Assembly (NCBI GenBank): GCA_030054175.1
Contig: JASGCM010000005.1
Coordinates: 62,001-126,000 of the forward strand
Direction of reading: 5' to 3'
Length of the DNA: 64,000 nucleotides
Origin: Alphaproteobacteria bacterium
Lineage (GTDB): Bacteria > Pseudomonadota > Gammaproteobacteria > Burkholderiales > Burkholderiaceae_C
The position numbers and the translations under genes were made by a program. A model generated the notes under the pieces. That model was not told the origin of the DNA. It worked only from the letters and a program-made list of their open reading frames with translations, and did not search any database. Positions 1 to 64,000 of the stretch are shown one piece after another. Positions within the stretch are counted from its first letter, which is position 1. Every line of letters begins with the position of its first letter.

Positions 1-590
1 GACTGACGAGCGAACAACTGGCCCTGCGCGACCATGTGAAGAATTTGCTCGACAAGGAATGCTCGCTGGATTACGTGGCCCGATGTGACGAGATGGGGCA
101 ACCCCCGCGCGAGGCCTTCAAAGCCTTGGCCGATCATGGCTGGGCGATTTGTGAGGACACCCTGCGCTACGAGCGCCTGTGTTTGTCGGCAGCGCGCATT
201 GGCGCTGCCCGCCAAGCTTTTGAGTTCGCACTGGATTACTCCAAAAACCGCATCCAGTTTGGCAAGCCCATCGGCAGTTTTCAGGCCATCCAGCACAAAT
301 TCGCCGAGATGAAGGTGATGCTCGACAGCGCCCAGACCATGGTCTTGCGTTACGCATGGTTGATGGAGCATGGTCAAGCCGAGCGCGGCGACACGGCGGT
401 CTTGAAGTATTTGGTGGGCGAGACCTACAAATCGATTTCCGATCAATGCTTGCAGGTCTTGGGTGGCTACGGCTATTGCAATGAGTACCCCATGCAACGC
501 TTCTTCCGAGATTCCCGTTTGGCCACCATCGGTGGGGGCACATCGGAGATTCAGAAAAACATCATCGCCGGCTCACTCGGCCTGCGTTGA
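1..590 (+). pseudogene. Acyl-CoA dehydrogenase, 5' cut by window edge and middle domain deleted
   Basis: The frame is open from position 3, so the true start lies outside the window. The first ~48 visible residues match the N-terminal helical part of acyl-CoA dehydrogenases (ALRDHV, then FKALADHGW). The sequence then jumps straight into the C-terminal helical domain (DTLRYERLCLSAARIGAA, IQFGKPIGSFQAIQHK, GGGTSEIQ). Family members are ~380 residues; this one would be ~200. The rest of the N-terminal domain and the whole beta-barrel domain that contacts FAD and acyl-CoA are missing. The junction is near 138-146, at a Gly-Trp pair found on both sides of the usual gap, and the reading frame is kept. 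A working flavoenzyme seems unlikely. It converges with a crotonase gene whose stop is one base away. Confidence 0.85.
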
Positions 591-591
591 T

Positions 592-1215
592 TCAGCCTGG
601 GCCCACAGCGGCCCGGCTGAGAGACTGCCGCGCCTCGTTCACAACCTGCGTCAGCGGGTCTTGCGCCACCACCTGATGCACCAGACCCCAGCGCTGGGCC
701 AGTCGGGCATCGATCAATTTGCCGCTGAGCGCCATATAGGACAAGGCTTTACGGGGCACGACCTGACCCACCGCCTTGATGATTTGGCCCCCCGGGACAA
801 AACCGAAGTTCAGTTCGGGCAGTCCGAACTGTGCGCCAGCGTGGGCCACCACATGGTGCGAGGCGGCCACAATGGGCATCGCCCCCCCCAAACAGTAGCC
901 CTCGATGGCGGTGTAGACGCGCTGCGGCAGTTGTCGCACCAGGTGGCATCGCCACTCTTCAGTCGCGGCCCGTGCCAGACGCAAGCTGGCGGCATCGCGA
1001 TCGCTGCCGTCGAAGAAGTCTTTCAAATCCATGCCTGTGCAAAAGTGTCCGCCCAAGCCATGAAACACCACTGCGCGGATGTCAGGTCGTGAGATCAATT
1101 CCCACATGGCGTCACGCAATGCCCAAGTCATCTCCACGCCGATGGCGTTGCGTTTGGCGGCGCGATCCAGACCAATCAGGCGCAATCCGGGGCAAGGGTC
1201 TTCGATGCGCAGCAC
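592..1215 (-). pseudogene. Enoyl-CoA hydratase/isomerase family protein, probably 3'-truncated
   Basis: Crotonase-fold protein of 207 residues. It shows the family signatures in order: FCTGMDLKDF (first oxyanion-hole strand), AIEGYCLGGAMP (second oxyanion strand), FGLPELNFGFVPGG and the GLVHQVV segment. The protein stops shortly after that, about 50-60 residues before the usual C-terminus, where trimer-forming helices normally lie. Its stop sits one base from the stop of the convergent, itself deleted, acyl-CoA dehydrogenase, so a deletion between the two genes is a plausible cause. The start is GTG at 1215, two bases after the stop of the upstream crotonase, suggesting translational coupling. 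It may still fold, so pseudogene status is inferred. Confidence 0.6.
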
Positions 1216-1217
1216 GG

Positions 1218-2000
1218 TCAGCCTTTCAAGCCGGGTTTGCTTTGCCCGGACAAAAATCCGGCGATGGCGTTGGAGCGGGTCGAAGGCCCCCCCTGTTCGG
1301 CTTGGCGCGCCTTGATCTCGGCGAACTTGGCGGCCGTGAAGCTGACGCTGACATCCCAACCCATGTCGCCCACCATGGCCAAGGTTTCTTTGGTGAATTG
1401 CAGAGCCAGGGGGTCTTTCGCCATGAGCGAAGCGAGCAACTCTTGCAGGGCTGGATCCAGCCCTTCGACCGGGTGACAGAAGCTGACCCAGCCTTGTGAC
1501 AGCGCATGGGCGGCGTCATGGGTGTGCGGATCGAGCAACAAGTCCAAGCCATCGGCAGTCGAGGCTGGCGCTTGAAAACGCGCAGTGTCGGCGGCCAGGG
1601 CGATGTCGCTGGCGTGTACCAAATCCAGCGCCGTCCCCCGGCAACGGCCGTCGACGACGCTGATCACGGCCTGCGGCAGCACACGGCAGGTGTGCTCGCG
1701 CCAGCGCCGGATCCGTTGCAAGGCCTGGCGGGTGCGCACGGCTTGTTCGGTCAGCATGTGCTGGAAGTGCGCCAGATCCAAGCCCAGTCCAAAGTCGGGC
1801 TCACCACGCAAGACCACCACCCGAACCTGCGCACATGTGGGCAGCTCTTGGAAGATGTAAGCCAAGGTTTCTACAAAATCGAGGTCCCAGCCGATGTCGC
1901 CCGCAGAGCGCATGCGCAGGACCAGAACCCCTGCTTGAAATTCGGAGTCGATCAAGGGGTGGCGGGCTGCCTCCCAGGGGGCCAGATCGGAGGGATTCAT
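1218..2000 (-). CDS. Enoyl-CoA hydratase/isomerase family protein
   Basis: Crotonase superfamily protein of 260 residues, starting MNPSDLAPWE. The fold-specific segments are visible (VVVLRGEPDFGLGLDL, VISVVDGRCRGTALDLVHASDIALAAD), followed by a full C-terminal helical region. The usual catalytic segments are divergent: CAG-MDL is replaced by GLGLDL and the glycine-rich loop reads GRCRGTA, so hydratase activity cannot be assumed. Isomerase or thioesterase-like activity or a structural role are alternatives. The ATG at 2000 overlaps the stop of the TetR gene upstream (ATGA), and the next crotonase follows two bases after its stop, so the three genes form one leftward operon. Confidence 0.8.
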   Translation of the reverse strand: MNPSDLAPWEAARHPLIDSEFQAGVLVLRMRSAGDIGWDLDFVETLAYIFQELPTCAQVRVVVLRGEPDFGLGLDLAHFQHMLTEQAVRTRQALQRIRRWREHTCRVLPQAVISVVDGRCRGTALDLVHASDIALAADTARFQAPASTADGLDLLLDPHTHDAAHALSQGWVSFCHPVEGLDPALQELLASLMAKDPLALQFTKETLAMVGDMGWDVSVSFTAAKFAEIKARQAEQGGPSTRSNAIAGFLSGQSKPGLKG

Positions 2001-2659
2001 GGTGCTCGCAATCCGGCGGCGGCAAAGTGGATCAAGCGATCCAGGGCGTTTTCCCAATCTCGGGTGTCGACCTTTTCGTCCGATAGCGATTCGATGCGGC
2101 CGGGGTGCGCCATGGTGTAGACCATGCTGCCCAATAGAAAGTGGAACCGCCAGTGCAATTCTTCTGCGCTGAGGTGGGGCAAGGCAATGGACAAGGCTTG
2201 CAGTGCCATTTGGCTTGAGCGGTTGAAGGCTTTATCCAGCACCCGGCGGCGAACTTCCTCTCGTTCAAAAGCCAGACGGGCCCGCAGCATGCGAAAGGAA
2301 TCACCATCGGCGGTGTCTTGTATTTCCAGTGCGGGGCGGAGGAAGGCACGCAAGATGTCTTCGACCTCGGGGCGCCCCTGGCGGTTGAGTTTCAGTTGCG
2401 ACAACATTCGTTCGCGTTGCTCGGCGATGGGCTGGGCGCGCAATTCGAAGATGCGTTCGAGAACAGCGATTTTGGAGCCAAAGTGGTAGTGCAACGAGGC
2501 ACTGTTCACCCCCGAGTCGGTGGTGATTTCGCGCAGGCTCACCCCGTCGATGCCGCGTTCGCTGAACAGGCGCTCCGCCGATTGCAAAATGCGCTCGGGT
2601 GTGGTGAGTTCGGTGCGAGTTGCGCTGGTGTTCTTGGCCATGCCGGTCTTTGCTGCCAT
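1997..2659 (-). CDS. TetR/AcrR family transcriptional regulator
   Basis: 220-residue TetR-type repressor. The N-terminal helix-turn-helix domain is clear: ERILQSAERLFSERGIDGVS, then the recognition helix region SGVNSASLHYHFGSK. The C-terminal ligand-binding/dimer domain is variable. It is the first gene of a leftward operon with two crotonases and faces a rightward crotonase/lyase/synthetase operon. The 91-base gap contains a 24-base near-perfect palindrome, the obvious operator candidate. By analogy with other regulators beside fatty-acid or CoA-ester genes, the effector may be an acyl-CoA, but that is inference. An internal Met at 2641 is an alternative start. Confidence 0.88.
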   Translation of the reverse strand: MAAKTGMAKNTSATRTELTTPERILQSAERLFSERGIDGVSLREITTDSGVNSASLHYHFGSKIAVLERIFELRAQPIAEQRERMLSQLKLNRQGRPEVEDILRAFLRPALEIQDTADGDSFRMLRARLAFEREEVRRRVLDKAFNRSSQMALQALSIALPHLSAEELHWRFHFLLGSMVYTMAHPGRIESLSDEKVDTRDWENALDRLIHFAAAGLRAP

Positions 2660-2715
2660 GACTGATTTTATTTTTTGCGGTTCGGTCGTGCGTTGGGGAA
2701 TGTCACTGTTGCGCT

Positions 2716-2739
2716 TGATTCAATCATATGATTAAATCA
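2716..2739. promoter_or_regulatory. 24-bp palindrome, candidate TetR operator
   Basis: An inverted repeat whose 12-base arms pair at 11 of 12 positions. The left arm is TGATTCAATCAT and the right arm ATGATTAAATCA. It lies in the divergent gap between the TetR gene (start 2659) and the rightward crotonase (start about 2772). Size, symmetry and position are typical of a TetR-family operator that controls both directions. No binding data are implied. Confidence 0.7.
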
Positions 2740-2754
2740 CATGTCTGGACATGT
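2739..2754. promoter_or_regulatory. Second palindrome in the same divergent promoter region
   Basis: Perfect 7-base arms ACATGTC and GACATGT separated by TG. It abuts the larger palindrome and lies just upstream of the crotonase start. It could be a second operator site or a site for another factor, or could be chance. Confidence 0.4.
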
Positions 2755-2771
2755 TGTCCACCCGATGCGCC

Positions 2772-3563
2772 ATGTCGCCTTCCTCTGATCTTTTGCTGCA
2801 AACGCGCGATGGGCATGTGGCCATCCTCACGCTCAATCGGCCGCAGGCCATGAACGCCATCAACCTGGCCTTGCGTTCAGCCCTGTGGGATGCCTTGGAT
2901 GCGTTGCGCCACGACAGCCATGTGCGGGCGGTGGTGCTGACTGGTCAAGGCGACAAGGCTTTTTGTGCCGGTATGGATTTACGCGAATTCGCTCAAATCA
3001 TGGCCCAAACCCCCCTGACGGAAATGCGCCGATTCCGTTGGGAAAAGGGCGAAGGACTGGCCACTTTTGACAAGCCGGTGATTGCGGCGGTCAACGGTTT
3101 AGCCATCGGCGGCGGGGTCGAATTGGCCTTGCTGTGCGACATCTGTGTGGCCAGCGAGCAAGCCAGTTTTGCCTTTGCCGAGGTCAGTCGTGGGCTGATT
3201 CCCGGCAACGGTGGTACCCAGCGTTTGGCGCGCCGCGTGGGGCAGGGCCGCGCTCTGGAGATGATTTTGTCGGCCCGTACCGTGCCCGCTGCCGAGGCCC
3301 TGTCCATTGGCCTGGTTGAGCGGGTGGTGGCTGCCGACCAACTGTTGCCCGAGGCCATGGCCTTGGCGCATCGCATCGCTGCCAATGCCCCGGTGGCCGT
3401 GCGCTTGGCCAAGGCCGCGGTGACCCGAGGCGCTGATGTGCCCCTGGCCGAAGGCTTGCAAATCGAGCGTGACTTGGCCACCTTTGTCTACACCACCCAA
3501 GATGCGAAAGAAGGCCCTTTGGCCTTCGTGGAAAAACGCCCGCCCCAGTGGCAAGACCGTTGA
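2772..3563 (+). CDS. Enoyl-CoA hydratase/isomerase family protein
   Basis: Complete crotonase of ~263 residues, likely hydrating or isomerising an enoyl-CoA. Motifs in order: LTLNRPQAMNAIN, VVLTGQGDKAFCAGMDLREF, PVIAAVNGLAIGGGVELALLCD, a Glu-containing FAEVSRGLIPGNGGTQRL loop matching the catalytic region of hydratases, and a C-terminal EKRPPQW tail. Start chosen at the ATG of MSPSSDLL; the ATG at 2751 lies inside a palindrome and is less likely. First gene of the rightward operon with a CitE-like lyase ten bases downstream. Probably repressed by the TetR protein through the palindrome upstream. Confidence 0.88.
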   Translation: MSPSSDLLLQTRDGHVAILTLNRPQAMNAINLALRSALWDALDALRHDSHVRAVVLTGQGDKAFCAGMDLREFAQIMAQTPLTEMRRFRWEKGEGLATFDKPVIAAVNGLAIGGGVELALLCDICVASEQASFAFAEVSRGLIPGNGGTQRLARRVGQGRALEMILSARTVPAAEALSIGLVERVVAADQLLPEAMALAHRIAANAPVAVRLAKAAVTRGADVPLAEGLQIERDLATFVYTTQDAKEGPLAFVEKRPPQWQDR

Positions 3564-3572
3564 GAGCAATCG

Positions 3573-4457
3573 ATGAAGCTGTTTCGCACCTTGATGTTCG
3601 CGCCGTGCACCCGCCCTGAGTTGATGGCCAAAGCCCAGGAAGGTCAGGCTGATGCGCTGATTTTTGACTTGGAAGATTCGGTGCCGGTGCTCAGCAAGGC
3701 GACGGCACGCCAGAATTTGGCGGCGATCTTGGCCGCTGGCCTGAAGAAACCCGCCTTCGTGCGCCTGAATCACCCTCGCGCGGGCGATTGTCAGGCCGAC
3801 CTGCAAGCCCTGGGTGATCGGCCCGTGCCGAACTTGGTGGGGGTGATCTTGCCCAAAGCCGAACATGCAGCCGATATCGCCACACTGTCTGCGGCGCTTG
3901 AAGCCATAGAGACACGTTGGGCTTGGCCGGTGGGCATTTTGCGCATCCTGCCCTTGGTCGAGACCTGTTTGGGCTTGCGCAACACCTACGAGCTGGCCCA
4001 GAGTTCGCCCCGGGTGTGCGGCATGTCGCTGGCCAGTGCCGAACAAGGGGATTTCATGGTTGACCTGGGTGGCCACTGGACGCCCAGCAGCATGGCCTTG
4101 GCCTATCCGCGCAGCAAGATGGTGGTCGACGCCCGAGCCGCAGGCTTGCCCTGGCTGGTCGATGGCGTGTTCATGAATTTGGGTGATGCCCAAGCGCTGG
4201 AGAACGAATGCCGATTGGCCCGTGAGTTGGGGTTTGTCGGCAAGATGGCCATCCACCCCAGTCAGGTCGAGGTGATGCACCGGGTGTTCTCACCGACTGA
4301 AGAAGAATTGCAGCACGCACGCGGTTTGCTCGAAGCTTTTCGTGCCGCCGAGGCGCAAGGCATTGGTGCCGTGCGTTACCAAGGAATGATGGTCGATTAT
4401 GCGAACGTCCGATTGGCCGAGCGCATCCTGGCTTTGTCGCAAGGCGCCGCCCCATGA
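3573..4457 (+). CDS. HpcH/HpaI aldolase/citrate lyase family protein (CitE-like CoA-ester lyase)
   Basis: 294-residue TIM-barrel lyase related to citrate lyase beta and malyl/citramalyl-CoA lyases. Visible signatures are LMFAPCTRPELM, ADALIFDLEDSVP with acidic residues that bind Mg2+, FVRLNHP with the substrate-binding Arg, ILPLVET and KMAIHPSQV. The family cleaves or forms C-C bonds in 3-hydroxyacyl-CoA esters. It sits between a crotonase and an acyl-CoA synthetase (overlapping start of the latter by four bases), fitting a step after hydration in a CoA-ester breakdown route. The exact substrate is not readable from sequence. Confidence 0.85.
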   Translation: MKLFRTLMFAPCTRPELMAKAQEGQADALIFDLEDSVPVLSKATARQNLAAILAAGLKKPAFVRLNHPRAGDCQADLQALGDRPVPNLVGVILPKAEHAADIATLSAALEAIETRWAWPVGILRILPLVETCLGLRNTYELAQSSPRVCGMSLASAEQGDFMVDLGGHWTPSSMALAYPRSKMVVDARAAGLPWLVDGVFMNLGDAQALENECRLARELGFVGKMAIHPSQVEVMHRVFSPTEEELQHARGLLEAFRAAEAQGIGAVRYQGMMVDYANVRLAERILALSQGAAP

Positions 4458-5330
4458 TCATTCAAGACGCCTATACCCCGTTGCGCTGCCTGGCCGACAT
4501 TGAGGCCATCGAGCAAACCCCGATCGAGCAGCGCATCACGCGCTGGGACTTTGCTTTGAATTTGTTGAACGGCTGTCGCATCGACCCCCAGCGGGCCGCA
4601 TTGCATGCGACCTGTCTGGGTGATGTCGATGGTCCCTTGCTCACCTGGCGCTTCGCCGATTTGGAGCGCCGCTCCGTGCAAGTGGCCAATTTTTTGCGGT
4701 CGCAAGGGGTGCAAGCCAATGACGCGGTGGCCATCGTCAGCCCCACAGTGCCCGGATTGTTTGCCGCCATGATCGGCACATTGTTGGGCGCGCGGCCTTT
4801 CCCCATCAACTGGATGCTTGAGGCCGAGCCCTTGCGCGATTTGATGCGCGAGTCCAAGGTGGCGGCCGTTATTGCGCTCGGGCCCACTGAGGGTTTCAAC
4901 ATCTGGCAGCGCGTTCAACAAGCGGTGCAGGGTTTGTCGCGGCCTGTGCCGGTGTACACCTTGCATGATCCCTTTGGTCCCACGCATCAAAACGATTTAT
5001 TCAGCCTGTCCGGGTCACAGCCGGGCACCTTGGCTTTTGATCGGCCAGTGGCCCAGCGCCAAGACGTGGCGTGCTATGTGCATTCGGGTGGCACCACGGG
5101 GCATCCGAAGATTGTTCGCATTTTGCACGGCGGCATGGTGTTTCGACAATGGGCGGCCAACCAGGGGCTGGCGTTCACGCCGCACGATGTGGTGTTATCG
5201 GACACGCCGCTGTTTCACATCGGCGGCTTGCTGGTGCGCGGCCTGGTCAGCACTGCCGATGGCCACACCACGGTCATTCCCAGCATGCATGGTGCGCGTG
5301 ACAAGCGCTACATCGCGAACTATTGTTTCA
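4454..5330 (+). pseudogene. AMP-binding acyl-CoA synthetase, 3' half deleted
   Basis: The N-terminal ~290 residues are a normal AMP-forming acyl-CoA ligase: LLTWRFADLERRS, then the phosphate loop YVHSGGTTGHPK, and DTPLFHIGG. After the segment ending RYIANY the homology stops at about 5325 and the frame continues to 5566 only through the antisense of a truncated dehydrogenase gene. The adenylate-binding YG/TE and GD motifs and the C-terminal lid with its catalytic Lys are all missing, so adenylation should fail. ATG overlaps the stop of the lyase gene (ATGA). The upstream half fits activation of a carboxylic acid for this operon. Confidence 0.85.
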
Positions 5331-5667
5331 AAGCCGTCGCGGCGGCTTCTTTGTCCACCAGGGGCAGGGTGCTGGTCTCGATCACGATTTGGCGACCGGG
5401 CTTGGCAGGGCTGGCGGACAGTTCGGTGACCACACCGGCCAGTGCTTTCACGCTGGGCAGAGAAAACAACAGGATGTCGGTCAGCTCGGCCACTTGGGTG
5501 TTCGATGTCGCGACTCGACCTCCGGCGCGCTTGAGCCTTTGCTTGCAGGCGAGGTCGATGTCATGACCCATGACCAGAAACCCGTGTTCGATCAGGGTTT
5601 CGGCCATGATGCCGCCCATGATGCCCAATCCGATGATGCCCACGATGGGGCTGGCTGAAGCTTTCAA
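5320..5667 (-). pseudogene. 3-hydroxyisobutyrate dehydrogenase-like NAD(P)-binding protein, C-terminal domain deleted
   Basis: Starts with the Rossmann motif IGLGIMGGIMAETL of beta-hydroxyacid dehydrogenases and continues through LLFSLPSVKAL and the substrate-side VIETSTLP motif. Homology ends near 5330, at the point where the facing acyl-CoA synthetase also ends, so the ~170-residue helical domain with the catalytic Lys is lost. Both convergent genes lost their 3' ends in what looks like one deletion. The start is TTG at 5667 with a good AGGAG six bases upstream. It follows the RND permease by 27 bases on the same strand. Confidence 0.82.
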
Positions 5668-5694
5668 AGAAATCTCCTGTACTGCGGTTCGTGT

Positions 5695-8600
5695 TCAGTT
5701 GTATTCGGGTAACTTCAATGGGCCATTGCCGGCCCAACGGTCCAGGTACAGGTAGATGACCGGGGTGATGTAGAGGGTGATCACCTGCGAAAACAACAGG
5801 CCTCCGACCACGGCCACGCCCAGGGGCATGCGCAATTCGGCGCCGGCACCCAGACCCAAGGCGATGGGCAATGCGCCCATCAAGGCCGCAAAGGTGGTCA
5901 TCAGAATGGGTCTGAAGCGCAACACGCACGCTTGGCGGATGGCTTGCTCAGGCGTCATGCCATGTTCGCGCTGCGCAACCAAGGCGAAGTCGATCATCAT
6001 GATGGCGTTCTTCTTCACGATACCGATCAGCATCAAGATGCCGATGGTGGCGATCAAGGTGAGTTCAATTTTGAAGAACCACAGGAAAAGCAAAGCCCCA
6101 ACCGCTGCCGAGGGCAGGCCGGCCAAAATCGTGATGGGGTGGATGTAACTCTCGTACAACACGCCCAAGAGCACATAGATCACGGCCAAGGCGACTTGAA
6201 TCAGGATCAGTTGGCTATTCTGCGAACCTTTGAAGACCGCCGCATCGCCGCCATAGCTGGTGATGATGGAGGCGGGAAAGCGCAGCTCTTGGCCAAATTT
6301 TTCGATCTTGGTGGTCGCCTCACCCAGTGCCACGCCTGGGGCCAGATTGAACGAGACCGTCACCGATTGCAATTGACCCTGGTGATTGACCGCGGTGGGG
6401 CCGACGCTGCGGCTGATCTTGACCAAGGTGGACAGCGGGATGACCTGCTGTGTGGTGCGGGATCGCACATAGATTTTGCCGATCGCGTCTTCAAATTGAC
6501 GGTATTCGCCCGGGGCTTCCATGATCACCAGATAGCTGTTGGCCGGGGTGAAGATGGTCGAAATTTGGCGATCGCCAAAGGCGTTGTACAGGGCGTTGCG
6601 CAGGTCTTGGATGGATACGCCCAATGCGCCCGCCTTGTCGCGGTCGAATTGAACATTGGCTTGCAGACCACGCATCTGAGTGTCGCTGGTGACGTCGCGG
6701 AACGACTCGTCGGCACGCATCTTGTTGATGAGCTGTGTCGACCATTCGGTCAGCGCGTCGGCACTGACGCTTTGCATCACGTACTGGTAACGGCTCTTGG
6801 TGACTTTGCTGCCCAGGTTCAGGTTTTGCACCGGGCGCATGAACACGTTGAAGCCAGGGTAGCGAAGCTTTTGTCGCAAACCTTCGATCACCTTCTGTAT
6901 TTTTTCACGCTCGCCACGGGCCTTGAGCACGATGAACATGCGGCCATTGTTGAGCTGTTGAGGGTTGTTGGGCGGTGAGCCGATGAATGAGGACACATAA
7001 GCCACATTGGGGTCTTGGCGCACGATCTCGGCGGCACGGGCTTGCAAGCGGGTCATCTCTTCAAAAGAAATGTCCTCGGACGCTTCTGTGATGGCTTGGA
7101 TTTGACCCAAATCTTCTTCCGGGAAGAAGCCCTTTGGACTGATCATGGTGAGCCAAACTGTCAGACCAAACGTGAGGAATGCCATGCCCAAAACCCAGCG
7201 GCGGTGCTTGAGGGCGAAGTCGAGAGTGTCGGCATACGTATCAAGCAAGGCCTTGAAGCCGTGTTCAAACATTTGGCCGAATTTGTTCTCGTGCTGGTGG
7301 TTGGTGTTGGTTGGGGTCAGAAATCGGCTGCATAGCATGGGCACCAGGGTCAGCGAAACGATGGCAGACACCAGTACCGACAAACCGACGACCACAGCGA
7401 ATTCATGAAACAGCAGGCCTATGACGCCGGGCATGAAGAAGATGGGAATGAATACCGCCACCAGAGAGACCGAAATTGAGAAGATGGTGAAGGCCATCTC
7501 TTTCGAGCCTTTCAGTGCAGCCTCGAGGGGTGCCATGCCTTCTTCGATGTGGCGCATGATGTTTTCTAACATCACGATGGCGTCATCGACCACCAGGCCC
7601 ACGGCCAGAGTGATGCCCATCAGCGAGATGTTGTCCAAGCTATAGCCCAAGGGGTAGAGCAGGGCGACCGCACCGATCAGCGACACCGCCAGGCTGAGGG
7701 TGGGGATGATGGTGGCTACCACGTGGCGGATGAATACCAGGATGACCAAAATCACCAGGGCCATGGTCAGAGCCAAAGAAATCTTGATGTCGTGAATGGC
7801 TTCGCGGATCGAAACCGAACGGTCGTTCAGGGTCAGCAACTCGATTGATGCGGGAAGCTGTGCCTTAAAGACCGGAATGAGTTCGCGGATTTGATCGATG
7901 ACATCGACCGTGTTGGCGTTAGGCTGGCGTTGTACCGACAAAATGATCGAACGTTCGCCGTTGTAGCTGGCCGCAGTGCGCACCGACTCGTAACTCTCTT
8001 CGATTTCGGCCACATCGCCGACCCGGATGATCACGCCGTTGCGGTTGGTCACAATGAGTTGTGCAAAGTCTTGGGCACGATACAACTGTTTATTGACGTT
8101 GATGGTCAGCATTTGCCTGGGCCCATCCAAAATGCCCACAGGAGTGTTCGAGTTGCCCGAGTTGATGGCCGTCATCACGTCGTCCATCGTCAGGTTGTGT
8201 GCTGCCAAGGCCTGAGGGTTGGCGCGCACCCGAACGGCGTATTTCTTTTGACCGTTGACGTTGACCAGGGCCACGCCGTTGATGGTTGAGATGGTGGGGG
8301 CGATCAGGCTTTCGGCGAAGTCATTGAGATCGGACAGGTTGAGTGAGGGGGAATTGAGCGCTACGAACAAGATCGGGGCGTCGGCCGGATTGACCTTGCG
8401 GTAAGAGGGCGGGGTCGTCATCTCGACCGGCAGCAGGCGCTGGGCACGCAACAAGGCGGCTTGCACGTCTACCGCCACCAAGTCGATGTTCTTGTCCGAA
8501 TTGAATTCCAGCGTGATGCTGGTCGCGCCCAAGATGCTGGTCGAGCTGATGACACTGATGCCATCGATGGTCGAGAACTGTTTCTCCAGGGGCAGGGCCA

Positions 8601-8787
8601 CCGAAGCCGCCATGGTCTCGGGGCTGGCGCCGGGGAATTGGGCGGTGACGCTGATGACCGGGGTGTTGTAACTGGGCAGTGCCGCGATGGGCAGCTTCAG
8701 GTAGGCCAACCACCCGGCCAACACGCAGGCCACGCTGAGCAGCACGGTCATGACCGGCCGCTGGATGCACAACTGGGGCAGATTCAT
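5695..8787 (-). CDS. RND multidrug efflux transporter, inner-membrane permease (MdtB/MdtC type)
   Basis: Complete 1030-residue proton-driven permease. It starts with the usual first membrane segment (RPVMTVLLSVACVLAGW), followed by a large periplasmic porter domain, a central block of membrane helices with the proton-relay motif GLVVDDAIVMLENI, a second periplasmic domain, and final helices (LIGIVKKNAIMMIDFAL). It exports drugs or other small toxic molecules with a periplasmic adaptor and an outer-membrane channel; no channel gene is nearby. Its ATG overlaps the adaptor stop by four bases. Residues resemble MdtC/MuxC more than AcrB, from motif memory only. Confidence 0.92.
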   Translation of the reverse strand: MNLPQLCIQRPVMTVLLSVACVLAGWLAYLKLPIAALPSYNTPVISVTAQFPGASPETMAASVALPLEKQFSTIDGISVISSTSILGATSITLEFNSDKNIDLVAVDVQAALLRAQRLLPVEMTTPPSYRKVNPADAPILFVALNSPSLNLSDLNDFAESLIAPTISTINGVALVNVNGQKKYAVRVRANPQALAAHNLTMDDVMTAINSGNSNTPVGILDGPRQMLTINVNKQLYRAQDFAQLIVTNRNGVIIRVGDVAEIEESYESVRTAASYNGERSIILSVQRQPNANTVDVIDQIRELIPVFKAQLPASIELLTLNDRSVSIREAIHDIKISLALTMALVILVILVFIRHVVATIIPTLSLAVSLIGAVALLYPLGYSLDNISLMGITLAVGLVVDDAIVMLENIMRHIEEGMAPLEAALKGSKEMAFTIFSISVSLVAVFIPIFFMPGVIGLLFHEFAVVVGLSVLVSAIVSLTLVPMLCSRFLTPTNTNHQHENKFGQMFEHGFKALLDTYADTLDFALKHRRWVLGMAFLTFGLTVWLTMISPKGFFPEEDLGQIQAITEASEDISFEEMTRLQARAAEIVRQDPNVAYVSSFIGSPPNNPQQLNNGRMFIVLKARGEREKIQKVIEGLRQKLRYPGFNVFMRPVQNLNLGSKVTKSRYQYVMQSVSADALTEWSTQLINKMRADESFRDVTSDTQMRGLQANVQFDRDKAGALGVSIQDLRNALYNAFGDRQISTIFTPANSYLVIMEAPGEYRQFEDAIGKIYVRSRTTQQVIPLSTLVKISRSVGPTAVNHQGQLQSVTVSFNLAPGVALGEATTKIEKFGQELRFPASIITSYGGDAAVFKGSQNSQLILIQVALAVIYVLLGVLYESYIHPITILAGLPSAAVGALLFLWFFKIELTLIATIGILMLIGIVKKNAIMMIDFALVAQREHGMTPEQAIRQACVLRFRPILMTTFAALMGALPIALGLGAGAELRMPLGVAVVGGLLFSQVITLYITPVIYLYLDRWAGNGPLKLPEYN

Positions 8788-9917
8788 TTCTTGCTGCCCG
8801 CTGCCGGTGTGATGATGCGAACCTTGCCGCCCGGGCGCAGGTTTTGTCGACCATCGAGCACGATGTGGTCTTCGGCTGTGATGCCGGTGACGACCAAGGT
8901 GTTTTTGTGGGCGTAGACGTCTTTGATCGGGTTGGGTTTGACCGTGTTGTCTTCACCCACCACATAGACAAAGCGACCATTGACGGTGGTGACCACCGCC
9001 TCAGGTGGGATCACCAAGGCGTCTTTCAGCACGCCCAACTCGGCGCTGACTTGTACGAACTGGCCAGGCCAGAGGTCACCCTTGGCATTTGCGAAACTGG
9101 CCTTGACGCGGATGGTGCCGCTGGCCGGATCGATGCTGTTGTCGACGAAATACATGTCCCCTTCGAGCACTTGGCTGGTGGCAGGCACCGTGGCTTTGAC
9201 TTTGGCGCGACCGGAAGCGTGGCTGGATTTCAGGCGGGCGTATTGGCTTTCGGGCAAACTGAATTGCACTGCGATGGGGTCGATCTGGGTAATGGTGACT
9301 AAGGCCGCGGTGGCGGGTTGCACCAGGGTGCCGGGGTAGACGTTGATGGCTCCGGTGCGACCCGAGATGGGCGCACGAATCACGTTGTAGCCCAAAGCCA
9401 CTTCTGCGGCGGCCAATGTCGCTTCGTCAGATTTGACCTGGGCCCATTGCGCGTCGCGCTGAGCGGTTGTGGTGTCTAACGAGCCTTGCGAGATGAAGTT
9501 CTGTGCGCGCAATTCGCGAGAACGCGCCAGTTGCCGATCTTGATCCAGGCCCAAGGCGCGGTTGCGAGCAAGAGCCGCACGCAATTTTTCGACGTTTGCC
9601 AAGTCGTTTCGGTCATCCAGAACGAACATGGGTTGACCCTGCTGGACCACCTGGCCTTCCTTGATCAAGACTTCCTTGACCAGATTGGAGATTTGGCTGC
9701 GCACTTCCACGACCTTCAATGGGACTACGCTGCCGTTGACCTCAACCACCAGGGCGGTGTCGGCGACCTTGGCCTGGATGACGGTGACAGCTTGTTCGGT
9801 GGGATTGCTGCGACTTTTGGTTTCTTCGGTTTGGAACAGGCGCCAAAAGATGGCCCCGGCGACTCCGCCGATCAGGGCCAACAGCACGATCCATCGGCCC
9901 GGGTGTTTGATTTTCAT
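8784..9917 (-). CDS. RND efflux periplasmic adaptor subunit (MdtA type)
   Basis: 377-residue membrane-fusion protein with an N-terminal membrane anchor (WIVLLALIGGVAGAIFW, residues ~9-25), a lipoyl-like half motif (VRSQISNLVKEVLIKEGQ), a long helical hairpin (~100-170), the second lipoyl half (VIRAPISGRTG) and beta-barrel/membrane-proximal domains. It bridges the permease to an outer-membrane channel. An AGGAA ribosome site precedes the ATG. First gene of the two-gene leftward operon. No dedicated regulator lies next to it. Confidence 0.92.
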   Translation of the reverse strand: MKIKHPGRWIVLLALIGGVAGAIFWRLFQTEETKSRSNPTEQAVTVIQAKVADTALVVEVNGSVVPLKVVEVRSQISNLVKEVLIKEGQVVQQGQPMFVLDDRNDLANVEKLRAALARNRALGLDQDRQLARSRELRAQNFISQGSLDTTTAQRDAQWAQVKSDEATLAAAEVALGYNVIRAPISGRTGAINVYPGTLVQPATAALVTITQIDPIAVQFSLPESQYARLKSSHASGRAKVKATVPATSQVLEGDMYFVDNSIDPASGTIRVKASFANAKGDLWPGQFVQVSAELGVLKDALVIPPEAVVTTVNGRFVYVVGEDNTVKPNPIKDVYAHKNTLVVTGITAEDHIVLDGRQNLRPGGKVRIITPAAGSKK

Positions 9918-10037
9918 GGGTTCCTTTCTCGTCCGACGATCCGATCCTTATAGATCGCCGTATCACTTGCCGATGCTACTCGGAAAGAGGAGATTTCAAC
10001 AGAGTGAAAACGAGCAATGTAAACAACTGTAAATGCG

Positions 10038-10285
10038 TCAGGCCGACGCAAAAGTCATTCGTACCTTCATGGCCTGCTGGCGGTTGGCTGCCAAATTAAT
10101 AAACGCTTGCTCGAATTGCAGGGGGGACAGGCTGTGACTGATCAGGGGTTTGAGCACCTCAGGTCAGAACGGCAAATCCCTCCAGCGAGCAAGTGCACCC
10201 GCAGTTGACCGGTTTGGGGGCGTCCGGTGGGCCAGTCTTCCACCCGCACGTCCCGGTCGGCGTGGATGACCAGGGCTTGGGGCAT
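10038..10285 (-). pseudogene. idnD: L-idonate 5-dehydrogenase remnant: 5' and 3' ends only
   Basis: The 5' part encodes MPQALVIHADRDVRVEDW... up to GGICRSDL, the start of zinc alcohol dehydrogenases of the idonate 5-dehydrogenase type, with the zinc-ligand Cys region. It then stops at a TGA at 10142-10144. In another frame the last 39 codons encode the normal C-terminus (SLSPLQFEQAFINLAANR, then QQAMKVRM) ending at 10038. About 270 residues between the two ends are gone; the junction is near 10155. The active zinc site and the coenzyme domain are lost. It sits just downstream of a short-chain dehydrogenase remnant, which supports an old idonate/gluconate utilisation operon. Confidence 0.78.
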
Positions 10286-10300
10286 GGGGGGTACCCAGTT

Positions 10301-10414
10301 TCAGAGGGTAGCGGTCACGCAGCCATCGGCATACAGGACATGGCCTTTGACAAATTCAGAGGCCGGGATTTTGCTGATCCAAAGATCATTGGCAATAACC
10401 CTGAGGTGAATCAT
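10301..10414 (-). pseudogene. Short-chain dehydrogenase C-terminal remnant (gluconate 5-dehydrogenase-like)
   Basis: A 37-codon open frame whose last ~21 residues (ASEFVKGHVLYADGC, then VTATL) match the C-terminal end of SDR enzymes such as gluconate 5-dehydrogenase, normally SSFVNGHVLYVDGG. The preceding ~16 residues are not recognised and probably come from beyond the deletion. The Rossmann nucleotide motif and the YxxxK site are absent. The pairing with the idonate dehydrogenase remnant 15 bases downstream supports the identity, but the match is short. Confidence 0.55.
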
Positions 10415-10455
10415 TTCGCCTTGACGATCGACAGGGCTCTGGCAAGATTGTTGGG

Positions 10456-11408
10456 ATGAACAAGATTCTGATTCAACAAGCCACCCTGATCACCATGGAC
10501 CCCCATTGGGGCGGTCTCCCTCAAGGGGATCTGTTGATCGAAGGCGATCGCATCGCCCACATCGCCCCACACATTGAAGCCGGCGACGCGCAACGCATCG
10601 ATGCCCGAGGCATGATCGTTATCCCCGGCCTGGTCAACGCCCACATGCACACTTGGCAGACTGGTTTGCGCGAGGTGGCGGGCAATTGGACGGTGCTGGA
10701 GTACTTCAAAAAGATGCACGCCGGCTTGGCCACCCTGTTCAAGCCCGAGGACATTGAAATGGCCAATCGGGTGGGCGGGTTGAATCAGATCAACTGCGGC
10801 ACCACCACCTTGGTCGATTGGTGTCACAACAACCCGACCCCGGCGCACACCGACGCTGGCATCGATGGATTACAAGCCAGCGGCATCCGTGCGGCGTTTT
10901 TTCACGGCTCTCCAAACCCGATCCCAAGCCGGGGCAAAAGCCGTTTTGGGAGATGCCGCACCCGCGCTCGGAAATCGATCGCTTGCTCAAAACCCGCTTC
11001 AGCACCCGTGATCAGTTGCTGACCTTGGGCATGGCCATTTTGGGGCCACACTATTCCACCTACGAAGTGGCTGTTGAAGACTTCCAATTGGCCCGCGAAA
11101 TGGGCTTGATCGCCATTGAGGGAGCCCGCATGCTGCGCATGCAAGACCGCATCGGTTCATTGACGCCCGGCAAGCAGGCCGACGTGGTGTTGGTGCGCGC
11201 CAGCGACTTGAACATGCAACCCATACACGACCCCGTGACCAGCGTCATCACCCAAACCAGCGTGGGCAATGTCGACACCGTTTTGGTGGCCGGACAAATC
11301 AAGAAACGCCACGGCCAACTGCTGGCCAGCGATGTGGGTGCCATGCAAAACCGTCTGGCCGAATCAGGACAAAGAACCATGCGCGATTTACAAGCCCTGT
11401 TGCATTGA
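10456..11408 (+). pseudogene. ATZ/TRZ-type amidohydrolase, frameshifted and internally deleted
   Basis: The first frame starts at ATG 10456 and shows the amidohydrolase metal motif NAHMHTWQTG (HxH) and a normal N-terminal barrel. Near 10912 one base is missing (SPNP should continue as KPDPKPGQKP), and the correct frame resumes through PFWEMPHPRSEIDRLL. A second lesion follows near 11105-11120: LAREMGLIA runs directly into IEGARMLRM, GSLTPGKQADVV. Related enzymes are ~450-480 residues; here ~315 codons remain, so roughly 150 residues with the later metal-binding His and Asp are missing. Related proteins deaminate or dechlorinate N-heterocycles. Divergent from the idonate remnants. Confidence 0.82.
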
Positions 11409-11500
11409 CCCGATGCCCCAGGCAGCATTTGGCTGCGCACAAGCCCATCAAGGTGGAATAATGAGCCCGTTTTGTTGAACATCATTTCAGGAGGAAAACC

Positions 11501-12034
11501 ATGAGCACACCAGCACCTTCCATCGAGCGCGTCGCCCATGTGGGCGTGTTCGTGTCCGATCTGGATCGTTCGATTGCTTTTTACCGCGATATCCTGGGTT
11601 TGACCGTCACCGATGAAGATCGGGGCCCCGGCCTGATTTTTTTGTCTTCGCACCCTGATGACGAGCACCATGAGATTTTGTTGGCCAGTGGTCGCGATGT
11701 CCCACCCAATGTGAAATTGCTGCAACAAATCGCCTTTCGCTGCTCGCGCCTGAGTGATGTGCTGGGCTACTGGAAGCGCTTCAAAGAAAACAACGTCAAA
11801 ATCATCTACACCATCACCCACGGCAACGCCATCAGCTGCTACTTCAAGGATCCAGATGAGAACATCCTTGAGGTGTACTGGCAGACCGGCCTGAAGGCCC
11901 GTCAAGGTTTCTTGATTGGTTTGGACTTCAACAAGAGTGAAGCCGAATTGATCAGCGAAGTCGAATCCTTGGTGAAAGAGCACGGCGAAAAAGGCGTGAT
12001 CGATTTCAAATTGCTCGAAGAGCAAAACATCTGA
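11501..12034 (+). CDS. VOC-family protein (glyoxalase/extradiol dioxygenase fold)
   Basis: 177-residue vicinal-oxygen-chelate protein. It has a beta-alpha-beta-beta-beta module start (VAHVGVFVSDLDRSIAFYRD), a second-module metal-ligand region (DDEHHEILLA) and the typical end motif FKDPDENILEVYW. Candidate metal ligands are His of AHVGV, His of EHHE and Glu of LEVYW. After that comes a C-terminal helical tail of ~45 residues. The substrate is not known; the family includes glyoxalases, ring-cleavage dioxygenases and resistance proteins. A very strong AGGAGG lies upstream of the ATG. It is intact although genes on both sides are broken. Confidence 0.82.
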   Translation: MSTPAPSIERVAHVGVFVSDLDRSIAFYRDILGLTVTDEDRGPGLIFLSSHPDDEHHEILLASGRDVPPNVKLLQQIAFRCSRLSDVLGYWKRFKENNVKIIYTITHGNAISCYFKDPDENILEVYWQTGLKARQGFLIGLDFNKSEAELISEVESLVKEHGEKGVIDFKLLEEQNI

Positions 12035-12101
12035 TCCTGGTTTTCGCACCTTTCTTTGTGGACGGGTGCGATTTTTCTACACTGTTTCATTTCCATCAGG
12101 C

Positions 12102-12518
12102 ATGACGACCCACAACAACCGACCGCCCAGCTATGAGCCCTTTGGTTGGCACCATTGGCACGCCGATTTTTGGATGTCTTATCAGTTCCGTCGGGGCTTG
12201 GGCGAGACCCAAGAGGGCGGTGGAACCGTCAGCGAAGTCTTTCAGGCCGCCAGCAAAATCATTCCCAATGATTTTGAGAGTTGGTACCGCGAGTGGACGC
12301 ACATTGCCGAGCGCAATGACCGCAGAGGCGATGCTGAAATGACTTCAGGCCATGTGCGCACCGCCATGAATTGCTGGTTGCGTGCTGCGAATTACTTTCG
12401 CGAGGCCGAGTTTTGGCTGAAATCCGATGATCCCAGGCGGTTGGCCGCTTTTGACCGTTGCGAGCAGGCCTCGCACAAATTCATGGCCCAACTGCGTCCC
12501 AGCGCCGAGGTGGTATGA
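12102..12518 (+). pseudogene. Alpha/beta hydrolase N-terminal helical domain only (3' deleted)
   Basis: 139 codons encode a helical, Trp-rich N-terminus (WHADFWMSYQFRRG, AMNCWLRAANYFREAEFWL) like the lid domain that precedes the hydrolase domain in 2,6-dihydropseudooxynicotine-hydrolase-type enzymes. The protein ends after SAEVV, exactly where the catalytic alpha/beta hydrolase domain should begin. The facing dehydrogenase gene also loses its C-terminus here, near 12515-12530, so a single deletion probably removed both 3' ends. The nucleophile elbow and catalytic triad are absent. The family assignment is from general pattern and is moderate. Confidence 0.6.
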
Positions 12519-12519
12519 T

Positions 12520-13253
12520 GGCCAAGTCTTTGGACATGGTGGCGAAGGTCGCAGAAACGTTCTCTTGGTAGTTGTTTTTCACCATCATCGGGCCGCGCAC
12601 CTCGAAAATGCGCGATGTGGCGGCGCTGCCGCACAAGACCTCGTAAATGGTTTCAGGGGGAATGCCCGCCTTCATGCCCAGGGCCATCGCTTCGGCGGTG
12701 GAGACGTTGTGGATGGTCACCAACAGGTTGGCCACGTACTTCATGCGACTTCCATTGCCGAATTCGCCCAAAAAGTGCGAGATGCGTCCCATGGCATGCA
12801 GGGCTGGCTTAAGGCCTTCGTAAGCGGCGAGGTCGCCACTGGCAAAAAAGACCAAATCGCCTTTGGCGGCTTGAGCGCCGGTGCCGCTGACGGGGCAGTC
12901 CAACAGGGTGACGCCACGCTCGGACAAAGCCACGTGCGCCGCGAGTTTGTCATCCAGACCCAAGGTGCAGGTGTCAGCAATCACCATGCCTTTGTGCGGG
13001 CCTCGATCAGACCTTTGGGGCCGGTCATCACGGCGTGAAAGGCCGCTGGAGTGGGCAAAGAGGTGATGACCCAATTGCAATGCTCGGTCACGGCCACAGG
13101 TGAATCCGCGCCGCGCAAGCCTTGGGCTTCGAGTGCGCGTTGGCGTTCGGCGTTGGCGTCGTGACCGACCACCGTGTAGCCCTTGCTCATCAGGTTGCGC
13201 GCATACGCCGAACCCATGATTCCCAACCCAACCACACCGATGGTTTCACTCAT
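12520..13253 (-). pseudogene. 3-hydroxyisobutyrate dehydrogenase-like gene, frameshifted and 3'-truncated
   Basis: Starts at 13253 with the Rossmann motif VGLGIMGSAYARNLMSKG. Around 12996 one base is missing: the first frame ends at EARTKAW, and the correct frame resumes with HKGMVIADTCTLG and LLDCPVSGTGAQAAKGDL (substrate motif), then GSRMKYVANLL with the catalytic Lys. Homology ends at ATFATMSKDL near 12525, about 60 residues short, where the facing hydrolase is also cut. It is a second paralogue of the dehydrogenase at 5.3-5.7 kb, and both lost their 3' ends. It lies downstream of tRNA-Asn, separated by a terminator. Confidence 0.82.
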
Positions 13254-13265
13254 AGTTGACCTACC

Positions 13266-13297
13266 CAAAAAGCAAACTGCCCCAGTATAGGGGCAGT
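13266..13297 (-). terminator. Rho-independent terminator of tRNA-Asn
   Basis: On the minus strand an 8-bp perfect stem (ACTGCCCC / GGGGCAGT) with a 6-base loop is followed by TTTGCTTTTT. It begins about 12 bases after the tRNA 3' end, so it ends the tRNA transcript before the dehydrogenase pseudogene. Confidence 0.75.
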
Positions 13298-13308
13298 GGT
13301 TAAGGTTT

Positions 13309-13384
13309 TGGCTCCCCGACCTGGGCTCGAACCAGGGACCTACGGATTAACAGTCCGGCGCTCTACCGACTGAGCTATCGGGGA
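13309..13384 (-). tRNA. tRNA-Asn (GTT)
   Basis: 76 bases on the minus strand with a full cloverleaf: acceptor TCCCCGA paired with TCGGGGA, the D-arm GCTCAGTCGGTAGAGC, the anticodon loop CTGTTAA with GTT, the T-arm GGTTCGAGCC and an encoded CCA end. The anticodon reads Asn codons. Confidence 0.96.
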
Positions 13385-13555
13385 ATAGACGAATAGTATA
13401 GCGTCTTTTTTGGGGGTTTAGCCACTTCCCTACCATTTTTTTCACCCGCTATCGCATAGGCGAATGACAGGGTGTGGAAAATGTTTCTAACATTCGAAAC
13501 TGACCCTGCAGGCCCCTGGGCCGAGAATACAGAACACGAACACAAAGGATACGCC

Positions 13556-14620
13556 ATGAGCACCGATTTTGTCCGCGTCGGCCACGATGAGTTGCGCGCC
13601 TTCATCGTCCGCGCCTTCGAAGCCGAGGGCTTGCCGCCGTCCGACGCGTTGAAAGTGGCCACCTTGATGGCTGAAGCCGACCTGCAAGGCTCGGACGGAC
13701 ACGGTGTGATCCGCTTGGCGCCTTATATCAAACGCGTCCAGCAAGGCGGCATCAACAAGACGCCCAATATCCGGGTGATTCACGAGCGCGCCGCTTCCGC
13801 CGTGGTGCACGGCGACAACGGCATGGGTCACCTGGTGGTGTCGCACGCGGTTGATTTGGCCATCGCCAAAGCCAAAGAGGCGGGGGTGGCCTGGGTAGGT
13901 TGCCGCTACAGCAACCATGCCGGCCCAGCTTCACTGTACGCCCGTAAACCCTTGGAACACAATATGTTGGGTTTGTACTTCGCCGTCGGCAACGCCAACC
14001 ACTTGCCGCCTTGGGGTGGCATGGACATGCTGTTGTCGACCAATCCGATCGCGGCGGGCGTGCCGGCCGGCGATGAACCCCCGGTGGTGTTGGACATGGC
14101 CACCACCGTGGCGGCCTATGGCAAGGTCAAGGTGAAGGCCAAGCGAGGTGAGATGATGCCCGAGGGCTGGATGATCGACCGCCAGGGCAAGCCCCTGACC
14201 GATCCCAAGCGCGCCGACGAAGGCTTCTTGCTGCCTATCGGCGAGCACAAAGGTTACGGCTTGGCCTTGATGGTGGGCCTCTTGGCCGGTACCTTGAGCG
14301 GTGCCGCCATGGGCAGGGATGTGATCGACTTCAATGCCGATTTCAAAAGCACCACCAATACGGGTCAGGCGATTTTGGTGATCGACTTGAGCGCCTTTGG
14401 TGACCCTGCCGACTTCAAGTCGCGCGTCGACACCCTGGTGCGCGACATTCGTGACAGCGCCAAGTTACCCGGGGTAGATCGCATCTGGTTGCCGGGTGAG
14501 CAAAGTCACGGCAAGCGCCAGCGCTATGTCCAGCAGGGCATCCCGGTGCCGCATGCGGTGATGAAAGACCTTGCGGCCCTGAGCGCCCAGTTGAAGATTG
14601 CGCCTTTGCCGACACTCTGA
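13556..14620 (+). CDS. Ldh2-family malate/L-lactate-type dehydrogenase
   Basis: 354-residue NAD(P)-dependent oxidoreductase of the YlbC/YiaK/ComC family, which reduces or oxidises 2-hydroxyacids such as malate, sulfolactate, ureidoglycolate or diketogulonate. Family segments visible are EADLQGSDGHGVIRL (with the catalytic His), SNHAGPASLYA, STNPIAAGVPAG and GEHKGYGLALMV. Length is normal. Start at ATG 13556 with AAAGGA upstream. It has its own downstream terminator, so it is probably monocistronic. The substrate cannot be decided; the neighbouring Bug receptor hints at a carboxylate. Confidence 0.88.
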   Translation: MSTDFVRVGHDELRAFIVRAFEAEGLPPSDALKVATLMAEADLQGSDGHGVIRLAPYIKRVQQGGINKTPNIRVIHERAASAVVHGDNGMGHLVVSHAVDLAIAKAKEAGVAWVGCRYSNHAGPASLYARKPLEHNMLGLYFAVGNANHLPPWGGMDMLLSTNPIAAGVPAGDEPPVVLDMATTVAAYGKVKVKAKRGEMMPEGWMIDRQGKPLTDPKRADEGFLLPIGEHKGYGLALMVGLLAGTLSGAAMGRDVIDFNADFKSTTNTGQAILVIDLSAFGDPADFKSRVDTLVRDIRDSAKLPGVDRIWLPGEQSHGKRQRYVQQGIPVPHAVMKDLAALSAQLKIAPLPTL

Positions 14621-14641
14621 ATTGGGCTCATCCGACCCGGA

Positions 14642-14667
14642 AAAAAGGCCGCGCGAGCGGCCTTTTT
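14642..14667 (+). terminator. Rho-independent terminator after Ldh2-type gene
   Basis: AAAAAGGCCGC, a GCGA loop, then GCGGCCTTTTT: an 11-bp perfect stem flanked by A and T runs, about 20 bases after the stop. The A/T symmetry lets it act on either strand. Confidence 0.9.
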
Positions 14668-14770
14668 CTTGGCGGTCCATGTATGGTTTGAGTTGACTGA
14701 ATTCGAAATAGATGACAAAACATCAGGGCGGACGCTGACATTCATCAATGTGCGAGATCAAGGAGTTTTC

Positions 14771-15760
14771 ATGGACGATCGATTGAATCAACGCAGGAAA
14801 GTGTTGCGAGCCGCTGGGGCCGCCGCCATGCTTGCGGCGCCCTCTTGGGCCTGGTCACAGGGAGCTTATCCCAATCGACCCATCAAGATATTGGTGCCTT
14901 TCCCACCGGGCAATACCATTGACATCATGGCCCGCATGCTGCAAATCCCCATGGCAGCCTCGCTGGGGCAGAGCATCGTGGTGGAGAACATCGGTGGTGC
15001 GGGTGGACGCATTGGCACGGCGGCCATCGTGCGCGCCAACCCTGACGGTTACACCATTGGCGCAGGCCAGTCGGGGACGCTTTGGGTGCAACCGCACACC
15101 ACCAAAGACCCGTCCTATGACGTCACCAAAGACCTGACCCGCATTGCTTTGACAGTGCGCAACTTCAATGTGCTGGTCAGGAACAACAATACCCCGTTCA
15201 ACAACTTGGCTGAGATGATTGCATGGTCCAGATCGAACCCGGGCAAGTTGACTTATGGTTCCAACGGGGAGGGTGGATTCCCTCACTTGTGGTTCGAGGA
15301 AATGGCCAAGTTGGCGGGCATCAAGTTCACCTATGTCCCCTATAAGGGGGCGGCTCAGGTGGCCACCGACCTGATTTCGGGACAAATCATGGTGGCGGGC
15401 GACGGGGTCTCTGCCATGGTGCCCTATATCAATAACAACCAGATGAAGCTGCTGGCCGTGACCAACGAAGCCAGGGTGAGTCAGTTCCCGGACGCCCCGG
15501 CCATCGCCGAGAGTTTGCCCGGCTTTGCCGCCAACGGTGATTTCGGCTATGTGGGGCCAGCCAAGATGCAACCTGAGCATGTGCGGGTGTTGAACAAGGC
15601 GATCAATGACGCCATCATGTCGTCCGAAGGACAGGCCCGCTTGCCTGGTTAGAGCTTGACCGCCATTGCCCAGCCTCCTGAGTTTTTCGAGCAAGTGTTT
15701 CGCACGCAGTACGAGCGCTTTGGCAACATCATCAAGTCCATTGGCTATCAGCCCAAATGA
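14771..15760 (+). pseudogene. Bug/TctC-type tripartite tricarboxylate receptor with an in-frame stop
   Basis: Periplasmic solute-binding protein of the Bug family with an arginine-containing signal peptide (RRKVLRAAGAAAMLAAPSWAWSQG) and the mature start AYPNRPIKILVPFPPGN. Other family motifs are GGAGGRIG, PDGYTIG and YVPYKGAAQ. The frame stops at a TAG ending at 15652, after residue 293. The same frame then continues without a stop for 35 more codons, giving the normal C-terminus (LTAIAQPPEFFEQV, then IIKSIGYQPK) to 15760. A single base change (for example from TTG or CAG) explains it. The product lacks the last ~36 residues unless the stop is read through. RBS AGGAG is present. Confidence 0.85.
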
Positions 15761-15777
15761 TTGGAGTCCGACCATGG

Positions 15778-15806
15778 AAAAAGGCCGCTGTTGCGGCCTT
15801 TTTTTT
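15778..15806. terminator. Bidirectional Rho-independent terminator between two Bug-receptor genes
   Basis: AAAAAGGCCGC, a TGTT loop, then GCGGCCTTTTTTTT. It sits between the convergent stops at 15760 and 15821 and has A and T runs on both sides, so it can serve both genes. It is nearly identical to the terminator at 14642, with a different loop. Confidence 0.88.
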
Positions 15807-15820
15807 GAACAACACGCCGA

Positions 15821-16807
15821 TCACTCTGGCTTGATGTTTTGTTCTTTGATCACCTTGCCGTAGCGGGCATGCTGGTCTTTTGTTTTGGCCAGGAATTGCT
15901 CGGGGGTGTTGCCCACAGGCACCAAGCCCAGGCCATCAAAGCGCTCTTTGATCTCGGTGTCGGCCAGGCCCTGCAGGGCCGCCTTGTGCAGACGATCAAT
16001 GATGTCTTTGGGCACGCCCGGAGGGGCGGTCAGAGCGAACCAGGTCTCGAACTCGAAGCCTTTGACGCCGCTTTCTTCGAATGTCGGGATGTCGGGGAAC
16101 TGGGGGTGGCGCTTTTTCATTGGCACGCCCAGCAAACGCAATTTGCCGGCCTTGACCAAGGCGGACACAGTGGCGATGCCCTGGAAAGTCACGTCGGCCT
16201 CGGCCGCCGCCGCGCCCTGGGCGGCTTGGCTTGCGCCCTTGTAGGGCACGTGCTTGAGTTTGACGCCGGTGTGCGAAGAGAACATTGCACCAGCAATGTG
16301 CTGAGGGCTACCGATGCCACCCGAGGCGTAGGTGATGGTGTCGGGGGCGGCCTGGGCTGCCGCCACCAATTCACCGATGGTTTTGAATCGTGAGCCCACA
16401 GACACGGCCGCGCTGAATTCAATGGCAGCGGCCAAGGTGATGTAAGTGAAGTCGGTCAGCGGGTTGAAGGGCGTGTTGGGATTGATATTGGGCACCATCG
16501 TGAGGATGCTGTCGTTGAAGCCTCCAATGGTGTAGCCGTCGGGTGCTGCCTTGGTCAGCCTGTCGGCGCCAATGAGGCCAGCTGCGCCCGTGATGTTTTC
16601 AATCACGATCGATTGCCCCAGGGTGGCCGACATTTTTTGTGCCAGCAAGCGTGCAGCCACGTCCACCGCACTGCCCGCAGCCAAGGGAATGATCATGCGG
16701 ATGGGTTTGTTGGGGTAAACGCCCTGGGCCATGACCGGGTGGATGCTGGCCCATCCGGCGGCGGCCCCCAGGGCCAGGATTTGTCGTCGGGAGGGAGAGT
16801 TTTTCAT
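15821..16807 (-). CDS. Bug/TctC-type tripartite tricarboxylate transporter receptor
   Basis: Complete 328-residue periplasmic binding protein. Signal peptide MKNSPSRRQILALGAAAGW up to VMAQG, mature start VYPNKPIRMIIPLAAGS, then IENITGAAGLIG, PDGYTIGG, HVPYKGASQAAQ and the C-terminal ITPEQFL-like segment. These receptors deliver carboxylates to TctAB permeases, often encoded elsewhere. It lies 32 bases downstream of an amidohydrolase on the same strand, so the two are probably co-transcribed, suggesting uptake and hydrolysis or decarboxylation of one substrate. Confidence 0.92.
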   Translation of the reverse strand: MKNSPSRRQILALGAAAGWASIHPVMAQGVYPNKPIRMIIPLAAGSAVDVAARLLAQKMSATLGQSIVIENITGAAGLIGADRLTKAAPDGYTIGGFNDSILTMVPNINPNTPFNPLTDFTYITLAAAIEFSAAVSVGSRFKTIGELVAAAQAAPDTITYASGGIGSPQHIAGAMFSSHTGVKLKHVPYKGASQAAQGAAAAEADVTFQGIATVSALVKAGKLRLLGVPMKKRHPQFPDIPTFEESGVKGFEFETWFALTAPPGVPKDIIDRLHKAALQGLADTEIKERFDGLGLVPVGNTPEQFLAKTKDQHARYGKVIKEQNIKPE

Positions 16808-16839
16808 GATGATGCTTTGGTTTTGAAGGAAAAATCAAA

Positions 16840-17949
16840 TCAAGGCTTGAGACCCAAAACACGAATGGCGTTTTCGCCCAGAATGTTCAGTCGATCGTCA
16901 TCGCTGAGTTCGGGGGTGGACATGACATGGCCGACCGGGTCCATTTCCCAGGGAATGGGGTGGTCGGTGCCCACCATGATTTGGCCGGCACCGACTTCGG
17001 CCACCAAGTGGCGCAAGGCCTCTGGTGTAAAAACCAGCGCATCCATGTAGATCTGTCGCACGTACTCGCTGGGTTTTTTCTTCAGCACGATGTCGGGGTT
17101 GCAGTTTTGCGGCGAGATGAAACAGCTACGGTCCATGCGAGGGGCATAAGAACCCAGGAAACCGCCGCCGTGGGCGGCCAAGATTTTCAGCTGCGGGTAT
17201 TTGTCGAACACGCCTTCGAAAATCAATTTTTCGAGTGCGATGGTGGTGTCCAAAGGGTTGCCAATCACATTGGCCAGCCAGCCGTTGCCTTTGAATCGAT
17301 GTGCCAGTTCGGGTGTGCTTTGCGGGTGAATGAACAGGGTGACGCCCAATTCCTGGGCCTTGGCCAAAACCGGATGAAATTCCGGGTGGCAGAAATCCCG
17401 ACCCGCGACGCTGCCACCGATGGCGGCACCCACCAAGCCATACTTCTTGACGGCTTGTTCCAGCTGCTGCACCGCCAAGTCAGGGAACTGCATGCAGATG
17501 GAGGCAAAGGCAGCAAAACGGCGCGGGTGTTGGGCGATCAACTCGGCCAGGCTCTCGTTGTTGATCTTGCAAATCGCCTCGGCGGTTTCGCGATCCTTTT
17601 TGTACCAGAAGGGATTGATGCTGAGGACCTGCATGTCCACGCCCATGCGATCCATGTCATCCAGGCGGAATTTCAGCGGATCAGGTTGGGCCAGGAAATG
17701 TTCGGCCATGCCTTTGGTGGGCGGGAGTATGCCCGGGGCGTCCGCGCCCATGAGATCCAGACTGGCCTGAAACAGGCAGTGGGTATGGGTGTCGATGATC
17801 TTGGCTTTCCGACCCTTGAGCACCACGTGGGCTTTGTCGGGTGCCGTTGCACCACCGCCAGCGGGGCCGGCTCCGAACTCGGGCAACAAGTGACAACCGC
17901 AGAATTTGAGTCCGCCGAGGCGGTGTGAGTGTCCGAACATGCTGGTCAT
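16840..17949 (-). CDS. Amidohydrolase-2 family metal-dependent hydrolase/decarboxylase (ACMSD-like)
   Basis: 369 residues. Metal-site motifs of the family are all present in order: IDTHTHC (HxH), LFIHPQ, ILAAHGGG and VGTDHP. This matches aminocarboxymuconate-semialdehyde decarboxylase-type enzymes that decarboxylate or hydrolyse aromatic or ring-fission acids. The ~45-residue N-terminus (LKFCGCHLLPEF, then a Gly/Ala-rich stretch) is unusual and Cys/His-rich. Start chosen at 17949 because GGAGG lies just upstream; longer frames lack a ribosome site. First gene of a two-gene unit with the Bug receptor. Confidence 0.85.
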   Translation of the reverse strand: MTSMFGHSHRLGGLKFCGCHLLPEFGAGPAGGGATAPDKAHVVLKGRKAKIIDTHTHCLFQASLDLMGADAPGILPPTKGMAEHFLAQPDPLKFRLDDMDRMGVDMQVLSINPFWYKKDRETAEAICKINNESLAELIAQHPRRFAAFASICMQFPDLAVQQLEQAVKKYGLVGAAIGGSVAGRDFCHPEFHPVLAKAQELGVTLFIHPQSTPELAHRFKGNGWLANVIGNPLDTTIALEKLIFEGVFDKYPQLKILAAHGGGFLGSYAPRMDRSCFISPQNCNPDIVLKKKPSEYVRQIYMDALVFTPEALRHLVAEVGAGQIMVGTDHPIPWEMDPVGHVMSTPELSDDDRLNILGENAIRVLGLKP

Positions 17950-18116
17950 AAAACCTCCGAAAGGGTGCATCATAAGCAATGAATGGCGTTTATTCATGGA
18001 TGATGCGCTTGCCCCCAGTGCCAACTTTGTTTCTTAGGCGACAGAGGGCGGATACAGCTTCCCTAGTGTTAATCCTAAAGGGTAAGGTGCCCCGGATGAC
18101 CTAAGCTTCTGAAGTT

Positions 18117-18137
18117 GTTGATCGATTGATGATCAAC
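18117..18137. promoter_or_regulatory. Inverted repeat upstream of VOC gene, possible operator
   Basis: Perfect 7-base arms GTTGATC and GATCAAC separated by 7 bases (GATTGAT), 23 bases before the VOC start and inside the divergent gap to the amidohydrolase. The spacing suits a dimeric regulator, but no regulator gene is adjacent. Confidence 0.35.
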
Positions 18138-18160
18138 GCCATTGCAGCGGAGGAAACACC

Positions 18161-18658
18161 ATGGGATTGCGCTTTCTTGAGCATGTGCTCATCTTGACCG
18201 ACGACCCAGAAGGCACTCGGGATTGGTTCGTTAACAATTTGGGATTTCGCAACGGCTATCACCCCGAGTTCGGTTTTCCTGTGTACTGGTTGTACATTGG
18301 TGAACAAGACGTGATTCACATTGGGAAAGCGCGTCATTCCGAGCACCAAAACACCTATTTGAAGACCCCTACCGACGGGGACAAAGATTTTTCTGCCGCC
18401 GGTGCCATGGGGTCCGGTCTCATCGATCACATTTGCCTGAACTGTGACGGCATGCAGGACTTCATCGACCGACTGACGGCCAACGGTGTTGAGTTCAGCG
18501 AGCGCAAGGCACACAACTCGTTGCTGTACCAGTTGTTCATGCGCGAGCCGATCAACGGCATCAAGGTCGAGCTGAATTTTTCCTGGGAAGAGGCGGTCAA
18601 GATGGGCCGAGTTCCCGAATACACCGATTCCGGTGTCCAAGCCAAGGCACCTGCCTGA
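18161..18658 (+). CDS. VOC-family protein (glyoxalase/dioxygenase fold)
   Basis: 165-residue single-domain VOC protein. The N-terminal strand holds a candidate metal His (FLEHVLILTDD), followed by the helix GTRDWFVNNLGFR, a second His region (DVIHIGKARH), LIDHICLNCDGM opening the second half, and a late Glu in IKVELNF. Metal ligands are plausible but the substrate is unknown. A clear GGAGG lies upstream of the start. It is followed by a quinone-reductase-type gene after 20 bases, so the two are probably co-expressed. Confidence 0.78.
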   Translation: MGLRFLEHVLILTDDPEGTRDWFVNNLGFRNGYHPEFGFPVYWLYIGEQDVIHIGKARHSEHQNTYLKTPTDGDKDFSAAGAMGSGLIDHICLNCDGMQDFIDRLTANGVEFSERKAHNSLLYQLFMREPINGIKVELNFSWEEAVKMGRVPEYTDSGVQAKAPA

Positions 18659-18678
18659 TTTTTTAAAGATTGAACTCC

Positions 18679-19662
18679 ATGAAAGCACGCACCGTACGCA
18701 TTCACGCCGCAGGCGGATCCGAGGTTTTACGCATCGAAAACGATGATCTGCCGGCACCGGCCGCAGGCGAAGTCACCATCCGCCACACCGCCATCGGCTT
18801 CAATTTTCAAGACATCTATACCCGTTCCGGGCTCTACCCGGCCCCTTTGCCCACGGGTTTGGGCACAGAAGCGGCCGGAGTGGTCGAACAAGTCGGTCCC
18901 GGCGTGACCGACTTCAAGGTGGGTGATCGCGTTTGTTATGCCAGCGGCCCCATGCTGGGCGCCTGCGCCACGGCCCGCAATTATCCGGTGGCCCGTTTGA
19001 TGAAGTCGCCTGACTTCATGAAAGACGAAGAGATCGCCGCGATTTTGCTCAAGGGCATGACGGTCGAGTACCTGATGCAGCGCTGTTACCAGGTCAAAGC
19101 CGGACAGTATGTGCTGATGCATGCCGCCGCCGGTGGCGTGGGCTTGCTGGCCGGTCAATGGGGCCGTCACATCGGTGCGCACATGATCGGCGTGGCCGGC
19201 GGTGCCGATAAAGTGACCTTGGCACGCCAAAACGGTTACGAATTTTGCATCGATCGCAAGACCGAGGACATCGCCGCCCGGGTGAAAGAGATCACAGCCG
19301 GTGCGGGTGTGCCGGTGGTGTATGACTCGGTGGGCAAAGACTCTTTCGAGGCATCGCTGAACTGTCTGCAACCGCGTGGCTACTTCGTTTCATTTGGCAC
19401 GACCACCGGCGCGCCACCGCCGGTGGCTGCTGGTACTCTGCAAAAAATGGGCTCTTTGTATTTCACCCGCCCCACCTTGGTGACTTACACCGCTTCCACT
19501 CAGGAATTGCGCGATTCGGCCGCCGCCGTGTTCGAGTTGTTCCGTCAAGGGGCGCTGAAGGTGTCGATCAACCAGCGCTACAAGATCGACGACATCGCTC
19601 AGGCGCATGCCGACTTGGAAACCGGTAAAACCACCGGGTCCAGCATCATTTTGCCGGCCTGA
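18679..19662 (+). CDS. Quinone oxidoreductase, zeta-crystallin type MDR family
   Basis: 327-residue NADPH-dependent medium-chain reductase without zinc ligands. Signatures are GFNFQDIYTRSGLYP, GLGTEAAGVVEQVGPG, the quinone-reductase hallmark LMHAAAGGVGLLAGQW (nucleotide-binding), VVYDSVGKDSFEASL and a C-terminal GKTTGSSIILP. Members reduce quinones or alpha,beta-unsaturated carbonyls, often as detoxification. Start at ATG 18679; an in-frame TTG at 18670 is less likely. Second gene of a rightward VOC-reductase-smORF-DUF1330 run. Confidence 0.9.
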   Translation: MKARTVRIHAAGGSEVLRIENDDLPAPAAGEVTIRHTAIGFNFQDIYTRSGLYPAPLPTGLGTEAAGVVEQVGPGVTDFKVGDRVCYASGPMLGACATARNYPVARLMKSPDFMKDEEIAAILLKGMTVEYLMQRCYQVKAGQYVLMHAAAGGVGLLAGQWGRHIGAHMIGVAGGADKVTLARQNGYEFCIDRKTEDIAARVKEITAGAGVPVVYDSVGKDSFEASLNCLQPRGYFVSFGTTTGAPPPVAAGTLQKMGSLYFTRPTLVTYTASTQELRDSAAAVFELFRQGALKVSINQRYKIDDIAQAHADLETGKTTGSSIILPA

Positions 19663-19702
19663 TCACAGGCCAAAGACCGTTTCATTCAAAGAGGATCTCA
19701 CC

Positions 19703-19849
19703 ATGATCAAGCGTTTCAAACTGGGGTTGTTGGCCGGCATGCTGGCCGTGGCGGCCTGGGGCGCGCTGATCGCCATTTTGTCTTTGGTCTTCTTTCCCCA
19801 AGTCGCGACCTGGCTGCCCAATCTGGGCAATGCCGTGGCTGGCGGTTGA
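19703..19849 (+). CDS. Small single-span membrane protein, function unknown
   Basis: 48 residues. A short basic start (MIKRFK) is followed by one long hydrophobic segment (LGLLAGMLAVAAWGALIAIL, residues ~7-28) and an amphipathic PQVATWLPNLGNAV tail, so an N-in membrane protein is expected. An AGAGGA ribosome site lies six to ten bases upstream. It falls 40 bases after the quinone reductase and 32 bases before the DUF1330 gene, which supports real expression. I do not recognise a family. Confidence 0.55.
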   Translation: MIKRFKLGLLAGMLAVAAWGALIAILSLVFFPQVATWLPNLGNAVAGG

Positions 19850-19881
19850 AGTGTCTTCTTTGCTGAATCAAGGAGTTCCTC

Positions 19882-20184
19882 ATGCCCGCATATTGGATTG
19901 CACGCTGCGTCATTCATGACCCGGTCGAGTACAAGCGCTACACCGATCAGGTGCCCGGCATCATTGCCAAATACGGTGCCAAGGTGTTGGCGCGTGGCGG
20001 CAAATACCAGATCATGGAAGGCCCCGAGGTCTTCCACCGTTTCGTGTTGCTCGAGTTCCCCACTTTCAAGGCGGCTGTGAATTGCTTTCAGTCGCCCGAG
20101 TATGTCGCTGCGGCTTCGCACCGCCGCAGCGGTGCGGGCATGGTGGAGAACGTGATCGTCGAAAGCGGCGAATTTACCAAATGA
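19882..20184 (+). CDS. DUF1330 domain protein (dimeric alpha/beta-barrel)
   Basis: 100-residue DUF1330 protein (PAYWIARCVIHDPVEYKRY, then the GGKYQIMEGPEVFHRFVLLEFP core and a C-terminal ENVIVES). The family has a ferredoxin-like dimeric barrel fold related to EthD and monooxygenases; its biochemical role is mostly unknown. AAGGAG lies upstream. It closes the run VOC-quinone reductase-small membrane protein-DUF1330, all in one direction with 20-40 base gaps. A G11 tract follows the stop. Confidence 0.8.
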   Translation: MPAYWIARCVIHDPVEYKRYTDQVPGIIAKYGAKVLARGGKYQIMEGPEVFHRFVLLEFPTFKAAVNCFQSPEYVAAASHRRSGAGMVENVIVESGEFTK

Positions 20185-20201
20185 GATCCAGACCCACCCG
20201 T

Positions 20202-20212
20202 GGGGGGGGGGG
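20202..20212. repeat. Mononucleotide G11 tract
   Basis: Eleven consecutive G between the DUF1330 stop (20184) and the convergent thiE stop (20225). Such tracts slip easily during replication. It is non-coding here, so there is no obvious phase-variation target, and its counted length may be affected by sequencing error. Confidence 0.85.
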
Positions 20213-20224
20213 CGCTGATGCAGC

Positions 20225-21112
20225 TCAACCCCAGGCGCGCATCAACGCATGAGCCGCCTCTTCGGGCCGATCTTGGCCCACGATGGCGCGTACCACCGCA
20301 ACCGACCCCACCCCGGCAGATTTGACTTCGGCAAAGCGTCCGATGTCGATGCCGCCAATGCCCACCAAGGGGTAATGTGACAAGAGGCATGCGTAGGCTC
20401 GCAGCCGACCCAGCCCCTGAGGTGCGGTGGACATGCGTTTGAGGGTGGTGGGAAACACCGCGCCCAAGGCCAGGTAACTGGGACCGACGGCCTCGGCACG
20501 CAACATCTCGGCATAGCCATGGGTCGACAACCCCAATCGCAAACCCGTCAATCTCATGCGCTCGACCGGCGCCACACCCAGGTCTTCCTGACCCAGGTGT
20601 ATGCCATAGGCACCGTGCTCAATGGCGCTGGCCCAATGGTCGTTGATGAAGAGCAGGCTGCGGGTGCCTTGGGTTGCCGCGATGGCGGCTTTCACTTCTC
20701 GCTCGATCGCCTGACGGTCATCGGATTTGAAACGCAGTTGCAAGGTGGGAACGCCAGCTTGGGCCATGCGCGCCACCCAGTCGGCGTTGGGCAAGACGGC
20801 GTACACACCCAATTGACGCGGACAGGGGGGGAAAGCCAGGGGACGTGTCCGTGTCGGCAGACCAAAATCCTGGGCGGTCGTGGGCCATAGCGAGGGGTCA
20901 AAATGCCCCAGGCGTTGACTTTGACGCAGCCAGGCCTGTTTCACCACGCGGGCGTCGTGGGGCAAGAAGCCCAAGGCGGGCAGGGCCAGATCGAGCGCCT
21001 GTTCCACCTGTGAACCCGGGGCAGGCTTTGGCGCAGGCAAGGGCGAGCCAGCCAGCATCTGGGCGTGGGTTTGGAGCAGCGTTTGAGCCAGTTGGTCGGC
21101 GGTGGGTGTCAT
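20225..21112 (-). CDS. thiE: Thiamine phosphate synthase with N-terminal extension
   Basis: Joins HMP-diphosphate and the thiazole phosphate to thiamine phosphate in the cytosol. The TIM-barrel core (from ~residue 120) shows LQLRFKSDD, LLFINDHWASAIEHGAYGIHLGQEDL, GLSTHGYAEMLRAE, YLALGAVFPTTLK and VGIGGID. It is 295 residues, while typical ThiE is ~210; the extra ~110 N-terminal residues (MTPTADQLAQTLLQ...) are helix-rich, with no second enzyme motif recognised. The start at 21112 overlaps the thiG stop (ATGA). Last gene of thiO-thiS-thiG-thiE. Confidence 0.88.
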   Translation of the reverse strand: MTPTADQLAQTLLQTHAQMLAGSPLPAPKPAPGSQVEQALDLALPALGFLPHDARVVKQAWLRQSQRLGHFDPSLWPTTAQDFGLPTRTRPLAFPPCPRQLGVYAVLPNADWVARMAQAGVPTLQLRFKSDDRQAIEREVKAAIAATQGTRSLLFINDHWASAIEHGAYGIHLGQEDLGVAPVERMRLTGLRLGLSTHGYAEMLRAEAVGPSYLALGAVFPTTLKRMSTAPQGLGRLRAYACLLSHYPLVGIGGIDIGRFAEVKSAGVGSVAVVRAIVGQDRPEEAAHALMRAWG

Positions 21113-21906
21113 GACTGATGCCAGAAGGGGGTGCCCAACACCGGGGTGCTGGGCTGGGCTTGTTCTTGTGCTTGCATGGCGCCGGCGCGGTGTGCGCAAC
21201 GACCGGCTCGCACGGCATCGGCAAAGGCCAGCGCCATCGCCACCGGGTCTTGCGCCAGGGCCACGGCGGTATTGAGCAATACCGCGTCGTAGCCCCATTC
21301 CAGAACCTGACAGGCGTGCGAGGGCAGTCCCAGACCGGCGTCGACGATCAGAGGCACTTCCAGTCGCTCGCGCAGGGTGCGCATGGCGTAGGGGTTGATG
21401 GGGCCTTTGCCGGTGCCGATGGGTGCGGCCCAGGGCATGACGGCTTGGCAACCGACATCGACCAAACGCTGGCACAGCACCAGGTCATCGGTGCTGTATG
21501 GCAAGACTTTGAACCCGCTTTTGATGAGTTGTTCGGCCGCCTGCGGCAATTGCAGGGTGTCGGGTTGCAGGGTGTAGTCGTCACCGATCAATTCCAACTT
21601 GATCCAGTTGGTCTCGAAAACTTCCCGTGCCATCTCTGCGGTGGTGATGGCCTCTTGTAAGCTGTGGCACCCGGCGGTGTTGGGCAGCACCGTCACGCCG
21701 GTGTCGCGCAACAGTTGAAAAAACTCACGCGACGCCTCGACGCCATGCGCGGTTTGGCGGCGCAACGAAGCGGTCAGCATGGCCGGACGCGCCGCCTGTA
21801 CTGCGCGGGCCAAGACGGCAGGAGATGGGTAGCGCGAGGTGCCCAACAGCAAACGACTGTCAAAGGATTCGCCGTACAACACCAGGGGGTCATTCATGGG
21901 GGTCAT
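21109..21906 (-). CDS. thiG: Thiazole synthase
   Basis: 265 residues. Forms the thiamine thiazole ring from deoxyxylulose phosphate, dehydroglycine and ThiS thiocarboxylate. Conserved segments are SRLLLGTSRYPS, LPNTAGCHSLQEAI, NWIKLELIGDD with the Schiff-base Lys (about K103), VMPWAAPIGTG and VIVDAGLGLPSHA (read as LIVDAGLG). It ends with a non-conserved ~20-residue tail. Lies three bases after thiS and overlaps thiE. A second in-frame Met at position 4 is an alternative start. Confidence 0.95.
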   Translation of the reverse strand: MTPMNDPLVLYGESFDSRLLLGTSRYPSPAVLARAVQAARPAMLTASLRRQTAHGVEASREFFQLLRDTGVTVLPNTAGCHSLQEAITTAEMAREVFETNWIKLELIGDDYTLQPDTLQLPQAAEQLIKSGFKVLPYSTDDLVLCQRLVDVGCQAVMPWAAPIGTGKGPINPYAMRTLRERLEVPLIVDAGLGLPSHACQVLEWGYDAVLLNTAVALAQDPVAMALAFADAVRAGRCAHRAGAMQAQEQAQPSTPVLGTPFWHQS

Positions 21907-21909
21907 GGT

Positions 21910-22119
21910 TCATCCGCCCGTGATGGGGGCGATCAGTTCAATGTGGTCGCCAGCTTGCAGCCGATGACTGGCATGGCGGGTTTTGGGGACGAAGGCCAGG
22001 TTGACGGCTGCTGCGAAGGGCGCTTTCACGCCGGCGGCGGTGATGGCGTCGGCCAACACGGCGTCCACTGGCAAGCGGTGCGGCTGTTGGTTGATCAGGA
22101 CTTCAATGGTTTCGTTCAT
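21910..22119 (-). CDS. thiS: Sulfur carrier protein ThiS
   Basis: 69-residue beta-grasp protein (MNETIEVLINQQPHRLP) ending in the essential GG that is adenylated and thiocarboxylated by ThiF. Hydrophobic core VNLAFVPK and HIELIAPITGG are typical. The start lies within the end of thiO (17-base overlap), which argues for coupled translation. No thiF is in the window. Confidence 0.92.
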   Translation of the reverse strand: MNETIEVLINQQPHRLPVDAVLADAITAAGVKAPFAAAVNLAFVPKTRHASHRLQAGDHIELIAPITGG

Positions 22120-23194
22120 CTTCGACACGCAGGCCCCAACGCAGGGCCGATTCGGTGGTTTGGTGGTGCAGCCATTCCAGGCCGGCATCCAGCATGGCCG
22201 GCGAGATCAAAAAGCCATGTCGGTACAGTCCATTGAGGCTGATGTGCCGATTGCCGTGCAGGGTGACACAAGGCAGATTGTCGGCCAAGGTGGGGCGGGC
22301 CTGGGTGGCTATTTCAACAATGCGAGCTTCGGCAAAACCGGGGTGTACGGTGTAGGCGGCGCTCAGCAACTCCAGCGTCGAGCGCACACTGGCCTCTGAC
22401 AGGTCTTCCGATTCGATTTCGGTGGCACCGATGACGAACAGGTGTTGCGGCTTGGGTGCAATGTAGATGGGGTAGCGCGGGTGAATCAGACGCGTCGGGC
22501 GTTGCAGAGTGACATCGGGGGCGTGCAGTCGGATGACCTCGCCGCGCACGCCGCGCAGGCGCAGGCGATCACGAGCACCCAAACCACGGCAATCGATCAG
22601 CCAATCGGGGGCGTCGGCCCCGTTCAAGTCAAAGTCGGCCGGTGTGCGCGGTGTGTGCCAATGCAGCGTGACTTGAGGGTGCTGTTGCAAAGCCCGTCCC
22701 AGCGCGTGCAGCAATGCCCGATTGTCCAACTGGCCCTCGCCAGGCAGGTACAAGCCCTGGGTAAAACGACCCGCCAGGCTGGGTTCGAGGTCGCCCAATC
22801 GGGTCCCGTCGACTTTCTCCAAAGGCGCAAGTTCGCTGACTTCACGCCCGGTGTTCAGCAGCATTTGCTCGAATTGGCGCGCCAGTGGGGCGTCTTGTCG
22901 GTGCCAGACGATCAGGCTGCCGTTTTGTTGGTTGTAGACGGGTTCCGGCAGGGTGGCGATCAGCTCGGCCCAACGGCGGATCGAGTGCTGCCCCATGCGC
23001 ACCACCGAGGTCTCGGTGATGGCCGACTCGGCCAAGGGGGCGAGCATGGCGGCGGCGACACGGGCGGCCGCCCCTTGCCCCTCGGGCCCCTGACCTTCAA
23101 ACACTTCCACGGCGTGGCCTTCGCGCGCCAGAGCGTGCGCCATCAGCCGACCCATCAGGCCGGCACCCAGGATCACGCAGCGCATCGCGCTCAT
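22103..23194 (-). CDS. thiO: Glycine oxidase ThiO
   Basis: 363-residue FAD amine oxidase that makes the dehydroglycine used by ThiG (the aerobic alternative to ThiH). N-terminal dinucleotide motif VILGAGLMGRLMAHALA, then RVAAAMLAPLAE, GEGQLDNRALLHAL, WLIDCRGLGARD, RGEVIRL, the FVIGATEIESED segment and GLYRHGFLISPAM at the C-terminus. Start at 23194 with AGGGAG upstream. First gene of the leftward thi operon. Use of ThiO implies an oxygen-using organism. Confidence 0.92.
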   Translation of the reverse strand: MSAMRCVILGAGLMGRLMAHALAREGHAVEVFEGQGPEGQGAAARVAAAMLAPLAESAITETSVVRMGQHSIRRWAELIATLPEPVYNQQNGSLIVWHRQDAPLARQFEQMLLNTGREVSELAPLEKVDGTRLGDLEPSLAGRFTQGLYLPGEGQLDNRALLHALGRALQQHPQVTLHWHTPRTPADFDLNGADAPDWLIDCRGLGARDRLRLRGVRGEVIRLHAPDVTLQRPTRLIHPRYPIYIAPKPQHLFVIGATEIESEDLSEASVRSTLELLSAAYTVHPGFAEARIVEIATQARPTLADNLPCVTLHGNRHISLNGLYRHGFLISPAMLDAGLEWLHHQTTESALRWGLRVEDERNH

Positions 23195-23272
23195 GGTCTG
23201 ACTCCCTGTTTCATGGGGTGTATTGTCCCCGATCCCAAAGCCCCGCAAGCGGGCTTGCGTATGATTCAGGTC

Positions 23273-24115
23273 ATGAACGAGAAAAAGTCTTTCAGCTACG
23301 CCCGCGTGTTGACCATTGCCGGGTCGGACAGCGGGGGTGGGGCCGGCATCCAGGCCGATCTGAAAACCATTGCCGCCCTGGGCTGCTATGGTCTGTCGGC
23401 GCTGACGGCGCTGACGGCCCAAAATACCCTGGGGGTTCAGGCCATCCATGCCGTACCGCCTGCGTTTTTAAAGGCACAACTGCAGTCGGTGCTTGACGAC
23501 ATTGGGGCCGATGCGATCAAGATCGGTATGTTGCATGCCCCCGAGATCGTCGAGGTGGTGGCCTGGGCCATCGACCAATACCGGCCTGCGCATGTTGTAC
23601 TGGACCCCGTGATGGTGGCCACCAGTGGCGACCGCCTGATCGCCCAAGAGACGGTCGCCGAATTGGTGCGGCAACTCTTTCCCCGCGCCAGTTTGATCAC
23701 CCCGAACCTGGATGAGGCCGAATGGCTGCTGGGGCGGCCGATTGTCTCGGCCCAGGAACTGCCGCAGGCCGCCACCGATCTGTTGGGTTTTGGAGCGCAG
23801 TCGGTGTTGCTCAAAGGCGGGCATTTGAAGGGCGAGCAGGTGGTGGACTGGCTGCAATGGCCCGGCCAAACCGGGCAAAGTCTGTCCAACCCACGCATCG
23901 ACAGCCCCAATGTGCATGGCACAGGCTGCACCCTGTCATCGGCCATCGCCTCGCACTTGGCCCTGGGGCACCGCTTGCCCGAGGCCGTTGCCTTGTCGCG
24001 CCAGTACATACTGGGCGCGATTGCCGCCGGGGCAGATTACCGTTTGGGGCAGGGCCATGGGCCGCTCAACCACGGTCACGCGCCTCGATCCACTCAGCGG
24101 CTGGTGCGCAGCTGA
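23273..24115 (+). CDS. thiD: Hydroxymethylpyrimidine/phosphomethylpyrimidine kinase
   Basis: 280-residue ribokinase-fold enzyme that phosphorylates HMP twice for thiamine synthesis. Motifs are LTIAGSDSGGGAGIQADLKT, ALTAQNTLGV, IKIGMLHAPEIVE, VLDPVMVATSGDRL, LITPNLDEAEWLLG, VLLKGGHL and the catalytic HGTGCTLSSAIASHLA. It diverges from thiO with a 78-base gap. ATG at 23261 is an alternative start four codons earlier. The long open frame upstream is antisense to thiO and is not part of the gene. Confidence 0.94.
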   Translation: MNEKKSFSYARVLTIAGSDSGGGAGIQADLKTIAALGCYGLSALTALTAQNTLGVQAIHAVPPAFLKAQLQSVLDDIGADAIKIGMLHAPEIVEVVAWAIDQYRPAHVVLDPVMVATSGDRLIAQETVAELVRQLFPRASLITPNLDEAEWLLGRPIVSAQELPQAATDLLGFGAQSVLLKGGHLKGEQVVDWLQWPGQTGQSLSNPRIDSPNVHGTGCTLSSAIASHLALGHRLPEAVALSRQYILGAIAAGADYRLGQGHGPLNHGHAPRSTQRLVRS

Positions 24116-24121
24116 GCCGAT

Positions 24122-25174
24122 TCAGACCTTCAGTCGTTGGTGCAAGCGTACCGAGGCGGTGGTGTATTCCAGCGTCACGGGCGACTCGTTCATGCGCTCG
24201 ACCGCACCATAGGCCGCAAGTGTCGCTTCATGAAAACCGCTCAGGATCAGTTTGCGCTTACCGGGGTAGTGGTTGATGTCGCCAACGGCGTAAATGCCGG
24301 GCTCGCTGGTGCCGAAGTCATGGGTGTTGACCTTGATTTGGCGGCGTGCCATGTCCAGGCCCCATTGCGCGATGGGGCCAAGCTTGGGGCTCAGGCCCAG
24401 ACACTGCACCAGCACATCGCAGGGCAGTGACACAGCCTCACCCTCGGGGGGCGAGACCTTCAGCCCCAGCAGTTGACCCTGTGCCGCAGACACTTCAATG
24501 GGTTGGCCCACGACCCAACGCAAGCGACCGGCTTCAATCAGCCCTTGCACCCAGGCTTGATCGGCATCGTTCAAATCCATTTTGTCACGCCGGTGCAGCA
24601 GACTCAGGCTGGCCGTGGGGCGATCCAGCCAGGCTTTCAAGCAGTCGATGATGAGTTCGTCACCTCCGGCAAGGATCACATGTGGGGGCGTTTTGGGTGG
24701 GGGGATCGAGTCGGCAGCGAAATGCACGCCCCTCAGGCCCGCCAGCCCCTCCAACGCCAAAGTGCGCGGGACAAAAGCGCCCACGCCGGAGGCAATGAAG
24801 AGGCTTTGCGTGTGCCAGCTCTGGCTTTGATCGGTGCAGACCAGCCAGCCGGTTTCGTTGTGTTGTTGAATTTGGCTGACCTGCTGGCCCAGATGAAAGG
24901 ACACGTCAAATGGGGCGATTTGCTGTTGCAGGCGCTCGATCAATTCACGCCCGGTGCAGCGTGGCAGGCCAGGGATGTCGTAGATGGGTTTGTCCGCATA
25001 CAGCTCGATGCATTGGCCGCCGATGTGAGGCAGCACATCGATCACCTCGCAAGGCACACCCAGCAGGCCCAATTCAAAGGCCTGGAACAGGCCCACGGGG
25101 CCGGCGCCGATGATCAGGGCGGGGGTGGATCTCAGCGCTTGAGTTCCACCAGTTTGCCGGTCTTGTTTTTCCAT
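24122..25174 (-). CDS. Ferredoxin--NADP(+) reductase, thioredoxin-reductase-like type
   Basis: 350-residue homodimeric FAD protein. The FAD motif [51 protein letters not shown] (NADP domain), LHRRDKMD and the C-terminal [28 protein letters not shown] are those of YumC-type ferredoxin/flavodoxin reductases. It lacks the CxxC of thioredoxin reductase. The ATG at 25174 gives a 43-base overlap with the fdxA 3' end; a CTG near the fdxA stop is the only close alternative. Overlap with fdxA argues that the two proteins are partners. Confidence 0.85.
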
Positions 25175-25458
25175 TCCTCGGCGTCGGGCAGTGGGGTCTT
25201 GCGTTTGGTGATGCTTGGCCAGCCCAATTGAGACAGTTCGGCGTTCAGGGCCACCATGTGCTGCTGACCGTCGGGCACGTCTTCTTCGGCATAAATGGCG
25301 TTGACTGGACACTCGGGGATGCAAACTGCGCAGTCGATGCATTCATCGGGGTCGATGGTGAGGAAATTGAGGCCTTCGCGGAAGCAGTCCACGGGGCAGA
25401 CATCGACGCAATCGGTGTATTTGCAGCGGATGCAGGCTTCGGTGACAACGTGGGTCAT
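25132..25458 (-). CDS. fdxA: 7Fe ferredoxin FdxA ([3Fe-4S][4Fe-4S])
   Basis: 108 residues. Clusters are bound by C9-x2-C12-x4-C17-x3-C21 with a following CF at C25, and by [12 protein letters not shown]. This is the AvFdI/FdxA class with a C-terminal extension ([10 protein letters not shown]). A low-potential electron carrier in the cytosol. Sits between cysN and the ferredoxin reductase on the same strand; it may feed electrons to the sulfite or APS reductases upstream, but this is inference. Confidence 0.93.
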
Positions 25459-25518
25459 GGTAGAAAAAACGGGGCTTTTCGGGCCCGGATAGAAGGAATA
25501 AACGATTTTACCCTGATC

Positions 25519-26766
25519 TCAGGCGATCAGGGCGGCGGCGCTGGTGCGGTGGCTGGCGGTATCGACCAAGACCAGCGCACCCAGACCGCGCGAGCCGGCG
25601 TAGGGTAACAGCGGAATGTCTTGCTGCAATTGCAGATGGACCAAGCCAATTTCGTTGGGCTGCAAAGCTTCGGCCGCGACGGGTTCAAGGGTTTGAATGT
25701 CCAAGCGATGTTCAATGGCCATGACTCGCGCCTTGACCCAGCGCCGACCATGCAAGGCCCAATACACCCGCCCCGCTTGCAAAGGGGAGTCATCCATCCA
25801 GGCGACAGTGGCTTGGATGTCCCGGCGGGTCTGCAAGCCGGTCTCGGCCAACAGCCAGTCCCCGCGCGAGACATCGACCTCGCGGTCAAGCACGACGCCT
25901 GCGCTATGGCCTTCAATGTGCATGCATTCACGCCGCACTGCATCGAGCAATCGGGCCACGGTGGCGGTTTGGCCGCTGGGGAAGACCCGTACGGTTTGTC
26001 CGACTTGCAAGGTGCCGCAAGCCAATCGGCCCCAGAACACCCGGCGACTGGTGCGGGTCTCGGCCGAGTCGTGGTTTTTCTCGACCCATTGCACCGGGAA
26101 GGCCAAAGGCAAGTCTGCGTCATGAGGGATGTTGGGCAGGCCCTCGAGCAGGGCCAGCAGGCTAGGGCCTTGATAGCCGCACCAACCTTGTTGGGGTTCG
26201 ACCACATTCCAGCCTCGCAGGGCGGACAGCGGCACGATGGCGCGCGGTTCGAAACCAGCGCCCAAGGCAAAAGCCAGCAGGGCTTCACGGATGCGCTCAA
26301 AGGCCAATGCGGCGTCGGCGACCGCATCGAGTTTGTTGACCGCAAAGACCAGCGAGGGCACGCGCAAGCGGTGCGCCAACAGGCTGTGGCGCCGGGTCTG
26401 CGGCAGCAGCGACACCACGTCGGTGCTGGTGTCAATTTTTGTCGCATCCACCAACACCACGGCGGCGTCGGCCGTGCTGGCCGCAGTCACCATGTTGCGG
26501 GTGTACTGCTCGTGGCCGGGGGCGTCGCCAATGATGAATTTGCGCGTGGCGGTGCTGAAGTAGCGATAAGCCACGTCGATGGTGATGCCTTGCTCGCGCT
26601 CGGCGCTCAGGCCATCTGTCAGCAGGGCGAGATCGGTTTGACCTGAACGTTGCACGCCAGCCAATTGGTCGGACAAGACGGCTTGGGTGTCGACCAAAAG
26701 GCGACCGATCAGCGTGCTTTTGCCGTCATCGACCGAACCGCAGGTGATGAATTTGAGGGCGTCCAT
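25519..26766 (-). CDS. cysN: Sulfate adenylyltransferase subunit 1 (GTPase)
   Basis: 415 residues. GTP hydrolysis by this EF-Tu-like subunit drives APS formation by CysD. G-motifs: GSVDDGKST (P-loop, ~10-18), switch EREQGITIDVAYRYF, DAPGHEQYTRNM and NKLD; two beta-barrel domains follow. No APS-kinase (CysC) domain is fused, in keeping with an APS-type reductase next door. The start overlaps the cysD stop (ATGA). Last gene of the cysI-DUF934-cysH-cysD-cysN operon. Confidence 0.94.
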   Translation of the reverse strand: MDALKFITCGSVDDGKSTLIGRLLVDTQAVLSDQLAGVQRSGQTDLALLTDGLSAEREQGITIDVAYRYFSTATRKFIIGDAPGHEQYTRNMVTAASTADAAVVLVDATKIDTSTDVVSLLPQTRRHSLLAHRLRVPSLVFAVNKLDAVADAALAFERIREALLAFALGAGFEPRAIVPLSALRGWNVVEPQQGWCGYQGPSLLALLEGLPNIPHDADLPLAFPVQWVEKNHDSAETRTSRRVFWGRLACGTLQVGQTVRVFPSGQTATVARLLDAVRRECMHIEGHSAGVVLDREVDVSRGDWLLAETGLQTRRDIQATVAWMDDSPLQAGRVYWALHGRRWVKARVMAIEHRLDIQTLEPVAAEALQPNEIGLVHLQLQQDIPLLPYAGSRGLGALVLVDTASHRTSAAALIA

Positions 26767-27698
26767 CAGAAGTACCCATCCATTTTGCGTTTTTCCATCG
26801 AGGCGTCTGAAGTTTGGTCGTCCATGCGTGTGGCGCCGCGCTCGCTGACTTCGGCCGCCAAAGTCTCGCGCACGATTTCCGCCGGTGTGGCGGCGTCACT
26901 CAGCACCGGGCAGGTGCAGGTGATATCGCCGACGGTGCGAAAGCGCACGCGCTGACTTTGCACGATCTCGTCAGGTTTGGCAGGTGTGATTTCGGTGACC
27001 GGCACCCACAGGCCGCGCCGGTGCACCACGCTGCGTTCGTGGCTGTAATAGAGGGAGGGCAATTCGATTTGTTCGCGGTCGATGTACTGCCACACGTCCA
27101 GCTCGGTCCAGTTGGAAATGGGAAAGACGCGGAAGTGTTCGCCGGGTTGCAAGCGGGTGTTGAACTGTGTCCACAGCTCGGGGCGTTGGTCTTTGGGCTG
27201 CCATTGGCCGAAGCTGTCCCGGTGACTGAAGACGCGCTCCTTGGCGCGGGCCTTTTCCTCGTCACGGCGGGCGCCGCCGATCAGGGCATCGAAGCGGAAC
27301 TCTTCGATGGCTTCGAGCAAGGTCACCGATTGGTGGGCATTGCGGCTTTCGCTCGGATGGGCCAGGCGCACGGCGCCCCGGCGCATCGAGTCTTCCACGC
27401 TGCGGACGATCAGGTCGGCGCCAAGCTTGGCCGCACGCCGATCTCGGAACTCGGTGACCTCGGGGAAGTTGTGCCCGGTGTCGATCATCAGCAAGGGGTA
27501 GGGCAGTCGACCATGGCCAAAGGCCTTCTCGGCGCAACGCAGCATGACCAGCGAATCTTTGCCGCCCGAGAACAACAGGGTGGGACGCTCAAAGACTGCC
27601 GCCACCTCGCGCAAAATGAAAATGGTTTCCTCTTCCAATGCGTCCAGGTGGCTGTTACCCAGGGCGCGCAGGTGTTCGGTGTCGGTGCGGGCGTTCAT
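26766..27698 (-). CDS. cysD: Sulfate adenylyltransferase subunit 2
   Basis: 310-residue ATP pyrophosphatase-type subunit that adenylates sulfate to APS with CysN. Motifs are the PP-loop LLFSGGKDSLVML, LLMIDTGHNFPEV, GGARRDEEKARAKERVFS, and the C-terminal RFRTVGDITCTCPV. Start at 27698 overlaps the cysH stop (ATGA). Ends with KRKMDGYF, the usual CysD tail. Confidence 0.95.
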   Translation of the reverse strand: MNARTDTEHLRALGNSHLDALEEETIFILREVAAVFERPTLLFSGGKDSLVMLRCAEKAFGHGRLPYPLLMIDTGHNFPEVTEFRDRRAAKLGADLIVRSVEDSMRRGAVRLAHPSESRNAHQSVTLLEAIEEFRFDALIGGARRDEEKARAKERVFSHRDSFGQWQPKDQRPELWTQFNTRLQPGEHFRVFPISNWTELDVWQYIDREQIELPSLYYSHERSVVHRRGLWVPVTEITPAKPDEIVQSQRVRFRTVGDITCTCPVLSDAATPAEIVRETLAAEVSERGATRMDDQTSDASMEKRKMDGYF

Positions 27699-28438
27699 GC
27701 TGTCCTTTGATGCAGGCCACATTCTTTGGCCGATTCTTCTTCCCACCACCAGCGGCCGGCGCGAAAGGGTTCGCCCAGGCTGATGGCGCGGGTGCAGGGG
27801 GCGCAGCCGATGCTGGGGTAGAAGTCATCGTGCAGCGGGTTGTAGTCGATCTTTTCTTGGGCGATGTAATGCCAAACATCGCCCAAGGTCCAATGGGCCA
27901 AGGGGTTGTATTTGACGCGGCCGGTCGAGGCCTGTTCGCTGTCATCGATGTCGGGCACTTCGGCGCGGGCATCGGACTGTTCGCGGCGCAAGCCGGTTAC
28001 CCAAGCGGTCTGACCATTCAGGGCCCGTGCCAGGGGTTCGAGCTTGCGAACCCGACAGCAGTCTTTGCGCAAGTCGATACTTTGGTGGATCGCGTTTTGT
28101 CCATGCTTGGCCACCCATTGGATGACTTGGCTCGGCTCGGGTCGATGCACCTCCATGTCAAGACGGCCTGCGGCCTGTTGACGCTCGAGCAAGGCCAAGG
28201 TCTGATGGTGCAGGGCGCCAGTGTCAAGCACGAAGACCCGAATGGGTAGGCCGAGTTTCGCAATCAGGTGGCTGATGACCACATCCTCCGCCCCCAGGCT
28301 GGAGGCTTGCTTGATCTGGACATGGTCATGGCTGGCCTGCTGTAACAGTTCTTGGCTGTGGCGAAGATTGTGCGCGAAGTCGGAGCTGGCCTGGGCCAAT
28401 CGTTGACAGGCGCTGGGTTGGGTAGCCAGGGGATTCAT
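27695..28438 (-). CDS. cysH: Adenylylsulfate (APS) reductase, assimilatory
   Basis: 247 residues. Reduces activated sulfate to sulfite with thioredoxin. It carries the [4Fe-4S] cysteine set C127-C128 (KDCCRVRK) and C212-x2-C215 (GCAPCT), which marks APS reductases, together with the catalytic C-terminal ECGLH motif (C240). The PP-loop-derived region SSLGAEDVVIS is present. The absence of cysC in the cluster fits direct use of APS. Overlaps DUF934 upstream and cysD downstream by four bases each. Confidence 0.93.
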   Translation of the reverse strand: MNPLATQPSACQRLAQASSDFAHNLRHSQELLQQASHDHVQIKQASSLGAEDVVISHLIAKLGLPIRVFVLDTGALHHQTLALLERQQAAGRLDMEVHRPEPSQVIQWVAKHGQNAIHQSIDLRKDCCRVRKLEPLARALNGQTAWVTGLRREQSDARAEVPDIDDSEQASTGRVKYNPLAHWTLGDVWHYIAQEKIDYNPLHDDFYPSIGCAPCTRAISLGEPFRAGRWWWEEESAKECGLHQRTA

Positions 28439-28800
28439 GCGAGCGACCTGCGGGCAAACACTGGCTGGGATTCTGTGGCATCGCCCTGATAAGCCGGCAA
28501 AGGCAGGGACAGCACGTGTTGTGCCGTCGCCAGAGTTTGGTCAGCACGCAGCACGGCACTGCTGAATCCGCAGCGGCGCATGAGGATGAGTTGGTCGGCC
28601 AACACGTCGCCGATGGCCCGAATCTCGCCCTGAAAGCCGCGGCGGCGCAGCACATGGGCTTGGCTGTAGGCGCGGCCATCGGTGAATTTCGGAAAGTGCA
28701 GTTCAATGCGGGTGACGCCCTGCAAGTCGATTGCCAATGCGTCGGCGGTGTTGTCCAGCCGGAGCGCGTCGTCGTGGGGTGAGGTGGTGAACAGTTTCAT
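28435..28800 (-). CDS. DUF934 family protein of sulfite reduction operon
   Basis: 121 residues. Matches DUF934 proteins, small partners always found beside cysI in proteobacteria (IELHFPKFTDGRAYSQAHVLRRRGF, GDVLADQLILMRRCGF). The role is not established; it is often described as a probable sulfite-reduction accessory. Start at 28800, ten bases after cysI; its stop overlaps cysH. Confidence 0.85.
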   Translation of the reverse strand: MKLFTTSPHDDALRLDNTADALAIDLQGVTRIELHFPKFTDGRAYSQAHVLRRRGFQGEIRAIGDVLADQLILMRRCGFSSAVLRADQTLATAQHVLSLPLPAYQGDATESQPVFARRSLA

Positions 28801-28810
28801 GGTGCGGCGT

Positions 28811-30604
28811 TCAGTCTTCGGTGCTGCGAGCGGTGATGTGGCGAACCGCTTGGGTGGCTTCGTGGAAGGGGTCGTGCCCAATGCGTCGCAATGCATCAAT
28901 AAAGTGCTCTTTTTCGAGCCTGTGATGGACATAGGTGGTCAATAAAGCCTCGATGGCTTCGGGCACTTCAGCGGCTGCAAACGAGGGGCCGACGACCTTG
29001 CCGGGTTGAGCCTCGCCACTCAGTCGGCTGCCGTCCGATCCTCCCAGGGTGATTTGGTACCACTCTTGACCATCTTTGTCGACGCCCAGAATGCCAATGT
29101 GGCCGCTGTGGTGGTGACCGCAAGAGTTGATGCAACCGCTGATGTGCAAGTCGATTGGGCCCAAGTCATCGAGTTCATCGAGGTCTTGGTAACGCGCCAG
29201 GATGGATTCGGCCAAGGGCAGGGAACGGGCGTTGGCCAAAGCGCAATAGTCGCCGCCAGGGCAGGCGATGATGTCTGACAACAAACCGATGTTGGGTCGT
29301 GCCAAGCCCAGTCGACGGGCTTCGCGCCAGAGTTCGGGCAATTGGTCGCAGGGCACCCACGGCAGCAGTAGGTTTTGTTCGTGCGTCACGCGCGCTTCGC
29401 CGGCAGAGTAGCGTTCGGCCAATTCGGCAGCAGCGTCCAGTTGATCGGCGCTGGCGTCACCCGGCGCTTGGCCAGGCCGTTTGAATGACAGGGTCACGGC
29501 GCGCCAATCGGGGTTGCGGTGGGCGCTGACGTTGCGTTGCAACCAGCGCGAGAACTCGGTGTCATCTTCGGCGGCCGCGCGCAGGATGCGTGCCATTTTG
29601 GCGTCGGCACTGGCGCGGTCGCAAAACGCTGCGGGCAGCTCGAAGTGGGCTTGAACACGGTTCAGTTCATCGTCGCTGATGCGGTGCGCGGCACCATGGT
29701 CGATGACCCGTTGGTACTCTTCGTTGACCTCGTGAGTGAAACGTTCACCCTCGGCCTTGATCAGGATTTTGATGCGGGCTTTGTAGATGTTGTCGCGACG
29801 ACCCCATCTGTTGTAGGTCCGCACCAAGGCCTCGAGGTAATTCAGGATGTCGCGGGCTGGCAGAAAATCGCGCAGAACCCTGCCAATGACGGGGGTGCGG
29901 CCCATGCCGCCACCGGCTTGAACCCGAAAACCCAGTTCGCCTTGCGCGTTGCGCAGCAGACGCAAGCCGACATCGTGCCAACCTGTGGCGACCCGGTCTT
30001 CCTCGGCGCCGGTGATGGCGATTTTGAATTTGCGCGGCAGAAACGCGAACTCGGGGTGCAGGGTGCTCCACTGGCGCATGATCTCGGCCCAGGGGCGCGG
30101 GTCGGCGACTTCGTCAGGGGCGATGCCGGCCAGTGCGTCGCTGGTGATGTTGCGAATGCAATTGCCGCTGGTCTGGATGCCGTGCATATCGACCGAGGCC
30201 AACAAGTCCATCACGTCGGCGCTGCGCTCAAGTGGAATCCAGTTGAACTGGACGTTTTGACGGGTGGTGAAGTGGCCCACGCCGTGCACCAGGGGCGGGG
30301 CCGGGCGGATCGGATCGATGGCGTTTTGCGTGATTTGTGCATGTTGCAACACGTCCGCATCGGGTTGATCAAACTCGCGGGCGATGCGCGCCAGCACCCG
30401 CAATTGGCGGCTGTTGATCTCGCCGTAGGGCACGGCGACCCGCAGCATGGGGGCATAGCGTTGCACATACCAACCGTTTTGCAAGCGCAAGGGGCGAAAG
30501 TCATCGGCGGCCAACTCACCCTTCAGGTGGCGTTGCAGTTGGTCTCGGTACTGGGCCGCGCGCTGACGCACGGCGGTTCGGTCGAATTCGGTGTAGGCGT
30601 ACAT
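28811..30604 (-). CDS. cysI: Nitrite/sulfite reductase hemoprotein subunit
   Basis: 597-residue siroheme/[4Fe-4S] enzyme that reduces sulfite to sulfide by six electrons. Two ferredoxin-like half domains (e.g. the first around GWYVQRYAPMLRVAVPYG) alternate with siroheme domains. Cluster and siroheme cysteines lie in IIACPGGDYCALA and ISGCINSCGHHHSGH. No CysJ flavoprotein is seen, so electrons may come from ferredoxin via FdxA and the reductase encoded downstream. First gene of the sulfate operon; an AT-rich region with a palindrome lies upstream. Confidence 0.92.
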   Translation of the reverse strand: MYAYTEFDRTAVRQRAAQYRDQLQRHLKGELAADDFRPLRLQNGWYVQRYAPMLRVAVPYGEINSRQLRVLARIAREFDQPDADVLQHAQITQNAIDPIRPAPPLVHGVGHFTTRQNVQFNWIPLERSADVMDLLASVDMHGIQTSGNCIRNITSDALAGIAPDEVADPRPWAEIMRQWSTLHPEFAFLPRKFKIAITGAEEDRVATGWHDVGLRLLRNAQGELGFRVQAGGGMGRTPVIGRVLRDFLPARDILNYLEALVRTYNRWGRRDNIYKARIKILIKAEGERFTHEVNEEYQRVIDHGAAHRISDDELNRVQAHFELPAAFCDRASADAKMARILRAAAEDDTEFSRWLQRNVSAHRNPDWRAVTLSFKRPGQAPGDASADQLDAAAELAERYSAGEARVTHEQNLLLPWVPCDQLPELWREARRLGLARPNIGLLSDIIACPGGDYCALANARSLPLAESILARYQDLDELDDLGPIDLHISGCINSCGHHHSGHIGILGVDKDGQEWYQITLGGSDGSRLSGEAQPGKVVGPSFAAAEVPEAIEALLTTYVHHRLEKEHFIDALRRIGHDPFHEATQAVRHITARSTED

Positions 30605-30639
30605 GGTGGTTTCAAAAGGAACCCCTGCACTTTAGCTTT

Positions 30640-30700
30640 TTTATATGCGAAAACAAACGATATATTTGTTTGACTTATATTCTTATTGAAATATATAGAC
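30640..30700 (-). promoter_or_regulatory. AT-rich cys operon promoter region with inverted repeat
   Basis: The 99-base gap between mnmC and cysI is strongly AT-rich against a GC-rich background. It contains the perfect inverted repeat AAACAAA / TTTGTTT (30651-30671, 7-base spacer) and a second weaker one just upstream (ATATT / AATAT). Such AT-rich sites suit binding by CysB, whose gene lies at 39.3 kb. The promoter elements themselves could not be fixed. Confidence 0.45.
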
Positions 30701-30703
30701 CCA

Positions 30704-32542
30704 TTAAACGGAGCGCAGGCTGCTGAGCGCGGCCCGCAAAGGCTGAGGCATGGCGTCCGTGCTGCGGGTGATTTGGGCGGCCAGGAGTTCGCCGCACAAA
30801 CTGCCCAGGGTCAAACCCCGGGCGCCCAAACCCGCCAGCACCCAGAGCCCCGCACCACCGCGGTGGGGCAAGGGGCCCACCCAAGGCAGTCGGTCGGGCA
30901 CTGTGGCACGCACGCCCACCCAAGCCCCCCATTGTGGTTGCGGCGGCAGCTGCAAGATGCTGTCAGCGGCCAGGCGTTGCCAGCGCTGAGCGTTCAAATC
31001 CTGATCCTCGGGGCGGTAGACCGGGAGGTCGAGGCTGCGGTCGAAGCTGGAGCCCACCATCCAATGTGGCAGGCCTTGCCAGGGGATGGCTGGCAGCAGG
31101 CTGCCATCGCCATTGCGAGGGCGTTTTGGCCAGGTGGCGGGCACCGGGTTGGGGCAAGGGCCCAGGCTGAGTTGACCACGCACCGCCTGCATGCGCAGTG
31201 TGTGTCCCAGGGGCTTGAGCAAGTGGGCACTGGCCGTGCCCAAAGCGACGACCAGATTCGAGCCGACCTGCATGCTGCGGCCTGTGCGCTCATGCAAGAC
31301 CCAGCCCTGGGCTTGGCGTTGGATTCCGGTGATGTCCCAACCCGCCATCGTTTCAATGACTGGGTGATCCAGCAGATGGCGGACCAAGGCCCTGGGTTGT
31401 ACCCAAGCGGCATGCGGCTGGTGCCAGCCCCCGGGGATGTCTTGCCACCAATCGGCGCGCCACGGGCTCAAGTCGGTGTCGGAGGGTTGCCAGCCTTTGC
31501 TCAGCGCGTGGTCTTCAGGCGGTTGGCGACTGGCCTTGGCGCCCAGCAGCATTTCATCCAGACCCTCGGTGCCCCAGTCCTGTCCGGGTCTCAGCTGCTT
31601 CAATCTCGACAGGGTGTGGCGCAGACCCATGCGCGTCAAGCGAGACAGGGCCTGGTCATCCCCGCTGGTGTGGCAGGCCACCAGCCCGGCGGGCAAGCCC
31701 GATGCGCCTGCGGCCGGTCCAATGGCGTCGATGACGCGCACCGGCCAGCCGCGTTCGGCCAAGGCGCGGGCGACACTGGCACCGGCCAGCCCGGCTCCGA
31801 GCACGCAAACCAGAGAAGGGTGCAGGTCATCTGCAATGCCCGGCCAGAGCGCCTGCAGGCATTTCTTTTTAGGGGGCAGTCCCGGGCGTTTGATCACTTG
31901 CAGGCCCAAAGACACCAAGGTGCTGGTGACGGCGCTGGCCACGCACCACGTGGCCCAGTATGCGCCGCGTCGGCTCAGGCGAGTCAATTCGCGCAGCACA
32001 TCGGCACTCCACATGCCGGGGTTGGCGCGGGGGCTGAAACCATCCAAATAAACGCTGTGGGCCTGAAAGTCGAGTTGTGTCAGGCTTGTGGCGCTGTCGC
32101 CCACCACCAGGTCCAGCACCACGGCGCCGCTGTCAAAGCTGAGTCGATGCACCCCTGGTAGCAGGCCCCACCAGGACAGGGCCAGTTGGCGCGCCAAGTC
32201 ATGCAATTCAGGCCAGGCGCGGGTGCTGCGGATCAAGTCTTCGGGGTCGACGGGGTGTGATTCGGTTGCGATGTAGTGCAGTCGCGTGGGCCGATCGGGG
32301 TCTTGTTGCCAAGCCTGCCAAGTGGCGAGGAAATTCAGGCCCAGACCGAAGCCATTTTCCAGCACGCACCATCCGGGTTGTCGTTTCCACACGGCCTGAT
32401 CGCCCCGCAACCGGCAACCTTCCAGAAAAACATGTCTGGCCTGTTCCAGACCACGATCACCGATGCGTCCTCGACTGCGATAGATGTCGGGGTACAGGGT
32501 GCTGTGTGGCAAGCCTTCATTGTCCCAACTCACCACCGGCAT
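30704..32542 (-). CDS. mnmC: Bifunctional tRNA 5-methylaminomethyl-2-thiouridine synthesis protein
   Basis: 612 residues with two domains. The N-terminal ~235 residues are the SAM methyltransferase (WCVLENGFGLGLNFLATW, then VYLDGFSPRANPGMW). The C-terminal FAD oxidase starts at VCVLGAGLAGASVARALAERG and ends with LAGLGARGLTLGSLCGELLAA. Together they convert cmnm5U to mnm5U at the tRNA wobble base. Length matches the family (~660, slightly short). Followed on the same strand by cysI but with a clear gap and AT-rich promoter between. Confidence 0.93.
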   Translation of the reverse strand: MPVVSWDNEGLPHSTLYPDIYRSRGRIGDRGLEQARHVFLEGCRLRGDQAVWKRQPGWCVLENGFGLGLNFLATWQAWQQDPDRPTRLHYIATESHPVDPEDLIRSTRAWPELHDLARQLALSWWGLLPGVHRLSFDSGAVVLDLVVGDSATSLTQLDFQAHSVYLDGFSPRANPGMWSADVLRELTRLSRRGAYWATWCVASAVTSTLVSLGLQVIKRPGLPPKKKCLQALWPGIADDLHPSLVCVLGAGLAGASVARALAERGWPVRVIDAIGPAAGASGLPAGLVACHTSGDDQALSRLTRMGLRHTLSRLKQLRPGQDWGTEGLDEMLLGAKASRQPPEDHALSKGWQPSDTDLSPWRADWWQDIPGGWHQPHAAWVQPRALVRHLLDHPVIETMAGWDITGIQRQAQGWVLHERTGRSMQVGSNLVVALGTASAHLLKPLGHTLRMQAVRGQLSLGPCPNPVPATWPKRPRNGDGSLLPAIPWQGLPHWMVGSSFDRSLDLPVYRPEDQDLNAQRWQRLAADSILQLPPQPQWGAWVGVRATVPDRLPWVGPLPHRGGAGLWVLAGLGARGLTLGSLCGELLAAQITRSTDAMPQPLRAALSSLRSV

Positions 32543-32551
32543 GGCGCGGAC

Positions 32552-32824
32552 TCAGGCTTGGGGTGGGACGTAGCCTTGGGCCTGGTCGGCACCGGTGCCA
32601 AAGAAATGGTTTTCCATTTGTCGCGCCAGATACTGGCGGGCGCGTTGGTCGGCCAGGTTCAGGCGGTTTTCATTGACCAGCATGGTCTGATGGCGCAGCC
32701 AATCGCCCCAGGCCTGCTTGCTGACGTTTTCCCAAATGCGTTTGCCCAGTTCTCCGGGATATGGCGGGAAATCGAGACCTTCGGCGTCGGTGCCTAGTTT
32801 GATGCATTTGACGGTGCGTGCCAT
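32552..32824 (-). CDS. yggX: Oxidative damage protection / Fe(II)-trafficking protein YggX
   Basis: 90 residues. Starts [11 protein letters not shown] and contains the hallmark [20 protein letters not shown] and [18 protein letters not shown]. YggX proteins protect iron-sulfur clusters from oxidants and affect iron traffic. Start fixed by AAGGA upstream of 32824. Lies between argA and mnmC on the same strand. Confidence 0.94.
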
Positions 32825-32835
32825 GGGTTTGTCCT

Positions 32836-34182
32836 TCAGATGTTTTTGACCAAGACCAAGCTTCTGCGGTCCCAGTTGTATTTGCGTTTGCGCGATTCGG
32901 GCAGCCAATCGGGGTCGACCTGGACAAAACCGCGTTTGAGAAACCAGTGGGTGGTTCGGGTGGTGAGAACGAAGATGGATTTCAAACCCAGAGCCCGGGC
33001 CCGATGCTCGATGCGCTTGAGTATTTTCTCGCCATCGCCTTGGCCTTGCGATTGTGGGGAAACTGTCAGCGCAGCCATCTCGGCGCAGCCCGACTCGGGG
33101 TAGGGGTAAAGGGCGGCGCAGCCAAAAATCACGCCGTCGTGGTCAATGACAGTGTATTGCTCGATGTCGCGCTCGATCTCGGTGCGATCGCGTCGCACCA
33201 GGGTGCCATTTTTCTCGAAGGGTTCGATCAGTTGCAAGATGCCGCCTACGTCTTCGTGGGTGGCTTCGCGCAGCTCTTCGAGTTTTTCATCGACCACCAT
33301 GGTGCCAATGCCATCGTGCATGTAGATTTCCAGCAGCAAGGCTCCGTCGACCGCGAAGGGCAGGATGTGGCTGCGCTCGACGCCTGCTTCGCAGGCCTTG
33401 ACACAATGTTGCAGGTAAAAGGCCATGTCAGAGGGGTCGTTGGGCGCTGGCAAGCCAGTCAACAGACGCTTGGCGTCGGCCAGCGAGAGTTCGGTATCAA
33501 TGGGGTTGTCGTCGGCCGCTGCTTCGTTGGGACGCTGGCGGATTCCGGGGGTTTCTGTGACGAACAACAGTTTGTCGGCTTGCAGCGCGATGGCCACCGA
33601 GGTGGCGACCTCTTCCATGGTCAGGTTGAAGGCTTCGCCGGTCGGCGAAAAGCCCAGGGGCGAGAGCAAGACCAGGGAGCCGGCGTTCAGGGTTTGGGTG
33701 ATGCCAGCCACGTCAACCTTGCGCACCAAGCCCGAATGCTGGAAGTCGACGCCGTCGACGATGCCCACCGGTCGGGCGGTGAGGAAGTTTCCCGAAATGA
33801 CCCGCACCGTGGCGCCGGCCATGGGGGTGTTGGGCAAGCCCATGCTGAATGCGGCTTCGATTTCGTAACGCAGTTGACCGGCCGCCTCTTGGGCGCAATC
33901 GAGTGCCACCTCATCGGTGATGCGCATGCCGTGCGAGTAACGGGCCTCGTGACCCTTCAGACGCAGTTGCTCGTTGACTTGGGGTCGAAAGCCGTGCACC
34001 AGAACAATTTTCACGCCCATGCTCTGAATCAGGGCGATGTCTTGCGCCAAGTGGGGCATCTTGCCCGCCTGCAAGGCTTCACCGGCCACCCCCACCACAA
34101 AGGTCTTGCCCCGGTGCATGTGGATGTAGGGTGCCACCGAGCGGAACCAGGGCACGAAGGTGAAGTTGAAAACAGCGGACAT
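32836..34182 (-). CDS. argA: N-acetylglutamate synthase, kinase-like plus GNAT domains
   Basis: 448 residues. First step of arginine synthesis. N-terminal amino-acid-kinase-like domain ([55 protein letters not shown]), then a C-terminal GNAT acetyltransferase ([43 protein letters not shown]). Start at 34182 ([19 protein letters not shown]) fits the family. Probably feedback-inhibited by arginine through the kinase-like domain. Divergent from hrpA. Confidence 0.94.
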
Positions 34183-34251
34183 GGGCGTCGGGAATGCAGT
34201 GCAGGGGATAATCACCGATTGTCCATCAAACCAGCGCTATTTTTCAGCCCC

Positions 34252-37200
34252 GTGACCGCTTCGTTTTTGCTTGAGTTCCCCGACCAGCTGCCCGTCTCCG
34301 CCCGTCGAGCCGAGATCGAACAGGCCATGCGCGAGCATCAGGTCATCATCGTGTGCGGCGAAACCGGTTCGGGCAAGACCACACAGTTGCCCAAAATCGC
34401 CTTGGCCATGGGGCGAGGTGCGCAGGAGTCCGGTCAACGCCCCCGGATGATCGGCCACACTCAGCCGCGCCGGATTGCCGCGACCTCGGTGGCCAAGCGC
34501 ATCGCCCAAGAGTTGCAAACCCCGCTGGGCGAGGTGGTGGGCTACAAAGTCCGATTCAACGACCGCCTAGAGCGCGGGGCCCGGGTCAAATTGATGACCG
34601 ACGGCATCTTGCTGGCCGAAACCCAGGGTGATCCGCTGTTGCGTGCGTATGACACCTTGATCATCGACGAGGCGCACGAGCGCAACCTGAACATTGATTT
34701 TTTGCTGGGCTATCTGAAACAACTTTTGCCCAGGCGCCCCGATTTGAAGGTGGTGATCACCTCGGCGACCATCGATTCCGACCGCTTTGCCCGCCACTTC
34801 GCCAGCGCTCAAGGCCCGGCGCCGGTCATCATGGTGTCGGGCCGAACTTTTCCCGTCGAGCAACGCTATCGACCCTTTGAGGACAGCAAAGACCATGGTT
34901 TGAATCAGGCGGTGGCCGAGGCCGTGGATGAGTTGTGGGTGGGTGGCAGCGGCGGCGATATTTTGGTTTTTTTGCCAGGCGAGCGCGAAATTCGAGACTT
35001 GGCCGACCATCTGCGAGGGCATCTGTCCCAGTCGGCCTGGAGTCGCGACACCGAGATATTGCCTTTGTTTTCGCGCTTGTCGCAGGCCGAGCAAGACCGA
35101 GTGTTCGACACCTCTGGCGAGCGGCGGGTGGTTCTGGCCACCAACGTGGCCGAGACCTCTCTGACCGTGCCGGGCATCCGTTACGTCATCGATGTGGGCA
35201 CTGCCCGGGTGAAGCGCTACAACCTGCGCAGCAAGGTCGAGCAGTTGCAATTCGAACCGGTCAGCCAAGCGGCGGCCAACCAGCGCGCCGGTCGTTGCGG
35301 CCGCGTCGCCAACGGCATCTGCATTCGCCTTTTTGATGAAACCGATTTCCTGGGGCGTGCGCGTTTCACCGACCCGGAAATTCTGCGCAGCTCTCTGGCC
35401 AACGTGATTCTGCGCATGAAGTCGCTGGGCTTGGGCCGGGTCGAAGATTTTCCATTCATCGATCCGCCCTCATCGCGCGCCATCGCCGACGGGCATCAAT
35501 TGCTCGCCGAGCTGGGTGCGGTTGACGATGAGCAAAACCTGACCGCTTTGGGGCGCGAGTTGGCGCGCTTGCCGCTGGACCCGAGGGTCGGACGCATGAT
35601 CCTTGAGGCCCGATCGCGGGGCGCTCTGGACGAGGTGCTGGTGATAGCCAGCGCCTTGTCCGTGCAAGACGTGCGCGACCGCCCCGTCGACGTTCAAACC
35701 CAGGCCGATCAGAAGCATGCCCAATTCAAAGACGACAAGAGCGAATTCAGTGGTCTGGTCAACCTGTGGCGTTGGTTGCACGAGGCGCGCGGCGGCCAAG
35801 GCCAGGCGCACAAACTCTCGAACCGGCAGTACGAACAGCTGTTGCGTTCGCATTACATTCATGTGCGACGTGTGCGCGAGTGGCGTGACGTGCACAGCCA
35901 ACTGTTGACGGTGGTGCGTGAGCAGGGCTGGAAGCTCAATACCACGCCGGCCAGTTACGAACAAATTCACCTCTCGATGCTGGCCGGCTTGCTGGGAAAT
36001 GTGGGCTGCAAGGTCGACGACGAAGAGGTTTACCTGGGCGCGCGCGGTATCAAGTTTTACCGCCATCCCGGCGCGCATTTGCGCAAAAAACCCGGTCGCT
36101 GGTTGGTGGCAGCCGAGTTGGTCGACACCACGCGCTTGTTCGGTCGCGGTTTGGCGCAGATCGACCCCGCTGGCTTGGAAGAGATCGGTGCGCACGTTCT
36201 GAAAAAGCAGTGGTTGGACCCGCACTGGGACAAAAAGCACAACGAGGTTCTGGCTTTCGAACGCGCCACGCTGTATGGCCTGGTGGTCTACAGCGGACGC
36301 CGTCGCCCCTATGCAGCGGTCGATCCGGTCGGTGCGCGCGAGATCTTCATCCGCGAGGCTCTGGTGGGTGGGGCCTGGGAGGGGCAATTGCCTTTTTTGC
36401 AGGCCAATCGGCAGATGGTCCGCAAGGTCCAAGAACTCGAGCACAAGTCACGCCGCCAAGATGTCTTGGTGGACGAAGAGCTGATTTACGCTTATTACGA
36501 CGCTCAAATTCCCGCCACCATTTGCAATGCCCGTGATCTGGAATTCTGGTGGGGCAAGGCTGCGCGCGACAACCCCAAATTGCTGTACATGGGGCGAGAG
36601 GATCTGATGCGACATGAGGCGGCCAGCGTGACTGCGCAAGCCTTTCCACGTGTCATTCGCTTGGGTGGGGTCGATTGCGCCACCGATTATTTGCACGCCC
36701 CAGGCGACGCACGAGATGGATTGACGGTGACGGTGCCTCTGTTCGTGCTCAATCAAGTCTCGGAAGAGCGTTGTGAGTGGTTGGTGCCGGGGATGCTGAA
36801 AGACAAGATATTGGCTTTGCTCAAAAGCCTGCCGCAAAAGCCACGTTCGCGTTTCGTGCCTCTGCCCGACAACGCGGCCCGCTTGGCCGAGGCTCTGGGC
36901 TCTCCCGAGGTCTTTGGCCACGGCTCGCTGACCGATGTCTTGCTGCGCCAGGTGCGAGATCTGACCAGCCTGGATGTCAAGCGTGCCGATTTCAAATTGG
37001 ACATGGTCCCGCCCCATTTGTTCATGAATTTGCGCGTGGTCGACGAACATGGCCGACAACTGGGTGTGGGTCGAAATTTGGGGGCCTTGCGCACCGAGTG
37101 GGGCCAGCATGCGCGCGGCGCCTTTCAGGCCTTGGCCCAACTCAAGGCGAAGCCGACAGGGTCTTTGGTGGCCGAGAAGGATTCAACAGCGCCGACCCAG

Positions 37201-38103
37201 GTGCCAGCCCAACGGTCAGCGGGCAGGACTCCATCGTCCGAGGTTGCGCCTGCCAGTGCTGGTCCCTACTCGGCGTGGACTTTTGGTGAGTTGCCCGAGT
37301 TGATGGAAATCCGCAAGGGTGGTCAAACCTTGGTCGGCTTCCCGGCCTTGGTCGATCATGATGCGGCGGTGATGATCGAGGTGTTTGATGAACCCGAATT
37401 GGCACAGAAAAAGCACCTGGCGGGTTTGCGTCGTTTGTTCTCCTTGCAGATCAAAGATGCTTTGAAGTACCTGGAAAAGAGCATTCCAGACCTGCAAAAA
37501 ATGGCGGTGGCCTACATGTCCTTGGGCAGCCAAGAAGAGTTGCGCCAGCAAATCATCGACTTGGCCCTGGATCGTGCGTTCTTGCTCGAGCCCTGGCCGT
37601 GTGACGAGGCCAGTTTCAAGACGAGGCTGGAAGAGGGGCGCACCCGCTTGACCCTGATTGCCAACGAAGTGGCGAGGTTGTGCGCTCAGGTTCTGGCTGA
37701 ATTTGCCACGGCCCAGAAAAAAATTCGCGACAGCAAAGGGCAGGCCGATGCGGCGGCCGACTGTGCCCAGCAATTGCAGCGCCTGGTGGGCAAACAGTTT
37801 GTACGCGACACGCCGTGGCCGCAAATGCAGCACTTGGTGCGGTATTTGAAGGCCATTACCCTGCGCCTGAACAAGTGTCGCTCCGACCCGGCGCGAGACG
37901 CGCAACGCCTGTCCGAGGTGAAGGCCCTAGAGCAACGCTATTGGCGCTTGGTATCCGAGCGCAAGGGCGTCACTGACGAGCGCATGCTCGAGTTCCGCTG
38001 GCTACTCGAAGAATTGCGGGTGAGTTTCTTCGCCCAAGAGTTGCGCACCCCGCAACCGGTCAGCATCAAGCGCTTGGAGAAAGCCTGGGCCCAATTGAGT
38101 TGA
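34252..38103 (+). CDS. hrpA: ATP-dependent RNA helicase HrpA
   Basis: 1283 residues, typical for HrpA (~1300). DEAH-box helicase core: Walker A CGETGSGKTTQ near residue 36, the IDEAHERN box, SATIDSDRF, VLATNVAETSLTVPGI and the QRAGRCGR motif, followed by the HA2 and OB domains and a long C-terminal DUF3418 region. It acts in mRNA processing and rescue of stalled ribosomes. Start chosen as GTG 34252, in frame and just before conserved sequence; TTG at 34219 is possible. The same frame is open ~1.4 kb upstream only because it is antisense to argA. Confidence 0.93.
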   Translation: MTASFLLEFPDQLPVSARRAEIEQAMREHQVIIVCGETGSGKTTQLPKIALAMGRGAQESGQRPRMIGHTQPRRIAATSVAKRIAQELQTPLGEVVGYKVRFNDRLERGARVKLMTDGILLAETQGDPLLRAYDTLIIDEAHERNLNIDFLLGYLKQLLPRRPDLKVVITSATIDSDRFARHFASAQGPAPVIMVSGRTFPVEQRYRPFEDSKDHGLNQAVAEAVDELWVGGSGGDILVFLPGEREIRDLADHLRGHLSQSAWSRDTEILPLFSRLSQAEQDRVFDTSGERRVVLATNVAETSLTVPGIRYVIDVGTARVKRYNLRSKVEQLQFEPVSQAAANQRAGRCGRVANGICIRLFDETDFLGRARFTDPEILRSSLANVILRMKSLGLGRVEDFPFIDPPSSRAIADGHQLLAELGAVDDEQNLTALGRELARLPLDPRVGRMILEARSRGALDEVLVIASALSVQDVRDRPVDVQTQADQKHAQFKDDKSEFSGLVNLWRWLHEARGGQGQAHKLSNRQYEQLLRSHYIHVRRVREWRDVHSQLLTVVREQGWKLNTTPASYEQIHLSMLAGLLGNVGCKVDDEEVYLGARGIKFYRHPGAHLRKKPGRWLVAAELVDTTRLFGRGLAQIDPAGLEEIGAHVLKKQWLDPHWDKKHNEVLAFERATLYGLVVYSGRRRPYAAVDPVGAREIFIREALVGGAWEGQLPFLQANRQMVRKVQELEHKSRRQDVLVDEELIYAYYDAQIPATICNARDLEFWWGKAARDNPKLLYMGREDLMRHEAASVTAQAFPRVIRLGGVDCATDYLHAPGDARDGLTVTVPLFVLNQVSEERCEWLVPGMLKDKILALLKSLPQKPRSRFVPLPDNAARLAEALGSPEVFGHGSLTDVLLRQVRDLTSLDVKRADFKLDMVPPHLFMNLRVVDEHGRQLGVGRNLGALRTEWGQHARGAFQALAQLKAKPTGSLVAEKDSTAPTQVPAQRSAGRTPSSEVAPASAGPYSAWTFGELPELMEIRKGGQTLVGFPALVDHDAAVMIEVFDEPELAQKKHLAGLRRLFSLQIKDALKYLEKSIPDLQKMAVAYMSLGSQEELRQQIIDLALDRAFLLEPWPCDEASFKTRLEEGRTRLTLIANEVARLCAQVLAEFATAQKKIRDSKGQADAAADCAQQLQRLVGKQFVRDTPWPQMQHLVRYLKAITLRLNKCRSDPARDAQRLSEVKALEQRYWRLVSERKGVTDERMLEFRWLLEELRVSFFAQELRTPQPVSIKRLEKAWAQLS

Positions 38104-38117
38104 GCCCCGACCTGTGA

Positions 38118-39278
38118 CTAAAGACGGGCCAACCTTTGCAATGCGGTTTGCAGCGTTTCGTCCTTTTTGGCAAAACAAAAACGGATGATGCGCTGATCAA
38201 ACCCATCGGCATAAAAGGCCGATAAGGGGATGGCCGCTACACCGATCTCACGGGTCAGCCACTGACAGAAGTCGGATTCGCTCAGGTTCTTCTCGGGCAC
38301 CCCCAAGCCGTCGATGCGGGCGCATTGGAAATAGCTGCCTTCGCTGGGCAACAATTTGAATTGGGTTTGTTCCAGTCCAGCACGAAACAGATCACGTTTG
38401 CGTTGGTAAAAGGCAGGCAGCTGCAAATAGGGTTGCGGGTCGGCCATGTAGGAAGCCAGGCCGTATTGCACCGGCGTGTTGACGGTGAATACGTTGAACT
38501 GGTGGACTTTGCGGTATTCCGAGGTGTACGCTGGCGGTGCCGCGCAATAGGCCACTTTCCATCCGGTGACGTGGTAAGTCTTGCCAAAACTGGAGATCAC
38601 AAAAGCCCGCTCGGCCAAGGCCGGAAAGCTGGCCACGCTCAGGTGTTGCAAAGGGGCGTAGACCATGTGCTCGTACACCTCATCCGAGAGCAAGATGACC
38701 TGCGTGGGCTCCAAAATCTCTTGCAACTTCAGCATTTCCTCGCGCGTCCAGACCGTGGCACTTGGGTTGTGCGGGGTGTTGACCATCATCATCCGGGTGC
38801 GTGGGGTGATGGCAGCGGCGATGCGATCGAAATCAGGCCGGAAGGTGCCCGGATGCAGGGGCACGCGCACGACCGTGCCACCAGCCAATTCGATGTTGGG
38901 GATGTAGCTGTCGTAGCATGGCTCGAGGACGATGACCTCATCTCCAGGGCGCACCACGGCCAGCACAGCGTTGATGATGGCTTGGGTGGCTCCGGCAGTC
39001 ACCGTGATTTCGCCCTCTGGGTCGTAGCGGCGACCGTAGAGGGTCTGGATTTTGTCCGAGATGGCTCGTCTGAGCTCGGGCACGCCCAGCATCGAGGGGT
39101 ATTGGTTCAAGCCCTTGCGCATGGCATCGGTCACGGCGTCGATCAGACGCGGGTCGCAATCGAAATCGGGAAATCCTTGGCCCAGGTTGACGGCCTTGCA
39201 TTCTTGCGCCAAGGCGGACATGACGGTGAAGATGGTGGTGCCCACACGGGGCAGTTTGGATTCAATCTGAGGGGTCAT
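38118..39278 (-). CDS. PLP-dependent aminotransferase, class I/II (methionine/kynurenine type)
   Basis: 386 residues. Fold-type I aminotransferase with NLGQGFPDFDCD, GLNQYPSMLGVPELR, TVTAGATQAI, MMVNTPHNPSA, LLSDEVYEHMVY and the PLP-Lys motif SSFGKTYHVTGWKVAY. These match YbdL-like methionine or kynurenine-oxoglutarate transaminases. Start nine bases after the cysB stop, so it may share the cysB transcript. A role in methionine metabolism would fit that link, but is inference. Confidence 0.85.
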   Translation of the reverse strand: MTPQIESKLPRVGTTIFTVMSALAQECKAVNLGQGFPDFDCDPRLIDAVTDAMRKGLNQYPSMLGVPELRRAISDKIQTLYGRRYDPEGEITVTAGATQAIINAVLAVVRPGDEVIVLEPCYDSYIPNIELAGGTVVRVPLHPGTFRPDFDRIAAAITPRTRMMMVNTPHNPSATVWTREEMLKLQEILEPTQVILLSDEVYEHMVYAPLQHLSVASFPALAERAFVISSFGKTYHVTGWKVAYCAAPPAYTSEYRKVHQFNVFTVNTPVQYGLASYMADPQPYLQLPAFYQRKRDLFRAGLEQTQFKLLPSEGSYFQCARIDGLGVPEKNLSESDFCQWLTREIGVAAIPLSAFYADGFDQRIIRFCFAKKDETLQTALQRLARL

Positions 39279-39287
39279 GGTGAAAAA

Positions 39288-40229
39288 TCAAAGTTCATAG
39301 TCGGTGTCGCGGCCTTCCAGCGCCATTTGCACCAAATCCCGGTTGAGCTGGTCGCTGAGCATGTGGGCGAATTCCAGCACGAAATGACGCAGGTAGCTGC
39401 CTTTTTTGAAGGCGACTCGGGCCATATTGGTTCCAAACAGTTGGCCAGCGGGGCGGCTGATCAGGTTGTCGGGCAAGCCGTCCTTGACCGCCATTTCGGC
39501 CACGATGCCCACCCCCATGCCCAGACTGACATAGGTTTTGATCACATCTGAATCGATGGCTTCCAATGCGATGCGCGGAGCCAAGCCCTGTTGCGCGAAG
39601 GCCTGATCGATGCGCGAGCGACCCGTGAACGAGGGGTGGTAAGTGACCAGCGGATACTCGGCCAGACGCTCCAGTGAAATTTGGCGCGCGTTGGCCAAGG
39701 GGTGGTCGCATGGCATGACCAACTCGTGCTGCCACTGGTAGCACGGCAGAGTCACCAGTTCGGGGTAGTTGGCCAGCGACTCGGTGGCCATGCCGATTTC
39801 AGCCACCTCTTCGATCACCATGCGGGCCACTTGATCGGGCGAACCTTGGTGCAGGCTGACGGTGACCTCTGGGTAGGCAGCGCGCAACTTGGCCACCGGT
39901 TGAGGCAGGACATAACGCGCCTGGGTGTGGGTGGTGGCGATGGACAGGGTACCGTGGTCTTGGGCGCTGTACTGCTGACCGATGCGGCGAAGGTTGCTCA
40001 CCTCACGCAGAATCAGGTCGATGCTTTTGAGCACATGCTGGCCCGGTTCGGTGATGCGTTTGAGGCGTTTGCCGTGGCGGGTGAAGATGTCGACGCCGAG
40101 TTCCTGTTCCAACTCAAGGATGGCTTTGGACACCCCGGGCTGTGAGGTGTGCAGGGCTTTGGCCGCCTCGGTCAGGTTCAGGTTGCGCCGGACTGCTTCC
40201 TGTACAAATCTGAATTGGTGCAGGTTCAT
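39288..40229 (-). CDS. cysB: LysR-family sulfur assimilation regulator CysB
   Basis: 313 residues. Full CysB hallmark start MNLHQFRFVQEAVRRNLNLT and helix-turn-helix ALHTSQPGVSKAILELEQELG, then an effector domain with TTHTQARYVLP and YHPSFTGRSRID, which bind acetylserine or sulfate-type ligands. It should activate cysI-DUF934-cysHDN at 25.5-30.6 kb. Gene lies 14 bases downstream of the sirohydrochlorin chelatase on the same strand. Confidence 0.93.
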   Translation of the reverse strand: MNLHQFRFVQEAVRRNLNLTEAAKALHTSQPGVSKAILELEQELGVDIFTRHGKRLKRITEPGQHVLKSIDLILREVSNLRRIGQQYSAQDHGTLSIATTHTQARYVLPQPVAKLRAAYPEVTVSLHQGSPDQVARMVIEEVAEIGMATESLANYPELVTLPCYQWQHELVMPCDHPLANARQISLERLAEYPLVTYHPSFTGRSRIDQAFAQQGLAPRIALEAIDSDVIKTYVSLGMGVGIVAEMAVKDGLPDNLISRPAGQLFGTNMARVAFKKGSYLRHFVLEFAHMLSDQLNRDLVQMALEGRDTDYEL

Positions 40230-40243
40230 AACCTGTGATTATA

Positions 40244-40612
40244 TCAATTCAGTTTATCCAGTGCTATTTGGCATGTAACCTCAAGCAGCCTTGGGTCTTC
40301 GCCCAAGGCCGACAGGACCTCGAAGGTCGTCAAGGGGTGTTGCGCTCGCAGGTCTTGCACCAGCTGGGGCAAGTCTTCGCGGGCGTGACGGCCCATGCCC
40401 AGGAACATGGGCAAGATGCGGATGTGTTGTACCCCCTGGGCCAACAGATCGTGCACGCAGTGGGGCAGATCGGGTTCGGTCAGCTCCAGGTAGGCGCAGC
40501 GCACCAACAGTTCGGGCGCCAGTACGCCGATGCGCTCTTGCACCGCTTGGATGGGGCCATGCCAGAGCGGGTCTCTGGAGCCATGGGCGAACAAAATCAG
40601 GGCGGTTTTCAT
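40244..40612 (-). CDS. Short CbiX/SirB-type sirohydrochlorin chelatase
   Basis: 122 residues. The single-domain CbiX fold is clear: LILFAHGSRDPLWHGPIQ with the metal His, CAYLELTEPDLP and IRILPMFLGMGRHAREDLPQL with the second His set. It inserts Fe or Co into sirohydrochlorin. With cysI needing siroheme and cysB next door, iron insertion is likely. Start at 40612 overlaps the lptG stop (ATGA). No cysG or other siroheme gene is in the window. Confidence 0.88.
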   Translation of the reverse strand: MKTALILFAHGSRDPLWHGPIQAVQERIGVLAPELLVRCAYLELTEPDLPHCVHDLLAQGVQHIRILPMFLGMGRHAREDLPQLVQDLRAQHPLTTFEVLSALGEDPRLLEVTCQIALDKLN

Positions 40613-41718
40613 TGGCGGACGACCAGCCAGCCAAAAGCCAGCAAAGAGATGAAGGTGTAAATCATGCCGGGGAAGGCGGCAGCCAACCAGGGCGACCACT
40701 GCCGCAGGTTGCCGATGTGGCCAAAGACATTGTTGAGCAGAAAGAAGCTGACCCCGACCATGACACCGATGAAAACCAGGTTGGTAATTTGCCCCGCGCG
40801 GAAATGCAAATAGGCAAAGGGCAGGGCCAGTACGATCATCACCAGACAGCTGATGGGGTAGAACACCTTGTTCCAGAAGACGATTTCATAGCGCTGGCTG
40901 CTCTGGTCGTTGTTTTGCAAGTAGCGGATGTACTGGAACAAATCGAAGGTGCGCATGCGGTCGGGGTTGAGCAGGGCCACGCTGACCATCTCGGGGGTGA
41001 CCCGGGTGTTCCAGATCCATGGATCCAGGCGATCCATTTTTTGAGCCAAACTCATGTCTGCGTCGGGTTGAAACACGCGCCGCTGCACGTCTTTGAGCGA
41101 CCATGACTCGCTGTCGGCTGCATACACGCCGCGCGCCGCCAGCGTCATGCTTTTGAATTGCCCTTGAGCGTCAAACTCGTAAATTCGCACGCCCAATATT
41201 TCACCGTTCACATGGGCAGAACGGATGTGGATGGTTTGTTGCCAATCGTCACCGCGCTCGCGCAACCAAGCCCCCGAATTGCCAATCACCGACTCGCCCA
41301 TCGAACGCGCTTTGAAACTTTGTGCTTTGCGCTCGGCCCAAGGGGCTACATAGTCACCCATGACCCAAGTCAGTGCGATGAAGATCAGGCCCAGACGCGC
41401 CAGTTGACGCAGTGCAGTGAATGGGCCCAGGCCCGAGGTGCGCAAAATGGTGAATTCAGAACTCTGCGCCAGCCGGGCCATGACAAAGACGGTGCCGATC
41501 AGCACCGTGATGGGCAGCAACTCATAAATGTGGTTGGGAATCAGCAAGACCAGATAGACCATGGCTTGCGCGTAGCCATAACCCATGGCGTTTTTTTGCT
41601 GGATGACTTTAATTTCCTCCATCAGATCGAAGAAGAAGAACAAGGCCAAGAACCCCAGGGTGACGGTAGCGACCGAGAGAAAGATTTCACGATCGATCAG
41701 GCGGCGCAAGGTGATCAT
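40609..41718 (-). CDS. lptG: LPS export ABC transporter permease LptG
   Basis: 369 residues. Inner-membrane subunit that, with LptF and the ATPase LptB, lifts lipopolysaccharide out of the membrane. Three N-terminal spans (from ~15), a periplasmic beta-jellyroll, and three C-terminal spans. Signatures: VMARLAQSSEFTILRTSGLG and the C-terminal VFIGVMVGVSFFLLNNVFGHIG. Start overlaps the lptF stop; its stop overlaps cbiX. Confidence 0.93.
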   Translation of the reverse strand: MITLRRLIDREIFLSVATVTLGFLALFFFFDLMEEIKVIQQKNAMGYGYAQAMVYLVLLIPNHIYELLPITVLIGTVFVMARLAQSSEFTILRTSGLGPFTALRQLARLGLIFIALTWVMGDYVAPWAERKAQSFKARSMGESVIGNSGAWLRERGDDWQQTIHIRSAHVNGEILGVRIYEFDAQGQFKSMTLAARGVYAADSESWSLKDVQRRVFQPDADMSLAQKMDRLDPWIWNTRVTPEMVSVALLNPDRMRTFDLFQYIRYLQNNDQSSQRYEIVFWNKVFYPISCLVMIVLALPFAYLHFRAGQITNLVFIGVMVGVSFFLLNNVFGHIGNLRQWSPWLAAAFPGMIYTFISLLAFGWLVVRQ

Positions 41719-42803
41719 GCGCGCCTCCGCGCAGGGCGCCAGCGCCAATGCCAATGACCATTGCGGGCGGCGAGCAAGGCCAGTGTGCCCAGCGTGATAC
41801 TGCCGTGTAAGGCGAATACATGTCCCAACCAGTCGGACTTGCCGTTGGCGATCCACGACTGCCCCAGATTGATCAGGTTGAAATACACGATGAAGGTGAA
41901 GATACCCAACAGGATTTGTCCGCCGCGCGCACTCCTGGGGTTGACGCGCGCTGCGGCCACCGCCAGCAAACACAAGTTGACCGCTGACCAGACCAGCCCC
42001 AGTCGCCAAGCCAATTCCGCCAAGGCATAGCGGTCGTGTTGGCGCCACAGGTCGGCGCTGGTCATGGCTTGGGCCGTGTATTGAGGCGTCAAACGAGGGG
42101 CGGTGTCGATGCGGGTGTCCAGGCGCTGGAACTCGACCAGACGGGCACTGCTGTCTTTCTCTGACAGCTCGAGTTGTTGACCGTTCTCGAGCACCAAAAA
42201 GCGCTCGCCCTCGATCTCGGTCAAGCGGCCAGAGCGAGCCGATGTGACCGTGCGACGCTGCGCTTCTTGGCTGGAGATGAACACATTGCGAGCGGGCTGA
42301 CCGTCGACGGTGTTCTTGTCAATAAAAAACACCCGGTTGCCACTGGCGGAAGACTGAAATAAACCAGGGGCGACACGTTCCAGATCGCCGCGCTGGCGAT
42401 AACGCTCGCGCAACTCCTGGTTTTGCTGGTGCGTCCAAGGCCACACCCAGAAAACCAAAAAAGCAATCAGCAGCCAGACGGGCCAACTGAAACGCAGCAC
42501 TGGTCTTAAAAATCCCATCAGTCCGACCCCGCTGCTGATCCAAATCACCATTTCACTGTCGCGAAACTGGCGGGACAGGCACGCACCGACCGAAAGAAAC
42601 AAGCTGAGTGTCAGGATGATGTGCAGGTTGCCCAACAAGGTGTAGCCCAGGATCAAGCTGACTTCAGATGGATTCACAACTCCCTTGCTGGCCAGGCCCA
42701 GGGTGCGGATCAGCATCATGGTCAGGACCACGGTCACCAGCACCACCAAAGTGGCGCTGAATGTCCGCATCAGTTCCTGGCGTATGGAGGAATGGAATAA
42801 CAT
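41715..42803 (-). CDS. lptF: LPS export ABC transporter permease LptF
   Basis: 362 residues. Partner of LptG. Starts MLFHSSIRQELMRTFSATL with spans near residues 15-35, 55-75 and 100-120, a central periplasmic domain (VFFIDKNTVDG) and C-terminal spans (WSAVNLCLLAVAAARVNPRSA). First gene of the lptF-lptG-cbiX-cysB-aminotransferase series. Diverges from pepA with a 26-base gap, the usual arrangement in Gammaproteobacteria and Betaproteobacteria. Confidence 0.93.
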   Translation of the reverse strand: MLFHSSIRQELMRTFSATLVVLVTVVLTMMLIRTLGLASKGVVNPSEVSLILGYTLLGNLHIILTLSLFLSVGACLSRQFRDSEMVIWISSGVGLMGFLRPVLRFSWPVWLLIAFLVFWVWPWTHQQNQELRERYRQRGDLERVAPGLFQSSASGNRVFFIDKNTVDGQPARNVFISSQEAQRRTVTSARSGRLTEIEGERFLVLENGQQLELSEKDSSARLVEFQRLDTRIDTAPRLTPQYTAQAMTSADLWRQHDRYALAELAWRLGLVWSAVNLCLLAVAAARVNPRSARGGQILLGIFTFIVYFNLINLGQSWIANGKSDWLGHVFALHGSITLGTLALLAARNGHWHWRWRPARRRA

Positions 42804-42829
42804 AGGCCGAATTCTAGGAAATGTGAATT

Positions 42830-44272
42830 ATGACCCCTGAACTCAAGACCCTGAATTTGGCCCAAGCGGCTCAACTCAAAACCGATCTGTTGGTGGTGCT
42901 GTTGTCGTCCCAAAGTCCCGAGGCGCAGTCCCCTCTGGGCACCTGGATCCACCAGGCCGTCAAGGCCAAGGACCTGGATGTGACGCAAGCCGGCCAAGTC
43001 CTGCACGGCTACCGTCCCCCTGGCGTCGCAGCGCGCAAGCTGGTTTTGGTGACCACCGCCGACGCCCCCGCCGCCAAATGGTGTGGTGCCTTGCAAAGCG
43101 CCTTGCAGGCGGCCAAGTTGTCGCAAACCCAGCTAGCCTGTTTGGTCTTGCCCACCGGCGACCCGGCCAGTGTCGAGGCCGCCATGCTGGCTTTGCACGA
43201 TGCCAGCTACGTTTATACCGCCACCAAACCCAGCGCCAAGGCCAGTCTTTTGCAGCGCTGCGTGCTGGGTGTTCCACTGGCCAAGGCGTCTGCAGCGGCT
43301 TTCGAGCGCGCCCGCGCCCGGATTTTGGGGGTGGGTTTGGCGCGCGAGTGGGGCAATCGACCCGCCAACCACGCCACGCCCACCCATCTGGCCAAAGTGG
43401 CCCTGGAGTTGGCTCGCCACAAGCGCGTCAGCTGCCAGGTGCTGGGACCCAAAGAAGTCGCCAAGCTGGGCATGGGCTCATTCATGGCCGTGGCCCAAGG
43501 CTCAGAGCAGTCACTGAAGTTCATCGTTCTGCAGTACAGCGGTGCGGCCAAATCCAAAGCACCGACGGTGCTGGTGGGCAAGGGCATCACTTTTGACACC
43601 GGCGGTATTTCGCTCAAGCCCGGTCCGGGCATGGACGAGATGAAGTTCGACATGTGCGGCGCTGCCAGCGTTTTGGGCACCTTCCGCGCCTTGGCCGAAT
43701 TGCAGCCCGCCATCAATGTGGTGGGCTTGATCCCGGCTTGCGAGAACATGCCCGATGGCCGTGCCCTGAAACCGGGCGATGTGGTCACCAGCATGAGTGG
43801 GCAGACCATCGAGGTCTTGAACACCGACGCCGAAGGCCGTTTGATTTTGTGCGATGCGTTGACCTATGCCGAGCGCTTCAAACCCAACGCAGTGATCGAC
43901 ATCGCTACCCTGACCGGTGCGTGTGTGATTGCCCTGGGCCATGTGCGCAGCGGCATGTACGCCACCGACGACCGCCTGGCGCAGGCCCTGCTTGCCGCCG
44001 GCGAGGCCGCGCTGGATCCGTGCTGGCGCATGCCCCTGGACGACGAGTACGCCGAAGGCCTGAAATCGAATTTTGCCGACGTGGCCAATGTGGCCGATCG
44101 GGCGGCCGGTTCGGTGACGGCGGCCAAGTTCTTGCAGCGCTTTGCCAAAAGCTACCCTTGGGCTCACCTGGACATCGCTGGCTCGGCCTGGAAGAGCGGG
44201 GCGGCCAAAGGGGCCACCGGTCGACCGGTGGGTTTGTTGCTGAACTATTTGCTGGATCACGCCCAGGCATGA
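42830..44272 (+). CDS. pepA: Leucyl aminopeptidase (cytosol aminopeptidase)
   Basis: 480 residues. M17 family dizinc peptidase. The C-terminal catalytic half has [32 protein letters not shown], the signature [10 protein letters not shown] and [11 protein letters not shown]. Metal ligands Lys, Asp and Glu in these motifs are intact. The N-terminal macro-like domain is present. PepA proteins also bind DNA in some species. Divergent from lptF and overlapping holC at the stop. Confidence 0.95.
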
Positions 44273-44709
44273 CCGAGGTCGCTTTCCATTTCAATGTGCC
44301 GCAACTGCTGCCGTATGCTTGTCGCTTGCTGCGCAAGGCCACGCAGACCCAGGCACGGGTGACGGTGGTGGCGCCCGAGGCCGAGTTATGCAGCCTGGAC
44401 GCCCAGCTGTGGACTTTTGAGGCCGACACCTTTTTGGCGCACTGCCTTTGGGACGCGCCCGCCCATGTGTTGGCGGCCTCGCCCGTGGTGCTGGCCTGTG
44501 CCGAGTCCCTGGCGGTGTCACCACACCGCGAGGTCTTGGTGCACTGGGGCAACGCACAACCGCCCGCTGGATTCGAAAGCTACAACCGGTTGATCGAGTT
44601 GGTCAGTCATGACGAAGAAGATCGGGCGCGGGCCCGTGGCCGATGGAAACATTATGCAGATCGGGGATATCCCATGTCCCGCTATGATGTGTCCAAAGTT
44701 CGTGTTTGA
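44269..44709 (+). CDS. holC: DNA polymerase III subunit chi
   Basis: 146 residues. Links the clamp loader to SSB. Typical features: [20 protein letters not shown], then [18 protein letters not shown] and [35 protein letters not shown]. The start overlaps the pepA stop (ATGA), the common pepA-holC arrangement. Confidence 0.93.
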
Positions 44710-44742
44710 TGTCATTTTGACGTTCATCATCAGGAGAAAACC

Positions 44743-45882
44743 ATGAAAATCAAACTGTTGGCATTGGCCGCGCTGCTGGCCTTGGCGGGTTGCTCTAAAG
44801 AACCCAAAGAAATGGTGGTCAAGATTGGCCACGTCGGCCCCATCAGTGGCCCGATCGGCCACTTGGGCAAGGACAATGAAAACGGCGCCCGCTTGGCGAT
44901 TGAGGAACTCAATGCCAAGGGCGTGACGGTGGGCGGCAAGAAAATCAAGTTGGAATTGTCGGCCGAAGACGATGCCGCCGATCCGAAACAAGGCACGGCG
45001 GTGGCCCAAAAACTGGTCGATCAAAAGGTCGCCGGTGTGGTTGGTCACTTGAACTCGGGCACCTCTATTCCCGCTTCGAAAATTTACAGCGATGCGGGCA
45101 TTCCCCAAATCACCCCGTCTTCCACCAACCCCACCTTGACCCGTCAAGGCTTCAAAACCACTTTCCGCGTGGTGGCCGACGATGTGCATTTGGGCGGCAC
45201 CTTGGGCCGTTATGCCGTGGAAGACCTGAAAGGCCAAGCCATTGCCATCATCGACGACCGCACGGCCTATGGTCAAGGTGTGGCCGATGAGTTTGAAAAG
45301 GCGGCCAAGGCCGCCGGTGGCAACATCGTGGGTCGTGAGTTCACCAACGACAAAGCCACCGACTTCATGCCCATCCTGACCAAGCTCCAGGGCAAGAAGC
45401 CCGATGTGGTTTTCTTTGGTGGCATGGACGCCGTGGGTGGCCCCATGTTGAAGCAAATGCTGTCTCTGGGCATGAGCGTCCAGTTCATGGGTGGCGATGG
45501 CATCTGCACCAACGAACTGCCCAAGCTGGCTGGCACCGCGCTCAAGGATGACCAGGTGGTCTGCGCCGAGGCCGGTGGCGTGGAAGGCACCGCCAAGCAA
45601 GCCATGGATGACTTTGGTGCCCGATTCAAGAAGCGCTTCAACGAAGACGTCAAGTTGTATGCCCCATATGTGTATGACGCCGTCAATGTGATGGTGGCTG
45701 CCATGGTCAAAGCCGAGTCGACCGACCCCGTGAAGTACCTGCCGGTGCTGGCCAAGACCGAGGGCTACACAGGCGTGACCGGCAGCATCACGTTTGACGA
45801 GAAGGGCGACATCAAGAACGGTGCCCTGACGCTGTACACCTTCAAGGGCGGTGCCCGGCAAGCCATCGCGGTCAAGCGCTGA
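44743..45882 (+). CDS. Branched-chain amino-acid ABC transporter substrate-binding lipoprotein
   Basis: 379 residues, LivJ-like periplasmic binding protein of the Leu/Ile/Val-receptor family. Lipoprotein signal MKIKLLALAALLALAGCSK with lipobox LAGC at residue 17. Mature motifs are KIGHVGPISGPIGHLGKDNENGARLAIEELN, GHLNSGTSIPASKIY, TTFRVVADD and GVTGSITFDEKGD. No permease or ATPase genes are adjacent, so the partners are elsewhere or the protein is a sensor or accessory. Good AGGAG before the start. Confidence 0.9.
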   Translation: MKIKLLALAALLALAGCSKEPKEMVVKIGHVGPISGPIGHLGKDNENGARLAIEELNAKGVTVGGKKIKLELSAEDDAADPKQGTAVAQKLVDQKVAGVVGHLNSGTSIPASKIYSDAGIPQITPSSTNPTLTRQGFKTTFRVVADDVHLGGTLGRYAVEDLKGQAIAIIDDRTAYGQGVADEFEKAAKAAGGNIVGREFTNDKATDFMPILTKLQGKKPDVVFFGGMDAVGGPMLKQMLSLGMSVQFMGGDGICTNELPKLAGTALKDDQVVCAEAGGVEGTAKQAMDDFGARFKKRFNEDVKLYAPYVYDAVNVMVAAMVKAESTDPVKYLPVLAKTEGYTGVTGSITFDEKGDIKNGALTLYTFKGGARQAIAVKR

Positions 45883-45900
45883 AGATCACAGTCCTTGGGC

Positions 45901-45967
45901 CAGACCCTCTTGCCCGTCGTTTGGCGGCGGGCTGACCGGCACGCACCCGGCTCGTCAAGAGGTTCTG
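45901..45967. other. Potential three-way-junction RNA element
   Basis: Within the 98-base convergent gap. Outer arms CAGACCCTCTTG (45901-45912) and CAAGAGGTTCTG (45956-45967) pair at 11 of 12 positions. Inside are two hairpins: CCCGTCG / CGGCGGG (45913-45931, one G-U pair, 5-base loop) directly stacked on the outer stem, and CCGG / CCGG (45936-45950). No T run follows, so it is not a standard terminator. It may slow or stop both convergent transcripts, or be a structured RNA. Confidence 0.45.
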
Positions 45968-45980
45968 TGCCCCGTGCGCA

Positions 45981-46928
45981 TCAATGCTTGTGGGTGCTGT
46001 GGTCGTGCGCTTGGGCAGGCCGCTTGACAGTGTCCGCGCCCGATGGGCCCCCTTCGATGAATTGCACCCGACCCTTCATGCCCGCCTGATAGTGGCCGGG
46101 AATCAGGCAAGCCATTTGCAAGGTGGTGGTCCGATTGAATCGAACCACCAGATCGCCCTGCGCGCCGGGCTCCAACTCGATGGCGGCCCCTGGTCCATGG
46201 GCATGGGCATCGTGGCCGCCACCCTTTTGCATGTCCAAGGCGTGCTGGGCGATGTCGCTGTCGGACCCCAAAACCAATTCGTGGGGTACCTTGCCGTCGT
46301 TAAACACCTGCAAGCGCAGGGTCTCGCCAGCTCGGACCTGGATCACATCGGGCACAAAACGCATCTCGTCGTTCATGCGGATCTGCACCGTGCGATCGAC
46401 TTTCAAAGCGGTGATGTCCGGCTCTGACGCGTCGTGCCCCGCAGGGGCGTGGGCATGGGTTCCCAGATACTGAGGGTTGCGCTCCAGCCATTGCCAGGCA
46501 CCATGGCTGCCCAGCGCCACCAATACCCCGACCGAAACGGCATAGACGGTGCTGGGGGTGCGCCATTCGTAAGATGAGCTCAGGGCCAAAGCCGGAATGG
46601 AGAGGAAAAAGCCCAAGGGCACCACCCAGGCGCTGCGCGCCGGGGAATCAGGAAAGTGTTGCAAGCCACCGGTGAAAAAGCCCAGACCAATCGACAGCAA
46701 CGCGCCCAACAACAGGGTCCGGGTCAAAGAGGACTGGGTTTCTTGCGCCTCATCTTCCAGGCGGTGCGCCATGACGGCGCCGGCGACAAAAAGCAAGATT
46801 CCGATGGCGGCCGTCCACAATGAACGCTCACCGCTGAAAAAGCCGTGATTGACGGCGCCTGAAATGAAACTGATGCCGCTGTACTTCAACAGCATCGCCG
46901 CATGGTGTTTTTCAAAACGAATGGCCAT
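45981..46928 (-). CDS. Membrane protein with C-terminal cupredoxin copper-binding domain
   Basis: 315 residues. The first ~145 residues hold four to five hydrophobic spans (~10-30, 36-54, 69-88, 98-118, 127-145). The rest is a periplasmic cupredoxin-like domain with the copper-ligand pattern VPHELVLG (His) and MACLIPGHYQAGM (Cys-x5-His and Met). His-rich stretches surround it (THAHAPAGHD, GHDAHAHGPG and a C-terminal HDHSTHKH). This suggests copper binding or delivery at the outer face of the inner membrane. No copper ATPase or CopA-like gene is adjacent. Start at ATG 46928. Confidence 0.8.
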   Translation of the reverse strand: MAIRFEKHHAAMLLKYSGISFISGAVNHGFFSGERSLWTAAIGILLFVAGAVMAHRLEDEAQETQSSLTRTLLLGALLSIGLGFFTGGLQHFPDSPARSAWVVPLGFFLSIPALALSSSYEWRTPSTVYAVSVGVLVALGSHGAWQWLERNPQYLGTHAHAPAGHDASEPDITALKVDRTVQIRMNDEMRFVPDVIQVRAGETLRLQVFNDGKVPHELVLGSDSDIAQHALDMQKGGGHDAHAHGPGAAIELEPGAQGDLVVRFNRTTTLQMACLIPGHYQAGMKGRVQFIEGGPSGADTVKRPAQAHDHSTHKH

Positions 46929-47109
46929 GGTTTAAAGGCTCCAATGCACAACAAGTTCAAATCGTCATTATGCTTGGATGCGATGCCCATCTCTGCTTCC
47001 GAGCCAAAGATCACTGACCGGACAACAGACCCGGTTATGGCATCAATGGCCTGTTTTGCCAGCCGCCTGGGTTTTGATCAAAATGGTGCAATCGACAGTC
47101 ACTCCGGGT

Positions 47110-47739
47110 CTAAACCAGGGTATTATTTTTGGATGATGTCCACGCTCGGCTGACCCCAGGTTGTTTTAGGTACACCTTCATAAGATATTGTGCACCGAGG
47201 TCCCCTTCATTTGAGGCCTCGTTAATCAAACTCATTCCCTTGATCGGGTCGTTCGGAAAAGAAGGGTCTTTGTTAGTACAGTGCAACCTTCCTAACTCGA
47301 ATTTGGCTTTTTTGCTTTTGTACTTGATGGCTTCCTCTTAGTGCTCAGCGGCTTCAACCAATCGGCCCTGATTGTGCTTCAAATTGGCTTGCACGTAAAA
47401 TTCCTGACCCTTGGCCAATAGATGAGAAAAGAACAGACCCACAGCCGGCGGGTGAGCAGAGGCCGATCGTGAGCGCAAGTCTGAGCCTTGCGTTGAAGTC
47501 ATGCCGACCGTTTCGGTTGCAACCTGGGGGGGGCGCGGATTTTCATTGGCTTCAGGTCTGTGTACGCGGACGAATCGCATCACCTTGAACAATGCAGACA
47601 GCACTCGTGATGAAACAGTCGCCGGCGGCGCTTCGTTTGCGGGTGCGGTCGCGGTTGCACCCGCCTGTTCATGTTGTGATGCAACTCTGGCAGACGGCAG
47701 AGTCAGCATGTTAAACACTTTTTTTTGAGAGAGTGACAT
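47110..47739 (-). pseudogene. Sel1/TPR-repeat-like protein with in-frame TAA
   Basis: From MSLSQKKVFNML (47739) the frame runs through a low-complexity Ala/Pro-rich segment to GQEFYVQANLKHNQGRLVEAAEH and stops at a TAA at 47338-47340. The same frame then continues to 47110 with EEAIKYKSKKAKFELGRLHC, DPIKGMSLINEA and GAQYLMKVYL, a normal Sel1-like repeat pattern. AAEH-stop-EEAIKY fits a Tyr codon (TAC/TAT) changed to TAA. Sel1 proteins act as protein-protein scaffolds. The gene is probably dead or makes a short N-terminal product. Upstream Met at 47766 is possible. Confidence 0.6.
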
Positions 47740-47846
47740 TGTCTGAGGAAAGTCAAATAATGTCAATTTTGGTATTCATAAAATTGAATTTACAGGTAAA
47801 ATTAATTCAAATAAATCAGGACTTCCTTGGCCATTTGGAGAAAATC

Positions 47847-49406
47847 ATGTGCCCTTTGCGATTAAAAAAAATCGTCAATTTCAGTGCAGTTGCTTTACTC
47901 TCAGTCTTTCTGCAGGCCTGTGGCGGGGGTGGCTCTGGCGCCGCCAGCAATGGTGTGACCCCCACACTGAGCGGCACAGTCACCGGTTTTGGATCGGTGG
48001 TGGTGGATGGCGTAGAAGTCGAAGATGCTTACGCCCGTGTGTTCCATGAAAACGCCAATGGTTCGCTCAGTAACGGTGTGCTGCAAATGGGGCAGCGCGT
48101 GCGAGTGGCCCACGATGGCGCAAACCAGGCAACCCAAGTCCTGATTGATGCGTCAGTCATCGGAAAAGTCAGTGCCATCAATGCCGCTGCCAATACCCTG
48201 ACCGTTGCTGGTCAGTCAGTGCTGGTCAACACAGACAGCACAGCCGGTCCTTTGACAGTATTTGGGGGCGGTTACAGCAATTTAAGTGGCGTGGCATTGA
48301 ACGATTTGGTGCAGGTCCATGGCACCCCGGTTTACGATGCAGTCAGTCAAGGTTACCAAGTCAAGGCCACACGCATTCAGAAAGACTCTGGTGTCACAAG
48401 GGTGCAGATCAATGGCAAGGTTGCTGGCTACACCACCACAAACACTGGCGCTACTTTGACGATCAATGGCCTGACGGTCCTCACATCGGGCACCACTTCT
48501 GTGCGGCCAGCCGGGATGGCACTGGCCAATGGTTTACAGGTCACGGTCTACGGCAACAGCCTCATTGCCAGCACCTTGACTGCGACCAACATACGCGTCA
48601 ATCGCGATCAAAACAGTGGGAACACGAGCACGATGACCCAGCTCAGTGGTGTGGTGTCCAATTACACCACCGCTGGCAGTACAACGACCTTCGAAGTTCA
48701 AGGCAGTACAGTGACAGTTGGGTTGGCGACGATTCAACCCGCTGGTGCGAGCATTGCCAATAATGCCTATGTGATGGTCAAGGGCAGCGTGGCCAGCGAT
48801 GGGTCTATCACTGCCGCGCAGATCCAAGTTCGCACCAATGACGCCACCACGGATCTTGCCAAAGTGCTCCTCATAGGCGTCATCAGCGATTACGTGACCG
48901 ATACCAGTTTCAGTGTGCGCGGTGTGCCTGTCGATGCCAGCGCGAATACCCTGACCAAGGGTGCAAACTGTCCGGCAGCCTTCTCTGCTTACACGGGGGT
49001 GGTCAAAGTCCAGGCGACCCAACAAAGTGGTACGGCCGTGGTCAAGGCCAGGGGCATCGAGTGCCAGCCGACCGCTTCAACCCAAATCATCCAACCACTG
49101 GAGGGTTCGGTGGCTGGCATAGACAGTGTGGCAAAAACCTTTAGCCTGACTTTGAGCGGCGGTGGAGCCAAGACTGTGGCTTGGACCGACGCCACGACCT
49201 TTTTGGGGTTGATTGCAGACAGATCTTTGGTGAATAAATCGGTCCATGTCGAAGGCTACGTTGACAGTCACTCCACATTCTTCGCAAAAGTGGTGCGGTT
49301 GGATGATGACAGCGCCCAGCCTTTGGACGACAAACCGTTCCGTAACCCTCATCAAGGGGGGGGGATGGGCGCGGGTTGGAGCGATTACCGTCGAAGTCAT
49401 CCCTGA
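47847..49406 (+). CDS. DUF5666 repeat lipoprotein
   Basis: 519 residues. Lipoprotein signal (VNFSAVALLSVFLQACGGGG, lipobox LQAC). The mature part has about five to six DUF5666-type units, each with an (I/L)xGxV opening and an F-V-G-x-x-V core: LSGTVTGFGSVVVDGV, IGKVSAINAAANTLTVAG, INGKVAGYTTT, LSGVVSNYTTAGST, LIGVISDYVTDTSFSVRG and LEGSVAGIDSVAKTFSL. Each is followed by a VxVxGxxxxxGxIxAxxI half. These domains resemble OB-type beta units; function is unknown. Start fixed by GGAG at 47838-47841. Confidence 0.85.
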   Translation: MCPLRLKKIVNFSAVALLSVFLQACGGGGSGAASNGVTPTLSGTVTGFGSVVVDGVEVEDAYARVFHENANGSLSNGVLQMGQRVRVAHDGANQATQVLIDASVIGKVSAINAAANTLTVAGQSVLVNTDSTAGPLTVFGGGYSNLSGVALNDLVQVHGTPVYDAVSQGYQVKATRIQKDSGVTRVQINGKVAGYTTTNTGATLTINGLTVLTSGTTSVRPAGMALANGLQVTVYGNSLIASTLTATNIRVNRDQNSGNTSTMTQLSGVVSNYTTAGSTTTFEVQGSTVTVGLATIQPAGASIANNAYVMVKGSVASDGSITAAQIQVRTNDATTDLAKVLLIGVISDYVTDTSFSVRGVPVDASANTLTKGANCPAAFSAYTGVVKVQATQQSGTAVVKARGIECQPTASTQIIQPLEGSVAGIDSVAKTFSLTLSGGGAKTVAWTDATTFLGLIADRSLVNKSVHVEGYVDSHSTFFAKVVRLDDDSAQPLDDKPFRNPHQGGGMGAGWSDYRRSHP

Positions 49407-49421
49407 AGATATCTGGAGGCG

Positions 49422-49446
49422 TAATCGTTCAGAATTTGAACGATTA
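49422..49446. repeat. 25-bp perfect inverted repeat with GTAA-type tip
   Basis: TAATCGTTCA, a 5-base loop (GAATT), then TGAACGATTA. With the preceding G it begins GTAA, as IS66-family ends are known to do, and the other end reads TTA. It may be the fused tips of a deleted insertion sequence, or simply a hairpin 16 bases after the DUF5666 stop. No T run, so a poor terminator. Confidence 0.45.
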
Positions 49447-49613
49447 AGGCGGTTTGGGCTGATTTGTGGGCTCACCTGCACCAGATCAGCGTCGATGTCG
49501 TTCGCCACAGCCACCTTGGCCGCTTCGGTACCAGGCTTCGCACTTTCGGGCAGTTTCTGTTGTTTGAGTTCGAAGCTGTATTGCTGCCAGAACATGTGAC
49601 CCTCTTGGTCCAT

Positions 49614-49641
49614 GGTGTCCACCTATTGATAAGTGGACACC
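49614..49641. repeat. Inverted repeat GGTGTCCAC / GTGGACACC
   Basis: Perfect 9-base arms with a 10-base spacer (49623-49632). Between the DUF5666 gene and the toxin-antitoxin remnants. It looks like a transposon-end or recombination scar, but no transposase is adjacent. An unsupported open frame on the minus strand starts next to it. Confidence 0.55.
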
Positions 49642-49689
49642 TATGCATCACCAAACTCTAACAGTCAGGTCCTCACTCCTGAGTTTCGG

Positions 49690-49779
49690 TCAATCCAGCA
49701 ATGCCTCCAGGCGAGAGATTGCTTCGTCAATGACATCTTGGGGCACGCTCTCGATGTCGCCCCGGTCAAATATGGCCAT
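49690..49779 (-). pseudogene. MazF/PemK-type toxin remnant: ends only
   Basis: 29 codons: MAIFDRGDI resembles the start of MazF/PemK toxins (usually MxRGDIxLV), while SVPQDVIDEAISRLEALLD resembles their C-terminus. The ~80-residue middle, with the RNase site, is missing. Its ATG overlaps the stop of the antitoxin-like frame (TAATG), as in real mazEF pairs. The match is short. Confidence 0.5.
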
Positions 49780-49937
49780 TAAAGTACCTCGCCACCAACG
49801 GGTTGCGCAACATTGCACAGCGCCAGATCAGCCGGGGGAGGGGCCTTCAGGTCGCACTGGGCGATCATGTCGGCCAGAACAAACTTGGGCATCGAGGCCA
49901 GTACTACCTTGCCGTCTGCCGTCGTCTCCAGCTTCAT
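49779..49937 (-). pseudogene. MazE-type antitoxin, shortened
   Basis: 52 codons. The C-terminal part (LADMIAQCDLKAPPPADLAL, then PVGGEVL) matches the toxin-binding tail of MazE/ChpS-like antitoxins, normally with DLALWDxAxPVGREVW. The N-terminal AbrB-type DNA-binding domain (usually ~45 residues) is largely missing; only MKLETTADGKVVLASMP remains before it. It would not bind DNA normally. Its stop overlaps the toxin remnant start. Confidence 0.5.
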
Positions 49938-49945
49938 GATTTGAC

Positions 49946-50287
49946 CTACGCCAATCCCAACCCCTCACTGCGGGCGTGTCCTGCAATATGCAGGTCATTG
50001 ACGCCGATACTTTGGCCGACTCGCTCCAAGGCGGTGCGGATGCTGCCGTAGTGCTGGGCCGCTTTGGGGCCGTAGGGCAGCACCGCCAGACGGCTGCAAA
50101 AGTCCTCGATGGTCTTGAGGTTCTCGTTCACGCGCGAGCTTTTCTCAGCACCATGCATCAGCTCCGCCAGGGTGATGGTGGACATGGCCATGCGATCTGC
50201 GTGTGCGTTGAACGTGGCCAACATCTGAATGGGCCGACGCTTGAGCACATAGACGACGATGTTGGTGTCCAGCAGATAACGAAGCAT
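49946..50287 (-). pseudogene. vapC: VapC-type PIN-domain toxin, C-terminus missing
   Basis: 113 residues against ~132 for complete homologues. PIN-domain acidic residues are present at D7 (LLDTN), E42 (LAELMHG) and D98 (GVNDLHIAGHA). It ends at SEGLGLA, where complete proteins continue with the VTNNxxEF segment carrying the fourth conserved acidic/Asn site. A MazE-like remnant follows 8 bases later, so a deletion joined two toxin-antitoxin loci. Its ATG overlaps the stop of a vapB-like remnant (TGATG). It may be inactive; this should be tested. Confidence 0.7.
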
Positions 50288-50423
50288 CAGAGCGCTTCCC
50301 GATCGGCTTGATGTTGGGTGGCTCGATCACTGAGGAAATTGTCGCTGACCTTGGGGCCGTTCAAAAAGAAATTCCCAAAATTACCGCGTCCGCGTATTGG
50401 CGCATTGCGGTTGGAACAGGATA
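50287..50423 (-). pseudogene. VapB-like antitoxin C-terminal remnant
   Basis: An open stretch without a usable start codon. Its end (KVSDNFLSDRATQHQADREAL) fits VapB antitoxin tails, and the stop overlaps the vapC start as in intact vapBC. No N-terminal DNA-binding domain is found upstream before an in-frame stop at 50424-50426. The identity relies mainly on position. Confidence 0.4.
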
Positions 50424-50478
50424 ATCAATCGTGTTTAGTGAGTGCCTCATCCCCCGTTAATGGGGAAGAGCCCTAATC

Positions 50479-50569
50479 TGGCGGAGAGAGCGGGATTCGA
50501 ACCCGCGGTGGGCTATTAACCCACACACGCTTTCCAGGCGTGCGACTTAAACCACTCATCCATCTCTCC
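50479..50569 (-). tRNA. tRNA-Ser (GGA)
   Basis: 91 bases on the minus strand with acceptor GGAGAGA / TCTCTCC, anticodon loop CTGGAAA (GGA), a long variable arm (GTGGGTTAATAGCCCAC) typical of serine tRNAs, the T-arm GGTTCGAATCC and an encoded GCCA end. It borders the decayed toxin-antitoxin patch, a common site for integration. Confidence 0.96.
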
Positions 50570-50649
50570 GAAGGCTGAAATTGTAGCAGTGAAGTCAGGG
50601 GTTTCCAGTACACTTCGCCTTTTCGCGCTGTCCCACGGGGGTCTTGGTC

Positions 50650-52923
50650 ATGAAATTTCGCTTTCCCATCGTCATCATCGACGAGGACTACCGTTCTGAG
50701 AACACCTCGGGCCTGGGCATCCGCGCCCTCGCGCAAGCCATCGTGTCGGAAGGCTTCGAGGTACTGGGGGTCACCAGTTATGGCGACCTGAGCCAGTTCG
50801 CTCAGCAGCAGTCGCGCGCCAGCACCTTCATCTTGTCGATCGACGACGAGGAATTCACCCCCGGCCCCGATCTGGATCCTGCCGTGGTCAACCTGCGCGC
50901 CTTCATCGAGGAAGTGCGTCGCAAGAATGCCGATGTGCCCATCTACATCTATGGCGAGACCAAGACCAGCCAGCACTTGCCCAACGATATTTTGCGCGAG
51001 CTGCATGGCTTCATCCACATGTTCGAGGACACCCCCGAGTTCGTGGCGCGTCACATCATCCGCGAAGCCAAGAGTTACCTGGAAGGACTTCAGCCACCGT
51101 TTTTCCGTGCGCTGCTTGACTACGCCGAAGACGGCTCTTATTCATGGCACTGTCCTGGGCACTCGGGCGGCGTGGCCTTCCTGAAGAGCCCGATCGGCCA
51201 GATGTACCACCAGTTTTATGGTGAAAACATGCTGCGGGCCGATGTGTGCAACGCGGTCGAAGAGCTGGGCCAATTGCTGGACCACAACGGGGCGATTGGC
51301 GAGAGCGAGCGCAACGCCGCCCGCATCTTCAACGCCGACCACTGCTTTTTTGTCACCAACGGCACCAGTACCTCGAACAAGATGGTTTGGCATCATGCGG
51401 TCGCCCCGGGTGACGTGGTGGTGGTTGATCGCAACTGCCACAAGTCGGTGCTGCACGCCATCATCATGACAGGCGCCGTCCCGGTGTTTCTCAAGCCCAC
51501 GCGCAACCACTTTGGCATCATCGGCCCGATCCCGAAAAGCGAGTTCGAGCCGGCTTCGATCCAGGCCAAGATCAAGGCCAACCCCTTGCTCAAAGGGGTG
51601 GACGCCAAAAAGATCAAGCCGCGCATCTTGACCCTGACGCAGTCGACCTACGATGGGGTGCTCTACAACACCGAGACCATCATCAACATGCTCGATGGCT
51701 ATGTCGAGAACCTGCACTTCGATGAAGCTTGGTTGCCACATGCGGCATTCCACCCGTTTTATGGGGCTTACCACTCGATGGGCAAAAAGCGCGGACGGCC
51801 GCAAAACACCCTGGTCTATGCCACCCAATCCATCCACAAATTGTTGGCTGGCATCAGTCAGGCCAGCCATGTGTTGGTGCAAGATGCGCAAAAGAGAAAG
51901 CTGGATCGGCACTTGTTCAACGAAGCCTACCTGATGCACACCAGCACCAGCCCACAGTACAGCGTGATCGCCAGCTGCGATGTGGCCGCCGCCATGATGG
52001 AGCCGCCTGGCGGCACGGCCTTGGTCGAAGAGAGCATCCAGGAAGCTTTGGATTTTCGCCGTGCCATGCGCAAGGTGGATCAAGAGTACGGTCAGGACTG
52101 GTGGTTCAAGGTCTGGGGCCCCGAGAAGATTCCCGAAGAAGGCATCGGACGTGCCGACAACTGGGTGCTCCACAACGACCCACGCAAGCGTTCGGGCAAA
52201 TGGCACGGATTTGGCCAGCAACTGGCCGAAGACTTCAATATGCTCGACCCCATCAAGGCCACCATCGTGACCCCGGGCATGAATTTGGATGGCAAGTTCG
52301 ACAAGACGGGCATTCCAGCGGCCATCGTCAGCAAATTCCTGACCGAACATGGTGTGGTGGTGGAAAAGACCGGCCTGTACAGTTTCTTTATCATGTTCAC
52401 CATTGGCATCACCAAAGGCCGTTGGAACACCCTGCTGACCGCCTTGCAGCAGTTCAAAGACGATTATGCCAAGAACCAATCAATGTGGCGCATCATGCCC
52501 GAGTTTTGCGCCAAGCACCCGCGCTATGAGCACATGGGCTTGCGTGACCTGTGCCAGCACGTGCACCAGTTGTATGCCCGTTATGACATTGCACGCTTGA
52601 CCACCGAGATGTACCTGTCAGACTTGACCCCAGCCATGACACCCGCCGCTGCCTATGCCCGCATCGCACAGCGCAAAACCGACCGGGTCGCCATCGATGA
52701 CCTTGAGGGCCGCGTTACCGTGGGCTTGGTCACCCCTTACCCGCCCGGCATCCCTTTGTTGATTCCGGGTGAGGTATTCAACCGCAAGATCGTCGATTAT
52801 TTGAAATTCGCGCGCGAGTTCAACCAGAAATGCCCAGGCTTCGAGACTGACATTCACGGGTTGGTTGAGGAGGTTGACGAAGACGGCAAGAAGCACTACT
52901 ACGCCGACTGCGTCAAAGATTGA
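50650..52923 (+). CDS. Orn/Lys/Arg decarboxylase, class III (AdiA/LdcC-type)
   Basis: 757 residues from ATG 50650. PLP-dependent amino-acid decarboxylase with an N-terminal receiver-like wing domain (MKFRFPIVIIDEDYRSENT), a core with HCPGHSGGVAFLKSP, FFVTNGTSTSNKMVWH, VDRNCHKSVLHA, TLTQSTYDGVLYN and the PLP-Lys motif ATQSIHKLLAG, then a C-terminal domain (VTPYPPGIPLLIPGE). It makes agmatine, cadaverine or putrescine; the substrate cannot be decided by eye. Converges on fabI with no spacer between stops. Confidence 0.9.
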   Translation: MKFRFPIVIIDEDYRSENTSGLGIRALAQAIVSEGFEVLGVTSYGDLSQFAQQQSRASTFILSIDDEEFTPGPDLDPAVVNLRAFIEEVRRKNADVPIYIYGETKTSQHLPNDILRELHGFIHMFEDTPEFVARHIIREAKSYLEGLQPPFFRALLDYAEDGSYSWHCPGHSGGVAFLKSPIGQMYHQFYGENMLRADVCNAVEELGQLLDHNGAIGESERNAARIFNADHCFFVTNGTSTSNKMVWHHAVAPGDVVVVDRNCHKSVLHAIIMTGAVPVFLKPTRNHFGIIGPIPKSEFEPASIQAKIKANPLLKGVDAKKIKPRILTLTQSTYDGVLYNTETIINMLDGYVENLHFDEAWLPHAAFHPFYGAYHSMGKKRGRPQNTLVYATQSIHKLLAGISQASHVLVQDAQKRKLDRHLFNEAYLMHTSTSPQYSVIASCDVAAAMMEPPGGTALVEESIQEALDFRRAMRKVDQEYGQDWWFKVWGPEKIPEEGIGRADNWVLHNDPRKRSGKWHGFGQQLAEDFNMLDPIKATIVTPGMNLDGKFDKTGIPAAIVSKFLTEHGVVVEKTGLYSFFIMFTIGITKGRWNTLLTALQQFKDDYAKNQSMWRIMPEFCAKHPRYEHMGLRDLCQHVHQLYARYDIARLTTEMYLSDLTPAMTPAAAYARIAQRKTDRVAIDDLEGRVTVGLVTPYPPGIPLLIPGEVFNRKIVDYLKFAREFNQKCPGFETDIHGLVEEVDEDGKKHYYADCVKD

Positions 52924-53724
52924 TCATTCGGCGATGCCGCCCACCACTTGGCTGAAACCGCCGTCGACATAAGTGATTTCAGCGGTGACGCCGGCAGCCA
53001 GGTCGCTGAGTAAAAACGCGGCGACGTTGCCCACATCATCGATGGTGACGTTGCGGCGAATTGGAGAGGCCTCGGCCACCACGCTCAGGATCTTGCCAAA
53101 ACCTTTGATCCCGCTGGCCGCCAGCGTCTTGATCGGCCCGGCGCTGATGCCGTTGGCGCGCAGGCCACGGCCTTGCGATCCAAGCGATTCAGCCAGATAC
53201 CGCACCGATGCTTCCAGCGAGGCTTTGGCCAGTCCCATGGTGTTGTAGTTGGGTACCACGCGCAATGCGCCCAGGTAAGACAGCGTGAGCACAGCGGCGT
53301 TGTCGTTCAGCATGGGCAGGGCCGCTTTGGCCATGGCGGGGAAGCTGTAGGCGCTGATGTCGTGGGCCACTTTGTATCCCTCGCGCGAGAGGCCATCGAG
53401 AAAGTCGCCGGCAATGGCTTCGCGCGGGGCAAAGCCGATGGCATGCACGAAGCCGTCAAAGCGGGGCCAATGGATCGCGAGGTCTTTGAACAAACGCTCG
53501 ATTTGCTCGTCAGATCCCACATCACAGTCAAACACCAGATTCGAGTCAAAATCAGCGGCAAACTCAGTGATGCGGTCTTTGAAGCGCTCGCCGACATAAC
53601 TGAAAGCCAACTCGGCCCCTTGGTTGTGGCATGCCCGGGCGATGCCGTAGGCGATGGAACGGTTGGACAAGACGCCGGTGATCAGCAGTTTTTTTCCGGC
53701 CAAAAAGCCAGTCTTTGAAGACAT
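52924..53724 (-). CDS. fabI: Enoyl-[acyl-carrier-protein] reductase (NADH)
   Basis: 266 residues. SDR-type enzyme for the last step of fatty-acid elongation and the triclosan target. Features are [19 protein letters not shown] (nucleotide site), [12 protein letters not shown], and the catalytic pattern Y150 with Y160-x6-K167 ([20 protein letters not shown]), then DGGFSQV at the end. The stop is adjacent to that of the decarboxylase. Confidence 0.95.
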
Positions 53725-53762
53725 GGGTCAACTCCGTGCAGAAAATGAAGCAGAATTGTCGC

Positions 53763-55619
53763 ATGCGTTCTTATGGGCTGAAAAAATGGATGACGGGCTG
53801 GTTGCGGGCATTTGCTTTGGCGTGCACCCTGGCTGGGCCGCAGGCCGCTTGGGCCGCCCATGCCTATGGCCAATTCGGCGACATCGCTTACCCGCCTGAC
53901 TTTACCCATTTCAAGTATGTGAACCCCAACGCTCCCAAGGGGGGCGAGATGCGCTTGGTGGCACCCACCCGGGCCTCTAGCTTTGACAAATACAACCCGT
54001 TTACCCTGAAGGGCACGGCGCCGCCGGGTCTGGGCCATTTGGTGTTCGAGTCTCTGCTGACGGGGACCATGGATGAGCCAACCACCTCGTATGGGTTGCT
54101 GGCCGAGGATATCAGCGTGGCGACCGACCGTTTGTCGGCAACTTTCAGGCTGCATCCTTTGGCTCGTTTTCATGACGGCAGTCCGGTGTTGGCTGCCGAT
54201 GTCAAGCATTCCTTCGACCAATTGATCAGCCAGCGAGCTGCGCCGCAGTTCCGCACGATTTATAGCGAAGTCAGACAAGCCGTGGTGTTGAGCGAGAGTG
54301 TCGTGCGCTTTGACTTCAAGCGCGTCAATCCCGAGTTGCCGCTGATTGTGGGCTCAATGCCGGTCTTCTCCAGGCAGTGGGGCGGCGGCAAACCTTTTGA
54401 CCAGATCGTGACCGACATGCCCATGGCCAGCGGGCCATACCGAATTGGCAAGGTTGACTTTGGCCGTGACATCACCTATCAGCGCGACCCGCAGTATTGG
54501 GCCCGTGATTTGCCTGTGCGCAAGGGCATGTACAACTTTGATCGCATCACCTACCGCTTGTACAAGGACAACACGGCTCAACTCGAGGCTTTCAAGGCAG
54601 GTGAGTTCGACTTCATTCAGGCCTTCATCGCCCGCGAGTGGGCCCGGGCTTACAGTGGGCGCGCATTTGATCGGGGTGATTTGGTCAAGCGCGAGTTGCC
54701 CCACAGCAATGCGGGCGACTTCCAGGGCTTTTTGCTCAACACCCGCTTGCCCAAACTGGCCGATTCCCGGGTGCGCGAGGCGCTGGCACTGACCATGGAT
54801 TACGAATGGATGAACCGGCAGTTGTTCTACAACGCTTATACCCGTGTGCGCGGGTATTTTGTCGGCAGCCCCTTTGAGGCCAAGGACCGGCCTGGGCCGG
54901 ACGAATTGGCATTGCTTGAGCCCTTGCGCTCGCGCCTGCCCTCGGCGGTCTTTGAGCAAACGGTACCCTTGCCGCCGGTGACGTCCCTGGACCCGCAGTC
55001 GGGCCACACCCTGCGCGATCACTTGCGCCGAGCACGCCAACTGCTGGCCGAGGCCGGTTGGACGTTTCGTGATGGCGCGCTGCGCAACGCCCAAGGGCAG
55101 GCCTTCACGCTGGAGTTTTTGGATAACTCGGGCTCGATGTCGCGGGTGGTGACGCCCATGGCCAAGAATTTGGAGAAGCTGGGCATCCAGGTCCAAATCC
55201 GGGTGGTCGATTTCGCCGTGTTGCAAAAAAGGCTGGACGTGTTTGACTTTGAGGTCATCAGCAACCGCACCGTGGGCAGCGAGGCCCCGGGCACCGAATT
55301 GATGGAGCGTTTTGGCAGTGTGGCCGCCCGCACAGAAGGCTCGGGCAACCTGATGGGCGTTTCTGACCCGACGGTCGACGCCTTGTTGCAACTGGTGATT
55401 TCGGCCCAGACCCGACCACAACTGACTGCCGCCTTGCGGGCGTTGGATCGGGTGCTGCGGCATGGGCACTATGCCATTGCGCATTGGTACGGCAGCGTGC
55501 ACCGGGTGTCTTGGCGCTCCGCGCGCTTCGCGCAACCCGCCAGTTTGCCCACCTACTATCAACCGGAACCATGGGCAACCTCGACTTGGTGGTCCACTGA
55601 CGCACCCCAAAGGCCCTGA
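53763..55619 (+). CDS. yejA: Peptide ABC transporter substrate-binding protein YejA
   Basis: 618 residues. Family 5 periplasmic solute-binding protein with signal peptide (WLRAFALACTLAGPQAAWAA) and the YejA features HFKYVNPNAPKGGEMRL, NPFTLKG, LIVGSMPVFSRQWWGG-like region and GFLLNTRLPKLADSRVREAL. It binds oligopeptides or related compounds (in E. coli, microcin C uptake). Start chosen at MRSYGLKKW; Met codons at 53715 and 53745 are alternatives. First gene of yejABEF. Confidence 0.92.
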   Translation: MRSYGLKKWMTGWLRAFALACTLAGPQAAWAAHAYGQFGDIAYPPDFTHFKYVNPNAPKGGEMRLVAPTRASSFDKYNPFTLKGTAPPGLGHLVFESLLTGTMDEPTTSYGLLAEDISVATDRLSATFRLHPLARFHDGSPVLAADVKHSFDQLISQRAAPQFRTIYSEVRQAVVLSESVVRFDFKRVNPELPLIVGSMPVFSRQWGGGKPFDQIVTDMPMASGPYRIGKVDFGRDITYQRDPQYWARDLPVRKGMYNFDRITYRLYKDNTAQLEAFKAGEFDFIQAFIAREWARAYSGRAFDRGDLVKRELPHSNAGDFQGFLLNTRLPKLADSRVREALALTMDYEWMNRQLFYNAYTRVRGYFVGSPFEAKDRPGPDELALLEPLRSRLPSAVFEQTVPLPPVTSLDPQSGHTLRDHLRRARQLLAEAGWTFRDGALRNAQGQAFTLEFLDNSGSMSRVVTPMAKNLEKLGIQVQIRVVDFAVLQKRLDVFDFEVISNRTVGSEAPGTELMERFGSVAARTEGSGNLMGVSDPTVDALLQLVISAQTRPQLTAALRALDRVLRHGHYAIAHWYGSVHRVSWRSARFAQPASLPTYYQPEPWATSTWWSTDAPQRP

Positions 55620-55621
55620 CC

Positions 55622-56656
55622 ATGTGGCTCTACATCATCAAGCGACTCTTGCTCATGATCCCGACCTTGTTCGGCGTGTTGTTGTTGACCTTTGTGGTGG
55701 TGCAATTTGTCCCTGGCGGTCCGGTCGAGCAGATGGTCGCCCAATTGCAAGGGCGCGACTCGGGCGGCGAGGGCAGTGCCAGCGCTGGCGCGGGTTATCG
55801 GGGGCGCCAAGGCGTGGACGCCAAGCGCGTCGAAGAAATCAAGGCGTTGTATGGGTTTGACAAACCCGCCACCGAGCGCTTTGGGCAGATGCTGGTGCAG
55901 TTTGCCCGCTTCGATTTGGGCCAGAGTTTTTACCAACCCAAGTCAGTGTGGGATTTGATTCGAGAGAAATTACCCGTTTCGATCAGCCTGGGTCTGTGGA
56001 CTTTTTTCCTGAGTTACCTGATATCGGTGCCCCTGGGTATCGCCAAGGCGGTGCGCAACGGCTCGCGTTTTGACACCCTTAGCAGCCTGGTGGTGCTGGT
56101 GGGCTATGCCATACCCGGCTTTGTGCTGGGCGTGGCCTTGTTGGTGATCTTTGGCGGCCAATTGCAATGGTTCCCTTTGCGCGGGCTGACCTCGAGCGAT
56201 TGGGACCAGTTGAGTTGGGGCGCCAAGGCGGTGGATTACTTGTGGCATATCGCCTTGCCCGTCACAGCCAGTGTGCTGGGGGCATTCGCCGTCACCACCA
56301 TGCTGACCAAAAACGCCTTTTTGGAAGAAATTCGCAAGCAGTACGTGATCACCGCCCGAGCCAAGGGTCTGAGCGAGCGGCGCGTTTTGTACCGGCATGT
56401 GATGCGCAATGCCCTGATTCCCTTGGTCACGGGTTTTCCGGCGGCTTTCATCGGGGCTTTTTTCACAGGCTCGCTCTTGATCGAGACCTTGTTCTCGCTC
56501 GACGGCTTGGGCTTGTTGAGTTATGAGAGTGTGATGAAGCGCGACTACCCGGTGGTGCTGGGCACGCTGTATTTGTTCACATTGATCGGCTTGGCCACCA
56601 AGCTGATCAGCGACCTGTGCTACGTCTGGGTCGACACACGAGTGAAATTCGACTGA
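55622..56656 (+). CDS. yejB: ABC transporter permease YejB
   Basis: 344 residues. Inner-membrane permease of the DppB family: spans at ~9-30, ~120-140, ~155-180, ~215-235, ~275-300 and ~315-335. The EAA-type coupling loop is ITARAKGLSERRVLYRHVMRNALIP. It begins two bases after yejA and overlaps yejE (TGATG). Confidence 0.94.
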   Translation: MWLYIIKRLLLMIPTLFGVLLLTFVVVQFVPGGPVEQMVAQLQGRDSGGEGSASAGAGYRGRQGVDAKRVEEIKALYGFDKPATERFGQMLVQFARFDLGQSFYQPKSVWDLIREKLPVSISLGLWTFFLSYLISVPLGIAKAVRNGSRFDTLSSLVVLVGYAIPGFVLGVALLVIFGGQLQWFPLRGLTSSDWDQLSWGAKAVDYLWHIALPVTASVLGAFAVTTMLTKNAFLEEIRKQYVITARAKGLSERRVLYRHVMRNALIPLVTGFPAAFIGAFFTGSLLIETLFSLDGLGLLSYESVMKRDYPVVLGTLYLFTLIGLATKLISDLCYVWVDTRVKFD

Positions 56657-57702
56657 TGAACGAGTTCAGCCCATCTCCCGCCCGTCGCGCCTGGAGGCGC
56701 TTCGCTCAAAACCGCCTGGGATTGGTCAGTCTGTGTCTGTTCCTGAGCCTCTTTGTGCTCAGTCTGGGGGCCGAGTTGATTTGCAACGACAAGCCTCTGG
56801 TGGTGCGCTACCAAGGGCAATGGCATTGGCCCATCGTTCACAACCCGCCCGAGACGGTGTTTGGCGGCGACTTCGACACGCCCACCGATTACCTCGACCC
56901 TTTCATCCGCGAGCAATTCACGCGTGACGGCAATTGGGGCTGGTTTCCGATCAACCCCTACCACCACACCACCATCAACTACTTTGCCAAAGAGCCCAAC
57001 CCCTCAGGTCCGTCGGCGGACAACTGGCTGGGCACCGATGACCGTGGGCGCGATGTATTGGCGCGCCTGTTGTACGGCTTTCGCATTTCCATCTTGTTCG
57101 CGCTGGCTTTGACCTTCACCGGCACGGTCTTGGGTGTCATCACCGGTGCGATTCAGGGTTACTTTGGTGGTAAGGCCGATTTGGCCATGCAGCGCTTTAT
57201 CGAGATCTGGAGCGCCATGCCCGAGTTGTATCTGCTGATCATTTTTTCGGCAGTGTTCGAGCCCAGCGTGGCCCTGTTGCTGATTTTGCTCAGCCTGTTT
57301 GGCTGGATGGGGCTTTCGGACTACGTTCGGGCCGAGTTTTTGCGCAACCGCCAACTGGACTATGTGCGCGCCGCGCGTGCGCTGGGTTTGAGCCATGGTC
57401 AGATCATTTGGCAACATGTGTTGCCCAACAGCCTGACCCCGGTGGTGACTTTCCTGCCGTTTCGCATGAGCGCGGCGATTTTGGCGCTGACCAGTCTGGA
57501 CTTTCTCGGGCTGGGGGTTCCACCCGGCACGCCCAGTTTGGGTGAAATGCTGGCCCAAGGCAAGAACAACATCGATGCCTGGTGGATCTCCATGTCGACT
57601 TTTGCCGTCTTGGTCGTGACTTTGCTTTTACTGACATTCATGGGGGATGCCTTGCGCAATGCCCTGGACCCCCGCGTCGCCGACAGTGAGGTGAAGGCAT
57701 GA
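56656..57702 (+). CDS. yejE: ABC transporter permease YejE
   Basis: 348 residues. DppC-type permease with an N-terminal span (LVSLCLFLSLFVLSLGAEL) and a large periplasmic loop typical of YejE (WHWPIVHNPPETVFGGDF, NPYHHTTINYF). The core has GTDDRGRDVLARLLYG and the coupling loop YVRAARALGLSHGQIIWQHVLPNSLTP. It overlaps both yejB and yejF. Confidence 0.94.
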   Translation: MNEFSPSPARRAWRRFAQNRLGLVSLCLFLSLFVLSLGAELICNDKPLVVRYQGQWHWPIVHNPPETVFGGDFDTPTDYLDPFIREQFTRDGNWGWFPINPYHHTTINYFAKEPNPSGPSADNWLGTDDRGRDVLARLLYGFRISILFALALTFTGTVLGVITGAIQGYFGGKADLAMQRFIEIWSAMPELYLLIIFSAVFEPSVALLLILLSLFGWMGLSDYVRAEFLRNRQLDYVRAARALGLSHGQIIWQHVLPNSLTPVVTFLPFRMSAAILALTSLDFLGLGVPPGTPSLGEMLAQGKNNIDAWWISMSTFAVLVVTLLLLTFMGDALRNALDPRVADSEVKA

Positions 57703-59282
57703 GCCTTTTGAGCGTGGAGCGTTTGCGCGTGGCCTTTGCCGGCCGCGAGGTCGTTCACGGGCTCGAGTTCCGCATCGAGCCGGAAGAAAAATTGGCCTTG
57801 GTGGGAGAGTCGGGCTCAGGCAAGTCGGTCTCGGCGCTGAGCTTGTTGCGGCTGGCTCAGGGGGCGGTCGTCAGTGGTCGGGCCCTGTGGCAGGGCGAAG
57901 ATTTGCTGCGCATGGACTTGCAGCGCTTGCGCGGGGTGCGTGGCGGCGAGATCGCGATGATCTTCCAAGAGCCCATGACGGCGCTCAACCCGCTGTTTTG
58001 CGTGGGCGACCAGATCGCCGAAGTGTTGGAGTTGAAACTGGGCATGAGCCGCCAACAAGCTTGGCGTGAGGCGGTTCAGTGGCTGGAGCGAACCGGCTTG
58101 CCCGATGCGGCGATCAAGGCCTTGCATTTCCCGCACCAATTGTCCGGGGGGCAGCGTCAGCGCGCCATGATCGCCATGGCACTGGCCGGACGACCCAAGT
58201 TGCTGTTGGCCGACGAGCCTACAACGGCACTGGACGTGTCCCTGCGTGGCCAGATCATGGAGCTCTTGCGCGAGAGTCAGGCCCGCTATGGTTTGGCCGT
58301 GATGTTGATCACCCACGATTTGCCCATGGTGCGACAGTTCGCACAGCGGGTCTTGGTGATGGAGAAAGGCCATTGCGTGGAGCAGGGCGAGGTCAGCCGG
58401 GTGTTGTCTCACCCCGGCCACCCCTACACCCAAAAATTGGTCAACAGCCTGCCAGTGCGCGACGTGCGCACCGAGGGTGAGGACGACGTGCTGGCGCGGG
58501 CGCATCAATTGACGGTCGACTACCCGGTCAAGCAATCGGGCTGGCGCGGGTGGTTCCGGACGGGCCGATTCCGCGCCCTCGATGGCATCGATTTTGAAGT
58601 GCGTAGAGGTCAAACCCTGGGGGTGGTGGGTGAGTCCGGATCGGGCAAGTCGACCTTGGCTTTGTCGCTGTTGGGCTTGCTGTCCAGCTCAGGCCATCTC
58701 AGTTTGTGGGGCCAAGCCTGGTGCGGGAAACTGGCTGTGGATTTGACTTTGCGCCGCCGCATTCAGGTGGTCTTTCAAGACCCGTTCTCATCCCTGTCGC
58801 CGCGCATGACGGTGGGTGAGATCGTCCAAGAGGGCTTGAACGTGCACCATCCTGACCTGGGTCCCGAGGTGCGCCAGAGTCGCGTTTTGACTGCGCTGCA
58901 AGAAGTTGGCTTGACCGAAACCGAGTTCCCCGGGCTGTTACAACGCTATCCGCATGAGTTTTCGGGCGGGCAACGCCAGCGTCTGGCCATCGCCCGCGCC
59001 TTGGTGGTCGAGCCCGAGGTCTTGGTGCTCGATGAACCCACCAGCGCATTGGACGTGTCGATACAATGTCAAATTCTGGAACTTTTGCAGGAATTGCAAA
59101 AGCGCAAAGGTCTGGCCTATGTCCTGATCACCCACGATTTGGCGGTGGTGCGGGCCATGGCGCACCGGGTCTTGGTGTTGCGCCACGGCAGGGTGATCGA
59201 ACATGGACCCGCGACCCAGGTGCTGGAGCATCCCGAAGATCCCTACACCCAGGCGCTGGTGAGTGCATCTTTTCCAGCATAA
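57699..59282 (+). CDS. yejF: ABC transporter ATP-binding protein YejF (two nucleotide-binding domains)
   Basis: 527 residues. Two fused ATPase domains drive the Yej importer. Domain 1: Walker A GESGSGKSVS, signature LSGGQRQRAMI, Walker B LLLADEPTTAL. Domain 2: Walker A GESGSGKSTL, signature FSGGQRQRLAI, Walker B VLVLDEPTSAL. The start overlaps the yejE stop (ATGA). It ends the four-gene operon; a promoter for the next operon begins five bases after its stop. Confidence 0.95.
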   Translation: MSLLSVERLRVAFAGREVVHGLEFRIEPEEKLALVGESGSGKSVSALSLLRLAQGAVVSGRALWQGEDLLRMDLQRLRGVRGGEIAMIFQEPMTALNPLFCVGDQIAEVLELKLGMSRQQAWREAVQWLERTGLPDAAIKALHFPHQLSGGQRQRAMIAMALAGRPKLLLADEPTTALDVSLRGQIMELLRESQARYGLAVMLITHDLPMVRQFAQRVLVMEKGHCVEQGEVSRVLSHPGHPYTQKLVNSLPVRDVRTEGEDDVLARAHQLTVDYPVKQSGWRGWFRTGRFRALDGIDFEVRRGQTLGVVGESGSGKSTLALSLLGLLSSSGHLSLWGQAWCGKLAVDLTLRRRIQVVFQDPFSSLSPRMTVGEIVQEGLNVHHPDLGPEVRQSRVLTALQEVGLTETEFPGLLQRYPHEFSGGQRQRLAIARALVVEPEVLVLDEPTSALDVSIQCQILELLQELQKRKGLAYVLITHDLAVVRAMAHRVLVLRHGRVIEHGPATQVLEHPEDPYTQALVSASFPA

Positions 59283-59286
59283 CCCT

Positions 59287-59315
59287 TTGCAAATCAACCA
59301 TTTATGGGCTATAAT
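59287..59315 (+). promoter_or_regulatory. Sigma-70-type promoter before rimP-nusA-infB
   Basis: TTGCAA at 59287-59292, a 17-base spacer and a perfect TATAAT at 59310-59315. A start near 59322 would be followed almost at once by the strong terminator at 59331. No other good promoter was found before rimP, so the operon promoter and a leader terminator appear to be coupled. Confidence 0.7.
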
Positions 59316-59330
59316 GAGGCAAACGACCAA

Positions 59331-59360
59331 ACGGGCGGGTTTCAACCGCCCGTTTTTTTT
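59331..59360 (+). terminator. Intrinsic terminator in rimP leader (possible attenuator)
   Basis: ACGGGCGG, a 7-base loop, then CCGCCCGT with eight Ts (59353-59360). The stem can extend by AAA/TTT. It lies 48 bases after the yejF stop and 20 bases before rimP. It may simply end yejF, but because the only visible promoter of the next operon is upstream, it may also limit read-through into rimP-nusA-infB. Confidence 0.85.
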
Positions 59361-59379
59361 GGTCTTCCCATATTGACCC

Positions 59380-59952
59380 ATGAGTTTTCAAGAACTGGCC
59401 CTGCAAACCGCCCAAAGTCTGGGCTTTGATTTGATCGAGACCGAGAGATCGGCCGGGGGCGTGTTGCGCGTGACCATCGATTGGCCTTGGCAAGCTGGAC
59501 AGACCGAGCGTTTTGTTCAAGTGGAAGATTGTGAAAAGGTCACCCGACAATTGCAGTACGCCCTTGAGGTCGAAGGTGTCGAGTACCGCCGCCTAGAGGT
59601 TTCTTCGCCAGGAATCGATCGGCCTTTGCGTGGCGAGGCTGATTTCCAGCGTTTTACCGGACAGATCATCGACCTGACGTTGAAGGCGCCCATGGGGTCA
59701 GCTGCGCAAGGGCTGGTGTCGGCGCAGCGTAAAAAATTCAGAGGCCTCTTGCAAGCCGGTGATGGCGAGGGGCAATGGCAGATCAGTTGGCGAGACGAGC
59801 CGGCCACCAAGCCTGGGGCTCGGGTCAGCCGAAAAAAAGAGCCGGCACCTTTGCAGGTGCTGGGTTTCCGTTTGGACGAATTGAGAGAGGCCCGTTTGGC
59901 CCCCATCGTCGATTTCAAGGGGCGGCGTACAGCCACCCCCAACCTGGAGTGA
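59380..59952 (+). CDS. rimP: Ribosome maturation factor RimP
   Basis: 190 residues. Needed for 30S subunit maturation. Opens [20 protein letters not shown]; hallmark [24 protein letters not shown]. The second domain has an insertion around residues 120-165 ([21 protein letters not shown]), longer than in E. coli. The start has no clear Shine-Dalgarno. First gene of rimP-nusA-infB. Confidence 0.93.
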
Positions 59953-59965
59953 GCAGGAGCGCATC

Positions 59966-61471
59966 ATGAACCGTGAAATGTTGATGTTGGTGGAAGCCAT
60001 CGCACGCGAAAAAAATGTGGAGCACGACGTGGTGTTCGGCGCCGTCGAGGCCGCCTTGGCCCAGGCCACCAAAAAGTTGTTGCAGTCCGACAAAGAAAAC
60101 CCGGTCCAGGATGCAGACATCCGCGTCGCGATCGATCGAGACTCGGGCGAGTACGAGACCTTCCGCCGCTGGCTGGTGGTCGACGATGCCGCAGGTTTGC
60201 AAAATCCCGATGCCGAAGAAATGTTGATGGACGCTGTCGAGCGCTTGCCCGACATTCAGGTGGACGAATACATCGAAGAGTCGATCCCCTCGGTGCCTAT
60301 CGGACGCATCGGTGCCATGGCCGCCAAACAAGTCATCTTGCAAAAAATCCGTGATGCCGAGCGCGAAATGCTGCTCAATGAATTCATGTCGCGCGGTGAC
60401 AAGATTTTTGTGGGCGCCGTCAAGCGCATGGACAAGGGCGACATCATCGTCGAGAGTGGTCGCGTCGAGGGCCGATTGCGTCGGGGCGAAATGATCCCCA
60501 AAGAAAATCTTCGCAATGGCGACCGTGTGCGGGCGATGATCATGGAGGTTGATGCCACGCTGCGAGGCGCCCCCATCATTCTGTCGCGCTCGGCCCCCGA
60601 GTTCATGATCGAGCTGTTCCGACAGGAAGTGCCCGAGATAGAGCAAGGCCTGCTCGAGATCAAATCATGCGCCCGTGACCCTGGTTCGCGCGCCAAGATT
60701 GCAGTCATCTCTCATGACAAGCGCGTTGACCCCATTGGCACCTGCGTTGGCGTTCGCGGCACCCGTGTCAATGCGGTCACCAATGAATTGGCCGGTGAGA
60801 AGGTCGACATTGTGCTGTGGAGCGAGGATCCGGCCCAGTTTGTGATTGGCGCCTTGGCTCCGGCCAACGTCAGTTCGATCGTGGTTGATGAAGAAAAACA
60901 CGCCATGGACGTGGTGGTCGACGAAGAAAACCTGGCCATCGCGATTGGCCGTGGCGGTCAAAACGTGCGGTTGGCTTCCATGCTGACCGGCTGGAAGATC
61001 AACATCATGGACGCCAACGAGTCGGCCGAGAAGCAGGCCTCCGAGACCGAGGCCATCCGCCAGTTGTTCATATCGCGACTGGATGTGGATCAAGAAGTTG
61101 CTGACATCCTGATCCAAGAGGGATTCACCAGTCTGGAGGAAGTGGCTTATGTGCCGCTGCAAGAAATGCTGGAGATTGAGAGTTTTGACGAAGATACCGT
61201 CAACGAGTTGCGCGCCCGCGCCAAAGACGCTTTGCTGACGATGGAAATCGCCCGTGAGGAAAACGTGGAAGAGGCGTCGCAAAACCTGCGCGATCTGGAT
61301 GTGCTCACGCCCGCCCAGATCGCCAAACTGGCCGAATCGGGGATTCACACCCGAGACGATCTGGCGGATCTGGCGATCGACGAGTTGGTCGAAATCACCG
61401 GAAACACCGAAGAAGAAGCCAAAGCCATCATTCTCAAAGCCCGCGAACATTGGTTTGCCGGTCAGGCTTGA
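59966..61471 (+). CDS. nusA: Transcription elongation/termination factor NusA
   Basis: 501 residues. Domains in order: N-terminal RNA polymerase-binding domain (~1-130, [20 protein letters not shown]), S1 (~135-200, [21 protein letters not shown]), two KH domains (~200-345, [20 protein letters not shown] and [14 protein letters not shown]) and two acidic repeats at the C-terminus as in E. coli. It controls pausing, antitermination and intrinsic termination. GGAG lies upstream of the start. NusA itself affects terminators like that at 59331. Confidence 0.95.
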
Positions 61472-61494
61472 GGTGTCCATAAGGAATCACACGC

Positions 61495-64000
61495 ATGACC
61501 CAAACCACCGTCTCCGAGTTCGCCGCCGAACTCAAAAAACCCACTGATCAGCTCTTGCAGCAATTGCAAGCAGCCGGCGTGTCCAAGCAAGGTGAGAACG
61601 ATGTTCTCACTGACGCCGACAAACAAAAACTGCTGGGCTATTTGCAAGCCAGCCACGGCACTGGAACCAGTGAGCGAAAGAAAATCACGCTCACCAAGAA
61701 GTCGACCACCGAAATCAAGCAGGCCGACGCCACTGGCAAGGCCCGCACCATTCAGGTTGAAGTGCGCAAAAAGCGCACCTTCATCCAACGCGATGAGGTC
61801 GAGCCCGTGGTGACCCAGCCCGTCGAGGCGGTGGTCCAATCCTTCATCGACCAGGCCGAATTGGCTCGCCGCGAAGCGGACGCCCGCCGTCAGGCCGAGC
61901 TGCTTCGTCGCCAGGAAGAAGAGCTGGCCGAAAAACGTCGCTTGCGCGAAGAGCAAGAAGCCCAGCGTTTGGCGCAAGCCCAGGCCGAACCTCAGCCTGC
62001 GGTGTCTGAAGAGCCCGCCACTGATGCGGCCCGGGTCCAATCCGAACAACAAGAAGCGGTCCGTATGGCTGTCGAGCAAGAAGCCCAGCAGCGCCAGGCC
62101 CAGGCCGCGGCCGTGGCCAAGGAAGAGGCCGATCGGGCCCTTGACTTGGTAGAGCGTCGACGCAAGGCTCTGGCCGAAGCCGAGGCCATCCGTGCCATGA
62201 TGAATGCCCCCAAGAAAGTCTTGGTGGCCAAAAAGCCCCAAGAGCCCCCTGCGTCACCGGCCAAAGGCACGTTACACAAGCCTGCCGGGACCGAGAAAAA
62301 GACCGATAAAAAGCCCGCGACTGCGCCTGCCACCGCGCCCGGCGCAGGCAAGGAAGTCAAAAGCGCGAAGTTGTCTTCGAGTTGGGCCGACGATTCGGCC
62401 AAGAAAAAAGAAATCAAGACCCGTGGCGATACGCTGGCGGGCAGCAACCGCAACAGCTGGCGCAGTGGGCCCAAGGGTCGACGCGGTCGCGATCATCGTG
62501 AAGAGTCTCAAACTTCTTCTCAGCCGGCAGAAACAAGGGTCATCGAGGTACACGTGCCTGAGACCATCACCGTGGCCGAGTTGGCGCACAAGATGGCCGT
62601 CAAAGCCTCTGAAGTCATCAAACACCTGATGAAGCTGGGTCAGATGGTCACCATCAACCAGCCCCTCGACCAAGATACCGCCATGATCGTGGTCGAAGAG
62701 ATGGGACACAAAGCCATCATCGCCGCGTTGGACGACCCCGAAGCCTTTACGGAAGAAGAATCCTCTGCGCACCAAGCCGAATCGTTGCCGCGCGCACCGG
62801 TGGTCACTGTCATGGGTCACGTCGACCACGGCAAGACCTCTTTGCTCGACTACATCCGTCGCGCCAAAGTGGCGGCCGGTGAAGCAGGGGGCATCACGCA
62901 GCACATTGGTGCCTATCACGTGGAGACCCCGCGTGGCGTGGTGACCTTCCTGGATACCCCCGGTCACGAGGCGTTCACCGCCATGCGGGCCCGCGGTGCC
63001 AAAGCCACCGACATCGTGATTTTGGTGGTGGCGGCCGACGATGGCGTCATGCCGCAGACCCGTGAGGCGATCAAACACGCCAAAGCGGCGGGCGTGCCCA
63101 TCGTGGTGGCCATGAATAAGATCGACAAGCCCGAGGCCAACCCCGACCGCCTGAAAAGCGAATTGGTGGCCGAAGAGGTCGTGCCGGAAGATTTCGGCGG
63201 CGACTCGCCCTTTGTGCAAGTTTCGGCCAAAACAGGTCAAGGCATCGACGATTTGCTCGAGCAGGTGCTGTTACAGGCCGAAGTGCTCGAACTCACGGCA
63301 CCTCAAGACGCCATGGCCAAGGGTCTCGTGATTGAAGCCCAGTTGGACAAGGGCCGAGGTCCGGTGGCCACCGTGCTGGTGCAATCGGGTACCTTGAAGA
63401 CCGGCGACGTCGTGCTGATCGGCCAGACCTATGGCCGTGTGCGTGCCATGCTCGACGAGAACGGTCGCCCGATCAAATCGGCTGGCCCCTCCATTCCGGT
63501 GGAAATTCAGGGCTTGGCCGACGTGCCTCTGGCTGGCGATGATTTCATGGTCTTGGCCGATGAGCGCCGTGCCCGTGAAATTGCGACCTACCGCGCTGGC
63601 AAGTTCCGCAACACCAAGCTGGCCCAGCAACAAGCCGCCAAGCTCGAGAACATGTTCACAGACATGTCCGCCGGCGAGGTCAAGATGCTGCCCATCATCA
63701 TCAAGGCCGATGTGCAAGGTTCGCAAGAAGCGCTCTCGGCCTCTTTGCTCAAGCTCTCCAATGACGAGATCAAAGTTCAGGTGGTGTACGCCGCCGTGGG
63801 GGGCATCAGCGAAAGCGACATCAACCTGGCCATCGCGTCCAAGGCCGTGATCATCGGCTTCAATACCCGCGCCGATGCTGGCGCGCGCAAGCTGGCCGAA
63901 GGCAACGCCATTGAGATCCGTTACTACAACATCATTTACGATGCGGTCGACGAGCTCAAAGCCGCCATGTCGGGCATGCTCACGCCCGACAAAAAAGAAG
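61495..64000 (+). CDS. infB: Translation initiation factor IF-2, 3' end outside window
   Basis: The first 835 codons of a ~950-residue protein. N-terminal IF2-N module ([21 protein letters not shown]), a long charged Ala/Gln/Glu/Arg-rich coiled region (~100-330), a second IF2-N module ([21 protein letters not shown]), then the GTPase domain: G1 GHVDHGKT (~441-448), G2 [11 protein letters not shown]3 DTPGHE, G4 NKID. Domain II and part of domain III follow before the window ends. It places fMet-tRNA on the ribosome. Starts 23 bases after nusA. In-frame internal starts for shorter IF-2 forms cannot be decided. Confidence 0.95.

Follow-up and report, generated by a model that had tools for sequence, protein, structure and literature searches.

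The window, which is the whole stretch of 64,000 bases analysed here, corresponds to bases 62001-126000 of contig C13 (163,237 bases) in a 3.10 Mb genome of a freshwater-type bacterium, assembled in 39 contigs, with an estimated completeness of 99.59% and an estimated contamination of 4.91%. The nearest named isolate for one window protein is a Limnohabitans, and the named relatives of that protein are mainly Burkholderiales; this isolate and a plasmid match described below suggest that the genus is probably Limnohabitans. The damaged genes and their intact neighbours are listed in Table 1. Damage was judged by tblastn of proteins of relatives against the window. The initial annotation had named seven genes as damaged, and every one of them is truncated or gutted when set beside intact copies in relatives. 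Intact homologues of six of the seven were found in same-genus genomes, while that of the seventh, the hydrolase, was found in one genome only, which belongs to a different family of the order. The DNA identity of the same-genus matches is only ~65-77% over the scarred genes and rises to at most 83% in one cluster beyond the window. These matches are too distant for the breakpoints to be base-exact.

Table 1. Damaged and intact features of the window (positions counted from its first base)
Feature	Position	Strand	State
Acyl-CoA dehydrogenase remnant	1..590	+	In-frame loss; reading frame starts 16 bases upstream of the window
Two enoyl-CoA hydratases, TetR regulator, third hydratase, HpcH/HpaI-type lyase	592..4457		Intact neighbours
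AMP-binding acyl-CoA ligase, 5' part	4454..5325	+	~299 of 629 codons
3-Hydroxyisobutyrate-dehydrogenase-like gene, 5' part	5323..5667	-	~115 of 299 codons (one relative)
RND efflux pump and membrane-fusion protein (presumed)	5695..9917	-	Intact
Idonate dehydrogenase (presumed), C-terminal part	10047..10153	-	~36 codons
Idonate dehydrogenase (presumed), N-terminal part	10153..10285	-	42 codons
Gluconate 5-dehydrogenase (presumed), C-terminal remnant	10304..10363	-	~20 codons; other breakpoint set by eye
Amidohydrolase remnant	10456..11408	+	Frameshift near 10914; ~400 bp deletion at ~11115
Hydrolase (presumed), 5' part	12126..12515	+	~139 of 398 codons, against one relative outside the genus
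3-Hydroxyisobutyrate-dehydrogenase-like gene	12514..13268	-	Last ~58 codons gone; frameshift near 12990-13000
TctC-type binding protein	14669..15757	+	Likely premature in-frame stop at 15650-15652
PIN-domain (VapC-like) gene	49693..50287	-	Ends short, then small remnants

The acyl-CoA dehydrogenase gene keeps codons ~1-51 and 221-380 of 380 and has lost ~546 bp with its frame intact. Seven intact copies of this gene were fetched and six of them were taken into the comparison at the junction, where 182-183 codons are missing in frame relative to all six. The junction lies somewhere in ~130-146, and the plateau shifts with the pair of relatives chosen. The remnants of the AMP-binding ligase and of the dehydrogenase that faces it abut at 5322-5327. 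The genes that follow presumably code for an RND efflux pump and a membrane-fusion protein.

Beyond the efflux genes only the ends of the idonate dehydrogenase gene are left, amounting to ~42 and ~36 of ~350 codons. This gene adjoins the gluconate 5-dehydrogenase gene in five of the seven fetched loci (L145, L146, L147, L150, and L151); both names are presumptive and rest in part on the initial annotation. The gluconate 5-dehydrogenase tail is an additional lesion that the initial annotation did not contain, and the two frameshifts and the likely premature stop in Table 1 are further lesions beyond its list, which also passed over the intact genes lying among the scars. A paralogue of the amidohydrolase is near full-length at G000:C8:3126-4454 (L121), where it covers 98% of a relative's protein at 61% identity. 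The hydrolase is only presumably one, and Pfam and NCBIfam gave no match to it. It meets the facing dehydrogenase gene, which keeps ~246 of 304 codons, at 12514. In the TctC-type gene weak homology to several relatives runs on past the stop, and the Pfam match ahead of the stop extends to position 230 of 274.

Decay like that of the window lies elsewhere on the contig and is not confined to the first 13 kb of the window. A second decayed cluster is found at C13:6600-9000 (L156:6600-9000). It has a TctC-type gene with frame changes, the start of a CocE-like hydrolase gene fused to codons 117-248 of nrtB, and nrtB joined directly to an intact cyanase gene (cynS), the gene after nrtB being lost; the names CocE, nrtB, and cyanase are presumptive. 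Relative to the 11 relatives that have both flanks, 913-1006 bp are missing between nrtB and the cyanase gene. In five of 20 fetched cynS loci cynS was matched and an nrtB match was absent from the fetched stretch, so the gene order of this outside cluster is not fixed. Further along, at C13:22912-25714, there are a gene that we take to be DUF849-like, with a frameshift and a stop, and a presumably amidohydrolase-like gene with a frameshift (24.1-25.7 kb). A reference-free scan, which is a rough control of low power that is blind to in-frame deletions and prone to false calls at edges and start sites, gave 16 events on the whole 163 kb contig, of which three fall within the initial 13 kb of the window and four within the initial 13 kb of the contig. 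The same scan gave nine events in five other stretches totalling 84.7 kb, some of which sit at the edges of those stretches. By that measure the enrichment in the first 13 kb of the window is weak. Decay was sampled on one contig and in five further stretches, and the reference proteins were a limited set of 1438. Since all of these proteins were drawn from fetched loci, the lack of flags elsewhere is weak evidence. These observations also bear on whether the scars could be the artefact of an assembly that left out parts of intact genes. The 39 contigs and the 4.91% contamination estimate speak for such an artefact, but frameshifts, a stop, and gene-to-gene fusions occur in the same stretch and the lesions lie at several separate sites of one 163 kb contig, and we regard it as very unlikely.

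The initial annotation held that such dense scars which preserve gene ends are unusual. A placement null, in which one deletion of the observed size was slid over every position within each dead gene or pair, did not bear this out. The probability that both outer ends survive, each with at least 90 bp, is 0.70, 0.86, 0.84, 0.81, and 0.85 for the individual blocks, and the joint probability that all five blocks keep both ends is ~0.35. These values assume a single deletion per block, convergent partners that lay side by side, and block sizes as seen in relatives. The idonate/gluconate pair entered the null as one block with one deletion, though its surviving tail points to a second one. In none of the nine listed loci do the members of either convergent pair lie next to each other, so their past adjacency is an assumption. 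Where a deletion falls within one gene, the ends are left by definition. Keeping of the outer ends is therefore the outcome expected from random deletions between retained genes.

The initial annotation had also suggested that one mutational process made the scars. A rival to ordinary decay is accordingly a single process with a sequence signature, either short direct repeats or microhomology. Seven junctions were compared, five of them inside the window and two beyond it, by counting shared bases at the best split against majority sequences of the relatives. In this strict test the overlaps are 0, 0, 2, 0, 1, 0, and 1 bp, where the amidohydrolase junction was set by one relative on both sides, the right side of the ligase/dehydrogenase junction by one relative, and the left side of the hydrolase/dehydrogenase junction by one relative. 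Looser matching gave candidate repeats at a few junctions. GGCTGG is present on each donor side around the acyl-CoA dehydrogenase junction, and GATC lies close to the amidohydrolase junction. Outside the window there are a T-run close to the nrtB/cynS junction and TTGGG, which in several relatives flanks the cocE/nrtB junction. Deletions simulated in five intact genes showed that an overlap of at least 6 arises by chance with a probability of 0.001-0.004 (0.002-0.007 in frame) and one of at least 4 with a probability of 0.017-0.029 (0.020-0.041 in frame). GGCTGG, GATC, and TTGGG near three junctions, together with the rarity of such in-frame overlaps in the simulation, were suggestive at first, but the majority-based test did not bear them out. 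At the acyl-CoA dehydrogenase junction the best split falls before GGCTGG and outside the repeat, the strict overlap is 0-2 bp at all seven junctions, and no motif common to the seven was seen. The repeats are candidates by loose matching at a few junctions and are not upheld by the strict count. Given also the mixed types of lesion and the similar damage elsewhere on the contig, a single distinctive process is not supported; a signature process behind all the scars is, in our judgement, unlikely. The repair defects that had been suggested were set aside as well. RecA, RecB, and MutS are all found in the genome, which argues against the loss of RecA or RecB or of core repair. Ku-dependent end joining was set aside because Ku is missing from the genus sample: it was found in none of 45 same-genus genomes, namely this one and 44 others, some of them incomplete, and in six of 73 genomes overall.

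A different origin to be weighed is a mobile island that entered at tRNA-Asn (13309-13384), the scarred segment being its decaying end. The scars do lie on the 3' side of this tRNA, where four relatives appear to have different genes, a difference judged from protein starts without mutual alignment. A genomic island at a tRNA could be expected to leave a duplicated tRNA end (att repeat), but C13 has no second copy, 14 or more bases long, of any part of this tRNA or of the flank on its 3' side, and there is a single 13-base match at C13:2582. The gene order of the first 5.3 kb is also that of two relatives, G069 and G050. We therefore consider an island quite unlikely. Presumed thiamine genes lie ~0.04-3.5 kb away on the 5' side of this tRNA in four relatives; here the distance is 6.9 kb and other genes intervene.

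The most likely explanation, to which we assign a probability of about 0.85, is that accessory catabolic genes lying between retained neighbours have recently decayed in the ordinary, deletion-biased way, leaving the scars. The earlier statement that deletions struck dispensable DNA is supported, in that dispensable catabolic genes were hit. Accessory catabolic genes freed from selection would have undergone independent deletions of ~0.4-1.5 kb or more, in addition to small indels and a likely stop, and the surviving deletions would be those that did not reach the kept hydratases, the efflux pump, a glyoxalase-type gene, a dehydrogenase, and the tRNA. Since deletions reaching kept neighbours would not be retained, a dead gene or a dead convergent pair would keep its outer ends. 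Each scar probably represents one deletion and the members of the convergent pairs were probably once adjacent; selection on the neighbours may limit the deletions, and the cuts may come from ordinary illegitimate recombination. In the remnants the ratio of divergence at codon positions 1 and 2 to that at the third position is 0.24-0.60, and in six intact neighbours it is 0.35-0.48. Divergence is thus concentrated at third positions much as in the intact neighbours, which fits a recent loss.

Deletion-biased gene decay of this kind is already known in bacteria (PMC2916853; see also PMC5447742). As in the bacterial pseudogenes of PMC2916853, there are truncations, frameshifts, and stops here and unselected DNA is lost, but large internal deletions make up a greater share of the lesions. 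That paper places short indels and premature stops among the commonest mutations of bacterial pseudogenes, whereas the tally in this stretch is six putative large deletions to three small lesions. This excess of large deletions counts against the reading of ordinary decay. That deletions in this lineage are favoured at the meeting point of two dead convergent genes, or within single dead ones, seems to us highly improbable; if it were true, transcription-linked breaks, for example, could be the cause, and the ratio of large end-keeping deletions to small lesions would be higher than in other free-living bacteria.

Two other systems can be compared with ordinary decay between retained genes. 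In Haloquadratum walsbyi, according to PMC3119063, repeat-mediated deletions have short direct repeats at many junctions. The likeness is that there are deletions, some of them within dispensable genes; the difference is that the candidate repeats here are few and none holds by the strict test. In the border-induced selection model, as PMC9748784 presents it, deletions extending into conserved borders are eliminated. The ends near kept neighbours survive here in a like manner, and borders may shape the surviving deletions in this window too, although the model was fitted to human introns and the idea is carried over. Titles and the beginnings of abstracts from the literature on pseudogenes and gene loss in Limnohabitans did not contain such a pattern, which leaves its absence from print unproven. 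These results mean that striking genes reduced to their ends are explicable without a special mechanism. The window is a small worked case in which deletions penned between kept genes yield end remnants, and it could be the starting point for counting lesion types across the genus, a free-living group.

At 49.7 kb the initial annotation had placed a mazF-like remnant, an identity for which Pfam gives no support: the 29-amino-acid piece at 49693-49779 does not match any Pfam MazF/PemK model. In the PIN-domain gene beside it, at 49949-50287, the match to the model stops at position 106 of 120. A relative of this VapC-like gene is carried on the Limnohabitans plasmid NZ_AP027057.1, and shares 75.5% identity with it across 57% of the query.
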